A stretch of 64,000 nucleotides of DNA from Verrucomicrobiales bacterium (GTDB lineage Bacteria > Verrucomicrobiota > Verrucomicrobiia > Limisphaerales > Palsa-1400): the NCBI GenBank assembly GCA_003138485.1, contig PLGF01000175.1, positions 2,052 to 66,051 of the forward strand, given 5' to 3'. Every line of letters begins with the position of its first letter. The stretch's first letter is position 1. The notes under the pieces are model-generated. The model was not told the origin of the DNA, searched no databases, and saw only the letters and a program-made list of their open reading frames with translations. A program made the translations under genes and the position numbers. Below, one piece after another: positions 1 to 64,000 of this stretch.

Positions 1-2
1 GC

Positions 3-62
3 GCGCTGATGAAGCACATGTGGATTCCCGTGGAAATCGTTCGTGGCGCCAAAGTTCCGTAA
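3..62 (+). CDS. C-terminal fragment of a CDS that begins before the window (…ALMKHMWIPVEIVRGAKVP*); product unknown
   Basis: Open frame from position 3 to TAA at 60-62; no start inside the window. Confidence 0.4.
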   Translation, partial: ALMKHMWIPVEIVRGAKVP

Positions 63-220
63 GGGGACGGATCGCGGTTGCCACAGGCGCTGCATTCGCG
101 CCTTGCGATCATTTATGTCTAAAACCACCGAGCGCCGAACCTCCCGCGGCAGCGCTGGTCTTGGAGCTTCCTCTGCAATGGAAACGATGTAAGTAATCCG
201 GCTTGACAAAAGGTTAGCAT

Positions 221-230
221 TTACTAACTT
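221..230. promoter_or_regulatory. Candidate TetR operator half (TTACTAACTT) upstream of tetR
   Basis: Part of GTTAG-CATTTA-CTAAC inverted repeat (213-228); reverse complement AAGTTAGTAA recurs at 941-950. Confidence 0.4.
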
Positions 231-236
231 GGCTGC

Positions 237-941
237 GTGACGAGTAAAACGCGGCTTTCGGCGCGGGAACGGAAGGCGGCCATCGTGCGGGCCGCGCTGC
301 CGCTCTTTGCCCGGCAAGGTTACGCGGAGACGACCACCAAGGAACTGGCCCTGGCCGCCGGAGTCTCCGAGCCGCTGCTGTACAAGCATTTCCCCAGCAA
401 GGAGGCTCTTTATGGCGAAATCCAGAACCTCTGCTGCCAAGGCCATGACCCCGCCACGCGCAAATTCATCCATGTCATCACCGATCTGGAGCCGTCGGCC
501 TCGACGCTGGTGCATCTGGTCTATTACCTGGTGCGCGCGCAGGTGCTGGGCAAACCGGCCGGTTCCATCGAGTGGGACACCTGGCAGCGCCTGATTGTGA
601 AGAGCTTCCTGGAAGACGGCGCCTTCGCCCGCGCCATGTATCAGAACAGGTTCGATGAATTCTGCGCCCGCATCGAGGCCTGCATCGATGCCGCCATCGC
701 TTCCGGCGACGCCGTCGCGACGCCGCTGTCCCCGGGGAACCGCGCGCGTTTCGGGCAACATCTGGGGGCCTGGCTGGCGCTGGTGCATTTGCCGCCCAAG
801 CCGGCGATCAACTACAAGGCTTCCCGCGAAGAACTCGTTCACCAGGCGGTCTGGTTTATCCTGCGCGGCATGGGAATGACGCGCAAAGCCATCGCCACCT
901 ATTTCAACCCCAAGGCCCTGGATCTCTTTTTCGACGCCTAA
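237..941 (+). CDS. TetR/AcrR family transcriptional regulator
   Basis: N-terminal HTH 'RKAAIVRAALPLFARQGYAETTTKELALAAGVSEPLLYKHFPSKEALY' typical of TetR; directly upstream of RND efflux genes. Confidence 0.93.
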   Translation: MTSKTRLSARERKAAIVRAALPLFARQGYAETTTKELALAAGVSEPLLYKHFPSKEALYGEIQNLCCQGHDPATRKFIHVITDLEPSASTLVHLVYYLVRAQVLGKPAGSIEWDTWQRLIVKSFLEDGAFARAMYQNRFDEFCARIEACIDAAIASGDAVATPLSPGNRARFGQHLGAWLALVHLPPKPAINYKASREELVHQAVWFILRGMGMTRKAIATYFNPKALDLFFDA

Positions 942-950
942 AGTTAGTAA
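941..950. promoter_or_regulatory. Second copy of the decamer (AAGTTAGTAA) between tetR and the adaptor gene
   Basis: Exact reverse complement of 221-230, overlapping the tetR stop codon and 10 bp before the adaptor ATG. Confidence 0.35.
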
Positions 951-959
951 CCGATCACC

Positions 960-2138
960 ATGCGATACCATTTGAAGAATCCATTTGCGTCAGGTGTGCT
1001 GGCGGCCGCGCTGGCTCTCCTGGGCGCCTCCTGCCAGAAGGCGCCTGCGCCTCCCGGCGGCGCCGGGGCGCCTCCCGCGCCCACCGTCACCGTCAGCCAG
1101 CCGGAAAGCAAAGAGGTCACGGAATGGGACGAGTACCAGGGCCGCCTTGATGCGGTGGCCACGGTCGAAATCCGCGCCCGGGTCACCGGCTACCTCGACT
1201 CGGTCCATTTCACGGACGGGGCGGAGGTCAAGCAGGGGGACTTGTTGTTCATGATAGACCCGCGGCCGTATCGGGCGGATTTGGACCGGGCGGAGGCGGA
1301 GTTGCTGCAGGCGCAAACGCGTTTTGAACTGGCCAGCAACGATCTGGCGCGCGCTGAACGGCTGCTTGCGGCCAAAGCGATGTCCGCCGAGGAGGCCGAC
1401 TCCCGCGCCAAGACGGAGCGGGAGGCCGCCGCCGCCATTCAATCGGCGGCCGCCACCGTCGAGATGTCCAAACTGAATCTGGATTACACCCGTGTCACCG
1501 CCCCCATCTCCGGGCGGATCGGGCGCAAACTCATAACGGAGGGCAATCTGGTCAATGGAAGCCAGGGCCAATCGACCTTGCTGGCCACGATAGTGGCGCT
1601 GGACCCGATCTATTGTTATTTTGACGCGGACGAGAGGTCGGTGCTCAAATACCGGGGATTGGCGCGGGAGGGGAAGGAAGAGAGCCTTGAGGGGGGCAGG
1701 CTGCCCTGCGAATTGGAACTGGCCGACGAAAAGGGTTTCCCGCACGGCGGCACCCTCAATTTCGTGGACAACCGCGTTGATTCCGGCACCGGCACCTTGC
1801 GGGTGCGCGGCGTTTTTGCCAATCCCGCCCGCATTCTGGAGCCGGGGTACTTCGCGCGGGTGCGCGTGCCCGGCTCGGCCCCGTACCGGGCGTTGCTGGT
1901 TCCCGACGCGGCGGTGGGGGCCGATCAGGGGGTGAAATTTGTCTATGTTGTCGATGCCTCCAACCACGCGCAAATCGCCCCGGTGCAACTGGGTCCTTTG
2001 ATGGACGGTCTGCGCGTGGTGCGGGAGGGGCTTCATTCCAACGACTGGGTCGTCGTCAACGGTCTCATGAGCATCCGCCCCGGCGCGGCCGTCAACCCGT
2101 CCCGAAGCGGCGCCGCGCAAGAGGCGGCGGCCCGATAG
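960..2138 (+). CDS. RND efflux periplasmic adaptor (membrane fusion) lipoprotein
   Basis: Lipobox-like 'LLGASC', 'VEIRARVTGYLDSVHFTDGAEVKQGDLLFMIDPRPY' and 'TRVTAPISGRIGRKLITEGNLV' MFP signatures. Confidence 0.95.
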   Translation: MRYHLKNPFASGVLAAALALLGASCQKAPAPPGGAGAPPAPTVTVSQPESKEVTEWDEYQGRLDAVATVEIRARVTGYLDSVHFTDGAEVKQGDLLFMIDPRPYRADLDRAEAELLQAQTRFELASNDLARAERLLAAKAMSAEEADSRAKTEREAAAAIQSAAATVEMSKLNLDYTRVTAPISGRIGRKLITEGNLVNGSQGQSTLLATIVALDPIYCYFDADERSVLKYRGLAREGKEESLEGGRLPCELELADEKGFPHGGTLNFVDNRVDSGTGTLRVRGVFANPARILEPGYFARVRVPGSAPYRALLVPDAAVGADQGVKFVYVVDASNHAQIAPVQLGPLMDGLRVVREGLHSNDWVVVNGLMSIRPGAAVNPSRSGAAQEAAAR

Positions 2139-2152
2139 CCCCCTGGAACGCG

Positions 2153-5100
2153 ATGAAATTCCCACACTTCTTCATCGGCCGCCCGATCTTTGCGTCGGTC
2201 CTGTCGATTGTCGTTGTCCTCCTGGGCCTGCTGGCCCTGGTGCAACTGCCCATTGCCGAATACCCGCAAGTCGTGCCGCCGACGGTGGTGGTATCGGCGG
2301 TGTATCCCGGGGCGAACCCGCAGGTGATAGCGGACACGGTGGCGACGCCGATTGAGGAGGAAGTGAACGGGGTTGAAAACATGCTTTACATGTCGGCGCA
2401 GTGCGCGAGCGACGGCAGCATGTCGTTGACAGTAACCTTCAAACTGGGGACCGACCTGGACAAGGCGCAGGTGCTGGTGCAGAACCGGGTGGCCGTGGCC
2501 CAGTCGCGGCTGCCGGAGGAAGTGCGCCGCCTGGGCGTGACGACGGTCAAGCGGTCGCCCGACATCACGCTGGTTGTCAACCTGTTTTCGCCGGACGGGC
2601 GCTACGACCAGGTGTATGTGAGCAACTTCGCCTATTTGCAGGTCAGGGACGTGCTGGCGCGGCTGCCCGGTGTGGGGAGCATCAGCATTTTCGGCGCGCG
2701 GGATTACAGCATGCGCGTCTGGCTGGACCCGCAGAAGATCGCGGATCGGAATCTGACGGCCGACGAGGTGGTCAACGCGATCCGGGAACAGAACGTGCAG
2801 GTGGCCGCGGGGCAAATCGGGCAGCCGCCCATCGGCAAGGGGTTGAGTTTTCAATACATCCTCAACACGCAGGGACGGCTCACTGATGAGAAGGAATTCG
2901 CCGCGATCGTCATCAAGAGCGGAGCGGACGGCCAGGTGACGCATCTGGGGGACGTGGCGCGCGTGGAGCTTGCGGCGCTGGATTACAGCATGAACAGCAA
3001 GCTCAACGGGCACCCCACCGCCGCGCTCGCCATTTTCCAGTTGCCCGGCTCCAATTCGATCAAAACCTCCGACGCGGTTCACGCCGCGATGGAGGACTTG
3101 AAGAAAAGGTTCCCGCCCGGGCTGGATTACGGGATTGTGTTTGACACCACGGGCTTCACGCGGGAATCGATCCGGGCGGTGCTGCACACGCTGATCGAGG
3201 CGATGCTGCTGGTGGTGTTGGTGGTCGTCATTTTCCTGCAAACGTGGCGGGCCTCGCTCATCCCGCTGCTGGCGGTGCCGGTGTCGCTCATCGGAACGCT
3301 GGCGGCGATGTCCGCCATGGGATTCTCGCTCAACAACTTGTCGCTCTTCGGCCTGGTGCTGGCCATTGGGATCGTTGTCGATGACGCGATTGTCGTGGTG
3401 GAAAACGTCGAGCGCAACATCGCCCTGGGCCTGCGGCCGCGGGAAGCGACGGCCAAGGCGATGGATGAAGTCAGCGGTGCGGTCGTGGCGGTGGGGCTGG
3501 TGCTGGCGGCAGTCTTTATTCCGACGGCGTTTCTGGCGGGAATATCCGGGCAGTTTTACCGGCAATTCGCGCTGACCATAGCGTTTTCGACGCTCATTTC
3601 GGCCTTCAACTCGCTGACGCTCAGCCCGGCGCTGTGCGCCATCCTGTTGCAGCCGCACGGCGCGCGGGACGATTTTCTGAGCCGCGTGATGGCGCGGTCC
3701 TTGGGCTGGTTTTTCCACGGTTTCAACCGCCTTTTTGGCGCGGCCACCAACGCTTATTGCCAGGGGGTGCGGCGTTTGCTCCACGCCAACACCGTCGTCT
3801 TGCTGGTTTATTTGGGCCTCATTGCCTTGACATGGTTTGCTTTCAAGCGGGTTCCGTCGGGGTTTATTCCGCCGCAGGACAAGGGCTATCTGGTCATCGC
3901 GGCGCAATTGCCCGATTCGGCCTCGCTGGAAAGGTCCGATGCGCTGGTGGACCGCATCAGCACGTTGGTGCGGCAGACCCCCGGAGTCAAAGCGACCATT
4001 GACTTGGCCGGCCTTTCGCCGATCAGCCTGAGCGCCAGCCCCAACGCGGGCACGGTATTTGTGACCCTGGACGATTACCAAAAACGGACCCCGCATGGCC
4101 TCACGGGCGAGGTCATCGCGGCCGACTTGCGGCGGAAGCTGGCGGGAATCCAGGAAGGCTACGTGGCTGTATTCGCGCCGCCGCCGGTCAACGGGATGGG
4201 CGTGGTCGGCGGGTTCAAGATGGAGCTTCAGGACCGGGGCGGGGCGGGGCTGCCGGCGTTGCAGGCGGCGTCGGCGCGGTTGATGGCCGAGGCGGGAAAG
4301 GATCCGCGGCTGCAAGGAGTTTTCTCGACCTTCCGGGCGGGGACGCCGCAGCTTTATTTGGACGTGGACCGGCTGAAGGCGAAATCAATGGGGGTGCCCT
4401 TGAGTGATATATTTGACACACTCCAGATTTATCTCGGTTCGCTGTATGTGAACGATCTCAACCTTTTTGGCCGCACCTACCACGTCACCGCCCAGGCCGA
4501 CGGGCCGTTCCGGCGGGAGCCGGAGGACATACTGCGTTTCAAGACGCGCAACAGCCAGGGGCAGATGGTGCCCCTGGGGACGCTGGTGAACGTGCGGGGG
4601 TCCAGCGGCCCGGACCAGGTCGTCCGCTACGACATGTATCCCGCGGCGGAGATCACCGGCAACCCGGCCCCGGGCGTCAGTTCGGGCGATGGGATCGCGC
4701 TGATGGAGAAACTGGTCCGGGAAAAGCTGCCGCCCACGGTGGGATTTGAATGGACCGATCTGACATTCCAGGAGATTCTGGAGGGGAACACGGCGTTCTT
4801 TGTGTTTCCGCTGTGCGTGCTTTTTGTTTTTCTGACGCTGGCGGCGCTGTATGAAAGCTGGTCGCTGCCGCTGGCGATCATCCTCATCGTTCCGATGTGC
4901 CTGCTCTTCGCGATTCTGGGGGTCTGGGCGCGGGGCATGGACAACAATATATTCACGCAGATCGGGTTCGTGGTGCTGGTCGGCCTGGCTTGCAAGAACG
5001 CCATCTTGATTGTCGAGTTCGCCAAGCAGCGGCAGGAGGCCGGACTGGGCCGCGTGGAGGCGGCGCTGGAAGCCAGCCGGCTGCGCCTGCGTCCGATTCT

Positions 5101-5290
5101 GATGACATCCTTCTCCTTCATTTTCGGCGTCATGCCGCTCCTGCTGGCCGTGGGAGCGGGAGGGGAGATGCGGCGGGCGCTGGGCACCGCGGTTTTCAGC
5201 GGGATGTTGGGAGTGACCTTCTTTGGAATTTTCCTGACGCCTGTCTTCTACAACGTCATCCGCCGCGTCACCGAACGTTCCGCCCCATGA
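2153..5290 (+). CDS. RND family efflux permease (HAE1/AcrB-like)
   Basis: 1045 aa; 'FFIGRPIFASVLSIVVVLLGLLALVQLPIAEYP', 'GIVVDDAIVVVENVERN', 'GLACKNAILIVEFAKQ'. Confidence 0.96.
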   Translation: MKFPHFFIGRPIFASVLSIVVVLLGLLALVQLPIAEYPQVVPPTVVVSAVYPGANPQVIADTVATPIEEEVNGVENMLYMSAQCASDGSMSLTVTFKLGTDLDKAQVLVQNRVAVAQSRLPEEVRRLGVTTVKRSPDITLVVNLFSPDGRYDQVYVSNFAYLQVRDVLARLPGVGSISIFGARDYSMRVWLDPQKIADRNLTADEVVNAIREQNVQVAAGQIGQPPIGKGLSFQYILNTQGRLTDEKEFAAIVIKSGADGQVTHLGDVARVELAALDYSMNSKLNGHPTAALAIFQLPGSNSIKTSDAVHAAMEDLKKRFPPGLDYGIVFDTTGFTRESIRAVLHTLIEAMLLVVLVVVIFLQTWRASLIPLLAVPVSLIGTLAAMSAMGFSLNNLSLFGLVLAIGIVVDDAIVVVENVERNIALGLRPREATAKAMDEVSGAVVAVGLVLAAVFIPTAFLAGISGQFYRQFALTIAFSTLISAFNSLTLSPALCAILLQPHGARDDFLSRVMARSLGWFFHGFNRLFGAATNAYCQGVRRLLHANTVVLLVYLGLIALTWFAFKRVPSGFIPPQDKGYLVIAAQLPDSASLERSDALVDRISTLVRQTPGVKATIDLAGLSPISLSASPNAGTVFVTLDDYQKRTPHGLTGEVIAADLRRKLAGIQEGYVAVFAPPPVNGMGVVGGFKMELQDRGGAGLPALQAASARLMAEAGKDPRLQGVFSTFRAGTPQLYLDVDRLKAKSMGVPLSDIFDTLQIYLGSLYVNDLNLFGRTYHVTAQADGPFRREPEDILRFKTRNSQGQMVPLGTLVNVRGSSGPDQVVRYDMYPAAEITGNPAPGVSSGDGIALMEKLVREKLPPTVGFEWTDLTFQEILEGNTAFFVFPLCVLFVFLTLAALYESWSLPLAIILIVPMCLLFAILGVWARGMDNNIFTQIGFVVLVGLACKNAILIVEFAKQRQEAGLGRVEAALEASRLRLRPILMTSFSFIFGVMPLLLAVGAGGEMRRALGTAVFSGMLGVTFFGIFLTPVFYNVIRRVTERSAP

Positions 5291-6732
5291 AAGCAAGCTT
5301 CGTTCTATCCAGTTGGCTGGCCGCGCTGTGCCTTGCGGGTTGCGCGGCGGGGCCGGATTACAAGCGGCCCCAGACCGCGCCGCCCGCCGATTTCGCCGGC
5401 GCAACGGCGGCCGGATATTCCACCAACGAGCCCGCGGCCCCGTGGTGGCGCGGTTTCGACGATCCGGATTTGACGCGATTGATCGAGCGAGCGGCCGCCA
5501 GCAATCTCGACCTGCGCATCGCGACCGCCAATCTCCTGGAGGCCCGCGCCATGCGCCTGGGCGCCCGGGCGGACTTCCTGCCGTCCGCGGAAGGCCAGGC
5601 AAGCTACTCCAACGTCAAGTACAGCCAGGCCGGCCTCTTCAATGCGCCGGGCGTGCCGCGCCAGCAGGAATTGTACGACGCCGGCTTCGACGCCACGTGG
5701 GAGCTGGACATTTTCGGCCGGGTCCGCCGTTCGGAGCAGGCCAGTAACGCCGCTTATGAGGGCGCCAGGGAGGAACGGCGCGACGTTGAAGTGAGCCTGT
5801 TGAGCGAGGTGGCGCGAAATTATTTTGAATGGCGCGGGGCGGAAAATGAGCTGGCTGTGTTGCGCCGCAACGCGGAGAACCAGAATGAAACGCTCAAGAT
5901 CACCCAGGCCCGGCTGGACGCGGGCAGCGGCACGGACCTGGATGTCGCCCGCGCCCGCGCGCAGTGGAACAACACCCTTGCGGAAATTCCGCCGGTGGAA
6001 TCGTCCCTGGCCCATGCCCGGCACAGGCTGGCTGTGTTGACGGGACGCGAGCCGGAAGCGCCGGCCGCGGAACTGGAAGAAGGCCGGCCCTTGCCCGCCC
6101 TGCCGCGGTTGGTGGCCATCGGCAATCCCGCCAGCCTGCTCCGCCGCCGCCCCGATATTCGCGCGGCCGAACGGAATCTTGCGGCGCTGACGGCTCGAAC
6201 GGGAGTGGCCGCCGCCGATCTTTTTCCGCGGGTGACGTTCAATGGGGCGATTGGACTTCAAGCGACCAGCTTCACCGGGTTGGGCGGGCCGGCGTCGGAC
6301 ACCCGCTCCTTCGGCCCGGCCATCACGTGGGCGGCGCTGGATTACGGGCACGTGCGGGCGCGGATCAACGCCGCCGGGGCGGCGGCGGAGGCCGGGCTGG
6401 CGGCTTATGAGAAGACAGTATTGACAAGCCTTGAGGAGACTGAGAACGCGCTGGTGGATTTCGGCCGGGCGCGGGCGCGGCGGGAGTTTCTCGCCGAGTC
6501 GGTCAAGGCAAGCCAGACGGCGGCGGCGCTGGCGCGGAGCCGTTACGACAACGGAGCGGCGGATTTTCTCGCGGTGCTGGACGCCGAGCGTGTGATGCTG
6601 GAGGCGCAGGATCAACTGGCCCAAACCGAGACGCAAACGGCGACCGCGCTGATCGCGGTTTACAAAGCCCTGGGCGGCGGTTGGACGGAACCGGAGGGAA
6701 AAGGGCCGGCTCAGAGCGGCGGGGGAAAATGA
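5287..6732 (+). CDS. Outer-membrane efflux lipoprotein (NodT/OprM family)
   Basis: ATGA overlap with permease stop; 'LAGCAAGPDYKRP', 'WELDIFGRVRRSEQASNAAYEG', 'RRRPDIRAAERNLAA'. Confidence 0.94.
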   Translation: MKASFVLSSWLAALCLAGCAAGPDYKRPQTAPPADFAGATAAGYSTNEPAAPWWRGFDDPDLTRLIERAAASNLDLRIATANLLEARAMRLGARADFLPSAEGQASYSNVKYSQAGLFNAPGVPRQQELYDAGFDATWELDIFGRVRRSEQASNAAYEGAREERRDVEVSLLSEVARNYFEWRGAENELAVLRRNAENQNETLKITQARLDAGSGTDLDVARARAQWNNTLAEIPPVESSLAHARHRLAVLTGREPEAPAAELEEGRPLPALPRLVAIGNPASLLRRRPDIRAAERNLAALTARTGVAAADLFPRVTFNGAIGLQATSFTGLGGPASDTRSFGPAITWAALDYGHVRARINAAGAAAEAGLAAYEKTVLTSLEETENALVDFGRARARREFLAESVKASQTAAALARSRYDNGAADFLAVLDAERVMLEAQDQLAQTETQTATALIAVYKALGGGWTEPEGKGPAQSGGGK

Positions 6733-6825
6733 CGAATGTCTAAGCACCAATGACGAAAGAATTCCCAAATGACTCAATGACGAAATGGCCGCTCGAAGCC
6801 GCTTTAGGCACTGGGGCTTCGTCAT
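6729..6825. repeat. Short intergenic repeat-like block bounded by ATGACGAA … TTCGTCAT
   Basis: ATGACGAA at 6729, 6750 and 6777, and its reverse complement TTCGTCAT at 6818-6825. Confidence 0.4.
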
Positions 6826-6845
6826 TCCTTGACGGCTGAAGGCGT

Positions 6846-7598
6846 TCAGCCTTCCGTGAGCGCGCTGAACAACGCCTGCATTTCCTCATCGACTTGCGCG
6901 GGGTCGGAGAGTGTTTGGGCGATTTCCTCGCGCAGCAGCGCCCGGTAACGCTGACGCAGCCGGTGGACCGCAACGCGCGCCGCGCCCTCGGTCATTTCGA
7001 GCGCGGCGGCGGCCTGGGCGTAAGGGATGTCGCTCTTGCCGACCATCAAAAAAGCCTTCAACTGCTCATATTGTCTGGCTTTGCCTTCGGCCGCGCTTTC
7101 GGCGCGCAGCCGGGTGATGACGTGTTCGAGCACCGTCACAGCCCAGGCGCGGTCATAGAGATTGTCCGGACTCAACGTGTCAACAGGAGTTATTTGATAG
7201 CGGTCGTCGGCGTCCTGCCAGTCCAGAGAGAGAGGCGCCGCGCCGCCGCCGCGTTTCTGGCGGTTGGCGCGGTCCCATTCATTGGCGAGAAAGCGTTTCA
7301 TGGCCATGAGCAAAAAAGCGCGGAATTTCCCTTTCTCGCTGCTGATGCCTTCCAGGAAATTCTTTTCCAGCAGGCGGGCGAAGAAGGCCTGGGTGAGGTC
7401 CTCGGCATCCTCGCGCGAATGGCCGTGCCAGCGAACGTAGGCGTAAAGGGGAAACCAATAAGCGCGGCACAACTCTTCGAGCGCAACGTCCGCCTGCGCC
7501 GCCCCGCGCCGCCCGGCGGCCAGCACGACCGTCCAGCGCGTGGTGGCGAAAACGCCGCCGCCCGCGCTGGTCATTGGAGTTGCATCATCCGGACTCAA
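6846..7598 (-). CDS. RNA polymerase sigma factor, ECF-like (planctomycete/verrucomicrobial type)
   Basis: 'FPLYAYVRWHGHSREDAEDLTQAFFARLLEKNFLEGISSEKGKFRAFLLMAMKRFLANEWDRANRQKRGGG' and C-terminal HTH 'YAQAAAALEMTEGAARVAVHRLRQRYRALL'. Confidence 0.88.
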   Translation of the reverse strand: MSPDDATPMTSAGGGVFATTRWTVVLAAGRRGAAQADVALEELCRAYWFPLYAYVRWHGHSREDAEDLTQAFFARLLEKNFLEGISSEKGKFRAFLLMAMKRFLANEWDRANRQKRGGGAAPLSLDWQDADDRYQITPVDTLSPDNLYDRAWAVTVLEHVITRLRAESAAEGKARQYEQLKAFLMVGKSDIPYAQAAAALEMTEGAARVAVHRLRQRYRALLREEIAQTLSDPAQVDEEMQALFSALTEG

Positions 7599-7624
7599 AA
7601 CGCTCGTTTCTCGCGGCCCATCTC

Positions 7625-9817
7625 CTACTGCGCCAGATCTGAGAGGGCGTCGTTGCGAGTCTGCGCATCCTCAATGGCTTTTGCTATCTCGATGGCCTGC
7701 TTTCTCAGGCCGCGCTTGGCCAGCAGGCCGGCCGCCTCGCGCGCGGCCCGGCTTCGCTCCGGGAGGGCGCCTATCTGCCGGAGCGCATCCTTGACAAGGC
7801 CCTCTTCGCCCGCGTTGGCCGCATCCAAGGCCACAGCGGCTGACGATTTGTTTTTTAGAAAGGGATCGCTAATCTCCGATGCCGCTTCCAATCGCTCGGC
7901 CAGCGCTTCCCGCGTTGCCTTGGTTGCCTCATCGGAAATCACACCATCCGCGTTTGAGGTTTCGGCTTGCCCGGCTGCCGTTCTCATGTCGTGCCGCCAC
8001 GCCAAGCGCCTCGCCACCGCGACGGAAAGGATGGTCCCCGCGATCAGCAGCAGCACGGCTGTCAAGCCAAGCGCCGGTGTCATCCACTTCCAGTCCGCGC
8101 CGTGGACGCCAGGCGGCTTGGCAGCCGGGACCGGCCGCACCTCCGTGCCAGAGGGTCCGACATCTGCCGGCGCCGCGTTGGCAGCGCGCCCGGCCGCTCC
8201 GAAGATGTCTTCATAGGCATACATCAGCGCGGCCTTTGCGATGGGCGCGAGGACAAGGTAACCAACGAGAAAAACCACCGTCCCCGCCAGTTTGAGCAAC
8301 AGCAAAATGATGACGAAACCGAAAAATGCCCACCAATGTTTGGATACGATCTTGCGGCTCAGTTCCATCGCCGGCCAGAAATCGAGTCCTTTATCCATGA
8401 TCAGAGGCAGGGTGAATGTCCACGCCACCAACAGGTAAATGCCAGGCAATACCAGGCAGATGAACCCAAGCCCTATCAGGAGGGCGGACACGAAGTACGC
8501 CAAAAAGAGATGCAGAAAACGATTGCTGAAACCGGAGAAAGCCGTTTCGACCGCCGTTCTCTCCCCGCGAATCCTCTTAAGGAAAAACATCCACAGCCCG
8601 CCGGCCAGCGGACCATTCACCAGGAGGCCGATCACCGATCCTTCCGCCATGACATTGCCATTGTCCGACCAGAGTCCGGCTTCGGCCGAATTGGCGACCG
8701 CCCACAGCGCGGTAAAGAGCGCGCAGATTCCGACAATGGGCCAGAAATCCGCCCACACCAGCGCCCAGCCGCGACGCAGGCAACTGCCGATGTCCAAATC
8801 GTAATCCCGCTCGATTACTTCCCGCGCCAGCGCCTCCCCGCTGGGCGGCGGCGCGGCAGGCTCGCTGCCGGCGATTTCATCCACCGCCGTCTTCACCTGG
8901 CTGACGTGTTGGTAGCGGCGCTCGGGGTCCTTTTCCAGGGCGCGGAGCACGACGTCGTCCAGGCGCACGTCCACCGCCACTTTGCGGGACGAGGGCGGGG
9001 GGAATTTGCCCAGCGGCAATTCACCTGTGAGCATTTCATAAAACACGACGCCCAGGGAAAAAATGTCCGCGCGATGATCGACGGCCGCGGGTTTCTCCAC
9101 TTGCTCCGGGGCCATGTAATGGGGCGTGCCGATGGCGCCCTTGGTTTCGGTGATGGCAACCTCCTGCCCGCCGCCCAGAATCTTGGCGATGCCAAAATCG
9201 GCGATCTTCACCCGCCCCTTCTTGTCCACCAGAATATTCTCCGGCTTGATGTCACGATGCACGATGCCTTCGTCATGGGCAAACTGGAGCGCCTCGCAAA
9301 TCCGCGGAACAATCTGCAACGCCTCGCGCGGAGACAGTTGCCCCGCCTGCTCCAACTGGCGCAGGTTCAGGCCATCGACGAATTCCATGATGAAGAAGGG
9401 CATCCCGTTGACCTGGCCGAATTCGTGGACCGCAACGATGTTGGGATGGGTCAGCTTGGCCAGCGCGCGCGCTTCGCGGTTAAACCGTTCTACAAAGCCC
9501 GGGCCGCCCGCCGTCTGCGGCGGAAGAATTTTCAGCGCGACGATTCGATCCAGCGCCGGCTGACGCGCCTTATAGACCGCTCCCATGCCGCCTTTGCCGA
9601 TAAACCCGAGGACTTCCAGTTGCGGAAACAATCTGGCCACCTCCTCGACACCCGGCGGCAGAAACGCGGCCGCTTCGGGCTGTGTGCCGGTATCATTTAG
9701 GGCGCCCTGTTTGAACAGGCAGGCAGGGCAAAGCCCCGCCAGCACTCCCGAAGGGAGCGGTTCACCGCATTTGGGACACTTGTTTTCCATATTCTGGCTC
9801 GCCTCGGATTCACTCAT
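7625..9817 (-). CDS. Serine/threonine protein kinase with C-terminal membrane domain
   Basis: 'GKGGMGAVYKARQPALDRIVALKIL', 'HRDIKPENILVDKKGRVKIADFGIAK', N-terminal CPxC zinc ribbon, C-terminal hydrophobic segments. Confidence 0.93.
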   Translation of the reverse strand: MSESEASQNMENKCPKCGEPLPSGVLAGLCPACLFKQGALNDTGTQPEAAAFLPPGVEEVARLFPQLEVLGFIGKGGMGAVYKARQPALDRIVALKILPPQTAGGPGFVERFNREARALAKLTHPNIVAVHEFGQVNGMPFFIMEFVDGLNLRQLEQAGQLSPREALQIVPRICEALQFAHDEGIVHRDIKPENILVDKKGRVKIADFGIAKILGGGQEVAITETKGAIGTPHYMAPEQVEKPAAVDHRADIFSLGVVFYEMLTGELPLGKFPPPSSRKVAVDVRLDDVVLRALEKDPERRYQHVSQVKTAVDEIAGSEPAAPPPSGEALAREVIERDYDLDIGSCLRRGWALVWADFWPIVGICALFTALWAVANSAEAGLWSDNGNVMAEGSVIGLLVNGPLAGGLWMFFLKRIRGERTAVETAFSGFSNRFLHLFLAYFVSALLIGLGFICLVLPGIYLLVAWTFTLPLIMDKGLDFWPAMELSRKIVSKHWWAFFGFVIILLLLKLAGTVVFLVGYLVLAPIAKAALMYAYEDIFGAAGRAANAAPADVGPSGTEVRPVPAAKPPGVHGADWKWMTPALGLTAVLLLIAGTILSVAVARRLAWRHDMRTAAGQAETSNADGVISDEATKATREALAERLEAASEISDPFLKNKSSAAVALDAANAGEEGLVKDALRQIGALPERSRAAREAAGLLAKRGLRKQAIEIAKAIEDAQTRNDALSDLAQ

Positions 9818-9897
9818 ATACCCTTCTCCTAAGCAAATCCCGGAAAATGTTACACGATTGTCTTTTCGCCGTCCGCCTTTTGCGCTATTAAGCGGGT

Positions 9898-10713
9898 GTG
9901 TATCTCGAGTATTACGGGCTGAAGGAACCGCCCTTTAATATCACGCCCAATCCGCGGTTTCTGTTCTTCAGCGCCAAACATCGCGAGGCCTTTAATCATC
10001 TTCTTTATGGCATTCGCGAGCGCAAGGGGTTTGTCCAGTTGACCGGCGAAGTCGGGGCGGGAAAGACGACGCTTTGCCGGGCGTTGCTCGAGGAGCTGGG
10101 GCCGGGCTTTTCCACGGCGCTCATTCTCAACCCCGTCATGGACGCCGATCAACTGATGAAGGCCATCGCGATGGAGTTGGATTTGCAGGTCAAGGGGCTG
10201 GACCGCCTGGAAACCGTCGCCGAAATCAACCGGTTTCTGCTCCAACAGGTCGAGCGCCACAAGGATACTGTCCTGATCATCGACGAGGCGCAGGACTTGA
10301 CGCCTGAGTTGCTGGAGCAGGTGCGGTTGTTGTCCAATCTCGAAACCGATGAACGGAAGCTTTTGCAAATCGTGCTCATGGGGCAGTCGGAGTTGAGGGA
10401 CCGGCTCAACGAGCACAGCCTGCGCCAGTTGCGCCAGCGCATTACCATCCGCTACCATTTGAATCCCCTGCGCCGCAATGAAATCGGCCCCTACATCCAG
10501 CATCGGCTCCAAGTTTCCGGGGCCAACGGGACGCCGTATTTCACCGCGGCGGCGTTGTGGCGCATTTTCCGATATAGCCGGGGGATTCCCCGCCTGATCA
10601 ATGCCGTGTGCGACAAGTGTCTTCTGGCGGGATATATCGAACAACGGGACAAGATCGATTTTCGCATGGCCGGCCGGGCCGTGCGCGAATTGGAAGGGCA
10701 GATCGATTTATGA
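9898..10713 (+). CDS. ExeA/GspA-like AAA ATPase (general secretion pathway A-type)
   Basis: 'YYGLKEPPFNITPNPRFLFFSAKHREA', Walker A 'GEVGAGKTTLC', Walker B 'VLIIDEAQDL'. Confidence 0.92.
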   Translation: MYLEYYGLKEPPFNITPNPRFLFFSAKHREAFNHLLYGIRERKGFVQLTGEVGAGKTTLCRALLEELGPGFSTALILNPVMDADQLMKAIAMELDLQVKGLDRLETVAEINRFLLQQVERHKDTVLIIDEAQDLTPELLEQVRLLSNLETDERKLLQIVLMGQSELRDRLNEHSLRQLRQRITIRYHLNPLRRNEIGPYIQHRLQVSGANGTPYFTAAALWRIFRYSRGIPRLINAVCDKCLLAGYIEQRDKIDFRMAGRAVRELEGQIDL

Positions 10714-11255
10714 GCCTCATCAACGACGCCCTCAAGCGCGCCAGCCAGTCCGATAAGGACCGGCCAGGCCAGGCGCCCCCGCCCCGACCGATTGAACCGG
10801 TGGTTGGCGGGCAAGACCGGCGGCTTTCCTGGATTTTGGCGGCTTTTGTGGCTATTGCCTTGCTCATGGCGGGATGGTTCTTCTTGAAATGGATGGGTAC
10901 AGGCCGTTCAGCCGTTGTCGCAACGACCGCCCCGGCGCCGGCGGGCGATGTTGTGGCGGCGCCAGCGCCTCCGCCTCCTCCTCCGGTCGTGGCTCAATCG
11001 CCTCCGCCGCCCGCAAAGCCCGCGGAACCAATCCTCGCCGCTCCGGTCGCTCCCGTCGTCGAGGCGCCGTGGCCGGCGCCATTGACCTTGCAGGGTATTT
11101 TCTATAATAAAACAGCTCCGCGCGCCTTGATCAGCGGAAAAACAGTCGGACTTGGCGACACCGTCAACGGCGTGCGGGTGGCTGGAATTGAATCCGACCG
11201 GGTGGTTGTGGAATGGAACGGACAGACCAAAGAACTGGTGCTGGAAGGCCAATGA
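10710..11255 (+). CDS. GspB/ExeB-like protein (single TM, proline-rich linker)
   Basis: ATGA overlap with ExeA-like gene; 'MSLINDALKRAS' N-terminus; C-terminal 'LQGIFYNKTAPRALISGKTVGLGDTVNGVRVAGIESDRVVVEWNG'. Confidence 0.8.
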   Translation: MSLINDALKRASQSDKDRPGQAPPPRPIEPVVGGQDRRLSWILAAFVAIALLMAGWFFLKWMGTGRSAVVATTAPAPAGDVVAAPAPPPPPPVVAQSPPPPAKPAEPILAAPVAPVVEAPWPAPLTLQGIFYNKTAPRALISGKTVGLGDTVNGVRVAGIESDRVVVEWNGQTKELVLEGQ

Positions 11256-11272
11256 AGGAGTAGATTTACATT

Positions 11273-13129
11273 ATGGATAACGAACGAAAAACGCTGGATG
11301 ATCGCAACAAGATGCCGGAACTGGAGCGCCTCCGCCACTCCTGCGCGCATGTCCTGGCCACCGCCATCGCCAAGCTCTGGCCCGACGCCCAATTCGCCGC
11401 CGGACCGCCGGTTGAGAACGGCTTTTATTACGACGTGGAAGTGTCGCATCGCATCTCGCCAGAGGATTTTCCCAAGATCGAGGAGGAAATGAAGCGGGTG
11501 GTCAAGGCGAACCAGACGTTTGAAAAGGTGGTCGTGCCGCGCGCCCAGGCGTTGGAGGACGCCCAAAAAGGCCGGCTGGCCGCGCTGGGCGAACGGGCCG
11601 TGCCGAGCAAGTTCAAGCTCGATATTGTCCAGAACATTCCCGAAAGCGAGCCGATTTCCTATTTCAAGAACGGCGATTTCATCGACCTCTGCGCGGGGCC
11701 GCACGTCATGCGCACGGGGAACATCGGCGCGTTCAAGCTCACGCAAGTCGCCAGCGCCTATTACAAAGGCGACGAGCGCAATCCCCAACTCCAGCGCATC
11801 TACGGCACCGCTTTCAAGAATAGAACCGAGATGGACGCCTACTTCGCGATGCTCGAAGAGGCCAAACGCCGCGACCACCGCAAGATCGGCCAGGAGATGG
11901 GATTGTTCGCGCTGGACTCCGAATATGTCGGGCCGGGCCTGCCGCTTTGGCTGCCCAAAGGCACGGCGATGGTGGAGGAATTGGAGAAGCTGGCCAAGGA
12001 AACGGAATTCGCCGCCGGCTACGTCCGCGTGAAAACGCCGCACATCGCCAAGGAGAAGATGTATTTGACAAGTGGTCATCTGCCGATCCTTTACAAGGAT
12101 TCGATGTTTCCGCCGATGACACTGTTCAGCGAATCCGGGAGCGATGACGCGATTGGTGATCGTTACTATCTCAAGGCGATGAACTGCCCGCATCATCACC
12201 GCATTTTCGCGGCGGAGCCGCGCAGTTACCGGGACTTGCCGTTGCGGCTGGCGGAGTACGGGACGTGCTACCGCTACGAGCAAAGCGGGGAGCTGATCGG
12301 GCTGATGCGCGTGCGGTCGTTGAACATGAACGACGCGCACATCTATTGCTCGGAGGAGCAATTCGCCGCCGAGTTCAACGCCGTCAACGAGATGTATCTG
12401 AAGTACTTCAAGATTTTCGGCATCGAGAAATACATCATGCGTTTCAGCACGCACGACCCCTCCCGCCTGAGCGGCGACAACGCCAAATTTGTCAACGAGC
12501 CGGAGCTTTGGAAAAAGACCGAGGACCTGGCGCGGCGGGTGCTGGTGGAATCGAAGATCAATTTCGTGGAGGTCCCCAACGAAGCCGCCTTTTACGGTCC
12601 GAAAATCGATGTCCAGGTCTGGAGCGTCATCGGGCGCGAGTTTACCCTGGCGACCAACCAGGTCGATTTCGCCGTGCCCGCCCGGTTTGGGCTGAAATAC
12701 CACGACAAAGACAACCTGGACAAGACGCCCTTGTGCATTCATCGGGCGCCGCTGGGGACGCACGAGCGGTTCATCGGCTTCTTGATCGAGCATTACGCGG
12801 GGAATTTCCCGCTCTGGCTGGCTCCCGAACAGGTGCGCGTGCTGACCATTGGCGAGGACGAGAAACTGGTGGAGTACGCCAACTCCATCGTGCGGGAGTT
12901 GCGCGGCCATTTCGTGCGCGCGGAGGCCGATCTTTCGTCGAACAAAATCAACGGCAAAATTCAGGAGGCGGAGAAGGCGCGCGTCCACACGATGCTGGTC
13001 ATTGGCGGGCGCGACCTGGAAGCGGGCAACGTCTCCGTGCGCCTGCACGGCAAAGGCAGCATTGGCGCAAAGCCCAAAGGGGAAGTGGTGGCGGACATAT
13101 TGCAAGCGATCCGGGAGCGGCGGCCATAG
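11273..13129 (+). CDS. thrS: Threonyl-tRNA synthetase (starts at the editing domain, no TGS domain)
   Basis: 'LRHSCAHVLATAIAKLWPDAQFAAGPPVENGFYYDVE', 'DLCAGPHV', catalytic 'MNCPHH', C-terminal anticodon-binding domain. Confidence 0.96.
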   Translation: MDNERKTLDDRNKMPELERLRHSCAHVLATAIAKLWPDAQFAAGPPVENGFYYDVEVSHRISPEDFPKIEEEMKRVVKANQTFEKVVVPRAQALEDAQKGRLAALGERAVPSKFKLDIVQNIPESEPISYFKNGDFIDLCAGPHVMRTGNIGAFKLTQVASAYYKGDERNPQLQRIYGTAFKNRTEMDAYFAMLEEAKRRDHRKIGQEMGLFALDSEYVGPGLPLWLPKGTAMVEELEKLAKETEFAAGYVRVKTPHIAKEKMYLTSGHLPILYKDSMFPPMTLFSESGSDDAIGDRYYLKAMNCPHHHRIFAAEPRSYRDLPLRLAEYGTCYRYEQSGELIGLMRVRSLNMNDAHIYCSEEQFAAEFNAVNEMYLKYFKIFGIEKYIMRFSTHDPSRLSGDNAKFVNEPELWKKTEDLARRVLVESKINFVEVPNEAAFYGPKIDVQVWSVIGREFTLATNQVDFAVPARFGLKYHDKDNLDKTPLCIHRAPLGTHERFIGFLIEHYAGNFPLWLAPEQVRVLTIGEDEKLVEYANSIVRELRGHFVRAEADLSSNKINGKIQEAEKARVHTMLVIGGRDLEAGNVSVRLHGKGSIGAKPKGEVVADILQAIRERRP

Positions 13130-13193
13130 GAACAAAAATGAGAACCGTGATGGACGGGGCCGCCCCGGCCTGATAAAGTTTCCAAGTCCAGTT

Positions 13194-14411
13194 ATGAATG
13201 AATTCAAGTTCTCCTGCCCGAATTGCCAGCAGAACATCCAGGCAACACCGGAGTATTCGGGCGCCCAGATCAATTGTCCATCGTGCCAGCAGCCCATAAT
13301 AGTGCCGCAGGCTCCCAGCGCCCCGGTGCCGCACGCGGGCAAGCTCACGATGGCGGCTTCCACCACCAGCCACGCTGCCACTCGCACGCCGGTCATCGCC
13401 GCCGGGCCGCTGCGAAAGAAGAAGGACTACACCAACCTGATCGTTGGACTGGTTCTGGCGGCGGGCGCCATTTCCGCGGGCATCAACTTCGGCCCCGGCC
13501 TGTATGCCAAGTATATCCACCACGCTGCGGCTCCCGTGGCCGCAGGCGCTCCGGCCGAGCCGACCAATGAGCCGCCGCCACCCCCACCGGAGTTGACCAC
13601 CGATGAGATCATGCAGAAACTCGCCGAGACCTACAAGGGGCTGACCAGCCTCGCCATAAAGGGGACATCGGTCGCGGACATTGACCCCACGCAATTCAAC
13701 AGCGCCGCCAAACCGGTGAATTCGACGGCGACCGTCGCGCTGCAAATGGGCCGCCCCGGTTACTACCGCATGGAATGGGAGCGGACCCTGGCCGGAATGG
13801 CGATGAAAGGGGCGGCATGGAACTCCGGCAAGGGTGACTTCGTGGGTTACGACCCCAATCCGCCGGGGAAGGTCAAGAACCGCCAGACCGCCATCACCAC
13901 GGCCACGGCGGCTTCGGCCGCGTTGTGTGAATTGGTCATGCAGTTGTTCTTCAGCGACACCAACAATCTGACAACGCAGATCAGCGCATTTACCCGGACC
14001 AATGGAACGGCCATCAGCGACCAGGATTGCTACATCCTGGCTGGAGAACTCCCGGCGCACACCGTTTTGCTGTGGGTGAGCAAGTCCAGCTTTCTCATCC
14101 GGCAAATCGAATTTGATTACGGCGGCAAGATTGACCCGCTCATGCTCAAAAGCCTTCCGCTGGCGCAGCGGGACCTGTTGACACGGTGGTCCAAATTGAA
14201 GGGCAAGGTGGTTGAAACCTACGATAACGTGGAGAGCGATCGGACCTTGGGTGCCTCCGCCTTTGAATCCCCTTACACGCCCACCGCCGCCGCCGCCGCC
14301 GCGCCTCGCAACCGCGGAGGACAACGCCGCGGGCCGCCTCCCGGCGGCACTACCGCAACCCAACTCACGCGCCGCGTCACACAGCAGCCGGAGCAGCAGC
14401 CACCGCCGTAA
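13194..14411 (+). CDS. Hypothetical membrane-anchored protein with N-terminal zinc ribbon and LolA-like/DUF2092-like C-terminus
   Basis: 'FSCPNCQQNIQATPEYSGAQINCPSCQQPI', TM helix, 'QMGRPGYYRMEWERTLAG'. Confidence 0.6.
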   Translation: MNEFKFSCPNCQQNIQATPEYSGAQINCPSCQQPIIVPQAPSAPVPHAGKLTMAASTTSHAATRTPVIAAGPLRKKKDYTNLIVGLVLAAGAISAGINFGPGLYAKYIHHAAAPVAAGAPAEPTNEPPPPPPELTTDEIMQKLAETYKGLTSLAIKGTSVADIDPTQFNSAAKPVNSTATVALQMGRPGYYRMEWERTLAGMAMKGAAWNSGKGDFVGYDPNPPGKVKNRQTAITTATAASAALCELVMQLFFSDTNNLTTQISAFTRTNGTAISDQDCYILAGELPAHTVLLWVSKSSFLIRQIEFDYGGKIDPLMLKSLPLAQRDLLTRWSKLKGKVVETYDNVESDRTLGASAFESPYTPTAAAAAAPRNRGGQRRGPPPGGTTATQLTRRVTQQPEQQPPP

Positions 14412-14439
14412 TTGATCCGGCGACCAGGAAACCCAAGCC

Positions 14440-15216
14440 ATGAACGGATACCTCTTTACCGCAAGTGTCAGCCGCTCCTTGCTCCGCGAGGCCGCTGCCA
14501 GCCGGCGGCCTGCCGCGCACCGCCCGCAAACCTGGAATGCCTGCCTCAGTTCCATTGTATGCTCCGACAACGCGGACGAAGCGAAGAAGCTCTTTGAAGC
14601 GTCGCTGCACGCGTCACCGGAAGGGGAGGACCCATTTGAGACGCAGATCAACAAACTCGTGGCGGCGCAGTTTGTTGAGCAACTGCTGATGGAAAAGGAC
14701 TCCGCTCCGATTGACTGGCCGCAAATTGCAAAGCAAGCGCAATTGGACCTGGAATCAACTCCCGCCGATGATTTTGAACAGGGCTATTGGGTGGACGTCA
14801 ACGCCTTCCGCCGGCCCTGCGCCAACCTGGAGGCCTTGCGCCAGGCCTTGCCCGAGGACATTCGCTCCGGCCTCAATTGGGCCGAAGAGAAACAGTTCTT
14901 CTTTCTGCTCAGCGTTCTGAGTCCGCCGCCGCCGCCGCGTCCCCAAGCCGAAGAGGCGGACGAACCTGGGGCGGGCGCTCCCGATGCCGCGCCAGAGCCG
15001 GACGAAGCCGCCAGCGGGGCTGCGGGCGGCATCTTCGACACGCAAGCCGATTTCCCGGAAGTGGCGGACAAGGAATCCGCCGTGTTGATTCGAGCGCGCA
15101 ACTCCGCCGTGGCCGCATGGCTGTGGCGCAAATACGCCGCCAACGCGAAGTTCGCCCGCAACCAAATCCGAATCGATCCCTGGTGCGGCGTGATGGGAGT
15201 GGAACCAACAAAGTAG
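14440..15216 (+). CDS. Hypothetical protein whose 3' end is duplicated downstream of the R-M gene
   Basis: 258-aa ORF with start shortly after preceding gene; its last ~43 codons recur at 19114-19250. Confidence 0.7.
   Translation: MNGYLFTASVSRSLLREAAASRRPAAHRPQTWNACLSSIVCSDNADEAKKLFEASLHASPEGEDPFETQINKLVAAQFVEQLLMEKDSAPIDWPQIAKQAQLDLESTPADDFEQGYWVDVNAFRRPCANLEALRQALPEDIRSGLNWAEEKQFFFLLSVLSPPPPPRPQAEEADEPGAGAPDAAPEPDEAASGAAGGIFDTQADFPEVADKESAVLIRARNSAVAAWLWRKYAANAKFARNQIRIDPWCGVMGVEPTK
15077..15206 (+). repeat. 130-bp direct repeat, left copy (flanks R-M cassette)
   Basis: Aligned by eye to 19114-19243 with 7 mismatches and no gaps; period 4037 bp. Confidence 0.95.
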
Positions 15217-15263
15217 CGCGTCCTACTTGCCCTCTCCGCCTCCGGTTTGCTAAACTGCGCACC

Positions 15264-18200
15264 ATGCCAGAGCGGGACAGCCGGACTTACGAGGTGACTT
15301 TTTGCAGCCGTGTTGCGGGCTGGGCCAACGAGTTGTTTAATCAGCGCCCGGAATGGCCATTCCGCCGCGCGGAAATTGAGGAATCAAAAGCCATCAATCG
15401 CAAACGTTCCGACCTCCGAGTCTATGGCGACGCGGCAAAATTGATTCTTGCCGGGGAAGTGAAGATGCCCGGGACGGATCAAGGCCGCAGCGCATATCAC
15501 CCCAACTTGATCAACGACGCGTCCTCGAAAGCCGACAATGCGGGTGCGGAGTTTTTCTTTACCTGGAACGTAAACCAGTTCGTGCTTTTCGACCGCAAGA
15601 AGTGGCATCTCCCAATTTTTGAGCGGCGGGTTAAGGATTATCCGCTTGGATTGGACCTGGAAAAAGCGGAAGACGTTGACCGTGTCGAGGTCGAAGCTCG
15701 CATCAAGGGGTTTCTGGCCGAGTTCTTTGGCGAATTAGCGGCTATTCTCTCGGGCCAACAGCCTGAGTGGGGAATGCGACTTGACGAATGGTTTATTCGC
15801 GCCTTTGAAAGCCATATTGCCTGGCCGGTAAAACTCACGGCGGAATTCCTTTTCGCCAAGGCTTGCGCCGACAAAAGCTTTGACCATAAGTTGCAGGATT
15901 GGCTGGGTGTCGAACAAGGCTGGCAGTTTACCCGCAACGACCCCATTCAGTGGCGGGAAATTCTCGACCGCGCCGCCCGGACGCTTTGTTATGTTTTCGC
16001 CAACCGCTTGATTTTTTACGAATCCGTTCGCGCCAAATTCACGGAATTGCCAGCGCTGGCCATCCCCAAGGCCATCAATTCCGCCGATGCGCTCTATTCC
16101 CATTTCCAAAGAGCCTTTCAAAAGGCGGTTGACGCGACAGGCGATTACGAAACACTTTTTTACCCGTCGGAGAAGGATTGGGCCGGGCCGTTCATTTTTG
16201 GCCACGACGATTCGGCGGAAGCGTGGCGTTCAGTCCTTTACAACTTGGAGCCGTTTAACTTCAAACTTATTCCGACGGATATTTTGGGCGGCATCTTCCG
16301 CCGCATTATTGACCCAACGGAGCGGCACAAATTCGGACAGCATTACACCAACGAAGACCTGGTAGATGTGGTCAATGCCTTTTGCATCCGCAACGCCGAA
16401 GACAACGTGCTGGACCCCGCTTGCGGCTCAGGGAGTTTCCTGGTTCGCGCGTACCATCGAAAAGCCTGGCTCAAGCAGGACGAGCGGCGGACGCACCCGG
16501 GCGTCACGCATCAAGACCGCCTCTCCCAAATCCACGGCGTGGACATTTCCGTTTTTGCCGCTCACCTGTCCACGTTAAACCTAGCGGCGCGCGACATCAA
16601 AGACGAAGAAAACTATCCGCGTATCCGGCGCGGCAATTTCTTTGAAGTCGCCGACGAAGTGGCCAGGAAGAAGCCGTTTTGCCTTTTGCCGCAAGGCTTG
16701 CAAGGCGAGCGCACACCCGGCCCCATTCACCTGCCGCCTCTCCAGGCCGTTGTCGGCAATCCCCCTTATGTGCGGCAGGAACTCATTCCCAGACGCGGGC
16801 AGAAGGGCGTTGCGCCGATGTCCGCCAAAGAGGACCTGATGCAATTCTGCGCCCAAGCCTGGCCCGGCCTGACCCTCAGCGGACGCAGCGATCTGCATTG
16901 CTATTTCTGGCCCGCCGCCACGCGATTCCTGGTCGAAGGCGGATGGTTTGGTTTTCTTGTCTCTTCCAGTTGGCTGGACGTCGAATACGGCTTTGCCTTG
17001 CAGGAATGGGTTTTGAGCAACTTCCGGATCCATGCGATTTTTGAGAGCAACGCGGAACCGTGGTTTGAAGATGCCCGCGTCAAGACGTGCGCAGTCATCT
17101 TGCAGCGTTGCGCGGACTCTGCCCTGCGTCAGGCGCAACTTGTCCGCTTTGTGCGGCTTGACGCTCCGCTGAACACCATCCTTGGCGACCGAGCCGACGA
17201 CAATGCCCGGCAAGACGCGGCTGAGAAATTCCGGGCCGCCGTCCTGGCTTGCAAGCGGAACGCCACGCGGGAGGGCTGGCGGGTGGTTTTGAAACAACAG
17301 AAAGACCTTTGGGAAGACGGCCTGCGAGCAGGCCGCCTGTTTGAAATGCAGCGGCAGCGCGACTTGGCGGATAACGTGAAGGCGGAAGCCGGCGCGGATG
17401 ATGACGAAAACGGCGGGCCGGAATTCGACGAGAACGGCAACGGCAAGCTGCATGAAATCTCGGCCACAGGCTACGGCGGCGGCAAGTGGGGCAAGTACCT
17501 TCGCGCGCCGAATTTTTATTTTCGCGTCATGGAGCGTTATGGCAGCCGCTTCGTGCCGCTGGGCGAAATTGCGACAATACGGTTCGGCGTCAAGAGCGGC
17601 TGCGATGCCTTTTTCATGCCGCGCGATGTGTCGGCCAAATTCCTGGAGGATTATTCCAAGTTGGATTGGAACGAGGCGCCGCTGATCAACCATTGCAAGC
17701 GCGCGGAAGTTGAATCTGGGACCGTAAAACTAATTCAAGCTGGAGACGGCACAGTGCATCCGGTGGAAGCACGATTTCTTGCCCCGGAAATTCACAGCTT
17801 GATGAAAGTGAGCCGCCCTGTAATTTCAGCAAAGGAGGTCGACCGGTTAATTTTGCTAGTGTCTGATGAGATGGGAAATTTAAATAAGACACACGTACAA
17901 AAGTATTTGCGGTATGGCGAGCGCCATTCGTTCGCCTCGAAAAAGAGCAAGGCTGTTCCTGTCCCCAAACGGGCCACGTGTGCCAGCCGCAATCCGTGGT
18001 ATGACCTCACCTACACGAGACCAGGTACGTCGTTTTGGCCGATGGCACAGCAATATCGGCATGTGATTCCCGCCAACCCAGAGGGCTTGATCTGCAACCA
18101 CAACCTCTTTGATATACATCCGTTTGAGCTATCCCAAGAACAGGTTTCAGCTCTGCAGGCCATCTTAAACTCAACGCTGCTCGCAAATTTCAAGACTTTC

Positions 18201-19112
18201 TATGGCCGCTACGCCGGGACCGAAGGAAATCTCAAGACCGAGGTGGTTGACGTGAATCTGATTGAAGTGCCCGATCCGCGTCATGCCACGAAAGACTTAG
18301 CCAAGAAGTTGCGGGACGCCTTCGCCAAGCTCTGCCAGCGAGACACGCGTCCGATGGTGGAAGAGGAATTCATGGCCTGCCACTCTGCCGAACGCGCAAA
18401 GAAACTGGCCGAAAAACCCGTCCGTCTGCCAACGGAATTGCAAATGCAGGACCGCCGTGCGCTTGATCTGGCCGTATTTGAATTGCTGGGGGTGGCCGAT
18501 GCCAAAGAGCGAGAGGCGCTTTGCAATGAGCTTTACCGCGAGACCGCCCGGCATTTCCGCCAAATCCGCATTGTCGAAGTGCAAAAGCAGGAACAGCGCG
18601 CCCGCTCCGAAGGCCGCGAATTTCGCACCGATGAATTGTCAACCGATTTATGGGACGCGCTGACGGACGCCGAAAAACAGCCGCTGGCTGAATGGATGGC
18701 CGCCCAGACAAGCGGCGGCAGAACATTCACCATTCCAGAAGGCCACGCCAGCTTGCCTGACGCCAATGATTTTCTGGACGCCAACACGGTTTTTATTCGC
18801 TCGACCGCCGGCGGCAAGGCCAAGTCAATACCCGTGCGGATGCCCTCTCGCAGCCACGCGGAAACGATCTACACTTTATCGCAACTAAGCTTGCACGGCT
18901 CCATCCGCCTGCCGGAACAGGAAAGCGCCGCCCGCGAGTTGAAGCGGTTGCTGGACGCCCGGTTGGAGGCCATTGCCGAAAAGGCGAACCATCTTGCCCG
19001 CAGTCGCACCAGCGACGAAAGCAAAGCGGCCGATTTGGCCGGCCTTCTGCAACACTGGATGATTCACGGCAAGCCGCAAAACCGCGCGCGGCAATCAGAA
19101 ATCATCCATTGA
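15264..19112 (+). CDS. Type IIG-like restriction/modification enzyme (fused nuclease, N6-adenine methyltransferase and specificity domain)
   Basis: N-terminal PD-(D/E)XK-like 'SDLRVYGDAAKLILAGEVKMPG'; SAM motif 'NVLDPACGSGSFLVRAY'; catalytic 'VVGNPPYVRQE'; C-terminal TRD-like 'FVPLGEIATIRFGVKSGCDAFFMP'. Start chosen at 15264 because the longer ORF (14787) overlaps the upstream CDS. Confidence 0.9.
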   Translation: MPERDSRTYEVTFCSRVAGWANELFNQRPEWPFRRAEIEESKAINRKRSDLRVYGDAAKLILAGEVKMPGTDQGRSAYHPNLINDASSKADNAGAEFFFTWNVNQFVLFDRKKWHLPIFERRVKDYPLGLDLEKAEDVDRVEVEARIKGFLAEFFGELAAILSGQQPEWGMRLDEWFIRAFESHIAWPVKLTAEFLFAKACADKSFDHKLQDWLGVEQGWQFTRNDPIQWREILDRAARTLCYVFANRLIFYESVRAKFTELPALAIPKAINSADALYSHFQRAFQKAVDATGDYETLFYPSEKDWAGPFIFGHDDSAEAWRSVLYNLEPFNFKLIPTDILGGIFRRIIDPTERHKFGQHYTNEDLVDVVNAFCIRNAEDNVLDPACGSGSFLVRAYHRKAWLKQDERRTHPGVTHQDRLSQIHGVDISVFAAHLSTLNLAARDIKDEENYPRIRRGNFFEVADEVARKKPFCLLPQGLQGERTPGPIHLPPLQAVVGNPPYVRQELIPRRGQKGVAPMSAKEDLMQFCAQAWPGLTLSGRSDLHCYFWPAATRFLVEGGWFGFLVSSSWLDVEYGFALQEWVLSNFRIHAIFESNAEPWFEDARVKTCAVILQRCADSALRQAQLVRFVRLDAPLNTILGDRADDNARQDAAEKFRAAVLACKRNATREGWRVVLKQQKDLWEDGLRAGRLFEMQRQRDLADNVKAEAGADDDENGGPEFDENGNGKLHEISATGYGGGKWGKYLRAPNFYFRVMERYGSRFVPLGEIATIRFGVKSGCDAFFMPRDVSAKFLEDYSKLDWNEAPLINHCKRAEVESGTVKLIQAGDGTVHPVEARFLAPEIHSLMKVSRPVISAKEVDRLILLVSDEMGNLNKTHVQKYLRYGERHSFASKKSKAVPVPKRATCASRNPWYDLTYTRPGTSFWPMAQQYRHVIPANPEGLICNHNLFDIHPFELSQEQVSALQAILNSTLLANFKTFYGRYAGTEGNLKTEVVDVNLIEVPDPRHATKDLAKKLRDAFAKLCQRDTRPMVEEEFMACHSAERAKKLAEKPVRLPTELQMQDRRALDLAVFELLGVADAKEREALCNELYRETARHFRQIRIVEVQKQEQRARSEGREFRTDELSTDLWDALTDAEKQPLAEWMAAQTSGGRTFTIPEGHASLPDANDFLDANTVFIRSTAGGKAKSIPVRMPSRSHAETIYTLSQLSLHGSIRLPEQESAARELKRLLDARLEAIAEKANHLARSRTSDESKAADLAGLLQHWMIHGKPQNRARQSEIIH

Positions 19113-19113
19113 G

Positions 19114-19243
19114 CCGCCGTGTTGATTCGCGCGCGCAATTCCGCCGTCGCCGCATGGCTGTGGCGCAAGTACGCCGCCAACGCAAAGTTCGCCCGCGATC
19201 AAATCCGAATCGATCCCTGGTGCGGCGTGATGGGAGTGGAACC
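19114..19243 (+). repeat. 130-bp direct repeat, right copy
   Basis: See 15077-15206; begins 1 nt after the R-M stop codon. Confidence 0.95.
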
Positions 19244-19250
19244 CGGCTGA
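19116..19250 (+). pseudogene. Promoterless 3' fragment of the 14440-15216 gene (AVLIRARNSAVAAWLWRKYAANAKFARDQIRIDPWCGVMGVEPG*)
   Basis: In-frame and open to TGA; no upstream part of the gene present. Confidence 0.75.
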
Positions 19251-19281
19251 GTTCGTCATATTTTCCTTGTGTTGGCCATGA

Positions 19282-20538
<1,257 letters not shown>

Positions 20539-20600
20539 ATAATAGGCATCATTGATGGCAGAAAGAAAACCATTCCTAGGCAAGGGGCATCTCAATTATA

Positions 20601-20819
20601 TCAACGAAAAGCCTCCACGTCCAACCCGCTGCCTTCAATAATGCTTTTTAGGGTGCCAATGGGGATGGTTTTGTTGCCATGCATGGCCACGATCACTTGG
20701 CGGCCATTTTCGTGACGCCATTTCTGGTGGCTGCCCGATTGGGAAACCATCGCAAAACCATGCTTGCGCAGAACTTTGACGACTTCCCTTGCGCTGCAAA
20801 CTGGATACCGGCGGCTCAC
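20601..20819 (-). CDS. hicA: HicA-family mRNA interferase toxin
   Basis: 'EVVKVLRKHGFAMVSQSGSHQKWRHENGRQVIVAMHGNKTIPIGTLKSIIEGSGL' with GSHxKWRH motif. Confidence 0.92.
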   Translation of the reverse strand: MSRRYPVCSAREVVKVLRKHGFAMVSQSGSHQKWRHENGRQVIVAMHGNKTIPIGTLKSIIEGSGLDVEAFR

Positions 20820-21022
20820 GGCACCGCGAGTTCGATCATTTTTGCCCCTTTGGGCAATTTGACCGGTGCGGGTTCAAACCAAAGCGCCAGCGCTTCCCTG
20901 GCATTGGTGACGGCTTCCGCCTCGGTGTCGCCCGCGGTGGCGCAGCCGGGTATTTCGGGGAACACTGCCGACCAGCGTTTAGCCTCTGGATCATATTCAA
21001 CCAACAACCGGAATTTCATCAT
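20816..21022 (-). CDS. hicB: HicB-family antitoxin (short form)
   Basis: 'MMKFRLLVEYDPEAKRWSAVFPEIPGCATAGDTEAEAVTNAREALALW'; 4-bp overlap with hicA. Confidence 0.88.
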   Translation of the reverse strand: MMKFRLLVEYDPEAKRWSAVFPEIPGCATAGDTEAEAVTNAREALALWFEPAPVKLPKGAKMIELAVP

Positions 21023-21162
21023 CAAAATGATAATCTCGGTTCTCCATCGAAGCAAGCGGACTCATAAAACAGCGCGGATGCATGGGGTGGATTGAGTAAG
21101 CGCCAGGCCGCGAATCAGGAGGGCCTATGACGGGGAAGCCGCAAGCCACCGAAGTAAAGCGA

Positions 21163-21202
21163 GCAGAACCGATGCTTCGACCCTACCGCTCGTCGGTTCT
21201 GC
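21163..21202. repeat. 10-bp perfect inverted repeat GCAGAACCGA…TCGGTTCTGC
   Basis: Read directly; 20-nt loop. Confidence 0.5.
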
Positions 21203-21289
21203 GGTCGCGGGTGCTCAAGACTGGATATGCACAGAACGGGCGGAGCGGGGCAGAGCGCCGCCCGCCTGCGCTGACCCGCCCACACGGTT

Positions 21290-21343
21290 CCGCTGGAGCG
21301 TCGCCCTGCGATGGCACGCCGGTAGAGGGCGACGCTCCAGCGG
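21290..21343. repeat. REP-like hairpin, 18-bp perfect stem CCGCTGGAGCGTCGCCCT / AGGGCGACGCTCCAGCGG
   Basis: Arms 21290-21307 and 21326-21343 are exact reverse complements. Confidence 0.75.
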
Positions 21344-21499
21344 AGGCATGTTCATTTATCTATGACCGTCCATATAACAGGCATCGTTCATGGCAGAGAG
21401 ATGAAGGCAGAAAAATAGGAAGTTCAAATGCTTCCCGCGCCGGGAATCAGGAACCGCTTCGTTTAAGGTCACAAATTGTGACCTTGAAACCGGGAAAAA

Positions 21500-21584
21500 T
21501 GGTGCCCGCGACAGGACTTGAACCTGTACGATGTTACTCACTAGAACCTGAATCTAGCGCGTCTGCCAATTCCGCCACGCGGGC
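21500..21584 (-). tRNA. tRNA-Leu (anticodon CAG)
   Basis: Reverse complement GCCCGCGTGGCGGAATTGGCAGACGCGCTAGATTCAGGTTCTAGTGAGTAACATCGTACAGGTTCAAGTCCTGTCGCGGGCACCA folds as class II tRNA with encoded CCA. Confidence 0.95.
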
Positions 21585-21714
21585 ATTGTTGAATTCCAAC
21601 GGCTTGCGCAAGGCAGGGCTGCCATTCGCCTGCCGCGGTTCATCAACAGGGCGGAGGATAGTCCGAACTCAGGCCGCCCCGCAAGAGAATTCCCGGCGGA
21701 AAATGCGCCCCAAG

Positions 21715-23697
21715 TCATGCCTGGGAATTCGTTCGCGGAGGACCGTCCGGAGGAGTATCGAGCACTTCGCGGAGTTTTCTCGATAAGCTGGCCAAATCAT
21801 ACGGCTTGTGCAAGAAGGCCAGCGCCCCGTGCTTCAATATGCTGCTGTCCAGATCCGCTCCCGCGTAACCCGACGCCACCAGAACTTTTACGCGCGGGTC
21901 CAGAGTGCGGAGCTTGGCGAGACATTCCCAGCCGGACATGTTCGGCATGCCCAAGTCCAGGATGACCGCGTGTGGATACTGCCCGGCTTTGGCATATTTG
22001 CGCAGGGCGATCTCCCCGTCGGCCGCCACAATGGTCGCATAGCCCAGCTTCCTGAGGTGGTGTTCGATCAACTGGCGAATGGGCGCCTCGTCATCCACAA
22101 TCAGGATGGTTTCTGATCCCCCTGGCATGGGCGGCGTCTCCGCCTTGATGGGCTGCGGTTGCGCGGCGGGCTTGCTGGCTGCCGGAAGGTAGATCCGAAA
22201 AGTCGTGCCAATGCCCACTTCGCTATAGCAGTTAATCTGGCCGTCGTGTTCCCGCACGATGCCAAAGGCCACGGAAAGACCCAACCCGGTTCCTTCGCCA
22301 AGCTTCTTGGTTGTGAAGAACGGCTCGTAGATGCGCGCCTGGGTTTCTTTGTCCATGCCATGTCCGGTGTCGGAAACGGTCAGGAGCACGTAATCTGCGG
22401 GCCGGAGGTTGGGATGCGCATGACAGTAATCCGCTCCCACGCGGATATTGCTGGTTTCAATCGTGAGAGTTCCGCCGAGGGGCATGGCATGGGCTGCGTT
22501 GACCGCGAGATTCATCACCACTTGCTCCAACTGGCCGGAATCCACATTCACCAGGAGCAGGTCCGGGGCCAGGCGGTATTGCTGGGACACGTTTTTTGCA
22601 AGCCCCTTTTCAAGCATACGCCGGATGTTTTTCAACACTTCATTCAAGTTCACCAGTCGTTTTTGGCCGATGTTGGGTGTTTTCCGGCTGAAGATGAGCA
22701 GTTGCCTGGTGAGGGCCGAACCGCGCCGGGCGGTTTCAAGAATGGCCTCCATATTCTCGTTGCGACGGCCGGCGGCGGCTTCTTCTTCGATCAGCACTTC
22801 GGAGCAACATTGGACCACGGTCAAGAGATTGTTGAAATCGTGAGCGATGCCGCCGGCGAGGGTGCCGATCGCTTCCATTTTTTGCGCCTGACGCAACTCC
22901 GCCTCCAGCTCCTTTCTCTCGCTCAGGTCGCGGGCAATATGCACGATACGGGTGATCTTTCCTTGCGCATCAGTCACAGGCGAAACGGTGATTTCAAAGA
23001 GGGCTTCCTTCGGACCAATTTTGATTTCCTTTGAGGCGGGCCGTTTCGTCGCCTGAACGGGGTTGGCCGGGCAGCCCGGGCACCTTTCACAGTCGGCATT
23101 GAACAACTCGTAGCAGGGCCGGCCCACGATGGCTTCCGGGGCGCAGCCGAACAACTTGCCCGCGGCTTTGTTGGCCCGCAGGATTTTGAAGTCCATGTCC
23201 TGCACGGTGACAACGTCAGTGATGGAATCAAAAGTCCGCTCCCAATCCTCTTTGGCCAGACGGGTTTCCTGCTCTTTTTGAAGCAGATCACGGGCGGTGT
23301 TCGCCGATCTGAGCATGTAGTCCAAACGGTGAATCTCAATTGTCCAATTGAGCGGTTTGGTGGCAAAATTCGTGGCTCCGGCTTCGTAGGCTTTGTCAAT
23401 AGACGCCGTGTCGTCCAAGGATGTCGTGACCAGGATGGGGACGGAGGCCCCATGCGCGAAGCCGCGCAGCCGGGTGCAGAAATCAAATCCATCCATGCCG
23501 GGCATGATCACGTCCACGACGATGATGTCAGGGATTTGTGCCTGCACGGCAGTCAGGGCGTCGGTCGCATTCGAAAAGGTCAGGACTTGAAATCCGGCCG
23601 CGGCCAGAACTTCCTCCGCCAGGAGCAGAGTTGTTTCGTCATCATCAATGACCCAGACGGTTTTCTGGGAACGAGACGATTTTTGATTCATAGGCAT
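21715..23697 (-). CDS. Hybrid histidine kinase (REC-PAS-HisKA-HATPase-REC)
   Basis: 'VWVIDDDETTLLLAEEVL', 'GTLAGGIAHDFNNLLTVV', 'VNAAHAMPLGGTLTIET', 'DTGHGMD', C-terminal 'ILIVDDEAPIRQLIEHHL'. Confidence 0.94.
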   Translation of the reverse strand: MPMNQKSSRSQKTVWVIDDDETTLLLAEEVLAAAGFQVLTFSNATDALTAVQAQIPDIIVVDVIMPGMDGFDFCTRLRGFAHGASVPILVTTSLDDTASIDKAYEAGATNFATKPLNWTIEIHRLDYMLRSANTARDLLQKEQETRLAKEDWERTFDSITDVVTVQDMDFKILRANKAAGKLFGCAPEAIVGRPCYELFNADCERCPGCPANPVQATKRPASKEIKIGPKEALFEITVSPVTDAQGKITRIVHIARDLSERKELEAELRQAQKMEAIGTLAGGIAHDFNNLLTVVQCCSEVLIEEEAAAGRRNENMEAILETARRGSALTRQLLIFSRKTPNIGQKRLVNLNEVLKNIRRMLEKGLAKNVSQQYRLAPDLLLVNVDSGQLEQVVMNLAVNAAHAMPLGGTLTIETSNIRVGADYCHAHPNLRPADYVLLTVSDTGHGMDKETQARIYEPFFTTKKLGEGTGLGLSVAFGIVREHDGQINCYSEVGIGTTFRIYLPAASKPAAQPQPIKAETPPMPGGSETILIVDDEAPIRQLIEHHLRKLGYATIVAADGEIALRKYAKAGQYPHAVILDLGMPNMSGWECLAKLRTLDPRVKVLVASGYAGADLDSSILKHGALAFLHKPYDLASLSRKLREVLDTPPDGPPRTNSQA

Positions 23698-23701
23698 GGA
23701 T

Positions 23702-26583
<2,882 letters not shown>

Positions 26584-26587
<4 letters not shown>

Positions 26588-27606
26588 GGGGGAGGCGCGT
26601 TTGCCGGTTGGGCGGGTTGCTTGTCGGCAGCCATGTGCTTTTCCTTCGTTTCACTTGCTTTCTGTGAAAGGCCCGCCTCCAAACCGCTGGTAAGGTCTTG
26701 ATTTGTCCCGGCACATAGTTGGTGGTAGGTGGCTATTAATTGTCGTGTGCCGTCGAGCGCGGAATCGGGCTGGCGGCTGAGTTCCTCGGTTTTGAACAGC
26801 GCCATGACTTGTCTGAACGCGGGTTTGGCGCCGGATTCGTCGGCGGATTTAAGCAGCAGTTGCTTGACCGCCTCGGGCAAATCCCGGCGAAAACAGGCCA
26901 GGCCTGGCACCACCGGCACGGACACCGCGATGGCCCGCAGTTGCTTTTTTACTTGTGGATTCAATTGGCCCATGACCTCCCAGCCGCTGAGTGTGGCAAT
27001 ACAGGTGTCCACCTTGCCGAAAAACACCGGCAAGACCACCTGGGTCGCCTTCGTGGAGGTGGTGACCTTGGTGAACACCTGATTTGCCGGGCCGAGGCCC
27101 TGTTCACGACAATAAACTTCCAACCAGACGGCGGCCAGCGAAGCTCGCAAGTCATTCAAAATAATCAAACTGTGTCCCTTCAAGTCCCCGGCGCTTCGAA
27201 TGGCGCTGTCGTCGCGCGCCAGCAGCACATACTCCTCGGTGACCTTGTGGTTGATTGTCGCCATCAGAAGGGGGCCGCTCAAACCCTGATCCTCCAACGC
27301 GAGGTATTCCTCGGTGCCCAAAGAGATGATGTCAATCTTCTTGAGCCGCAGCATTTCGGCGATGGCATGGGTTCCGTCCAGATAGATGGGGCCGCTGGAG
27401 GTGTCAAACCCGTCGGCATCGCCAATGACCTTGCAATACACTTTCATGGCGGCCACGGCATCGTTTTGGTTGATGTCTTTGAACATGGACCTGGAAAAGG
27501 CGAAATGCACCGCCACCGTCTCGTTGGACTGGCTGGCGTCCGCGGCGACCGCCTGGAACGCTGGAAGCACGGCCAATAACATCAGCACTATGTTCTTTGT
27601 CCTCAT
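26584..27606 (-). CDS. PhnD-like phosphate/phosphonate-type periplasmic substrate-binding protein
   Basis: Signal peptide; '[32 protein letters not shown]', '[48 protein letters not shown]'. Confidence 0.8.
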
Positions 27607-29183
27607 TTGCCTCCGAGCCTCTTCAACACCTCGGCGCCGACCAGCAGGTTGAGTTGCGATTGCAGGGCCAGATGGTCATAGCGCGCCTTGTAATGCTGCG
27701 CCGACATCAGAGCTTCCATCAACTGGGCGCGAATCACTTTTTCGGTTTCCACCAGATCGTTCTGATAGGCCCGGGTGTTCAGGTCGCGGTTATCCGTCGC
27801 CGCGGTCATCGCGTCGAGTGTGGCCTGATAGGATTTTTCGGCGGCGTTCAGGCCCAGGAACGTATCCTTGATTTCAAGGCCGATGCCTTCCTTGAGCAGG
27901 ATTTGATCTTCTTTGATCTTGGAGACCTGGGCGCGGGTTTCAGCCACTTTATTCCGGGTCAGGAACCCGCTGAACAGCGGAATCTCCACGCCGGCGCCAA
28001 CGGTCCAGCCTTGTTTGTTGACGTCCGTGGCCACGCCGGCATCGTAGGCGTTCCACCACTGGTGGACTTCACCCGTCAAGGCCAGCTTGGGATAGTAGTC
28101 GCTTCGCGCGGTTTGCACGGCGCCTTCCGCGGCGCGGATGCCGGCTTCAATCTTGTTCCAGTCTGGATTAAACTGATAAGCGTCGCCCACGAGATGATCC
28201 AGATTGGCGGCGACTGGCGTGTAGGGTATTTCTTTATCCGCCGGTTTCACGCTGGAATTCCATGAGAGTCCCATCGTGTTGGCCAGCGCGGCTTGGGCCA
28301 TCAATTCATTCTTTTCCAGAAGAGCCACCATCGCGCGCAAGGTTTCCACCATCACCTTATTGTCCAGCCAGTCGGTCTTCTTGACTTTGCCGCTGCCTTC
28401 CTTATACATCGTCTCGGTCAGATTCAAGGTGGCTTCCATGCGGGCCAGCGTGTCTGTGCCCACCTGATGGAGCTGCGCGGCCAGCACGGCTCCGTAATAC
28501 ATCCGCTTGACGCTGTCGGTGATTTCCAAATCCGTCCGCCGGGATTCCTGCTTCATCATATCGACCTGGCCTTGGGTCTGTTTGCGCAAACCCTTGCGCA
28601 TCCCGCCGTCGTACAGCAGCCAGGTGGCATTCAGGGAGGCTTCGTAGTTGTCCGGGTCCATCAACTTGACATCCTGGGCGGGAACGCGAAGTTGTTGTGG
28701 CTGCACGCGAATACTCTCGGCGGGAGTGGCCACCGGAATTTGCGCGGTCGCGCCGGCAGGCGCCAGCGGATTGAGCAGTTGGGCGGGAACCGTTGCGAGC
28801 GCGGTGCCTGCCGGCACGCTGATCGTTTGGGCTGGAACGGCCACCCGCGTTGCCGGAAAAAGAAAATCCGGCGCCTGACTCATGTGCTGATAACCCACGT
28901 TCGCACTGATTTGCGGCCAGTAACCGGCCAGGGCCTGCCGGTGCTGAGCCTCGGCCATCGCCACCGCGAACTGGGAAGCCGGTCGGCGATGACTCGCGCG
29001 CAGGGCTGTGGCCAGACAGTCGTCGAGCGACATTTCCTGAATAACTCCGGCGCTGGAATGGTGGATTGGCCCGGAGCCGTTGGCGTCCACGCTTTCCGCC
29101 CGGCCCGCCGCGCAGGAAATAATGCTGGCGGCAAGGACAACCGCCGCAAGTTTGAGGAGTTTGATGTTTGGCGGATTTTTCAT
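27603..29183 (-). CDS. TolC family outer membrane protein
   Basis: 'MSLDDCLATALRASHRRPASQFAVAMAEAQHRQALAGYWPQISANVGYQHMSQ' and repeat 'AAEGAVQTARSDYYPKLALTGEV'. Confidence 0.92.
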   Translation of the reverse strand: MKNPPNIKLLKLAAVVLAASIISCAAGRAESVDANGSGPIHHSSAGVIQEMSLDDCLATALRASHRRPASQFAVAMAEAQHRQALAGYWPQISANVGYQHMSQAPDFLFPATRVAVPAQTISVPAGTALATVPAQLLNPLAPAGATAQIPVATPAESIRVQPQQLRVPAQDVKLMDPDNYEASLNATWLLYDGGMRKGLRKQTQGQVDMMKQESRRTDLEITDSVKRMYYGAVLAAQLHQVGTDTLARMEATLNLTETMYKEGSGKVKKTDWLDNKVMVETLRAMVALLEKNELMAQAALANTMGLSWNSSVKPADKEIPYTPVAANLDHLVGDAYQFNPDWNKIEAGIRAAEGAVQTARSDYYPKLALTGEVHQWWNAYDAGVATDVNKQGWTVGAGVEIPLFSGFLTRNKVAETRAQVSKIKEDQILLKEGIGLEIKDTFLGLNAAEKSYQATLDAMTAATDNRDLNTRAYQNDLVETEKVIRAQLMEALMSAQHYKARYDHLALQSQLNLLVGAEVLKRLGGK

Positions 29184-29547
29184 GGCATTATCAGGTTCAT
29201 TTCATACATCGGTTGCGCGAGATGCTTTCTGAACAGGGGTTTTGAAGGAGGCATTTAAAGCCCCTTGCGCGCCAACATGTTGGGCGATTTTCCCGTGGTT
29301 CAGGGGTTTCCTTTGCAGCCTGCGTGTGATTGAAGCTGGTTCAACAAATCCAACAATTGTGACGATTTCGATACAAGCAATTTCCGCGCCAGATGTCGGG
29401 CTGAATTCCTGATTTGAATGACAGCGAAAAGCCCCACCCAAAGGGCCGTGTGATCTGCTCTCCATGCGTTGCCATAAGCCCTGCCAGCCGCTTCAATTAT
29501 GGGTTGCGAGCGGCCTGGTGTCGGTTATTATTGGAAGTGGATTCGAC

Positions 29548-30057
29548 ATGAGACGTCCTTTACAAACGACAGTTCTCAGCGCGGCGTTGGGAATCCTGCT
29601 GGCCGGTCTTGCGTTGCGCGGCCAGACGGTCGTCTCGCCGTACCGTGCCTTGCATCCGATCATGAAGGACCCCAATCAGCCCAACGCCCCCTCCAGCGTC
29701 AACCCGTCCGATGTTGGCGCGTCCACTTCGGCGATTACGCCGGGGCAGTCGCAGCCGGCGCAGCCGGGCGCGTTTGCCGCGAGGGTGGACCGTTGCCTTG
29801 CGGCGTCGAAACTGATGGTGTTGGGAACAATTGAAGGGATCAAGGGGACGCTTTACGTGACCAACGTGGGCGCGGTTTTGGTGACGCCGCGCGCGCAGTT
29901 TCTGGTCTGCGACACCCGGGGAGCCAAAGTGGGGACGGCTTCCAAGACCGGCGCGGCGCTGGCGGCCGGGGCGTATGAGAAAATCGAAATCCTGGCGACC
30001 AACCTGAACGCGGCGGATTTGAAATTGATGAAGCTGACCGTCCAGGAGGCTCCGTAG
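29548..30057 (+). CDS. Secreted hypothetical protein
   Basis: Signal peptide-like N-terminus 'MRRPLQTTVLSAALGILLAGLALRGQT'; 169 aa. Confidence 0.6.
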   Translation: MRRPLQTTVLSAALGILLAGLALRGQTVVSPYRALHPIMKDPNQPNAPSSVNPSDVGASTSAITPGQSQPAQPGAFAARVDRCLAASKLMVLGTIEGIKGTLYVTNVGAVLVTPRAQFLVCDTRGAKVGTASKTGAALAAGAYEKIEILATNLNAADLKLMKLTVQEAP

Positions 30058-30194
30058 GACTTGGACGGCGCGCGCCTGGATTGATTGCTTTTGACGGCGG
30101 GCCGTACTGCCGATACGTTGAGATGAGATGGCGAGCCGATTTGCTGGCGGTCGAATTGGGCGCGGTCGCCGCCGCGAAGCGGTAGGATGGAGGA

Positions 30195-31394
30195 ATGAAG
30201 AAGCGAATTTTGTTTGTGGGGGGAGACCCGGCAGTCTGCCGGGAATTCCAAGCGCAGAACAGCGGCCCCGATGCGGCCTGGACGGTGCAATCCGCCGGAT
30301 CGGGCGAGGAGGCGCTGGCGCTGTGCTATCAGGCGAGCTTCGACGCGGTCGTGGCGGATGTCCGCCTTTCGGGCATGAGCGGCCCGGATTTTCTCAATGC
30401 CCTGATGCGGCAGCAGCCCAAAGCGATGCGGATTGTGCTTTCGGACATGGCGGACACTGAAAGCACGATGAAGTGCGTCGGGCAGGCGCATCACCACATG
30501 TTGAAGCCATGCGCGGCGGCAACGCTGACTGGCGTCCTTGGCCGCGCATTTGCGCGGGAGGCCTGGCTGCCCAGCGCGCCCGTGCAGGGGCTGATGGCCC
30601 AAATGCGCCATGTTCCCAGTCCGCCCAAAGCCTATTTTCAGGTCGTCGAGGAAATGCGCTCCCCGTCGTGCTCCATCGAGAAGATAGCCGATCTCATCTC
30701 GAATGACCCGGCTATCACGGCAAAAGTTTTGCAGTTGGCCAACTCCGCCCTGTTCGGTTTGGAATTGAATGTCGTCCGCCCGCTTGAGGCCATCGGTTAC
30801 ATCGGTTTGGAGACGACCAAGGCGATTGTCCTGCTGGCGCACACGTTCTCGTCCTTTGACCAGCTCAAGCTGACGGGTTTTTCGGTGGATGAATTGTGGC
30901 GGCACTCGGTGCGGACGGGCCAATACGCGCAACATATCGCGACAATGGAGAGCACATCGCCGGGAGTTTCCGAGCAGGCCTTTGCGGGGGGGTTGCTGCA
31001 TGACATTGGCAAGCTGCTCTTCGCGGCCAATCACGCCGGGATGTTTGCCAAGGTATTGCGTCTGGCGCGCGAGCAGCATTGCAACCTTTGGGAAGCTGAG
31101 GCCCAATTGCTGCCCGGCATGGGCCACGCGGAATTGGGAGCGACGGTTCTGAGCATTTGGGGACTTCCGGCGGCGATCACCGAGGCGGTGGCTTTGCACC
31201 ACTGCCCCTGGAATCACCGCATCGCCGGGTTCAACCCGGTGACGGCGGTGCATGCCGCCAATATTCTGGATCACGAGACCCATCCAGACCCCGCGATCAT
31301 CCTGCCCTCGCAAATCAACACAGCCTACCTGAAGGATTTGGGGCTGGCCGGGCGTGTGGACCAGTGGCGGCGCCAATGCCAGGCTTTCGGATAG
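30195..31394 (+). CDS. Response regulator with HDOD domain
   Basis: REC 'DAVVADVRLSGMSG…HMLKPC'; HDOD 'IADLISNDPAITAKVLQLANSALFG', 'GGLLHDIGKLLF', 'ALHHCPWNH'. Confidence 0.92.
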   Translation: MKKRILFVGGDPAVCREFQAQNSGPDAAWTVQSAGSGEEALALCYQASFDAVVADVRLSGMSGPDFLNALMRQQPKAMRIVLSDMADTESTMKCVGQAHHHMLKPCAAATLTGVLGRAFAREAWLPSAPVQGLMAQMRHVPSPPKAYFQVVEEMRSPSCSIEKIADLISNDPAITAKVLQLANSALFGLELNVVRPLEAIGYIGLETTKAIVLLAHTFSSFDQLKLTGFSVDELWRHSVRTGQYAQHIATMESTSPGVSEQAFAGGLLHDIGKLLFAANHAGMFAKVLRLAREQHCNLWEAEAQLLPGMGHAELGATVLSIWGLPAAITEAVALHHCPWNHRIAGFNPVTAVHAANILDHETHPDPAIILPSQINTAYLKDLGLAGRVDQWRRQCQAFG

Positions 31395-31397
31395 TGG

Positions 31398-32447
31398 TTA
31401 CGGAAGCGAGCGCGGGAACTGGCGGTTGAGGATTTTTTCGGCGGTGGCTCCGGCGAAATCGCCTGGAATGTTCGGGCCGCTGCTGAAGAAGCGGATGGGG
31501 TAGCCGGCGCCCAGGGCGAGGTTCCAGATTTTCCCCCAGTTCGGCTCTTCATCCAAATGCGTGATGATCAAATCGTCGATGGCCAGCGCGGAGAACGCGC
31601 GCACCTGGCCCAGAAGCACCGATATATCGTAAGCGCCGTTGAGGACCAGATGGAGGCGTGGCGAACCGTATTGGAGAAGCTGCGCGGCCAGTTCCTGCAC
31701 GGCGGACAGATGGCGCCAATCGACCCCGGGCAAATCGATGAACCCGATGTCCTCCGCGATGGCGCGGGTTTCCGGGTTCCAGGCGCGGTCGTTGGGCACC
31801 CCCAGAATATCGCAATAGACCCCGAGCGGCTCGGCGGTGTTGGCGGTGGCGCCGTCCAGACGCCAGACGCGGGCCAGGCGGCCATCGACCAGGGCGGTCT
31901 GAGTGAGCCACTTGCAGAGCGTGGCGGTTTTGCCCGAAGCGGCGGGGCCGACCAGGACGTGAAGGGAATGAGGTTCGCAGGGGAGCGGCGCGCGCCAGGA
32001 CTTGGCCAGGTGGGCGCGGGCCAGGGCGACTTCCGCAGCCAGGGTGGGCGGCGGGTTTTCGCCGTGAGCGGACTTCAATGTGTCAACAACTTGTTTTGCG
32101 TAGAGGGGGAGCAGGCCGCACTTTTGCAGCAGCGGCCCCACGCGCCAGCCGCTCTCGCCCAGTTCGACTTGCTGTTTGATTTCGTCGAGTTCCTGCCGGA
32201 ATCCGGCCAGCGCTTCCGAAATGGAGGGGGACGGAGCGGCCGGCGGCGGGGCGGGCGGAGGGGGCGGTTCCGGGCGGCAGGCGACGACTTCAATCATCGG
32301 CTTTTGCCACAAGCGCGCCAAGCCGGGCGCCTTCAACGGACGAACCCGCAACACGACGGCGTCCGGTCCGAGCCGGGCGCGGATTTGGGCGACGGCTTCC
32401 TCGGCCGAGGCGGCGACAAACGGGATGGGTTCGGCGTCGCCGTTCAT
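31398..32447 (-). CDS. flhF: FlhF-like SRP-family GTPase, divergent
   Basis: Downstream of flhA; P-loop 'GPAASGKTATLCKW', 'FIDLPG', 'ITHLDEEPNWGKIWNLALGAGYPIRFFSSGPNIPGDF'. Confidence 0.8.
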   Translation of the reverse strand: MNGDAEPIPFVAASAEEAVAQIRARLGPDAVVLRVRPLKAPGLARLWQKPMIEVVACRPEPPPPPAPPPAAPSPSISEALAGFRQELDEIKQQVELGESGWRVGPLLQKCGLLPLYAKQVVDTLKSAHGENPPPTLAAEVALARAHLAKSWRAPLPCEPHSLHVLVGPAASGKTATLCKWLTQTALVDGRLARVWRLDGATANTAEPLGVYCDILGVPNDRAWNPETRAIAEDIGFIDLPGVDWRHLSAVQELAAQLLQYGSPRLHLVLNGAYDISVLLGQVRAFSALAIDDLIITHLDEEPNWGKIWNLALGAGYPIRFFSSGPNIPGDFAGATAEKILNRQFPRSLP

Positions 32448-32448
32448 G

Positions 32449-34551
32449 TCACTCCTGGCAAGGGATGATGGCGGCGCTCTGGATTTCGACGCGCGGCGGG
32501 ACTTCAGCGTAAGAAAGGACGGTCAGTTCCGCAAAGGTGGTTTCGAAGAAGCGGCGGAAGGGCAGGCGGATGGGCGGGGAGCACATGACGACGGGCGGCT
32601 GGCCGGCGTTGAGCAATTGCTGCACACGCGGCGACAAGGTATCGACGACGTGGCGGGCGAGCTTTGGCTCCATCATCAGGGTGATTTCGCTTGGGGTTTG
32701 GCGCAGGCCCTGCGCCATCTGCTGCTCCAGGCGCGGGTCGAGTGTGATGGCCTGCAAAGCCCCTTTTTCCGATTGGTACGGTTTGATGATCTGCGCACCC
32801 AAGGCGCGGCGGGCGTGCTCGGAAAGTTCGTCGGGGTTTTTGGTGACGCTGGTGTAATCGCTGACCTTTTCCAAAATGCCGGCCAGGTTGCGGATGGAGA
32901 TGCCTTCGGCCAGGAGGTTTTGGAGGATGCGCTGGACCTGGCCGACGTTCAATTGGCCCGGGATCAACTCGGTGATGACTGTCGGATTGGTCTGCTTGAG
33001 ATTATCCAGGAGGTTCTGGACGTCCTGGCGGCTGAGGATTTCGTGGCAATTCCGTTTGACGGTTTCGGACAAATGCGTGACCAGGACCGAGGGGGCATCG
33101 ACGACGGTGTAGCCGCTGATTTCGGCGTTTTTCCGTTCGGCCTCGTTGATCCAGGTGGCTGGGAGTTTGAAGACCGGTTCGACGGTGGGGAGGCCCTTGA
33201 GGACGACCTTGCTGTTGGAGGCGTTCATGGCAAGCCAATGGCCGGGGACCAATTCGCCTTGGACGATGGGGTTGCCCTTCAAGAGAAAACGATACTGGTT
33301 GGCTTCCAATTGCAGATTGTCGCGCAAACGGATGGGCGGGATGATCATTCCCATCTCTTGGGCGAAGGTCTTGCGCACGCCGGTGACGCGCTCCAGCAGG
33401 TCGCCTCCTTTTCGGGCGTCGGCCAGGTTGATAAGGCCGTAGCCCAGTTCGATTTGGAGGGCATCCAGGCTCAGGAGAGACTCGAGTTTGTCCGAATTGG
33501 CGGCGCCGTTGGCCGCGCCCTTGCCGGAGCCGGCGGCCGGCGCATCCGCCCCGGCGGCGGTTTTTCCCTTGAGGGATCGCTCTTGTCCGGTCAGATTGTA
33601 AGCCAGGAAACCGGTGCAGCCGGCCAGAAACATGAATGGGAACATGGGCAATCCCGGCACGAGGGCGAAGACGACAAGCATGGCGGTGAGGATCGTCATG
33701 ACTCTGGGATAGGAGAGCAATTGCTTGGTCAGTTCGTTGCCCAATTCCTCCTTGGCGGCGGCGCGGGTGACGAGGATGCCGGCGGCGGTTGAAGTGATGA
33801 GGGCGGGTATTTGGGAGACCAGGCCGTCGCCAATGGAGAGCAGGGTGAAACGCTGCAAGGCCTCGTTGACGGACATCCCTTTTTGGAGGATGCCGATGGC
33901 AAAACCGCCCAGGACGTTGATCAAGGTGATGAGAATGGCGGCTATGGCGTCGCCGCGGACGAATTTGCTGGCGCCGTCCATAGCGCCGTAGAAGTCGGCT
34001 TCTTGTTCGATCTTGCGGCGGCGGAGGCGGGCCTCGGTTTCGTTGATCATCCCGGCGTTCAGTTCGGCGTCGATGGCCATTTGCTTGCCTGGCATGGCAT
34101 CCAAAGTGAAGCGCGCGGCGACCTCCGCGATGCGCCCCGCTCCCTTGGTGATGACGATGAAATTGATGAGGACCAAGATGAGGAAGATGACCAAACCGAC
34201 GACGTAATTGCCGCGGACGACGAAGTTGCCGAACGTTTCGATGATATGCCCCGCGTAACCATCCAGCAGAATCAGGCGGGTGGAGGCAATATTGAGCGAA
34301 AGCCTGAAGAGGGTGACGAACAAGAGCAGGGTTGGAAAGCCCGTGAAATCGGCCGGTTCCTTTACATAAAGGATGGAAAGCAGGATCAGCAGCGAAAGGG
34401 CGATGCTGGTGGCCAGGAAACCGTCCAGGAGAAACGGGTGAATGGGCAGGATCATGACCAAAATGGTCACGAACAAGCCCGCGATCAGGAGAATGTCGCC
34501 GTTTTTGAAAAGGCGGCCAATGTTCGACTTATTTGACGGACTCTGTGCCAT
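32449..34551 (-). CDS. flhA: Flagellar biosynthesis protein FlhA
   Basis: 'ASTRLIL', 'VITKGAGRIAEVAARFTLDAMPGKQMAIDAELNAG', 'GDGLVSQIPALITSTAAGILVTR'. Confidence 0.97.
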   Translation of the reverse strand: MAQSPSNKSNIGRLFKNGDILLIAGLFVTILVMILPIHPFLLDGFLATSIALSLLILLSILYVKEPADFTGFPTLLLFVTLFRLSLNIASTRLILLDGYAGHIIETFGNFVVRGNYVVGLVIFLILVLINFIVITKGAGRIAEVAARFTLDAMPGKQMAIDAELNAGMINETEARLRRRKIEQEADFYGAMDGASKFVRGDAIAAILITLINVLGGFAIGILQKGMSVNEALQRFTLLSIGDGLVSQIPALITSTAAGILVTRAAAKEELGNELTKQLLSYPRVMTILTAMLVVFALVPGLPMFPFMFLAGCTGFLAYNLTGQERSLKGKTAAGADAPAAGSGKGAANGAANSDKLESLLSLDALQIELGYGLINLADARKGGDLLERVTGVRKTFAQEMGMIIPPIRLRDNLQLEANQYRFLLKGNPIVQGELVPGHWLAMNASNSKVVLKGLPTVEPVFKLPATWINEAERKNAEISGYTVVDAPSVLVTHLSETVKRNCHEILSRQDVQNLLDNLKQTNPTVITELIPGQLNVGQVQRILQNLLAEGISIRNLAGILEKVSDYTSVTKNPDELSEHARRALGAQIIKPYQSEKGALQAITLDPRLEQQMAQGLRQTPSEITLMMEPKLARHVVDTLSPRVQQLLNAGQPPVVMCSPPIRLPFRRFFETTFAELTVLSYAEVPPRVEIQSAAIIPCQE

Positions 34552-34563
34552 ATCAGATGAACG

Positions 34564-35643
34564 TTACAAACTTTGCTCGCGATAATACCGATAGGCGTTG
34601 ACGCGATACACCCAGGCCAGTATTTCGGCCACGGCTGCATACAACTGAGCAGGAATCTCGCCACCAACACGCCCATATTTGAACATCAGTCGCGCCAGGG
34701 GCACGTTTTCGACGATGGGAAGCTGGTGTTGCTGGGCGATTTCGCGAATCTGCTGGGCGTTAAGACGGATTCCTTTGGCCACGATGCGGGGCGCTTTCAT
34801 CGTTTTCCGGTCATAGCGGAGAGCGATGGCAATATGGGTTGGATTTGTCACAACTACGTCGGCTTTAGGGACTTCCGCAAGCATCTTGCGTTTGCTGATG
34901 GAGTGTCGGCGGCGGCGCTGCTGGCCTTTGACCAAGGGGTTGCCCTCCGTGTTCTTGGTCTCTTCTTTGAGTTCCTCCTTGGTCATCATCAGGTCCTTGC
35001 CGGTCTGCCAGAATTTGTAGCCATAATCGGCCGCCGCAATGACGATCAGCGCCACGCCAACCCGGAGGATAAGGTGAAAGGAAGAATCTGCCATAAATGC
35101 GGCAATCCTTGCCACATCAACCGACGTGTGGAAGATCGGGTCGGCCAGAATGCTCCCAATGACTCCATAGCACAGAGCAATGATGACGGAGAGCTTGGCG
35201 ATTCCCAATCCGGTCGCAACAGTCGAGCGCATGGAGAAAATGCGCTTCAAGCCTTCGAGGGGATTGAGCCGTTCCCAATGGGCTCCCAAGGCTTCCGAAC
35301 TGGTGCGAAAGCGGGTTTGGATGCCGCCCGCCAGCAGGCCTCCGGTCACCGTCGCCGCCATGACCGGCCAGACGCATTTGCCCAGCGTCAAGGCCCCGGA
35401 AATGGCGTAACCTTGCATCGTGTTTGGGGTCAGGGGAGTGTTGAGATGGCTCAGTGACGTGGCGAGCAACTGCGCCATGGTCCGCCACATTTCGCCCCCG
35501 GTCATTCCCAGTGCCAGCAGGGCGCCGCCCAAGACGAAAACCGTCTGCACTTCGGGACTGCGGGCGATCTGGCCTTTCTTGAGCGCGTCCTCTAATCGCT
35601 TTGCTGTGGCTTGCTCTGTTTTCTCGCCCGTGTGTTCGCTCAT
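34564..35643 (-). CDS. flhB: Flagellar biosynthesis protein FlhB
   Basis: 'EKTEQATAKRLEDALKKGQIARSPEV' and autocleavage 'VVTNPTHIAIALRYD'. Confidence 0.97.
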   Translation of the reverse strand: MSEHTGEKTEQATAKRLEDALKKGQIARSPEVQTVFVLGGALLALGMTGGEMWRTMAQLLATSLSHLNTPLTPNTMQGYAISGALTLGKCVWPVMAATVTGGLLAGGIQTRFRTSSEALGAHWERLNPLEGLKRIFSMRSTVATGLGIAKLSVIIALCYGVIGSILADPIFHTSVDVARIAAFMADSSFHLILRVGVALIVIAAADYGYKFWQTGKDLMMTKEELKEETKNTEGNPLVKGQQRRRRHSISKRKMLAEVPKADVVVTNPTHIAIALRYDRKTMKAPRIVAKGIRLNAQQIREIAQQHQLPIVENVPLARLMFKYGRVGGEIPAQLYAAVAEILAWVYRVNAYRYYREQSL

Positions 35644-35655
35644 GGCAGTGGCGGG

Positions 35656-36411
35656 TTAATGGAGCAATTGGGAGACCTTCAGCATGTCTTCGGGCAGGCG
35701 CCGGAGGTAGTTGACGATGTGCTGGGACATCAAATCCAGAGTGAGGCCAAACACACTCAGGCCCACAAGGGGACGGACGGCGAAACTTTCCGCGAAAACA
35801 TTCATCTGGGGCACGGCGCGGCCCAGGACGGCGAAGACCAGCGAGATGATGAACGAAACCGCCAGGAGCGGCGCGGCCAATTGCAGCGCGATGCCGAAGA
35901 TGCCGCTGGTGCGCGCGACAATATCAACCAGGAAGGCCTGCGAAAGATGGGCCGAGCCAATGGGGAGATAGGCATAGGTTTTCTGGAAGCCAAGAAGCAT
36001 CCAGTGATGCATGTCCAGGCTCAACCAGAGCATCGCCGCCAGATAATAGAGCATCGTCGCCGGCGCGGTCATCGGCGCGTCCGCCAGCGGGTTAAGGCCG
36101 GGCGGGGTTTGGAGGCCGACTTCGCCGCTAATAATGCTGCCCGCGATTTCGAGGGCGAAGAAGATCATCCTGCTGGCAAAGCCGATCATAAGACCGATGC
36201 CGATTTCCGATGCCATCAGGCCGATCATCCCCCAGGCGTCGGACGGTTGGATGGCGTCAGGGGGCAGGGTGGCGCCAATCATGCCGGCCAAAAGTGCGCC
36301 CAGGGCCAGGCGGAGTTGGACCGGGAAATTGCGGGCGGAGAAAATCGGGAAGACGGCCAGCATGGCGCTGGCGCGCAGGAACACCATCAACCAGTTGGTC
36401 AGGTCGATCAT
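35656..36411 (-). CDS. fliR: Flagellar biosynthesis protein FliR
   Basis: Hydrophobic 251 aa between fliQ and flhB; 'LRASAMLAVFPIFSARNFPVQLRLALGALLAGM'. Confidence 0.93.
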   Translation of the reverse strand: MIDLTNWLMVFLRASAMLAVFPIFSARNFPVQLRLALGALLAGMIGATLPPDAIQPSDAWGMIGLMASEIGIGLMIGFASRMIFFALEIAGSIISGEVGLQTPPGLNPLADAPMTAPATMLYYLAAMLWLSLDMHHWMLLGFQKTYAYLPIGSAHLSQAFLVDIVARTSGIFGIALQLAAPLLAVSFIISLVFAVLGRAVPQMNVFAESFAVRPLVGLSVFGLTLDLMSQHIVNYLRRLPEDMLKVSQLLH

Positions 36412-36420
36412 GGCGGCGGT

Positions 36421-36690
36421 TCATTGGGCCATCTGGGGCATCTTGGTGATCATGGCGGTGGCGAATTCCATCAGCGAGCGCAGCATCCAAGGCAGCAGGA
36501 TGATGAGCAGCGACATGATGGCCAGGGCCTTGGGCACAAAGGTGAGCGTTTGTTCCTGGATGGAGGTGACGGATTGAAAGAGGCTCACTCCCAGGCCAAT
36601 CACCATGGCCAGGGTCAGGATCGGCGTGGCCAGGGTCACGGCCTCGAGCATCAGTGTTTTCAGCAAGTCGGTGGCAAGGGCGGCGTTCAT
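36421..36690 (-). CDS. fliQ: Flagellar biosynthesis protein FliQ
   Basis: 89 aa; 'GLGVSLFQSVTSIQEQTLTFVPKALAI'. Confidence 0.95.
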   Translation of the reverse strand: MNAALATDLLKTLMLEAVTLATPILTLAMVIGLGVSLFQSVTSIQEQTLTFVPKALAIMSLLIILLPWMLRSLMEFATAMITKMPQMAQ

Positions 36691-36693
36691 AAA

Positions 36694-37488
36694 TCAGGTG
36701 GCAAAACTTTGAATGATCGAACTGACAACCAGATGCCAGCCATCGACCAAAACGAAGAGCAGGATTTTCAACGGCAGGGATATGGTCATGGGCGGCATCA
36801 TCATCATGCCCATGCTCATCAGGACCGTCGCGACGATCAGGTCAATTAGAATAAAGGGCAGGAAAAGGAGAAACCCCATCTGGAAGGCCGTGCGCAGCTC
36901 GCTGATGATGAACCCGGGCACCACCACCTTCAGTGGCAACTGGTCCGGCGTCGTCGGCCCCAGGCGCGCCAGGGTGGCGAACAGTTCCACGTCCTTGGGC
37001 CGCGCTTGTTTGAGCATGAAGGTCCGCACCGGGCCGGCGGCGCGGTCCAGCGCCTCCTGGCTGGTGATCTGTTTGGCCCGATACGGCTCCAGCGCCTCCT
37101 TGTCGATCTTTTCCCAGACCGGTTCCATGATGAAGAAGGTCAGGAAGAGGGAAAGCCCGATCAAAATCTGGTTCGATGGCGCGCCGGGAAGCGACAGGGC
37201 CGAGCGCACAAAGGAAAGGACGATGACGATGCGCGTGAAGCAGGTCATCAGGAGAATGATCGATGGCGCCAGGGTCAGCAGCGTCATGATGGCCAGCACT
37301 TTGACGGCGCTGTCCACATCGACCGGCTGGTTCAATCCGTTGATCCCGATGTTCAAGCTCAGAGCGCCGGAATTGGTCTGGGCGTGGGCGGACGCCAGGC
37401 CGGCCAGCATGAAAAGCGGCGCCAGCAGCCACGGCCGCGCCAGGCGCCGGGCAAAGCCGCCTCTGAGAATGGGAGCGCCTGCGTTCAT
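36694..37488 (-). CDS. fliP: Flagellar biosynthesis protein FliP
   Basis: 'LTLAPSIILLMTCFTRIVIVLSFVRSAL', 'GFLLFLPFILIDLIVATVLMSMGMMMMPP'. Confidence 0.96.
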   Translation of the reverse strand: MNAGAPILRGGFARRLARPWLLAPLFMLAGLASAHAQTNSGALSLNIGINGLNQPVDVDSAVKVLAIMTLLTLAPSIILLMTCFTRIVIVLSFVRSALSLPGAPSNQILIGLSLFLTFFIMEPVWEKIDKEALEPYRAKQITSQEALDRAAGPVRTFMLKQARPKDVELFATLARLGPTTPDQLPLKVVVPGFIISELRTAFQMGFLLFLPFILIDLIVATVLMSMGMMMMPPMTISLPLKILLFVLVDGWHLVVSSIIQSFAT

Positions 37489-37853
37489 GATTTGCGGGCC
37501 AAAACGTGCTGGAATGCCTCGGCGAAACTCATTTTGGGCGCGGCCTCGGGCGGCGCCTCGTCCGCCGCGGGAAGATGGCTCAACAAGGTCAGCCCCGCGG
37601 TTGAGGAGGCGATGAGGAGACGCTGCTGCTCGTATCCGACGACGTAGAGGGCCTGGCGCTGGCCCAGGGATTTAACTTCCAGGACACTGAGTTTTGGCGC
37701 GGCGCCGCGGCGAAGGCCCAGACGCTGCCAGTTTCTGAAGAGCCAGACGCCCCCCAGGAACAGGGCGATCACCACCACCAGCGCCCCCGCCACTCTCAGC
37801 AGAGACGAACCCATGTCGGGCAACCCGCTCGATATGGCCGGAAGGTTGGTCAC
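37485..37853 (-). CDS. fliO: Flagellar protein FliO
   Basis: N-terminal TM, 'LSVLEVKSLGQRQALYVVGYEQQRLLIASS', position before fliP. Confidence 0.85.
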   Translation of the reverse strand: MTNLPAISSGLPDMGSSLLRVAGALVVVIALFLGGVWLFRNWQRLGLRRGAAPKLSVLEVKSLGQRQALYVVGYEQQRLLIASSTAGLTLLSHLPAADEAPPEAAPKMSFAEAFQHVLARKS

Positions 37854-38110
37854 ACGGCTCCGAAAAGTTCGATGATTTTGATGCCGTAACAGTCGTTGAC
37901 GACGACGACTTCACCGCGAGCGATGTGCTTTTGGTTGGCGTAAAGGTTGACGGGTTGCTGCGCGTCCTGGTCGAGTTTGACGACCGAACCCTGCGTCAGT
38001 TGGAGCACTTCGCGCAAAGGCATCTGGCAGGACCCCAGCTCGATGGTGAGTTTGACACGCACGTCCAGGAGCAGTTCGAGATTAAGTGGGGGATTGGGTT
38101 TTGCGTCCAT
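37850..38110 (-). CDS. fliN: Flagellar switch protein FliN
   Basis: SpoA domain 'LDVRVKLTIELGSCQMPLREVLQLTQGSVVKLDQDAQQPVNLYANQKHIARGEVVVVNDCYGIKI'. Confidence 0.95.
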   Translation of the reverse strand: MDAKPNPPLNLELLLDVRVKLTIELGSCQMPLREVLQLTQGSVVKLDQDAQQPVNLYANQKHIARGEVVVVNDCYGIKIIELFGAV

Positions 38111-38114
38111 AAAG

Positions 38115-39059
38115 TCAGGGTTTGATCGTTTGGGTGATTTCCACGGCCAAATGGCCGCCAACCGTGCCGAGGCGGCCGTTGAATTTCGCGGACTCGCCCA
38201 GGCGCACGCGGACCTGCCGGACCCATTCCGGGGCGACTTGGAGAACGTCCCCGGCCTTCAAGTGCAGGACATCGCGGGCGGAGAGTTCCATTCCCTGCCA
38301 TTCGGCGGTCACGGGCAGGGAGACATCATCCAGGCTCCGGTTCCATTTCGCGGGATTTGGCGCAACCGGAGCGGGCGGTTCGGCCGCGGCCTCTGCCTCG
38401 GGGCAAAGCTGGCGCAGCAACGGTTCCAGCGTGGCATAGGGAAAGGCCAGTTGCATCCGTCCGGCGCAGTCGCCGTTGCGGACCTCCAGGAAAAGTGTCA
38501 GCATGCTCGTTTGCGGGGGCGAGGTCTGAAGGAAACGGCCATCGGTTTCGCAGCCCAAAACGGCGGGCTTGAGCTGCCGGAGGGAGGCCCAATTGCCGCA
38601 CCATTCCTCCAGGAGCGCCTGGACGACTTGGTCCAGCAACGCTTTTTCGATTTCGCTCAACTCGCGCCCGGTTTCCTCAATTTTCCCGGAACCGCCCATC
38701 AGGCTGTCCACGATGGACAAGGCCAGGGGCGTCTGGATGTCAAGAATGGAAACGCCGCGCAGAGGCTCGGTCTTGAAGAGAATCAGGTGGGCCGGCGCCG
38801 CCCAAGCCTCGGTCAGCTTCTGGAAAGAGAGGACCTGGATGGAGTCGAGATTGAAGGAGAAATCCGAACGCAACAAAGGCGATACCCGCGCGCTGGCCGC
38901 CTCCAGGAACTGCTCCTGATGCGCCCGCAGCTTGCGCAACTGTCGGGGAGAGAGGAGCGACGCCCCGCGCAGGTCCAAAGGCAGAACCGCCGAGGAGGCG
39001 GGCCTGGTTTGGGCGGCTGGCAGGGCGGCGGCGGGTGGCGGATTGGGGGCTGAACTCAT
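38115..39059 (-). CDS. fliM: Flagellar switch protein FliM (no recognisable N-terminal CheY-binding motif)
   Basis: ATG at 39059 overlaps fliL stop; 'SLMGGSGK', 'LDLRGASLLSPRQLRKLRAHQEQFLEAAS', C-terminal SpoA domain. Confidence 0.88.
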   Translation of the reverse strand: MSSAPNPPPAAALPAAQTRPASSAVLPLDLRGASLLSPRQLRKLRAHQEQFLEAASARVSPLLRSDFSFNLDSIQVLSFQKLTEAWAAPAHLILFKTEPLRGVSILDIQTPLALSIVDSLMGGSGKIEETGRELSEIEKALLDQVVQALLEEWCGNWASLRQLKPAVLGCETDGRFLQTSPPQTSMLTLFLEVRNGDCAGRMQLAFPYATLEPLLRQLCPEAEAAAEPPAPVAPNPAKWNRSLDDVSLPVTAEWQGMELSARDVLHLKAGDVLQVAPEWVRQVRVRLGESAKFNGRLGTVGGHLAVEITQTIKP

Positions 39060-39643
39060 TGAATGGCCATCTCGGTGATGTAGATTTCCTTGATGATGGG
39101 TCCGCCCAGGGCGTTGTTGAAGATGGTCAACAATTCTGCGCGGATGACGTTGCGCGCGCCGGGCTTTTCCATGTCGGAAATGGTTTTGGTGCAGAGTGTG
39201 CCGGTGGCCAGGTCCAGGAGCTGGGCCTGATTCTGTTCGATCTTCTCCTTCACGGTCGGGTCCGTGCCGACGAGGGTGAGGCTGGTCATCAAGTATCGGG
39301 TGCCCATCGTGCCGGCCACGTTGACCAGGATTTTGTTCAATTGCACGGTGACTTTGGCGGTGCCGGGCGCGGCGGCGCGGCTGTCGGCGCCTTCCTTGGG
39401 GGAGGCGGCGCCGGGTTCCACCGGAGCGGCCTCCGCCGGTGTGAGGGCGCGCTTCATCTCCGGGACAAGTACGAATCGCGTGGTTGCGTAAGCCAGCAGC
39501 GGCATGGCGACCACCGTGATGAGCAGCGGCAGCCACGATTTGCCAAAGAGTGGGGACTTGGCCGTGGGAGGCGCCACTTTGGGCTCTTCGGGCGGCGGTT
39601 CCGCGCGTGCGCCAAGGCGCGAGTCTGTCGGTTTTTCCGGCAT
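39056..39643 (-). CDS. fliL: Flagellar basal body protein FliL
   Basis: Single TM, 'ILVNVAGTMGTRYLMTSLTLVGTDPTVKEKIEQNQAQLLDLATGTLCTKTISDMEKPGARNVIRAELLTIFNNAL'. Confidence 0.92.
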   Translation of the reverse strand: MPEKPTDSRLGARAEPPPEEPKVAPPTAKSPLFGKSWLPLLITVVAMPLLAYATTRFVLVPEMKRALTPAEAAPVEPGAASPKEGADSRAAAPGTAKVTVQLNKILVNVAGTMGTRYLMTSLTLVGTDPTVKEKIEQNQAQLLDLATGTLCTKTISDMEKPGARNVIRAELLTIFNNALGGPIIKEIYITEMAIQ

Positions 39644-39655
39644 AAAAGGAGGGGA

Positions 39656-40510
39656 TTAACGTTTCATGTTCACGACATCTTGCAGCAATTCATCGCTGGT
39701 CGTGACGATCTTTGAGTTGGCTTCGAAACCGCGCTGGGCGACGATCAGATCAGCCATCTGGGCGGCGAGATCGACGTTGGATAGTTCCAGGGCGCCGGAT
39801 TGGATGGTGCCCAAGCCGCTCGATCCGGGCGCCGTCAAAGCTGTCAGCGGGCCGGCGTTGGTCATGTTCGAGTAAAGATTGCTTCCCTGGTTGACCAAAG
39901 CCTGGGGGTTCTGGAAGTTTTGGAGCAAAATCTGCCCGCGGACAAACGAAGTGCCGTCGGACAAGTTCACCGTGATAGTCCCGGAGGAACTGATCGAGTA
40001 GGAAGTCATGGTGGCAGTCGGACTGGAGGTCGAAGGCATGCCCTGGGTGTTGATGACGATGGGGCCCAGTGTGGAAAGGCCCGTGTTGGAATAACCCTGA
40101 ACCAACATGCCGTTCGAGGTGACCAGATTCCCATTGTTGTTGAGCGTGAAGGTGCCGTCCTGGGTGGCGTATTGGGCGGTGGAACTTGGGTCTTGCACGA
40201 CGAAGAACCCATTGCCGTTGATGGCCAGATTGCTGCTGACGCCTGTGGGATTGATGGTCCCTTGGGCCCAGTCATTCGTGATCGAGATGGTGTTGACGCC
40301 GGTTCCAATCTGCATCGGGTTGGTGCCGGGGTTGCTCGAACTGGTGGACGCGGTGGCGGCTTGCAGCGTATTGCTGAAAGAGTCGGCCAGGTTCCCGGTG
40401 GCGGACTTGAAGCCCGTGGTGTTAAGGTTGGCGATGTTATTCCCGATGATGTCCATTTGCTGCTGGAAGGCATCGAGTCCGCTGACGGCTGAACTGAGTG
40501 ATGTGAGCAT
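39656..40510 (-). CDS. flgE: Flagellar hook protein (FlgE-like, short 284 aa)
   Basis: 'SLSSAVSGLDAFQQQMDIIGNNIANLNTTGFKS' and C-terminal 'SNVDLAAQMADLIVAQRGFEANSKIVTTSDELLQDVVNMKR'; adjacent to flgD. Confidence 0.85.
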   Translation of the reverse strand: MLTSLSSAVSGLDAFQQQMDIIGNNIANLNTTGFKSATGNLADSFSNTLQAATASTSSSNPGTNPMQIGTGVNTISITNDWAQGTINPTGVSSNLAINGNGFFVVQDPSSTAQYATQDGTFTLNNNGNLVTSNGMLVQGYSNTGLSTLGPIVINTQGMPSTSSPTATMTSYSISSSGTITVNLSDGTSFVRGQILLQNFQNPQALVNQGSNLYSNMTNAGPLTALTAPGSSGLGTIQSGALELSNVDLAAQMADLIVAQRGFEANSKIVTTSDELLQDVVNMKR

Positions 40511-40518
40511 AAGTGTTG

Positions 40519-40929
40519 TTAATTCTGGGTTGAGGTCTGAGTGCTGCTATTGCTTGTGCCGTCGCTGGCGGAGACGGTCGGCGCCACGGCGGCCAAAGTG
40601 TTCAGGCCGTAGGCCTGGCCGTTGATCACAATCTGCGGCACGCCCGACACTATTTGCACGGAGCTGACAACGCCACTGATTTGGGCGGCGCTGGTGGAGG
40701 GTTTGAGCGCGACGGTTTGCCCGATGAGCGAATCGGCCTGCATGGTTTGCAAGTCGCTCTGCGTGCTTTGTGCCGACTGCAAGGCGCTGAATTGCGCCAG
40801 TTGCGCCGCGAAAGCGGTGTCGCTTTGCGGGTTGAGCGGGTCCTGCGAACTCATTTGCGTGACCAGCAGGTTGAGAAAGTCCGCTTGAGTGAGGGTTTGT
40901 GATGCGGGGGTGGAGCTGACTGCTGACAT
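40519..40929 (-). CDS. flgD: Flagellar hook capping/assembly protein FlgD
   Basis: 'LTQADFLNLLVTQMSSQDPLNPQSDTAFAAQLAQFSALQS'. Confidence 0.94.
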   Translation of the reverse strand: MSAVSSTPASQTLTQADFLNLLVTQMSSQDPLNPQSDTAFAAQLAQFSALQSAQSTQSDLQTMQADSLIGQTVALKPSTSAAQISGVVSSVQIVSGVPQIVINGQAYGLNTLAAVAPTVSASDGTSNSSTQTSTQN

Positions 40930-40941
40930 AGGTTTATGGGG

Positions 40942-42204
40942 TTACGCCCAGGACTCCCAGCGTTGCCGGGAGCGATTCTGATTCCTGGGTTTGCGGGTTT
41001 GTGTCTGCGCGGCGGCCGGATTGGCGGCTGGCGCCTCCCCGTCTGATGGATCGAAGGGCCGCTGCCGATGATCGGCGGCCTGCCCAAAGCCCGTGCTGAC
41101 GCCGCTGCCCGGCGGGAGCAACTGCACGTTCTGGCGCGCCAGCGCCTGCTGCAATTGCGTCCACTGCGTGTCCAGCGCGGAAAAATCGCCCCGCTCGCAC
41201 CGGAGCGTGGCCTGCAATTGGCCGTTGTGTGTTGTCAATTGCAAAAAAAGCTGCGTGCCGGCGTCGAGCTTGAGCGAAACGCCCAGGCTGTCCGCCCCTT
41301 TTTCCCGGATGGTCACTACTTCGCGCGAAATCATCGCCTCGATCCGGTCCAGCGGGCTGCCGGCCGGAGCGCTGGCTGCTTCAGTTTCCCGCGCCCCCTG
41401 GGTGGTTTTGACGGCGGGGTCGATCAGCGCCACGCCTTGCGCCGGCGTGTCGTGCCAGGTGAATTCCAGATGCGATTTTGCCTTCCGCTGGCCGATTTCG
41501 CCACCGGCCTCGACTGCCGCGACGGCAGTGATAGCGGCGGCAAGCGGCAATTTTTGCTCTGTCCCACCGGCAATTTCGTTTCTTTCGGCGTCTAAATTCA
41601 TTCTCTGACTACCTGTAGCACCGGACGTGCCAGTTGCCGGAGCTTCGGCGATGGCGGCCTTTTCCATCGCCTTCGGGTTGGGGGCTGCGGCTGGTTTCTC
41701 CGTCACCGCGTCCGGCTCAGGCTTCACCGGGGCGGGTTGGGAGGCGGCGGCGGAAGATTTCACGGCGGCCAAAGCCGGAGTCTTTGGGGCCGGGGCGCCT
41801 TTGGGTTCGGCTGATTTGGCTTCGGTGTCGGGGCGCTGGGGAGTCGGGGCGGCGGGTTTGGAATCGGCCGCCTGGGGGGCGCTCAGGGAGGATTGCGGCC
41901 GGGCCGTTTTCTGCCATCGCGGAAGCAGGGGAGAAACAGGCGGCGGCTGGAGCAGCAGGGCGAGCAGCAGACCGTCAGGGTCGGGATCGGCGGCGTCCGG
42001 GTTGGCGGGCTTGTCCCGGGCTGGAGCGGTCGATTGTGATGGAGTCTTGGCGGACGGATTGGCCGGGCCGTCAGTCTGCGCCAGCAACATGAGGGCGGAG
42101 AACTCTTTCGAAGGGGATGGCGTGGGTGCGGGCGCAAGGAAGGAAAGGAAAGCCAGCGGCTCCATGAAGCCGCTGGCTTTGGGGGCGGGAGTTTGGGCTG
42201 TCAT
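40942..42204 (-). CDS. fliK: Flagellar hook-length control protein FliK
   Basis: Pro/Ala-rich, C-terminal 'LGVSLKLDAGTQLFLQLTTHNGQLQATLRCERGDFSALDTQWTQLQQALARQNVQL'; synteny. Confidence 0.8.
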   Translation of the reverse strand: MTAQTPAPKASGFMEPLAFLSFLAPAPTPSPSKEFSALMLLAQTDGPANPSAKTPSQSTAPARDKPANPDAADPDPDGLLLALLLQPPPVSPLLPRWQKTARPQSSLSAPQAADSKPAAPTPQRPDTEAKSAEPKGAPAPKTPALAAVKSSAAASQPAPVKPEPDAVTEKPAAAPNPKAMEKAAIAEAPATGTSGATGSQRMNLDAERNEIAGGTEQKLPLAAAITAVAAVEAGGEIGQRKAKSHLEFTWHDTPAQGVALIDPAVKTTQGARETEAASAPAGSPLDRIEAMISREVVTIREKGADSLGVSLKLDAGTQLFLQLTTHNGQLQATLRCERGDFSALDTQWTQLQQALARQNVQLLPPGSGVSTGFGQAADHRQRPFDPSDGEAPAANPAAAQTQTRKPRNQNRSRQRWESWA

Positions 42205-42785
42205 TTGGTTGTGGAACTGTGCGTGGAAAGGCGAACCTGTTCGGAAATCTCGGCCGTGCGGCGGGCTTCGGGTTCGCCCTTCTTGGCCAGCGCCTCCAGG
42301 ATGGCGGCTGTTTCGGTTTCCTTGAGGTAAAGCAGAATGCGCACGATGGATTCGTTGTCCATTTCCGACAGGACCGCCGCGGCGGTTTCGGGAGTCATGC
42401 CGGCATAGACCTTGGCCAGCTTCTTCAGGTTCCCCACTTCTTCGTCTTTGACACGGAGGACGGACTTGTCGAAATCGACCTGGAGTTGGTGTACAGTCTG
42501 GGTGACTTGGGCCAGTTCGACGCGCTCGTTTTGGAGGCGCGCGGCCAGTTCGTCGAGCTGCTGCCCGCGCTGCTCAACGGATTTCCTCTCGATCTTCAAC
42601 TCGGCGATGAGTTGATCGGCTTCGGGATTGCTGAAGTTCCAGGACGGCCCCGAGAAATGGTAGGCGTTTTTGAGGGCGGCGCGCGGCGGCGGCTTGGGAG
42701 TCTGCCAGAACAAGACGGTGGAGAGGAGATAGATGAAGACGCCCGCGGGGGCGCTGAGCCAGGGATGAGCGAGAAGTTTAATCAT
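42201..42785 (-). CDS. MotE-like flagellar protein (MgtE N-domain-like)
   Basis: 'LKKLAKVYAGMTPETAAAVLSEMDNESIVRILLYLKETETAAILEAL' between fliJ and fliK. Confidence 0.8.
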   Translation of the reverse strand: MIKLLAHPWLSAPAGVFIYLLSTVLFWQTPKPPPRAALKNAYHFSGPSWNFSNPEADQLIAELKIERKSVEQRGQQLDELAARLQNERVELAQVTQTVHQLQVDFDKSVLRVKDEEVGNLKKLAKVYAGMTPETAAAVLSEMDNESIVRILLYLKETETAAILEALAKKGEPEARRTAEISEQVRLSTHSSTTK

Positions 42786-42791
42786 GTGACG

Positions 42792-43250
42792 CTAGGAGGT
42801 TTGGCTGGCATGAATGGCGGTCACGCGGCGGACGGCAAACTCGTCGAGGAGCTTCTGTTCCTCGCGGGCCTCGAGGCGGCGGTGGGCGGCGTGTTGCTTT
42901 TCGCAATACACATCGACCATCTCCCGCTGCTGCCGGGCGGCCAGCATGGCATGGGAGGCGGATTGGACGCGCCGCTCGGCGCGGCCCAGTGCCGCCACGC
43001 AGTCGTCGCGCTGTTTTTCCAAAGACCGGTGAAAATGGTGGGCCTGGGCGGCGTGGGCCGCGTTGCAGCCACCGGCCAGCAACCGCCGGATGTGGGACCA
43101 GTCCTCGCCGATGCGCGCGTCGATCATTTCGAGCGAGTCCAACACCTGCTGGCGGTTGAGCAAGGCGCGGGAGTATTCTTCCAGGGCGTCGTTTTCCTGG
43201 CGCTGGCGAACGGTTCGGACGGCTTCGAGGGTGAAACGAAAGGCTTTCAT
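42792..43250 (-). CDS. fliJ: Flagellar export protein FliJ
   Basis: Coiled-coil 'FRFTLEAVRTVRQRQENDALEEYSRALLNRQQVLDSL', located after fliI. Confidence 0.85.
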   Translation of the reverse strand: MKAFRFTLEAVRTVRQRQENDALEEYSRALLNRQQVLDSLEMIDARIGEDWSHIRRLLAGGCNAAHAAQAHHFHRSLEKQRDDCVAALGRAERRVQSASHAMLAARQQREMVDVYCEKQHAAHRRLEAREEQKLLDEFAVRRVTAIHASQTS

Positions 43251-44620
43251 GAGCGTTTGGCGGGCGGGGGTTTGGCCGGCAAGGGCGTGGCCATCGTTTG
43301 GGCCAGCAGCGACCAGCTTTGCTCCGTCAACGAACCCTGGTCGATGGCCTGGCGCAAGAACGTTTGCATCGGTTCATGCAGGTGAATGCTCAAATCAATG
43401 GCGGCATTGGTGCCGGCGGGATAGGCGCCGATGTTGATCAAATCCTGGTTCTTGCGATACGTTGCCATGCTCTCCCTGGCGCGCGCCGTGAGCTTCTGCT
43501 GCTCGGCCGTGGTCAGGTCGCGATTCAAACGGCTCACGCTCTCCAGCACGTCGATGGCCGGGTAGTGGTTCTGCGTGGCCAGTTCGCGCGTGAGAACGAT
43601 GTGGCCGTCCAGGATCGAGCGCACCGCGTCGGCAATCGGGTCGTTCATGTCGTCAGCCTCCACCAGCACGGTGAACAGGCCGGTGATGGAACCCGTTGGC
43701 CCCGTGCCCGCCCGTTCGAGCAACTGCGGGAGAAGGGAAAAAACCGATGGGGTGTACCCGCGGGTGGCGGGAGGTTCGCCGACGGCCAGGCCGATCTCGC
43801 GCTGGGCCATCGCAAAGCGGGTGACCGAATCCATCATCATCAGCACGTTCTGGCCCTGGTCGCGGAAGTACTCGGCCACGGCCATGGCCACGAAGGCGCC
43901 TTTGAGCCGCGCAATGGCAGGCTGGTTGGATGTGGCCACCACCACCACCGATTTGCGGCGGCCGGCTTCGTCCAGATCCTTTTCAAGGAACTCCCTGACT
44001 TCGCGACCCCGTTCGCCGATGAGAGCAATCACGTTGACATCCGCCTCCGCCTGGCTGGCAATCATGCCCAGAAGGGTCGATTTGCCCACACCGCTGCCGG
44101 CGAATATCCCCAGACGCTGCCCGCGTCCGCATGGCACAAAGGTGTCGATGGCTTTGATGCCCGTGCGAAAACAGTGTCGGATGCGCTGGCGCTTGAGGGG
44201 ATGGGGCGGTTGCATCGTCAAACTGACGTCTTCGGTGGAGCGGATCGGCCCCAAGTCATCCAGCGGCTGGCCCAGCCCATCGATGACCCGCCCTTTGAGG
44301 GCATCACCCACCGGAACCCGCAGAGTTGTCCCCAGTGCGATGACCTCCGCGCCCGGATGGATGCCGCGCAGTTCACCCAGGGGCATGAGCAAGACATGAT
44401 GATTGCGGAAGCCGACCACCTCGGCCAGCGTGGAGCCATCCTGGCCGGCGGATTCGATTCGGCAAATCTCGCCGACGCCGGTGAGCGGGCCTTCGGATTC
44501 GATGACCAGGCCGATCAACTGGACGACGCGGCCATGATTTCGAATGACCTCGGTTTCCCGGACCCGGTGGAGCAGGGCCTCAATGCGGTTGGGGGTGTAA
44601 ATGGTGTGTCCGTTGGTCAT
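43247..44620 (-). CDS. fliI: Flagellum-specific ATP synthase FliI
   Basis: 'RLGIFAGSGVGKSTLLGMIA', 'ALIGERGREVREFLEKDL', 'SVTRFAMAQREIGLAVGEPPATRGYTPSVF'. Confidence 0.97.
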   Translation of the reverse strand: MTNGHTIYTPNRIEALLHRVRETEVIRNHGRVVQLIGLVIESEGPLTGVGEICRIESAGQDGSTLAEVVGFRNHHVLLMPLGELRGIHPGAEVIALGTTLRVPVGDALKGRVIDGLGQPLDDLGPIRSTEDVSLTMQPPHPLKRQRIRHCFRTGIKAIDTFVPCGRGQRLGIFAGSGVGKSTLLGMIASQAEADVNVIALIGERGREVREFLEKDLDEAGRRKSVVVVATSNQPAIARLKGAFVAMAVAEYFRDQGQNVLMMMDSVTRFAMAQREIGLAVGEPPATRGYTPSVFSLLPQLLERAGTGPTGSITGLFTVLVEADDMNDPIADAVRSILDGHIVLTRELATQNHYPAIDVLESVSRLNRDLTTAEQQKLTARARESMATYRKNQDLINIGAYPAGTNAAIDLSIHLHEPMQTFLRQAIDQGSLTEQSWSLLAQTMATPLPAKPPPAKRS

Positions 44621-45204
44621 GCGAGCATGGTCCTTTGGAGGAGATCAAACTTGGTTTCGCGGCGGGCATCAACGGTGCCAAAATGCGTCTGAACCAGGCA
44701 TCCGCCGCGGGTCACTTCCGGCGAGGACATAAAGCGGAATTCCTTGGCCCCGTCTCCGGCGGCCAGCAATGGAGAGCCGGACTTCTGAAGCAATTCCAGA
44801 TCCGCCGGGTGCAGACGCACGGTGAACTGCGCCGTGCCCTCGATCTGCGCCAGGGCGTCGCGCACCGCCGCTTCAACCATGGCGGTGGAGATGGGTATTT
44901 CCGCGACGATCTTCTGCGCGACGGACAGCGACAGCGCGATGAGCGCGCTCTCGGTGTCGCGCATGATTTGCGGGACGGAGTTCCGCAGGGATTCGAGCAC
45001 GCCGCGCATCACTTCATGCACTTCGGCGCGCTGCTGGAGAAGCTGCCGGCCAAGCTCTTTTTCCGCGTCGTCGCGCCCGCGCCGGTAACTGGCGAGAAGC
45101 TCCTCCTCGCCGGCCGCCGGGGCCGCGCTTTCGTCGTCGCGGTCCAAGAGGACGACTCCGCGCAGTGGGTTGGGCAAAGTGAGGTTGTCGGACCAGGAGT
45201 TCAT
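44617..45204 (-). CDS. fliH: Flagellar assembly protein FliH
   Basis: Upstream of fliI; 'IALSLSVAQKIVAEIPISTAMVEAAVRDALAQIEGTAQFTVRLHPADLELL'. Confidence 0.9.
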   Translation of the reverse strand: MNSWSDNLTLPNPLRGVVLLDRDDESAAPAAGEEELLASYRRGRDDAEKELGRQLLQQRAEVHEVMRGVLESLRNSVPQIMRDTESALIALSLSVAQKIVAEIPISTAMVEAAVRDALAQIEGTAQFTVRLHPADLELLQKSGSPLLAAGDGAKEFRFMSSPEVTRGGCLVQTHFGTVDARRETKFDLLQRTMLA

Positions 45205-46202
45205 CAGGCTGGGGCGGCCAGGGCGCCGTGGAATTGGATGTTGTTTTCGACGCGGGGGACAATGTCAAATAAACTACTGGGCTCGGTTCCGGCATCGCGC
45301 GGCCTGAGGCTTCCCAAGAGGGCCATTTCCTCCCTCAAGGCGTCTTGAAGCTTCGGACTGGCGTTCTTGAGGGCCGGGGCCAGGCCGCGCATATCGACTT
45401 GGAGAGGGACCCTTCGCGGCGAGTCAGAGCCTTGCGTGGGGAGTTCTTCGTGGGCGAACTGGTTCTGGTCAGCGGCCTGGGCCGGTTTGGGATGGCGCGG
45501 CTTCGGGTCCGCCAAAGGGGAACCGCCGAGGTTGCGGTCCGCGGCCTTGGGCGCGTCCGCCGCGATCTTCAATCCGCAGCCCTGGTTCAACACGCGAGCG
45601 GGTTTGACGTTGCGCTTGCGGCCCAGCACGCCCGCGATGGATTCGACGACTTCGACGGGGGTGGGACCGAGGGTCGCGAGGCGCTCGAGAATCAGGCCGC
45701 GCTTGGCATCGGGAAACAGGGTCAGCAGTCTTGAGGTGTTTTCGGCGGCGAGGCAGCTTGCGACCAACGCGACGGTTTGCGGTTGTTCGTCTTTAAGCAG
45801 ATTGTAGAGATGGCCGGGGTCCATATCGGCGATCTGCCGAATGGGAGCGGAAGCCACGGAACGGGCCGGGACGGGCGCGGGTGAAAGCCGTCCGATGATG
45901 TTCGAAGTGCGAAGGGGGCCGACGGCTTTTTCCAGGACGCTCCGGGTGTAGGTGACGCCGCCGAGGACGGCGGTGCCGGCCTGTAGGGCCAGCGCGCTGA
46001 ATTCCCGGAGAATCTCCTCCCGCAACTCCTGTGTGATGAAAGTAAGCCTGGACATTTCCATCGCCACGGATTCCAGTTCCTGCTCCTCCAGGTTCTTGAG
46101 CATCTGCGCGGCGCTTTCGGGCCCCAGAATGACCAGCAACGCGGCCAGCTTCTGGTGGCGCGTCATTTCGGAAACTGGGCCGGTGGCAATGGCATCTTCC
46201 AT
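45204..46202 (-). CDS. fliG: Flagellar motor switch protein FliG with aberrant C-terminal domain
   Basis: N- and M-domains normal ('LTRHQKLAALLVILGPESAAQMLKNLEEQELE', 'LLKDEQPQTVALVASCL'); C-domain aligns but with many prolines. Confidence 0.92.
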   Translation of the reverse strand: MEDAIATGPVSEMTRHQKLAALLVILGPESAAQMLKNLEEQELESVAMEMSRLTFITQELREEILREFSALALQAGTAVLGGVTYTRSVLEKAVGPLRTSNIIGRLSPAPVPARSVASAPIRQIADMDPGHLYNLLKDEQPQTVALVASCLAAENTSRLLTLFPDAKRGLILERLATLGPTPVEVVESIAGVLGRKRNVKPARVLNQGCGLKIAADAPKAADRNLGGSPLADPKPRHPKPAQAADQNQFAHEELPTQGSDSPRRVPLQVDMRGLAPALKNASPKLQDALREEMALLGSLRPRDAGTEPSSLFDIVPRVENNIQFHGALAAPA

Positions 46203-46208
46203 AATCGG

Positions 46209-47822
46209 TCAGGATTCAGGTTTGCCGCGGGCCAGCCAACTGCGCACGGCCTGAGTCATGTTGGCGGGATTCTCCCGGATCAATTGGTTGAGGACATCCA
46301 CGGTGACGATGCCCGGACCGTGGGAGCCATTCTTGGAGCGGCCATTTCCGTTGCCGTGGCCGTGGCCGTTGCCGTTGCCATTGCCGTTAGTCATCGGAAA
46401 GGCGAAAGGAACTTCGTCCTTGGCCGTGTTTTTCCACAAGCGCCAGAACAGGAACAGCACCGCGCCGGCCATCGCCGGATAAACCAATTTGAGGACGGTG
46501 TCCATCCAGAGTTGGTGTTTTTCCTGCACGACCATTTGCTGGGACATGACGGTCATTGTCTGGTCGTTGAAGGGAATCTCCTGGAGGGTCAGCTCATCTT
46601 GCCGGCTGGCGCCGTTCTCCTGGATGCCCAGCGCGCTTTGCACGATGAGGCTCAATTTCTTCAGCTCGCCCTCTGTGCGGGTCACGGCCTTGCGGTCGGC
46701 CCCCTGGCCCTCGAAGCGCTGGGCGACGAAGACAGCGGTGGAGAGGCGCTTGATGCCGCCGGCGGCCTGCACGGTGTTGCTGGTGCTCTTGCTCAGTTCG
46801 TAGGAGTTGTTGGTGACTTTCTTCTGCGTCCGGCTCTTGTTGACTGGCGGGCCGGCCGGGGTGTTCGTGTCGGACCCGTTGGCCGGCGACGGGGGCGCGC
46901 CGCCGCCGGAGGCGGTGGAGGAATCGGTGGTTTCATCGTTGATGACGGCGGTGCGGACGACCTGGCCGTCCGGGTCGAATTTCTCCTCGGTGCGGGTGAC
47001 GGTGTCCCAATTCAACTCGGCGGAAACGCGGACGACGGCCTGGCCGGGACCGAGGACCTGTTCGAGCATGCCCTGGGCCTTTTTGGCCAGGTATTGTTCG
47101 ATGTTGCGCCGGGCGGTCAGTTGGTTGTTGGAAAGGCCGGCGATCGAATCGGATTCGTCGTTTTCGGAGAGCACGTTGCCCTGGTTATCGACGACGGAAA
47201 CATTGTTGACCTGGAGGCCCTCCACGCTGTTGGCGACCAGGAAACGGATGGAATTAACCGCCGCGGCGGGGAGAGTGGCGGCGCCCTTGACGCGGACGAA
47301 GACGGAGGCGGTGGGTTTGCGGGAAGTGTCCACCAGGAGGCGGTTTTCGGGCATGACGATCATGACGCGCGCGCTTTCGATCTGGTCGAGCTGGCTGATC
47401 GTGCGCGCCAGTTCGCCCTGGACGGCGCGGGTGTAATTGGCCCGCTGCACGAAATCGGAGATGCCGAAGTTGGCCTTGTCAAAAATCTCGAAGCCCACGC
47501 CTTCCCCGCGCGGAATCCCCTTGCCCGCCATTTGCATGCGGGCTTGATAGACCTTGTCGGAGGGGACGTAGATGGCGCCGGCGCCGCGGACTTGATAGGG
47601 GACTTTGGACTCGTCCAGGGCGGCAATGACCTTGGAGGCCTCGCCCTCGTCCAGTTTGCCGTAAAGCAGGGCAAAATCCGGGCGGCTGGTCCAGTAAAAC
47701 ATCGCGCTCAATCCGATCGCGAGCACGCCGGTGGCGATGACGAGACTGATGCGCTGGTTAAGGCCGAGTTGTTTCCAGATTGCCAGGAGTTGCTGACCCA
47801 ATTGCGAAAGGCTTTTGTTCAT
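46209..47822 (-). CDS. fliF: Flagellar MS-ring protein FliF
   Basis: 'EGVGFEIFDKANFGISDFVQRANYTRAVQGELARTISQLDQIESARVMIVMPENRLL'; C-terminal FliG-binding tail 'VLNQLIRENPANMTQAVRSWL'. Confidence 0.97.
   Translation of the reverse strand: MNKSLSQLGQQLLAIWKQLGLNQRISLVIATGVLAIGLSAMFYWTSRPDFALLYGKLDEGEASKVIAALDESKVPYQVRGAGAIYVPSDKVYQARMQMAGKGIPRGEGVGFEIFDKANFGISDFVQRANYTRAVQGELARTISQLDQIESARVMIVMPENRLLVDTSRKPTASVFVRVKGAATLPAAAVNSIRFLVANSVEGLQVNNVSVVDNQGNVLSENDESDSIAGLSNNQLTARRNIEQYLAKKAQGMLEQVLGPGQAVVRVSAELNWDTVTRTEEKFDPDGQVVRTAVINDETTDSSTASGGGAPPSPANGSDTNTPAGPPVNKSRTQKKVTNNSYELSKSTSNTVQAAGGIKRLSTAVFVAQRFEGQGADRKAVTRTEGELKKLSLIVQSALGIQENGASRQDELTLQEIPFNDQTMTVMSQQMVVQEKHQLWMDTVLKLVYPAMAGAVLFLFWRLWKNTAKDEVPFAFPMTNGNGNGNGHGHGNGNGRSKNGSHGPGIVTVDVLNQLIRENPANMTQAVRSWLARGKPES
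46342..46391. repeat. 6-bp-unit tandem repeat (CCGTTG/CCGTGG variants) inside fliF encoding GNGNGNGHGHGNGNG
   Basis: Read directly. Confidence 0.8.
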
Positions 47823-47831
47823 GAGGTTTTA

Positions 47832-48233
47832 TCAAATTTGCATCCGCATCAATTCCTGGTACGAATCGAGGAGTTTGTTGCGCACTTCCACCATCATCTG
47901 GAAGGAAACATTGGCTTCCTCCATCGAAATCATCGCCTGATGCAGCGAAACATTCTTGCCGCTCAACAACCCGGTGACCGCATCGGTCGCCGCCGCCTGC
48001 TTCTGCGACACGTCGCTGACGAAATTGCCCAACAGGCTCTCGAACCCGCCGGTGGATTGCCCCGGAGCGGCCGCCGCCAGGGGGGTGTCCGAGTTGGGAG
48101 TGGGAGTGATCTGTTGCAACTCCGCCGCGGGAATGGACTTGGCGGCGGAGGCGGCCATTTGCTGGGCGGAATTCACCAGCCCGGCGCCTCCGGTTGGGGC
48201 CGCCATGAGTTTGAGTGCGGAGAGAGCGTCCAT
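47832..48233 (-). CDS. fliE: Flagellar hook-basal body protein FliE
   Basis: 'GLLSGKNVSLHQAMISMEEANVSFQMMVEVRNKLLDSYQELMRMQI'. Confidence 0.95.
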   Translation of the reverse strand: MDALSALKLMAAPTGGAGLVNSAQQMAASAAKSIPAAELQQITPTPNSDTPLAAAAPGQSTGGFESLLGNFVSDVSQKQAAATDAVTGLLSGKNVSLHQAMISMEEANVSFQMMVEVRNKLLDSYQELMRMQI

Positions 48234-48247
48234 TCAGCGGCGGTGTC

Positions 48248-48679
48248 TTAATGTTTGACTATCGAAAGCGCCTGCATGGCCATGGCCCGCGCGTTTTTGA
48301 CCACCGCAAGGTTGGCTTCGTAGGAGCGCGAGGAGGAAATCATATCCACCATTTCCTCGTGAATGTTGATGTCCGGCATGGCCACCATGCCATGCGCGTC
48401 CGCGTCGGGGTGGCCGGGGGAATAGATTTGGCGGGCCGGGCGGCCGTCCTTCTGGATGCGGGCGACTTGCACGGACTGCGGCCCGGAGGGGCCCCCATCG
48501 GAATCCTGTTGGGCGCGCAGGACGTTTTCAAACACGACGACCTGCCGCTGGTAGGGCTTGCCGTCCGCGCCTTTGGTGGTGTTGACGTTGGCGATGTTCT
48601 GCGAAATGACATCCATGCGGATGCGCTCGGCGTCCAAGGCCGAGGCGGTGCTTTCGATGCCGGTGAGAAGGTTGATCAT
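48248..48679 (-). CDS. flgC: Flagellar basal-body rod protein FlgC
   Basis: 'SALDAERIRMDVISQNIANVNTTKGADGKPYQRQVVVFE', 'MPDINIHEEMVDMISSSRSYEANLAVVKNARAMAMQALSI'. Confidence 0.96.
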   Translation of the reverse strand: MINLLTGIESTASALDAERIRMDVISQNIANVNTTKGADGKPYQRQVVVFENVLRAQQDSDGGPSGPQSVQVARIQKDGRPARQIYSPGHPDADAHGMVAMPDINIHEEMVDMISSSRSYEANLAVVKNARAMAMQALSIVKH

Positions 48680-48687
48680 AAAACAAA

Positions 48688-49068
48688 TCAGCTTTTGCCG
48701 GTCACAGCCATGCGCAGGCGGTTGAGGGAATTGCTGACCATCTGGGTCTCGACACTGTTTTCCAGCGTGTTCTCGTTGAGTTTAAGCATTTCCGTTTCCA
48801 AAAGGACCGTGTTCCCGTCGGCCCGCCCGGAAACCGCCGTGGTATCGACGGCCAAACGGGGCTGGAGGCTGGCGATGGAATCGGGGTTTTGGCTGGCGAC
48901 GGCCTGGGACAACTGGGATTCGAAGGTTGGGGAGACATCCAGGCGTTTGTAACCGGGCACTTCGATATTGGCCAGGTTGCTGGCGATGGCTTGATGGCGC
49001 AGCAGCGAGACATCCAGCATCTTTTTCGCCGCCACGTAATCCGAATTTGTAAATAGAGCATCAATCAT
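48688..49068 (-). CDS. flgB: Flagellar basal-body rod protein FlgB
   Basis: 'DVSLLRHQAIASNLANIEVPGYKRLDVSPTFESQL'. Confidence 0.95.
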   Translation of the reverse strand: MIDALFTNSDYVAAKKMLDVSLLRHQAIASNLANIEVPGYKRLDVSPTFESQLSQAVASQNPDSIASLQPRLAVDTTAVSGRADGNTVLLETEMLKLNENTLENSVETQMVSNSLNRLRMAVTGKS

Positions 49069-49093
49069 CGTTACAAGTTCTCCAAGCCATTAG

Positions 49094-49109
49094 CAGTGAA
49101 TGTGCCAGC
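49094..49109 (-). promoter_or_regulatory. Candidate sigma-54 promoter TGGCAC-N5-CTGCT upstream of flgB
   Basis: Minus-strand TGGCACATTCACTGCT with correct GG/GC spacing; SD-like GGAGA and ATG follow closely. Confidence 0.65.
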
Positions 49110-49257
49110 GGGCAAAAAGGGCCAATCCGGGCCGTTTTGCCGCCCGAACCCTGAAAAACTGGTAATAATTGCCACCCCGCCCGCCGCAGGCAGGCAAGAA
49201 TGTCCATCCGTCAGGTTTTGCCGGACATCCCAATTGTCTCACGAGGGCGCATGAAAA

Positions 49258-49373
49258 AACTCTTCGTTTCCTTCGTTTGCTTGGTGCGTAAGAACCCTAT
49301 TCCTGTTAGGGGCCAATCGCGACGCGCCAGCGGATCAAGAGAGAACAGAAGGACGCGAAGATAACAAAGAGTT
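49258..49373. repeat. Imperfect inverted-repeat element (AACTCTTCGTTTCCTTCGTTTGCTT … AGAACAGAAGGACGCGAAGATAACAAAGAGTT)
   Basis: Arms 49258-49282 and 49342-49373 are similar in reverse complement; in a CDS-poor region. Confidence 0.4.
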
Positions 49374-50219
49374 CATTCAAATATGCGCGCCCGGACGAGA
49401 AGCTTGCAGTTGGCGCAACTGTGGATGATTGAGGAACTTTGATCGAAGAATATCGAACTAAACTCGCTGGTTGAAGATGAGCTTTGGAGCGCCGGTCCAG
49501 GGTTCCGGTATAAACTCGCCATTCTTGCAAAGGCTCTCATCCCGGTCCTGCGACAAATCCGGTTGATTCGTTTACCGGCTCCACCTCGTTTGAGAAATCT
49601 TCTTTTCGCAAACATCACCCGTGTAGCCATGCTAACCAGAGCGCCCGCGATCGCGGCGGGATGACTGATGCCTTTTGGTATGTCGGTGAGATTCACAACG
49701 GCGCAGCCGCCCCGCAGCACACGGGATGACGGCCCTTCCGCACGAACGTGTATCGTAGAAAGCCTCCGCATCACTCTCCGAAAAAGCTGCCCGTCGGCCT
49801 TTTCCAGCAGCAGCAATGCTTGAAAAACCTTTTCTTGCTCCACGAATTGGCTGTCGCCGTGGCTGCTATCGGCAATGATACGAACCCCAAGCCTATTCAA
49901 CGCCTTTGGATGCGGGCAGACGCGTCGCTGAAAAGTTTTTAAGACAGTTGCCGTGAAGATAGACGGCATTCCATTGAGCCAGAATAGCGCGAGCTGCGCG
50001 ACACCCGGCTTAAACAGCTTCATCTTCCCAAGGTTGATACCATTCAGGCGGTTAGTCAATGCTCTTGCCCGTAAAGGGTTCGAATCGCCGTGCTCTGCCG
50101 GCCAAAAGGCTGAAAATGAACTCTGGCAGGTTGAAAGACCTTTTTGGGGACTGCGGCTCATTAACATCGCCGAAACGGCTTGCCCCGAAGCCGGTTTCGT
50201 GCGATTAAAGCAGCCGGGC

Positions 50220-50308
<89 letters not shown>

Positions 50309-50318
50309 TTTTCAATTT

Positions 50319-51095
50319 ATGAACACGCGCGCATTCATCCCAATCACGCTGGCTTTGGCGGCGCTGGCCGTCAACGGCTTGGCGGCGGACTCCGGCCAGC
50401 CGCAGTATTACGAGCTGCGAATTTACAGGACAAAGTCAGAACAGCAACAGAAGCTGGTCAGCGACTACTGGCAAAACGCGGCCGTGCCCGCCTGCAACCG
50501 GATGGGTATTCAGCCGGTCGGCGTCTTCACCGAATTGGAAGACTCCCCCACCAACAGCGTGTACGTTCTCCTACCATGCGATTCCCTGGCGCTCTGGGCC
50601 TCCATCCCCGCCCGGCTGGCTGCCGACGCCGCCTATCAGGCCGCGGCCGCCGATTTCATGGCGCTGCCCAAATCGAGCCCCGCCTACGAACGCATCGAAA
50701 GCTCCCTGGGCGTGGCTTTTGACAGCATGAAGAAGCTCGCGGCGCCTCCGTCGGCGGCGGACAAGGCGCCGTGGGTTTTCGAGTTGCGCACCTACGAAAG
50801 TCCCAGTGAAAGCAAGGGGAACAACAAGGTCGAGATGTTTAACAGGGGCGAGGTTTCGCTCATGGGCGAAGTTGGGTTGTCGCCGGTCTTTTACAGCCAG
50901 ACTCTAGCCGGCTCGCACATGCCCAATCTTGTCTATATGGTATCGGGCCGGAACATGGACGAACACAAGAAGCATTGGCAGGCGTTCTCCAACTCGCCGG
51001 TCTGGAAGAAGCTAAACGGCGATCCGCAATACAAAGACAACGTGTCCCGCATCCTTAACATCTTCCTCAAGCGCACCCCCGCCTCGCAAATCTGA
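50319..51095 (+). CDS. NIPSNAP family secreted protein
   Basis: Two 'YYELRIYRTKSEQQQKLVSDYW…' / 'VFELRTYESPSESKGNNKVEMFNRGE' NIPSNAP repeats; signal peptide. Confidence 0.88.
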   Translation: MNTRAFIPITLALAALAVNGLAADSGQPQYYELRIYRTKSEQQQKLVSDYWQNAAVPACNRMGIQPVGVFTELEDSPTNSVYVLLPCDSLALWASIPARLAADAAYQAAAADFMALPKSSPAYERIESSLGVAFDSMKKLAAPPSAADKAPWVFELRTYESPSESKGNNKVEMFNRGEVSLMGEVGLSPVFYSQTLAGSHMPNLVYMVSGRNMDEHKKHWQAFSNSPVWKKLNGDPQYKDNVSRILNIFLKRTPASQI

Positions 51096-51136
51096 AGCGG
51101 CGTTTCCTATCCTGTTATTTCGCGATAATTCGGTGG

Positions 51137-51165
51137 TTGACACTTTGGGCGGGACTGCGTTATTT
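51137..51165 (+). promoter_or_regulatory. Candidate sigma-70 promoter TTGACA-N17-TTATTT
   Basis: TTGACA 51137-51142, TTATTT 51160-51165, ATG at 51173. Confidence 0.6.
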
Positions 51166-51172
51166 CTTTTGA

Positions 51173-51649
51173 ATGATCAGTATAACTGAACTAACTACAA
51201 GTCAACTTAGCCGCGTTATCGCGATTAAGGAACAAATCGAAATGCTCCAATCGGAGATCGCATCCATCGCGGGTGAAGCCGGTGAAACTCCGGCCGCCGC
51301 CGATGAAACACCAGCCGCCCCCAAGACCAGAGGACGGCGCCGGTCGCCGGAGGTCCGGGCCAGGATGGCGGCTGCCGCCAGAGCCAGGTGGGCCAGGATC
51401 AAAGGCACCGCCACCGATGCAGCTCCGCCGGAAGATAAGAAAAAGAGGCGCTTAAGCGCCGCTGGCAGAGAGGCCATCATCGCCGCGACAAAAGCCAGAT
51501 GGGCCAGAGCAAGAGGCACAGAGGCCCCCGCGCCCAAGGTTGTTAAGAAGGGGGATCGGCGCACCAGTCCGGCGGTCAAGGCCAGGCTCGCCGCGATTGC
51601 GCGGGCCAGATGGGCCAAGATCAAAGCGGCCGGCAAGTCTCGCCTGTAA
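51173..51649 (+). CDS. Small basic repeat protein, possible DNA-binding (three S-x3-(R/K)A-x-(M/I/L)AA…(R/K)ARWA(R/K) repeats)
   Basis: 'RRSPEVRARMAAAARARWARIKG', 'RRLSAAGREAIIAATKARWARARG', 'RRTSPAVKARLAAIARARWAKIKA' plus N-terminal coiled-coil. Confidence 0.75.
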   Translation: MISITELTTSQLSRVIAIKEQIEMLQSEIASIAGEAGETPAAADETPAAPKTRGRRRSPEVRARMAAAARARWARIKGTATDAAPPEDKKKRRLSAAGREAIIAATKARWARARGTEAPAPKVVKKGDRRTSPAVKARLAAIARARWAKIKAAGKSRL

Positions 51650-51870
51650 TCCGGCTCCGTCCATCGCCAGAATCCCAGCGCGCCACCGGTAGGTTTTGGG
51701 ACGAGTTTCCCGCCCCTTCAACCGGCGCGCGCCGGGGGTTCCCGTAGCGCGACAGTCTCGGAGTTTCATTGAAACTTGGGGGCGGTGTCTTTTGGGATGC
51801 CTCTTCCGAGCATTTCTCATGCGTGTTCATGCGTTTTCATACCGCCGTGAAATGGCGGGAATGGTCAAAA

Positions 51871-51890
51871 ATTGGCAAGGAATTGCCAAT
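51871..51890. promoter_or_regulatory. Palindrome ATTGGCAA-GGAA-TTGCCAAT upstream of korA
   Basis: Perfect 8-bp arms with 4-nt spacer, 44 bp before the korA ATG. Confidence 0.4.
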
Positions 51891-51934
51891 GGACGGTGAG
51901 TGCGGAACTGAGACGACAGGACAATGTGTCATCC

Positions 51935-53731
51935 ATGAGTCAGGATTTGATAATCGGCATTGCCGGGGCCGGCGGAGACGGAGTGGTATCAGCGGGGGAA
52001 TCTCTAATCACCGCCGCGGCGCTGGAGGGCTACCACGGCATCATGACCAAGAGCTTCGGATCGCAAATCCGCGGTGGCGAGGCTTCCTGCCGGGTGCGGC
52101 TGGCGACGGAGCCGGTGTTCAATCCAAACGGGCCGCTTGACGTGGCCGTGGCGCTCAATTGGGAGGATTTCCGCCGGTTCGGATCGGAACTCCCTGTGGA
52201 ATCCGCCACCATTGTGATTTACGACAGCAACACCGGTGTCGCTCCCGACAAGCTGCCTTTGGATGGGGTGACGCCTAGGGTGGTTTTCAGCGTGCCGATC
52301 ACTGAAATGGCCCAACAACACGCCGGCACTGAGATGGCAAAGAACGTCGTGGTGATCGGATTGCTGGCGGGCTGGTTTGGAATTGGCCGGGAAAGCATGC
52401 CGGCGGGCATTCGCAAGAAGTTTGCCAAAAAAGGGGCGGCGGTGGTGGAAGGCAACGCGCGGGCGTTTCAGGCCGGGCTGGACTTTGCCGCGGCGCATCC
52501 GCTGTCCCAGGAGCACCAACTGGCCGCCCCGCACACCGGGCGAAAAGCCAAGCTGCTGACCGACGGCAACGATATGTGCGCGGCGGCGGCCATTTTTGCC
52601 GGATGCACCTTTTTTTCCGGCTACCCAATCACGCCTTCCACGGAGATCATGCAGTTCCTCGACCGCGAGATTTGGAAGTACGGGGGGACGGTCTTGCAGG
52701 CAGAGGATGAAATCGCGGGCATCGGCGCGGTGGTGGGTGCGTCATTCGCCGGCAAGAAGGCGCTGACGGCGACTTCCGGTCCCGGCATGTCACTGAAGAC
52801 GGAGATGCTTGGCTTGGCGAGCATTGCCGAGTTGCCCTTGGTGTGCGTCAACGTGCAGCGGGGCGGGCCTTCCACCGGGATGCCGACCAAGGCGGAGCAG
52901 GCGGACCTGTTCCAGGCGGCGTTTTCCGCTCACGGCGATTGCCTCCGTCCCATTCTGGCGCCCATGAGTGTGGGCGACATGTTCGGCGCCATCGTGGATG
53001 CCTTCAACCTCGCTGAAGAATTCCAAACCCCGGTCATCGTTCTGTCCGACCAGGAAATTTCGCAGCGCAAGGAAACCGTCGAACCCATTGACACCTCCGC
53101 GTTCCGCCTAGTCGAACGCAAGCGCCCGACCGAGGGGGACCTGGCCCAATACGCCCGGTTCAAATTGACGGAGTCCGGGATCAGTCCCATCAGTCATCCG
53201 GGAATGATCGGGGGCAACTACCTGGCGTCGGGGATCGAGCACAACGAACTGGGCCGCCCCACTGCCAGCGGCGCGATGCACGCGCGGATGAATGAGAAGC
53301 GATTTCGCAAGTTCAACCCGCTGCAAAACCGCCGGGATTTGTTTCTGGTGGAAGGGGACCCGGACGCGCCCGTCGGGCTGGTGAGCTGGGGAAGTGTGGC
53401 CGGCGTGGCCAGGGAAGCCCTGCGATTGGCCCGGGCGGAGGGGTTGCAAGTGAAATTGCTCGTGCCCAAACTTCTTTACCCGGTCGCCGAGCCGGTGTAC
53501 CGGGACTTCTTCGCGTCGGTGCGGTGCGGGTTGTTCATCGAGCAATCCTACCAGGGACAACTCTACCGCCTGGTGAGAATGTTCGTGGACCTCCCCGCCC
53601 TGGTAGAACCGTTTGCCAGGAGCGGGTCGAACCCGTTTCAACCGGTCGAAGTCCTCGAACGGCTCCGCAAATTGGCCCCGCCTCTACACGGCAACGGGGA
53701 CCGGCATCCGGCGGAGAAAGTTGCAGACTGA
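51935..53731 (+). CDS. korA: 2-oxoacid:ferredoxin oxidoreductase, alpha subunit (fused gamma domain)
   Basis: N-terminal gamma domain 'DLIIGIAGAGGDGVVSAGESL'; 'GYPITPSTEIMQFLDREIWKYGGTVLQAEDEIAGIGAVVGASFAGKKALTATSGPGMSL'. Confidence 0.92.
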   Translation: MSQDLIIGIAGAGGDGVVSAGESLITAAALEGYHGIMTKSFGSQIRGGEASCRVRLATEPVFNPNGPLDVAVALNWEDFRRFGSELPVESATIVIYDSNTGVAPDKLPLDGVTPRVVFSVPITEMAQQHAGTEMAKNVVVIGLLAGWFGIGRESMPAGIRKKFAKKGAAVVEGNARAFQAGLDFAAAHPLSQEHQLAAPHTGRKAKLLTDGNDMCAAAAIFAGCTFFSGYPITPSTEIMQFLDREIWKYGGTVLQAEDEIAGIGAVVGASFAGKKALTATSGPGMSLKTEMLGLASIAELPLVCVNVQRGGPSTGMPTKAEQADLFQAAFSAHGDCLRPILAPMSVGDMFGAIVDAFNLAEEFQTPVIVLSDQEISQRKETVEPIDTSAFRLVERKRPTEGDLAQYARFKLTESGISPISHPGMIGGNYLASGIEHNELGRPTASGAMHARMNEKRFRKFNPLQNRRDLFLVEGDPDAPVGLVSWGSVAGVAREALRLARAEGLQVKLLVPKLLYPVAEPVYRDFFASVRCGLFIEQSYQGQLYRLVRMFVDLPALVEPFARSGSNPFQPVEVLERLRKLAPPLHGNGDRHPAEKVAD

Positions 53732-53760
53732 CCCAGGAAACCTTGCCAGATCCCTTAACT

Positions 53761-54654
53761 ATGACCGCGCTCGAACCCATTGCAGTTGACAAGCCTCAGG
53801 CGGGAAATTTCAAGAGCGACCTCAAACCGATCTGGTGCGCGGGCTGCGGCGATTACGGCGTTGTGACAGCCATCACGCGGGCGCTCGCCGCGATCGGACG
53901 CCCGGCCCACGAAATCGCATTCATTTCCGGCATCGGCTGTTCGAGCCGCATCCCGGGCTACACGACGGCCTACGGCTTCAACACCGTGCATGGCCGCGCG
54001 CTGCCGATCGCGCAAGGCATCAAACTGGCGAACCCCGAATTGCTCGTCCTGGTCGCCAGCGGCGACGGCGACGGATTTTCCATCGGCGGCGGGCACGTCG
54101 CCCACGTCATCCGGCGTAATATCGATCTCACCTATATCGTAATGGACAATCAAATATACGGGCTGACCAAGGGGCAGTTGTCGCCCACCTCGCAGCGCGG
54201 GCGCAAGACGGCCACGTCCAACTTTGGGAGCCTGGAGGAGCCGGTCAACCCGCTGCTTTACGTGATGGGCTACGGCGCCTCCTTCGTGGCGCAGGGCACT
54301 CCGGCCGACATGCCGGGTCTGGCCCGGATCATCGAGGAGGGCATCCGCTTTCCCGGATTCGCCTTTATCAACATTCAGTCACCGTGCGTCACATACGGAG
54401 AGGAAGACCAGCAACTCAAAGCGCAAAAGGTCCGCATGAGGAGCCTGGAATCGATCGGGCACGATCCGGCCGACCGCGCCGGCGCAACCGAACGGGCGCG
54501 CGAATACGGAACCCGGCTTTACACCGGAATCCTCTACCGCAACCCCAATCCGCCCCGGACTTACGGCCAGGGAGTCATCGAGCGCCAGCAATCCCTGCAA
54601 AAACTGGCCGCGCCGCGCCACGAAATCCTCAATCGCTTTTTGCCGGGCCATTGA
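53761..54654 (+). CDS. korB: 2-oxoacid:ferredoxin oxidoreductase, beta subunit
   Basis: 'KPIWCAGCGDYGVVTAITRALAAIG', 'GIGCSSRIPGYTTAYGFNTVHGRALPIAQGIKLANPELLVLVASGDGDGFSIGGGHVAHVIRRN'. Confidence 0.94.
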   Translation: MTALEPIAVDKPQAGNFKSDLKPIWCAGCGDYGVVTAITRALAAIGRPAHEIAFISGIGCSSRIPGYTTAYGFNTVHGRALPIAQGIKLANPELLVLVASGDGDGFSIGGGHVAHVIRRNIDLTYIVMDNQIYGLTKGQLSPTSQRGRKTATSNFGSLEEPVNPLLYVMGYGASFVAQGTPADMPGLARIIEEGIRFPGFAFINIQSPCVTYGEEDQQLKAQKVRMRSLESIGHDPADRAGATERAREYGTRLYTGILYRNPNPPRTYGQGVIERQQSLQKLAAPRHEILNRFLPGH

Positions 54655-54658
54655 CCTT

Positions 54659-55609
54659 TCATCGTTGATCGATTGTCAAAACGATCTTTCCGCGGACGTG
54701 GCCGCACCGGCTCATTTCCAGCGCCTCGGGAGCGTGGAACAACGGAAGGATTTTCTCCACCATGACGTTGATTTCGCCGTTGGCGATCAGGTCCCCAAGC
54801 AGCATCAATTGGTCCGCGCTGGTTCGCGCCTGTACCTTCCGCGCCCGCACTCCGCATATCAACGCCTTGTGCTGCGACGGCTCCGATACGGTCGATACCA
54901 GGCGGCCGCCCAATTTAAGGACCTTCCAGGATCGGTCCTGCGTCTCGCCGCCGATCAAGTCCAAAACCATATCCACGCCCTTGACGACATCTTCAAAGCG
55001 GGTGGTGGTGTGGTCGATGACTTGTTTGGCTCCGAGCAGGCGCAGGAAATAAAGGTTGCGGGTGGAGGCGGTGGCGATGACCCAGGCGCCCTGGCGCAAG
55101 GCCAACTGCACGGCAAACGACCCCACTCCTCCAGCCCCGCCATGAATGAGAATTTTCTGGCCGGGCCGGATTTCCGCCAGATCAAACAGAGCCTGCCACG
55201 CCGTCAGTCCGCACAAGGGCGTGGCCGCGGCGTGAATATCGTCCATCGCAGACGGTTTTGGGGCCAAATTGGCAACGGGAACCGCGATCAATTCGGCGAA
55301 CGCGCCGCCCGAAGCGCAATGGCCAAAAACCGGTTGTCCCACATAAAAATCCGTCACCCCTTCTCCAAGGGCCTCGACCGCGCCGGAAAAATCGCACCCC
55401 AACGTTCGCGGCAGCGGCAGCGGTCCGCATTCTCCTTCGCGCACTTTCCAGTCGAAGGGATTGACACCAGCCGCGTGAACACGAACCAGAACCTCATTCG
55501 GCCCCGGCTCAGGCGCAGCCACGTCTTCAAGACAAAGAGCTTCCGGCCCGCCGAAGGAATGGATGCGCACAGCTTTGATAGTCCCCGTCTCACGCAATAT
55601 GGTATTCAT
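54659..55609 (-). CDS. NADP-dependent quinone oxidoreductase / zinc-type alcohol dehydrogenase-like (MDR family)
   Basis: 'MKAVRIHSFGGPEAL'-like N-terminus, 'VHAAGVNPFDWKVREG', 'ILIHGGAGGVGSFAVQLALRQGAWVIAT'. Confidence 0.92.
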   Translation of the reverse strand: MNTILRETGTIKAVRIHSFGGPEALCLEDVAAPEPGPNEVLVRVHAAGVNPFDWKVREGECGPLPLPRTLGCDFSGAVEALGEGVTDFYVGQPVFGHCASGGAFAELIAVPVANLAPKPSAMDDIHAAATPLCGLTAWQALFDLAEIRPGQKILIHGGAGGVGSFAVQLALRQGAWVIATASTRNLYFLRLLGAKQVIDHTTTRFEDVVKGVDMVLDLIGGETQDRSWKVLKLGGRLVSTVSEPSQHKALICGVRARKVQARTSADQLMLLGDLIANGEINVMVEKILPLFHAPEALEMSRCGHVRGKIVLTIDQR

Positions 55610-56019
55610 ACAAATCCTCCTGTTTAATTCTCTGGATTGAACTATTCCCCCCTGGCCAATAATCCAAAACCGGTCCCATTTGAACAATACCCCCGCTTGG
55701 GCCGCCTGCCATCGGTTCCCAGCCTGAACCGCGCATAGGGGTTTGCCTGAATCATCGCCCTCCGGGCGGCGCTGCGAAAAGAAAGCGTTGAAAGCCTCAG
55801 GGAAGGGGTTATCAGCATCATGCAAGACCGGCGGCGGGATGCTCGCAGCCGTCCCTTAAAAATATGCCGTTGTCTTGGCGTGCCCTATTCTTGTGATTCG
55901 TCCTGCGGGTTACACCCCATAGCGAAGGGATGCCGGACCGTGTAGCGTGGCTCCAGTGTTGAGGCAAACACAATAAGCTGTAAGAAACAGCCAAAACAAA
56001 ACAGACTTAAAATATATTT

Positions 56020-56334
56020 ATGTTTAAATTTCTAAGGACTTTTATCAATTTTGTCGTGGGCATTATCGCGCTGCTGCTAACTTTTAGATTGATCTTTAAG
56101 TTTTTGGTGGTTAATACAGGCACGCCGTTCGTTGCCTGGCTTTATGGTTTCACGGCGCCGCTCGTGGCTCCATTCTCCAGAATTCTTCCGAACTGGAAGT
56201 TTTCAGGTTTCGAGGTTGATTTTGCCACCGTTGCCGCGCTTATTGTGTTTGCTCTGGCCGGATCTTTGCTTCTGATGCTTTTACCCTATTCCCGAAGGGT
56301 GGTTGTAACAGATGGCGCGCCCACTGATGTCTAG
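56020..56334 (+). CDS. YggT-like small membrane protein
   Basis: 'TGTPFVAWLYGFTAPLVAPFSRILPNWKFSGFEVDFATVAALIVFALAGSLLLMLL'. Confidence 0.6.
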   Translation: MFKFLRTFINFVVGIIALLLTFRLIFKFLVVNTGTPFVAWLYGFTAPLVAPFSRILPNWKFSGFEVDFATVAALIVFALAGSLLLMLLPYSRRVVVTDGAPTDV

Positions 56335-56427
56335 GCTTTGAGCCAATACCGGCCCGCCGCCTGGCCCAACAGCCCGCAAAGAACTTTCCCGGTTTACAAT
56401 ACGGATTAGATGCGGCAAAGTGGCTGA

Positions 56428-57252
56428 ATGAAAGCACATCAACTGTTCCCCGATCCTGCCGGGAGGTTGATTGCGGCTGCCTTCACGCTGATTGAGCTGC
56501 TGGTGGTGATCGCCATTATCGCCATCCTGGCGGCGTTGTTGTTGCCGGCGCTGGCAAGGTCAAAACTGAGCGCGCAAAGGATTTCATGCCTCGATAATTT
56601 GAGGCAGATTTCGCTCTCGCGGCACATGTACACCGACGACAATCGAGGGAAGTTGATCCTGTCGGCGGCCGACGAGGATAGCGTGGATACAGCCATCCAG
56701 AGTGGCGAGGCCAAGGTGATGATCTGCCCTTCGACCCATGTGCCCCCGACGCAGCAGACGGATGACGGGTGGGGCACTGCCGATGCCACCTATTTTGGCT
56801 CGGATTCCCAAGCGGCCTCCACCCCCGGCAGTTACGCCATCAACGGATGGCTCGCGGTGGAGCACACGCCGGTGGATACGTTTACCCATTATTTCTTCAG
56901 GGAGGAGGCGGATCTTTTGCTCCCTGCCACCACCCCGCTTTTTCAGGATTCCATCTGGTACTACGTGTTCCCTCTGGAAACGGATCCCACGCCGGGCACG
57001 GCAGACCTTTACGACGGCTACAACGGCGACCGCCCCGGCTGCATCCATAGCATCGGCCTTTGTTTGATCGACCGGCACAACGACCGTCCCGCGGCCGCCG
57101 CGCCGAGGAATTATCCTTATTCCCGCACCAGGGTGCTTCCTGGCATGATCAACATGGCCTTCGCCGACAACCATGCTGAACTTGTCAAGTTGAACAACCT
57201 CTGGACTTACACATGGCATCGCGGCTGGGTCACGCCGGCCCCTCATCCTTAA
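56428..57252 (+). CDS. Type II secretion/prepilin-like protein (N-terminal methylation motif)
   Basis: '[29 protein letters not shown]'. Confidence 0.9.
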
Positions 57253-57334
57253 GAGCCAAAGCCAAAGGGCCTGCCGATACGCCATGGGGAACTTGTCGGA
57301 TTCATCTGCATTTTCAAACCGGCGCTAACAACTG

Positions 57335-59701
57335 CTACCCCATCTCGACCAGAACGTCGTTTTGCTTCTTCATTTTTGAGGCGGGAATGAGGTTGCCTTC
57401 AAGCGGGCGCCCGTTCAGCGTGATCTTCTTGACGCCTTTCTGGACGCCCGCGGGGTTTGTCACCTTGATCGCAAGCATCTTGCCGCGGAACCGGCGCGTG
57501 GCGGTGAATTCCTTCCAATCAGCGGGGATGCAGGGATCGATGAGAAGGCCTTTGTAATCGGGGCGGATGCCCAGCAGATACTGCGTCGCCGCGTAATACG
57601 CCCAGGACGCGGCCCCCGTCAGCCAGGGAACGCGGGAGGCGCCATAACGCGGACTTTCAACGCTGTGAGTGTATTGCGAGTAAACGTACGGCTCGCTGCC
57701 GCGGATTTCCGCCTTGTCGTTGAATGACGCCGGCATGCTGCCGCGGAAGTACTTGAACGCCCTGTCGCCGTTGCCCAGCATGGCCTCGGCCATGACCGCC
57801 CAGCCTTGCGTGTGGTTGAAAATGCCGCAGTTTTCTTTGACTCCCTTGTTGAACACAATGGAGCGGATCTCCGCGCACGGGATGTTCTCATAAGGCGGCG
57901 CGCAGAGCATCAGCCCGTAATCGGTGGCGAGCCGTTCATTTGCCGACGCCATCGCCTGCCGGGCGCGCTTTTCATCGGCGTGGCCGCTGATGACGCCCCA
58001 AGACTGCGTGTTGAGATAAATTGAACCCTGGTTGTTTTGGCGCGAGCCGATAGGCTCGCCGGATTCCTTGTAGGCGCGGATGTACCATTTGCCATCCCAG
58101 CCGAATTGGTTGAGCTTCATGTCAATGATGTCGAGCTGTTTTCTCGCCCATTTGATTTCGGCTGTCTTGCCGAACATGCCGCAAATCTCGATATAAGCCG
58201 CCAGGCTGTAACGCACCTGGAGGGCGACGAACACCGACGTGCCCTTGCGGCCCAGCCGCAGGCAATCGTTCCAGTCGGCGAAAAGGCCGCTGGGCAAACC
58301 GTGTTGGCCCGTACGTTTGAGATTGAATTCAATCGCCCGGCGGAGGTGGCCGAGCACCGTAGCCTTGCCTCGGTCGGCATAAGGCAGGACCTGGTTGAAA
58401 AAGTCGGTGTCGCCCGTCTCCTTGACATAAGTGGTGATCGCGTTGAAAAGCCACAGGCAGTCATCGGAACGATATTCGTCTTCGCCGGGCGGTTTTTCTT
58501 TGCCGGGCTTGTGCGTGAAGGCCATTACGATTGGCATTGCTCCGCCGGTGGAGCACTGGCCGGTAATCATCAGTTCGAGACGCTCTTTGGCCTCATCCGG
58601 GATGATTTGCATGACGCCCATGAAATCCTGGACCGTGTCGCGGTAGCCAAGCCCGTCCCGTTCGCCGCTGTAGATCAAGCTGGCCATGCGCGACCACGAA
58701 TAAGTCATCAGGCAGTTGAAGGGACTCCACATGTTCATCATGCTGTTGAACTGCGCGTCCGGCGTGCTCACGGTCAATCCTTCGATGCGGTTGCGCCAGT
58801 ACTTTCGGAGCTTTTCAAATTCGGCTTTGACTTTGGCGATGGCGCCGAACTCCTTGACAGTTCGTTTGCCTTCGACCGCCGCCTTGCCGACGCCCATGAG
58901 GACCACAAGCTCTCTTGTCTCGCCTGGATCGAGGCTGATGTCGATTTGGATTGAACCGCAGCCATCGTCGCCGAAGGCCTTTGATCCGGTGCATCGGCCT
59001 TTCTCGACGACCATCGGGTTGGCGTAACCGCGATACGGGCTAATGAACACGTCACGGTCCGTGTCGAAGCCGGCTATTTCACCGCCCAGGAACGCCAGAA
59101 AGGAGCGGTTCTCCTCGTCGCTGATGAGAACGGAACTGCCGTAATCGACGATGCCGTCAACGAAATCCATTTTCACGATGCCGTGGGAGTATTGGAGGTT
59201 GAGGAAGTCGTGGAAACACTTCCAAAGGTTCGGGTACTCGACGAAAGTGAACAGGCTCAGGTTTCTTTTGGCGCTGCCCTTGTTTGTCACCTTCAACAGC
59301 CAGCATTCGAAATGTTTGCCAAGCGGCACGAAGTAGGTCGTTTCCGTTTCAATCCTGGCGTACTCGGATTTGATAATCGTGTAAGCGGTGCCGTGGCGGC
59401 AGGTGGTTTTGTACTGGTCCAGCGGTTTGCCGACGGGCTGCCACGCATTGGACCAGTAATCGGCTGAGTCCTTGTCGCGAATATATACATACCGGCCCGG
59501 CTGATCGGCTGGCACATCGTCGAAACGCAGCCGCGTCAGCCGTCCCTGCGCGGCGGACAAATAGAAACTGTAGCCGCCCGCGTTATTGGTGATGATCGCG
59601 CCGTATTCGGTCGAGCCGAGATAATTCGCCCAGGATCGCGGGGTATCCGGTTTTTCGATTACGTATTCCTTTGCTTGATCGTCAAAATATCCAAATTTCA
59701 T
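57335..59701 (-). CDS. GH94 family phosphorylase (cellobiose/chitobiose phosphorylase-like)
   Basis: 'MKFGYFDDQAKEYVIEKPDTPRSWANYLGSTEYGAIITNNAGGYSFY', catalytic-type 'FADWNDCLRLGRKG', 'NTQSWGVISGHA'. Confidence 0.92.
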   Translation of the reverse strand: MKFGYFDDQAKEYVIEKPDTPRSWANYLGSTEYGAIITNNAGGYSFYLSAAQGRLTRLRFDDVPADQPGRYVYIRDKDSADYWSNAWQPVGKPLDQYKTTCRHGTAYTIIKSEYARIETETTYFVPLGKHFECWLLKVTNKGSAKRNLSLFTFVEYPNLWKCFHDFLNLQYSHGIVKMDFVDGIVDYGSSVLISDEENRSFLAFLGGEIAGFDTDRDVFISPYRGYANPMVVEKGRCTGSKAFGDDGCGSIQIDISLDPGETRELVVLMGVGKAAVEGKRTVKEFGAIAKVKAEFEKLRKYWRNRIEGLTVSTPDAQFNSMMNMWSPFNCLMTYSWSRMASLIYSGERDGLGYRDTVQDFMGVMQIIPDEAKERLELMITGQCSTGGAMPIVMAFTHKPGKEKPPGEDEYRSDDCLWLFNAITTYVKETGDTDFFNQVLPYADRGKATVLGHLRRAIEFNLKRTGQHGLPSGLFADWNDCLRLGRKGTSVFVALQVRYSLAAYIEICGMFGKTAEIKWARKQLDIIDMKLNQFGWDGKWYIRAYKESGEPIGSRQNNQGSIYLNTQSWGVISGHADEKRARQAMASANERLATDYGLMLCAPPYENIPCAEIRSIVFNKGVKENCGIFNHTQGWAVMAEAMLGNGDRAFKYFRGSMPASFNDKAEIRGSEPYVYSQYTHSVESPRYGASRVPWLTGAASWAYYAATQYLLGIRPDYKGLLIDPCIPADWKEFTATRRFRGKMLAIKVTNPAGVQKGVKKITLNGRPLEGNLIPASKMKKQNDVLVEMG

Positions 59702-59780
59702 AATCTGCCTGTTTCTCGTGTGGAATTGTCATGCCTTGCCCCGGCTCGGCGGGAGCCCCGCCCTGCTGGGGCGTTTGTGG

Positions 59781-61199
59781 TCAGACTGTTGGGGCGGCTT
59801 GGGCGCCGGCCTTGCGCCGTTCATCGAGCGCTGCCTTGACTTTGGCCATGGTTGCTTCATCCAGCTTGTAGAAGAAGACAAGAATAATTAACGCCAGCGC
59901 GCCTACGACGACCGGAATGACGCTCATCATCTCTTTCAGACCGTTGAGAACATTGATGTTTTGAGCCACGTTGGCGACAAACCCCGTCTTATCGAGGATA
60001 AACGCCGCCACCATGGAACCGATGGCCCAGCCGAGTTTATTGGACATAATGGAGGCGGAGAACACAAGGCCGGTCGCCCTCCTGCCGGTCTTCCATTCGG
60101 AATAGTCTGCCGTATCGGCATACATGATCCATAACAGGGCGGAAATGGGACCTCCAGCCATCGAGCCGATGGCTTGAAAAACAAAAATGAGGGCCAGGTT
60201 CTCCGGCTTGAAGAAATAGAATGAGCCGGTGCAAACCAGCGCCGTCACGAAAAGAATGATCGCCGCTTTCTTTCTCCCCAAGCGCCTGGCGAACAAGGGA
60301 ATCAGCGCCATTCCCAACAAAGACAACAACTGCCCGACGGTGTTGAAAGCGGAGGCGAGCACTTCAAAGCCATATTTGTGGGTCGTGCCAAAGAGGGTCA
60401 CGCTCTGCTCGCCGATGTAGTACTTGAAATAGTGGGTGGTGACATTCATGCGGATGCAGACGAAGAGGATGAAAAGAATGGTCACGATGAACAGCGCTAT
60501 CCAGGGCGTGTTCTGGACTATGTCCCCCAAATCTCTTGACACGTTGGTTTTCTCCTTGGCGATGGGCTGAATGCGCTCGTGCGCTGAAAGGAATGTGACC
60601 ACAAGAAAAACGACCGCCGCCGTGGCGTAAATCATCATTGTGGTATGCCAGCCTTTGGCGTCGTTGCCCTCCCCAAAATACTTTGCCAGCGGCAGGGCGG
60701 TCGCGGAGACGATGATTCCGGCAGTAAACGCGCCGATGAATTTGGAGGTCGCGGCATCCGCTCTTTCGACGGGGTCCCCGCTGATCACTCCCAGCAGGGC
60801 CGTGTAGGGAATATTGACCGTTGAATACAGGAACATGAACGCGATAAAGGTGATGTAGGCATAAGCCAGTTTTCCGGTTTCCCCGAATCCAGGCGTCGAA
60901 AACGCCAGAACCGCGGAAACCGCAAGCGGAACGGCGCCCCATAATATGTAAGGCCTGAATTTTCCCCACCGGCTCCTGGTGCGGTCAGCGGTCATGCCGA
61001 TCACCACGTCAAAGAACGCATCCAGCACCCTGGAAATCAAAAACATCAGGCCGGCCGCCTTTGCTGTCAGCCCGAACACGTCGGTGTAAAAGTAAAGCAG
61101 ATACACCATGATGGTCTGCCAGAACAGGACCGACGCCAAATCGCCGAAGCCATAGCCGATTTTTTCTCTTAACTGGAGTTTCTGGATTTCGTTGCTCAT
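59781..61199 (-). CDS. MFS transporter, glycoside-pentoside-hexuronide (GPH/MelB-like) family
   Basis: 'REKIGYGFGDLASVLFWQTIMVYLLYFYTDVFGLTAKAAGLMFLISRVLDAFFDVVIGMTADRTRSRWGKFRPYILWGAVP'. Confidence 0.95.
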   Translation of the reverse strand: MSNEIQKLQLREKIGYGFGDLASVLFWQTIMVYLLYFYTDVFGLTAKAAGLMFLISRVLDAFFDVVIGMTADRTRSRWGKFRPYILWGAVPLAVSAVLAFSTPGFGETGKLAYAYITFIAFMFLYSTVNIPYTALLGVISGDPVERADAATSKFIGAFTAGIIVSATALPLAKYFGEGNDAKGWHTTMMIYATAAVVFLVVTFLSAHERIQPIAKEKTNVSRDLGDIVQNTPWIALFIVTILFILFVCIRMNVTTHYFKYYIGEQSVTLFGTTHKYGFEVLASAFNTVGQLLSLLGMALIPLFARRLGRKKAAIILFVTALVCTGSFYFFKPENLALIFVFQAIGSMAGGPISALLWIMYADTADYSEWKTGRRATGLVFSASIMSNKLGWAIGSMVAAFILDKTGFVANVAQNINVLNGLKEMMSVIPVVVGALALIILVFFYKLDEATMAKVKAALDERRKAGAQAAPTV

Positions 61200-61233
61200 T
61201 ACCCGCATGATGAACTGCGGCGGCGCGGAATTG

Positions 61234-62492
61234 TCAAGCGACATCCGCCGTTTCAGCCTGGGGGGCTGGAGCGGCCATGGACCTTCCGGCGATCCAGCCG
61301 GTTGTCCACGCCGCCTGGAAATTGAAGCCGCCCGTCAGGCCGTCGATATCCAGGAGTTCGCCGCCGAAGAAAAGGTTTGGACAGAGCCGGCTCTCCATGG
61401 TCTTGAAATTGACTTCGCTTAAGCGCACGCCGCCGCAGGTGACGAACTCATCCTGGTTGAGGCTTCTTCCCACGGCTTGCAGCCTGGCGCCGGAGAGTTG
61501 TTGGATGAGCCGGTGCCGCGCCGAGGCGGACAATTCCGCCCAGCGGGTCGGACGGGCAATGCCCGAGGAGAGGACCAGGGCCTGCCAGAGGCGGGCGGGG
61601 AGCGGTGGAAGTGTAGAATTGACAATAAGCCGCGCCGGTTGCGCCGCGCGCCGGGCCTCCAACCGAGCCGCCAGCGCCTCATGGTCCAGACCCGGCAGCC
61701 AGTTGACCTGCAACGGGAATTGATAATTCAATCCGTGCAGCGCCCGCGCGCCCCAGGAGGAGAGCCGCAGTATGGCGGGGCCGCTCACGCCCGCGTGGGT
61801 CACCAGCAGCGCGCCGCGCTCGCGCAGTCCCAGGCCGGGGATGGAGACCTCAACCGGCTGGACAGAAATCCCCGCCAACCCGCGCAGCCAGGGGTCCGCG
61901 ATATGGAAAGTGAAAAGCGACGGCGCCGGCGGCTCCAGAGTGTGGCCAAGCGACTGTGCCAGTTGGCCGGCCGCGGCGGCGCGGCAACCGCCGGTGGCCA
62001 GCATCAGCCGCCGGCAACGGAGCGTTTCGCCGCCGGTCAAGCCGAGCGCAAAACCACCCTCGTCCGACCGGACCACGCGCTCCAGGCCCCGCTTGGCCAA
62101 CAGTTCGACGCCCGCGGCCCGTGCCGCGCGGAGCAAACACTCGATGATGGTCTGCGAGGAATTGCTAACGGGGAAAAGGCGGCCGTCCGGCTCCGTTTTG
62201 AGTGGCACGCCGCGGGCGGCAAACCACGCGATGGTATCGCGAGGCTGAAAGACCCGGAACGGTCCCGCCAGCGCGGCGCCGCCTCGCGGATAATGGGCGG
62301 TAAGTTCGCGGGCGTCGAAACACGCATGAGTGACGTTGCAACGCCCGCCGCCGGAAATCCGCACTTTGGAAAGGAACTGCGCGCTTTTCTCCAGCACCAT
62401 GATTCCGGTTCCCGGCGCCGCTTCCGCGCAGACGATCGCCGCGAAAATTCCGCTGGCTCCGCCGCCCGCGACCACGACATGCCGCTGGTTCA
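61234..62492 (-). CDS. BaiN/HI0933-like NAD(P)/FAD-dependent flavoprotein
   Basis: 'VVVAGGGASGIFAAIVCAEAAPGTGIMVLEKSAQFLSKVRISGGGRCNVTHA', 'CGGVRLSEVNFKTMESRLCPNLFFGGELLDIDGLTGGFNFQAAWTTGWIAG'. Confidence 0.95.
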
Positions 62493-62563
62493 TCCCGGCA
62501 ACGTTACGGCAGACGCAGGCCAAAGTCTCTGACGATCGGTTTGATTTTGGCCAAATCCAGTCC

Positions 62564-63598
62564 ATGCTTGCGCTGATGAATGATGCCCGCGCCGAACACG
62601 AAAGCCAGCCCCTCCTGCATTGGCTGCTGCAGCGGCATCCCGGCACCCCCAAGACGCGGGCCAAACAGTGGATCCTGGCCGGGCGCGTCAGCGTCGGGGG
62701 CGTGGTTCTGCGTAAACCGCATCAGTTGCTCCGCGATCCGGGGGAGACGCTGCGGCTGCTTGGCCGCCATGCCACCACGCTGGATTGCGGCTCCGGCTGG
62801 CGGATTCATCCGCGCGTCGGGTTGCTCTTCCTTGATTCCGCGCTGGCGATTGTCAATAAAGGTCCCGGCCTCATCGCCGTGCCGGCAGTCAATTGCGACC
62901 TTTCCGCCCTGAGCATCCTTGCCGACTTCCTGGCCGGCAAACTCAAAGCCAGGGAGCCAGGCGTAGCGGGAAGAACGCTGCCTCCGGCTTATCGCAAACT
63001 CCAGCCGCTGCCCGTTCACCGCCTTGACCAGTTTACCAGCGGCGTTTTTTGCATCGCTCTCAGCCCGGCGGCGCGCGGGTCCCTGATCGAACAGTTGAAG
63101 GCGCATACAATGAAACGCGAATATATCGCGTACGTCGAAGGGCGCGCGCCCAATCGCTCCGGCGTCTGGCGCAACTGGCTGGAACCAAGCGCGGACGGTC
63201 TGCGCCAGCAAATCGTCCCCGCCGCCCGGGCCGCCACGGCGCCGGACAGCGCGCGAGAGGCCATCACCCACTACGAGGTCGTGGCCGAGTATCCTCTCTC
63301 CGGCGGCAAGCGTTTCGCCACCAAGTTGCGGCTCCGCCTTGAAACCGGGCGCAAACATCAAATCCGCGCCCAGGCAGCCCACGCCGGGTTGCCGTTGATC
63401 GGCGACCGGACCTACAATCCAAAGTGCCGGGAAACTCCTGGCGGCGGTGAATCGATCCCTTTCCCGCGGCAGGCCTTGCACGCCGAAGTGTTGACCTTGG
63501 AACATCCGCAGCAGCCGGGCAAACGGATGTCGTGGACGGCCCCGTTGCCCAACGACCTTTGTCAACTCGAAGCCGCCTTGCGGGCGTCCGAGATTTGA
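62564..63598 (+). CDS. RluA-family RNA pseudouridine synthase with S4-like N-terminal domain
   Basis: 'TRAKQWILAGRVSVGGVVLRKPHQLL' S4-like; 'LPVHRLDQFTSGVFCIALS'; 'LETGRKHQIRAQAAHAGLPLIGD'. Confidence 0.93.
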   Translation: MLALMNDARAEHESQPLLHWLLQRHPGTPKTRAKQWILAGRVSVGGVVLRKPHQLLRDPGETLRLLGRHATTLDCGSGWRIHPRVGLLFLDSALAIVNKGPGLIAVPAVNCDLSALSILADFLAGKLKAREPGVAGRTLPPAYRKLQPLPVHRLDQFTSGVFCIALSPAARGSLIEQLKAHTMKREYIAYVEGRAPNRSGVWRNWLEPSADGLRQQIVPAARAATAPDSAREAITHYEVVAEYPLSGGKRFATKLRLRLETGRKHQIRAQAAHAGLPLIGDRTYNPKCRETPGGGESIPFPRQALHAEVLTLEHPQQPGKRMSWTAPLPNDLCQLEAALRASEI

Positions 63599-63644
63599 GC
63601 GTGTCTGGCCAGGAGCCGAAACTTCGGCAATGATCAATGCGCTT

Positions 63645-64000
63645 CTACTTTTCGGGCGGGGCGGGCGGCATGTTGGTGATGACCTCGACCTTCTCGCCGT
63701 TTTTGAATCCTTCGGCGGAGGGGACTTTGATGATCTGGCCGCTGACGACGGGTGTTGTGGTGGTGGCGGCAGGGGCGGCGTTGGCTGCGGCGGGCCGCAT
63801 GACGCTGGTGGGTGCGGCGGGAGCAACGGCGGGAGGCGCGGGAGGCACGATGGAGAGCAGTTCGATCTCAAAGATCAGGACGGAATTGGGGCCGATTTTT
63901 GCTCCCATCGATCGCTTGCCGTAGGCCAGGTCTGAAGGAATAACGACCTCCCATTTGGAACCGACCTTCATCATTGGCAGTATCTCCGACCAACCCTTGA
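63645..64000 (-). CDS. FKBP-type peptidyl-prolyl cis-trans isomerase, C-terminal part (5' end beyond window)
   Basis: Open frame to the window edge: '[50 protein letters not shown]'. Confidence 0.9.

Follow-up and report, generated by a model that had tools for sequence, protein, structure and literature searches.

We uncovered a one-gene Type IIG restriction-modification (R-M) unit that lies between two copies of a 130-nt direct repeat in a 64-kb window (the whole stretch of DNA that was analysed) from an uncultured Limisphaerales lineage. One of these copies is the 3′ end of the gene immediately upstream. We consider it probable that the unit was acquired and inserted at the 3′ end of this orphan gene, duplicating about 130 bp of its target. 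The locus is organized as follows:

14440..15216, + strand: target gene for an uncharacterised 258-aa protein, with the left repeat as its 3′ end
15077..15206, + strand: left repeat copy, encoding a conserved block of ~43 residues at the C-terminus of the target-gene product
15207..15263, + strand: 57-nt lead of the insert, through which the target gene gains its final codons and stop (ACAAAG TAG) and the R-M gene its 5′ region
15264..19112, + strand: Type IIG R-M gene (ATG 15264, TGA 19110-19112; 3849 nt, 1282 aa)
19114..19243, + strand: right repeat copy, in frame as far as a TGA at 19248-19250
19288..20538, + strand: esterase/feruloyl-esterase-like gene (Pfam PF00756), beyond the right copy

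The two copies align without a gap at a period of 4037 bp, just as the first-pass annotation had described, with 123 of the 130 positions identical and the remaining seven amounting to 5.4% divergence. When searched against all 4.75 Mb of the assembly, the repeat matched these two places only (E-values of 1e-62 and 2e-53), and a pair of this kind is far beyond chance. The window has no other direct repeat of at least 40 nt except one 41-nt pair at 78%. A scan of ~0.96 Mb of the source genome (60 contig stretches plus the window, about 20% of the genome) yielded no further widely spaced direct repeat as identical as this pair; those that we inspected by eye lie within large proteins or represent tandem paralog-like pairs. 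The boundaries of the insert are sharp: the left copy, noted from the outset as the 3′ end of the ORF 14440-15216, stops 57 nt before the R-M start, and, also as originally noted, a single nucleotide separates the R-M stop from the right copy. The cargo between them (57 nt, the R-M gene and 1 nt) measures 3907 bp, and the ORF list confirms that the R-M gene is the only gene therein, with neither a transposase nor an integrase in the unit. Likewise, no site-specific recombinase was found in or near the element, the nearby ORFs being judged by eye and some of them searched against families. A comparison of the insert ends revealed no terminal inverted repeats, and a scan of the 57-nt lead for a sigma-70 promoter found no consensus.

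Pfam, PADLOC, catalytic motifs and Foldseek agree on the identity of the cargo as a single-gene Type IIG enzyme, which had been proposed from the sequence by itself. The 1282-aa product is matched by the Pfam Eco57I and N6_Mtase models and by the PADLOC model REase_MTase_IIG (E=3e-29). Its N-terminus bears a PD-(D/E)XK nuclease motif, wherein D50, E65 and K67 (E65xK67) are invariant across 16 aligned sequences, and this is followed by the N6-adenine methyltransferase motifs DPACGSGSF at 384 and NPPY at 499; the C-terminal region is presumably devoted to target recognition. An AlphaFold model of residues 1-340 has a mean pLDDT of 85.8, and its best Foldseek match, the sole one below 1e-3, is the Type IIG enzyme BpuSI, with DrdV coming next. 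Alignments of the homologues reach to about 2-11 residues from the stop of the window enzyme. Taken together, these family matches, the motifs, the near-full alignment to the C-terminus and the match to the BpuSI fold argue that 15264-19112 encodes a predicted complete and intact one-gene Type IIG R-M enzyme, a single chain with both nuclease and adenine methyltransferase. As is usual in this family, it most likely acts on a non-palindromic DNA site, both methylating and cutting there. It resembles BpuSI and DrdV in being a single polypeptide with an N-terminal PD-(D/E)XK nuclease, N6-adenine methyltransferase motifs and a C-terminal region, but differs in that its sequence similarity to solved methyltransferases is remote only. 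A search against plasmids returned only remote, partial matches.

The product of the target gene has no match in Pfam, NCBIfam or PADLOC, and its predicted structure (mean pLDDT 47) is too uncertain for use. As far as searched, the gene is known only from Limisphaerales: among 320 genomes of the order, relatives occur in 12 others, the full-length ones being 36-54% identical, and some of their records are labelled Limisphaerales or Verrucomicrobia subdivision 3; the phages searched have no match. The duplicated 130-nt stretch corresponds to the conserved C-terminal block of this family. The relatives, which are distant and stand in differing contexts, have one C-terminus each and no R-M gene beside it. 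As a separate observation, a lone degraded C-terminal fragment of the family in genome G206 (L049 8642-8731) adjoins repetitive AGCGCGGGGAAAACGGG sequence, which also follows a target-gene relative in L040.

The distribution of the enzyme is patchy. Of 319 other genomes of the order, 9 have strong homologues (66-79% identity), and of 389 others sampled across the phylum, 5 have remoter ones (45-50%); the enzyme is absent from the other family f1 genomes compared. The nearest homologue, from G007 of family f3, is 79% identical to the window enzyme, about equal to the 77-80% between the threonyl-tRNA synthetases (ThrRS) of the two genomes. The genes beside the homologues vary, with glmS, lysA, thyA and a LysR gene among them. 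In G128, the R-M gene begins 51 nt past the stop of an unduplicated lysA, and those family relatives of G128 in which the lysA region was found have other sequence after lysA and no R-M gene. Moreover, the GC3 of the R-M gene in the window is 0.664, versus 0.73-0.81 in its neighbours. The patchy distribution, the unrelated neighbours, the lack of an R-M gene after lysA in the relatives of G128 and the lower GC3 point to horizontal acquisition of the R-M gene, with insertion at various places. We also noticed that in G007 and G149 the R-M gene is directly followed on its 3′ side by a conserved gene for a 231-236-aa protein (L029 8233-8943; L034 6236-6928, minus strand), which is 57% identical between the two and has no Pfam or PADLOC match; it is possibly a partner of the R-M gene that is missing from the window unit. 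A resemblance between the 57-nt lead and what lies upstream of the R-M gene in G128 (p about 0.04 in one of nine comparisons) was set aside as not significant after nine comparisons, and also since the lysA stop there is native.

The first-pass annotation had further viewed the unit as a self-contained mobile cassette that targets the 3′ ends of genes and leaves its host gene intact. There are signs of acquisition, as described above, and the upstream gene indeed retains an open C-terminus, but self-driven movement is not supported. At 12 other near-complete enzyme loci, no direct repeat flanks the gene within up to 6 kb on each side (some contigs end sooner), and their nearest 600 bp contain only chance-level matches of 8-14 nt. 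With no repeats at any of these loci, with differing neighbours and with the G128 insertion lying past an unduplicated lysA, targeting of gene 3′ ends by the enzyme is unsupported, and no relative shows that the enzyme makes such repeats. Rather, the 12 homologous loci argue that the duplication would be peculiar to individual events and no trait of the enzyme family. We deem it highly improbable that this one-gene Type IIG unit is an autonomous element, which would enter the 3′ ends of protein genes via a ~130-bp duplication, rebuild the gene end and exit by recombination between the copies.

The scenario that we favor is an insertion of the acquired unit with target duplication. The entering DNA would have been about 3.9 kb in length, comprising the R-M gene and the 57 nt upstream of it, and its insertion at the 3′ end of 14440-15216 would have duplicated about 130 bp of the target. 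The target gene would owe its C-terminus and stop codon to the left copy together with the first bases of the insert, and the right copy would be a redundant relic. We infer an empty allele at this exact site, without the R-M gene and with one copy of the 130-nt stretch. The duplication step itself would most simply be an insertion linked to recombination or repair, of the kind that has been proposed for R-M genes, with no dedicated transposase. Once in place, the direct repeats could serve homologous recombination that excises the 4037-bp unit or amplifies it in tandem, and the enzyme, as is typical of its family, would most likely persist either through defence of the cell or through a penalty on its loss.

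The differences between the copies give mixed signals on the origin of the repeat. Six of the seven mismatches fall at third codon positions, an excess with a binomial p=0.007 if codon position is neutral and 0.16 if half of the changes arose in a constrained copy. This bias would fit two coding alleles that diverged in separate genomes and were later joined, and because of it we keep as a live rival the arrival of the R-M gene on DNA, such as a circle or fragment, that already bore a homologous 3′ end and entered by a single homologous crossover within the 130 bp. The copies would then be alleles of two lineages, the other being another strain or species, rather than a duplicated target; their 5.4% divergence with just one codon replaced, and the fact that both are in frame and free of indels, agree with such an origin. 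However, it requires a donor in which the same rare gene adjoins this R-M gene, and no such arrangement is seen in the genomes of the order that were searched. Further, the single replacement, Asn to Asp, is in the right copy, most relatives having Asn there like the left copy, which would suit a relaxed local duplicate on the right. On balance, we regard the crossover as unlikely.

Still less probable is the relic of a rearrangement, wherein a tandem second copy of the target gene once existed, and the insertion of the R-M gene along with a deletion took the 5′ part of that copy. This would account for the presence of a 3′ end only on the right side, and tandem paralog-like pairs are known elsewhere in the source genome, but it calls for extra steps, and a second full copy of the target gene is found in no genome of the order that was searched. 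We also considered an artefact of metagenome assembly, in which strains with and without the R-M gene were joined to create an artificial second copy. The source genome is indeed a fragmented assembly (194 contigs, 89.67% complete), and a difference of about 5% would fall in the range of strain variants; yet the window is without any N, and inspection by eye revealed no misjoin-prone sequence shared at the junction of the R-M end and the right copy, making this quite improbable.

That R-M genes can insert with a long target duplication is already known: the review PMC3874152 and PMC3031569 describe it, with repeats around 100 bp in length, and cite Nobusato et al. 2000 and Furuta et al. 2010 for this mode, and the resemblance suggested in the first-pass annotation agrees with this literature. 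Like those cases, the window locus features a unit free of transposase and integrase between direct repeats on the 100-bp scale (here 130 nt) and a target that is single-copy in relatives (here distant ones in other contexts). It differs from them in being a single-gene Type IIG system from Limisphaerales with copies 5% diverged and an empty site that is presumed. It is likely to be another case, and one that would present this mode in compact form, with a one-gene enzyme from an uncultured lineage. Islands flanked by attL and attR likewise have a gene 3′ end as their direct repeat and keep the gene before it open; unlike these, the window unit has no integrase, is 3.9 kb with one gene, and displays a much longer repeat, and the relatives of the enzyme show no recurrence at gene ends.

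In the course of this analysis, we also came across unusual architectures of the ThrRS gene, thrS. In G128:C143 (L164 3252-10506), a ~5.2-kb insert interrupts thrS at about residue 286-296 and holds four genes on the reverse strand, coding for an MBL-fold protein, a regulator-like ORF with no PADLOC match, a GHKL ATPase and an N6-methyltransferase-like protein; it looks like a defence cassette, with both halves of thrS still open frames. Extra copies of the ThrRS C-terminus are found in the same genome at L165 2534-2818 and 3743-4096, L166 65-361, L167 2923-3269 and L164 17470-17904, two of which stand directly after a sigma-54-activator-type gene. The window ThrRS (11273-13129, 618 aa) seems to be without an insertion near residue 290, and many relatives in the order appear to carry one at this position, as seen from two-piece matches and open frames of about 690-732 aa.
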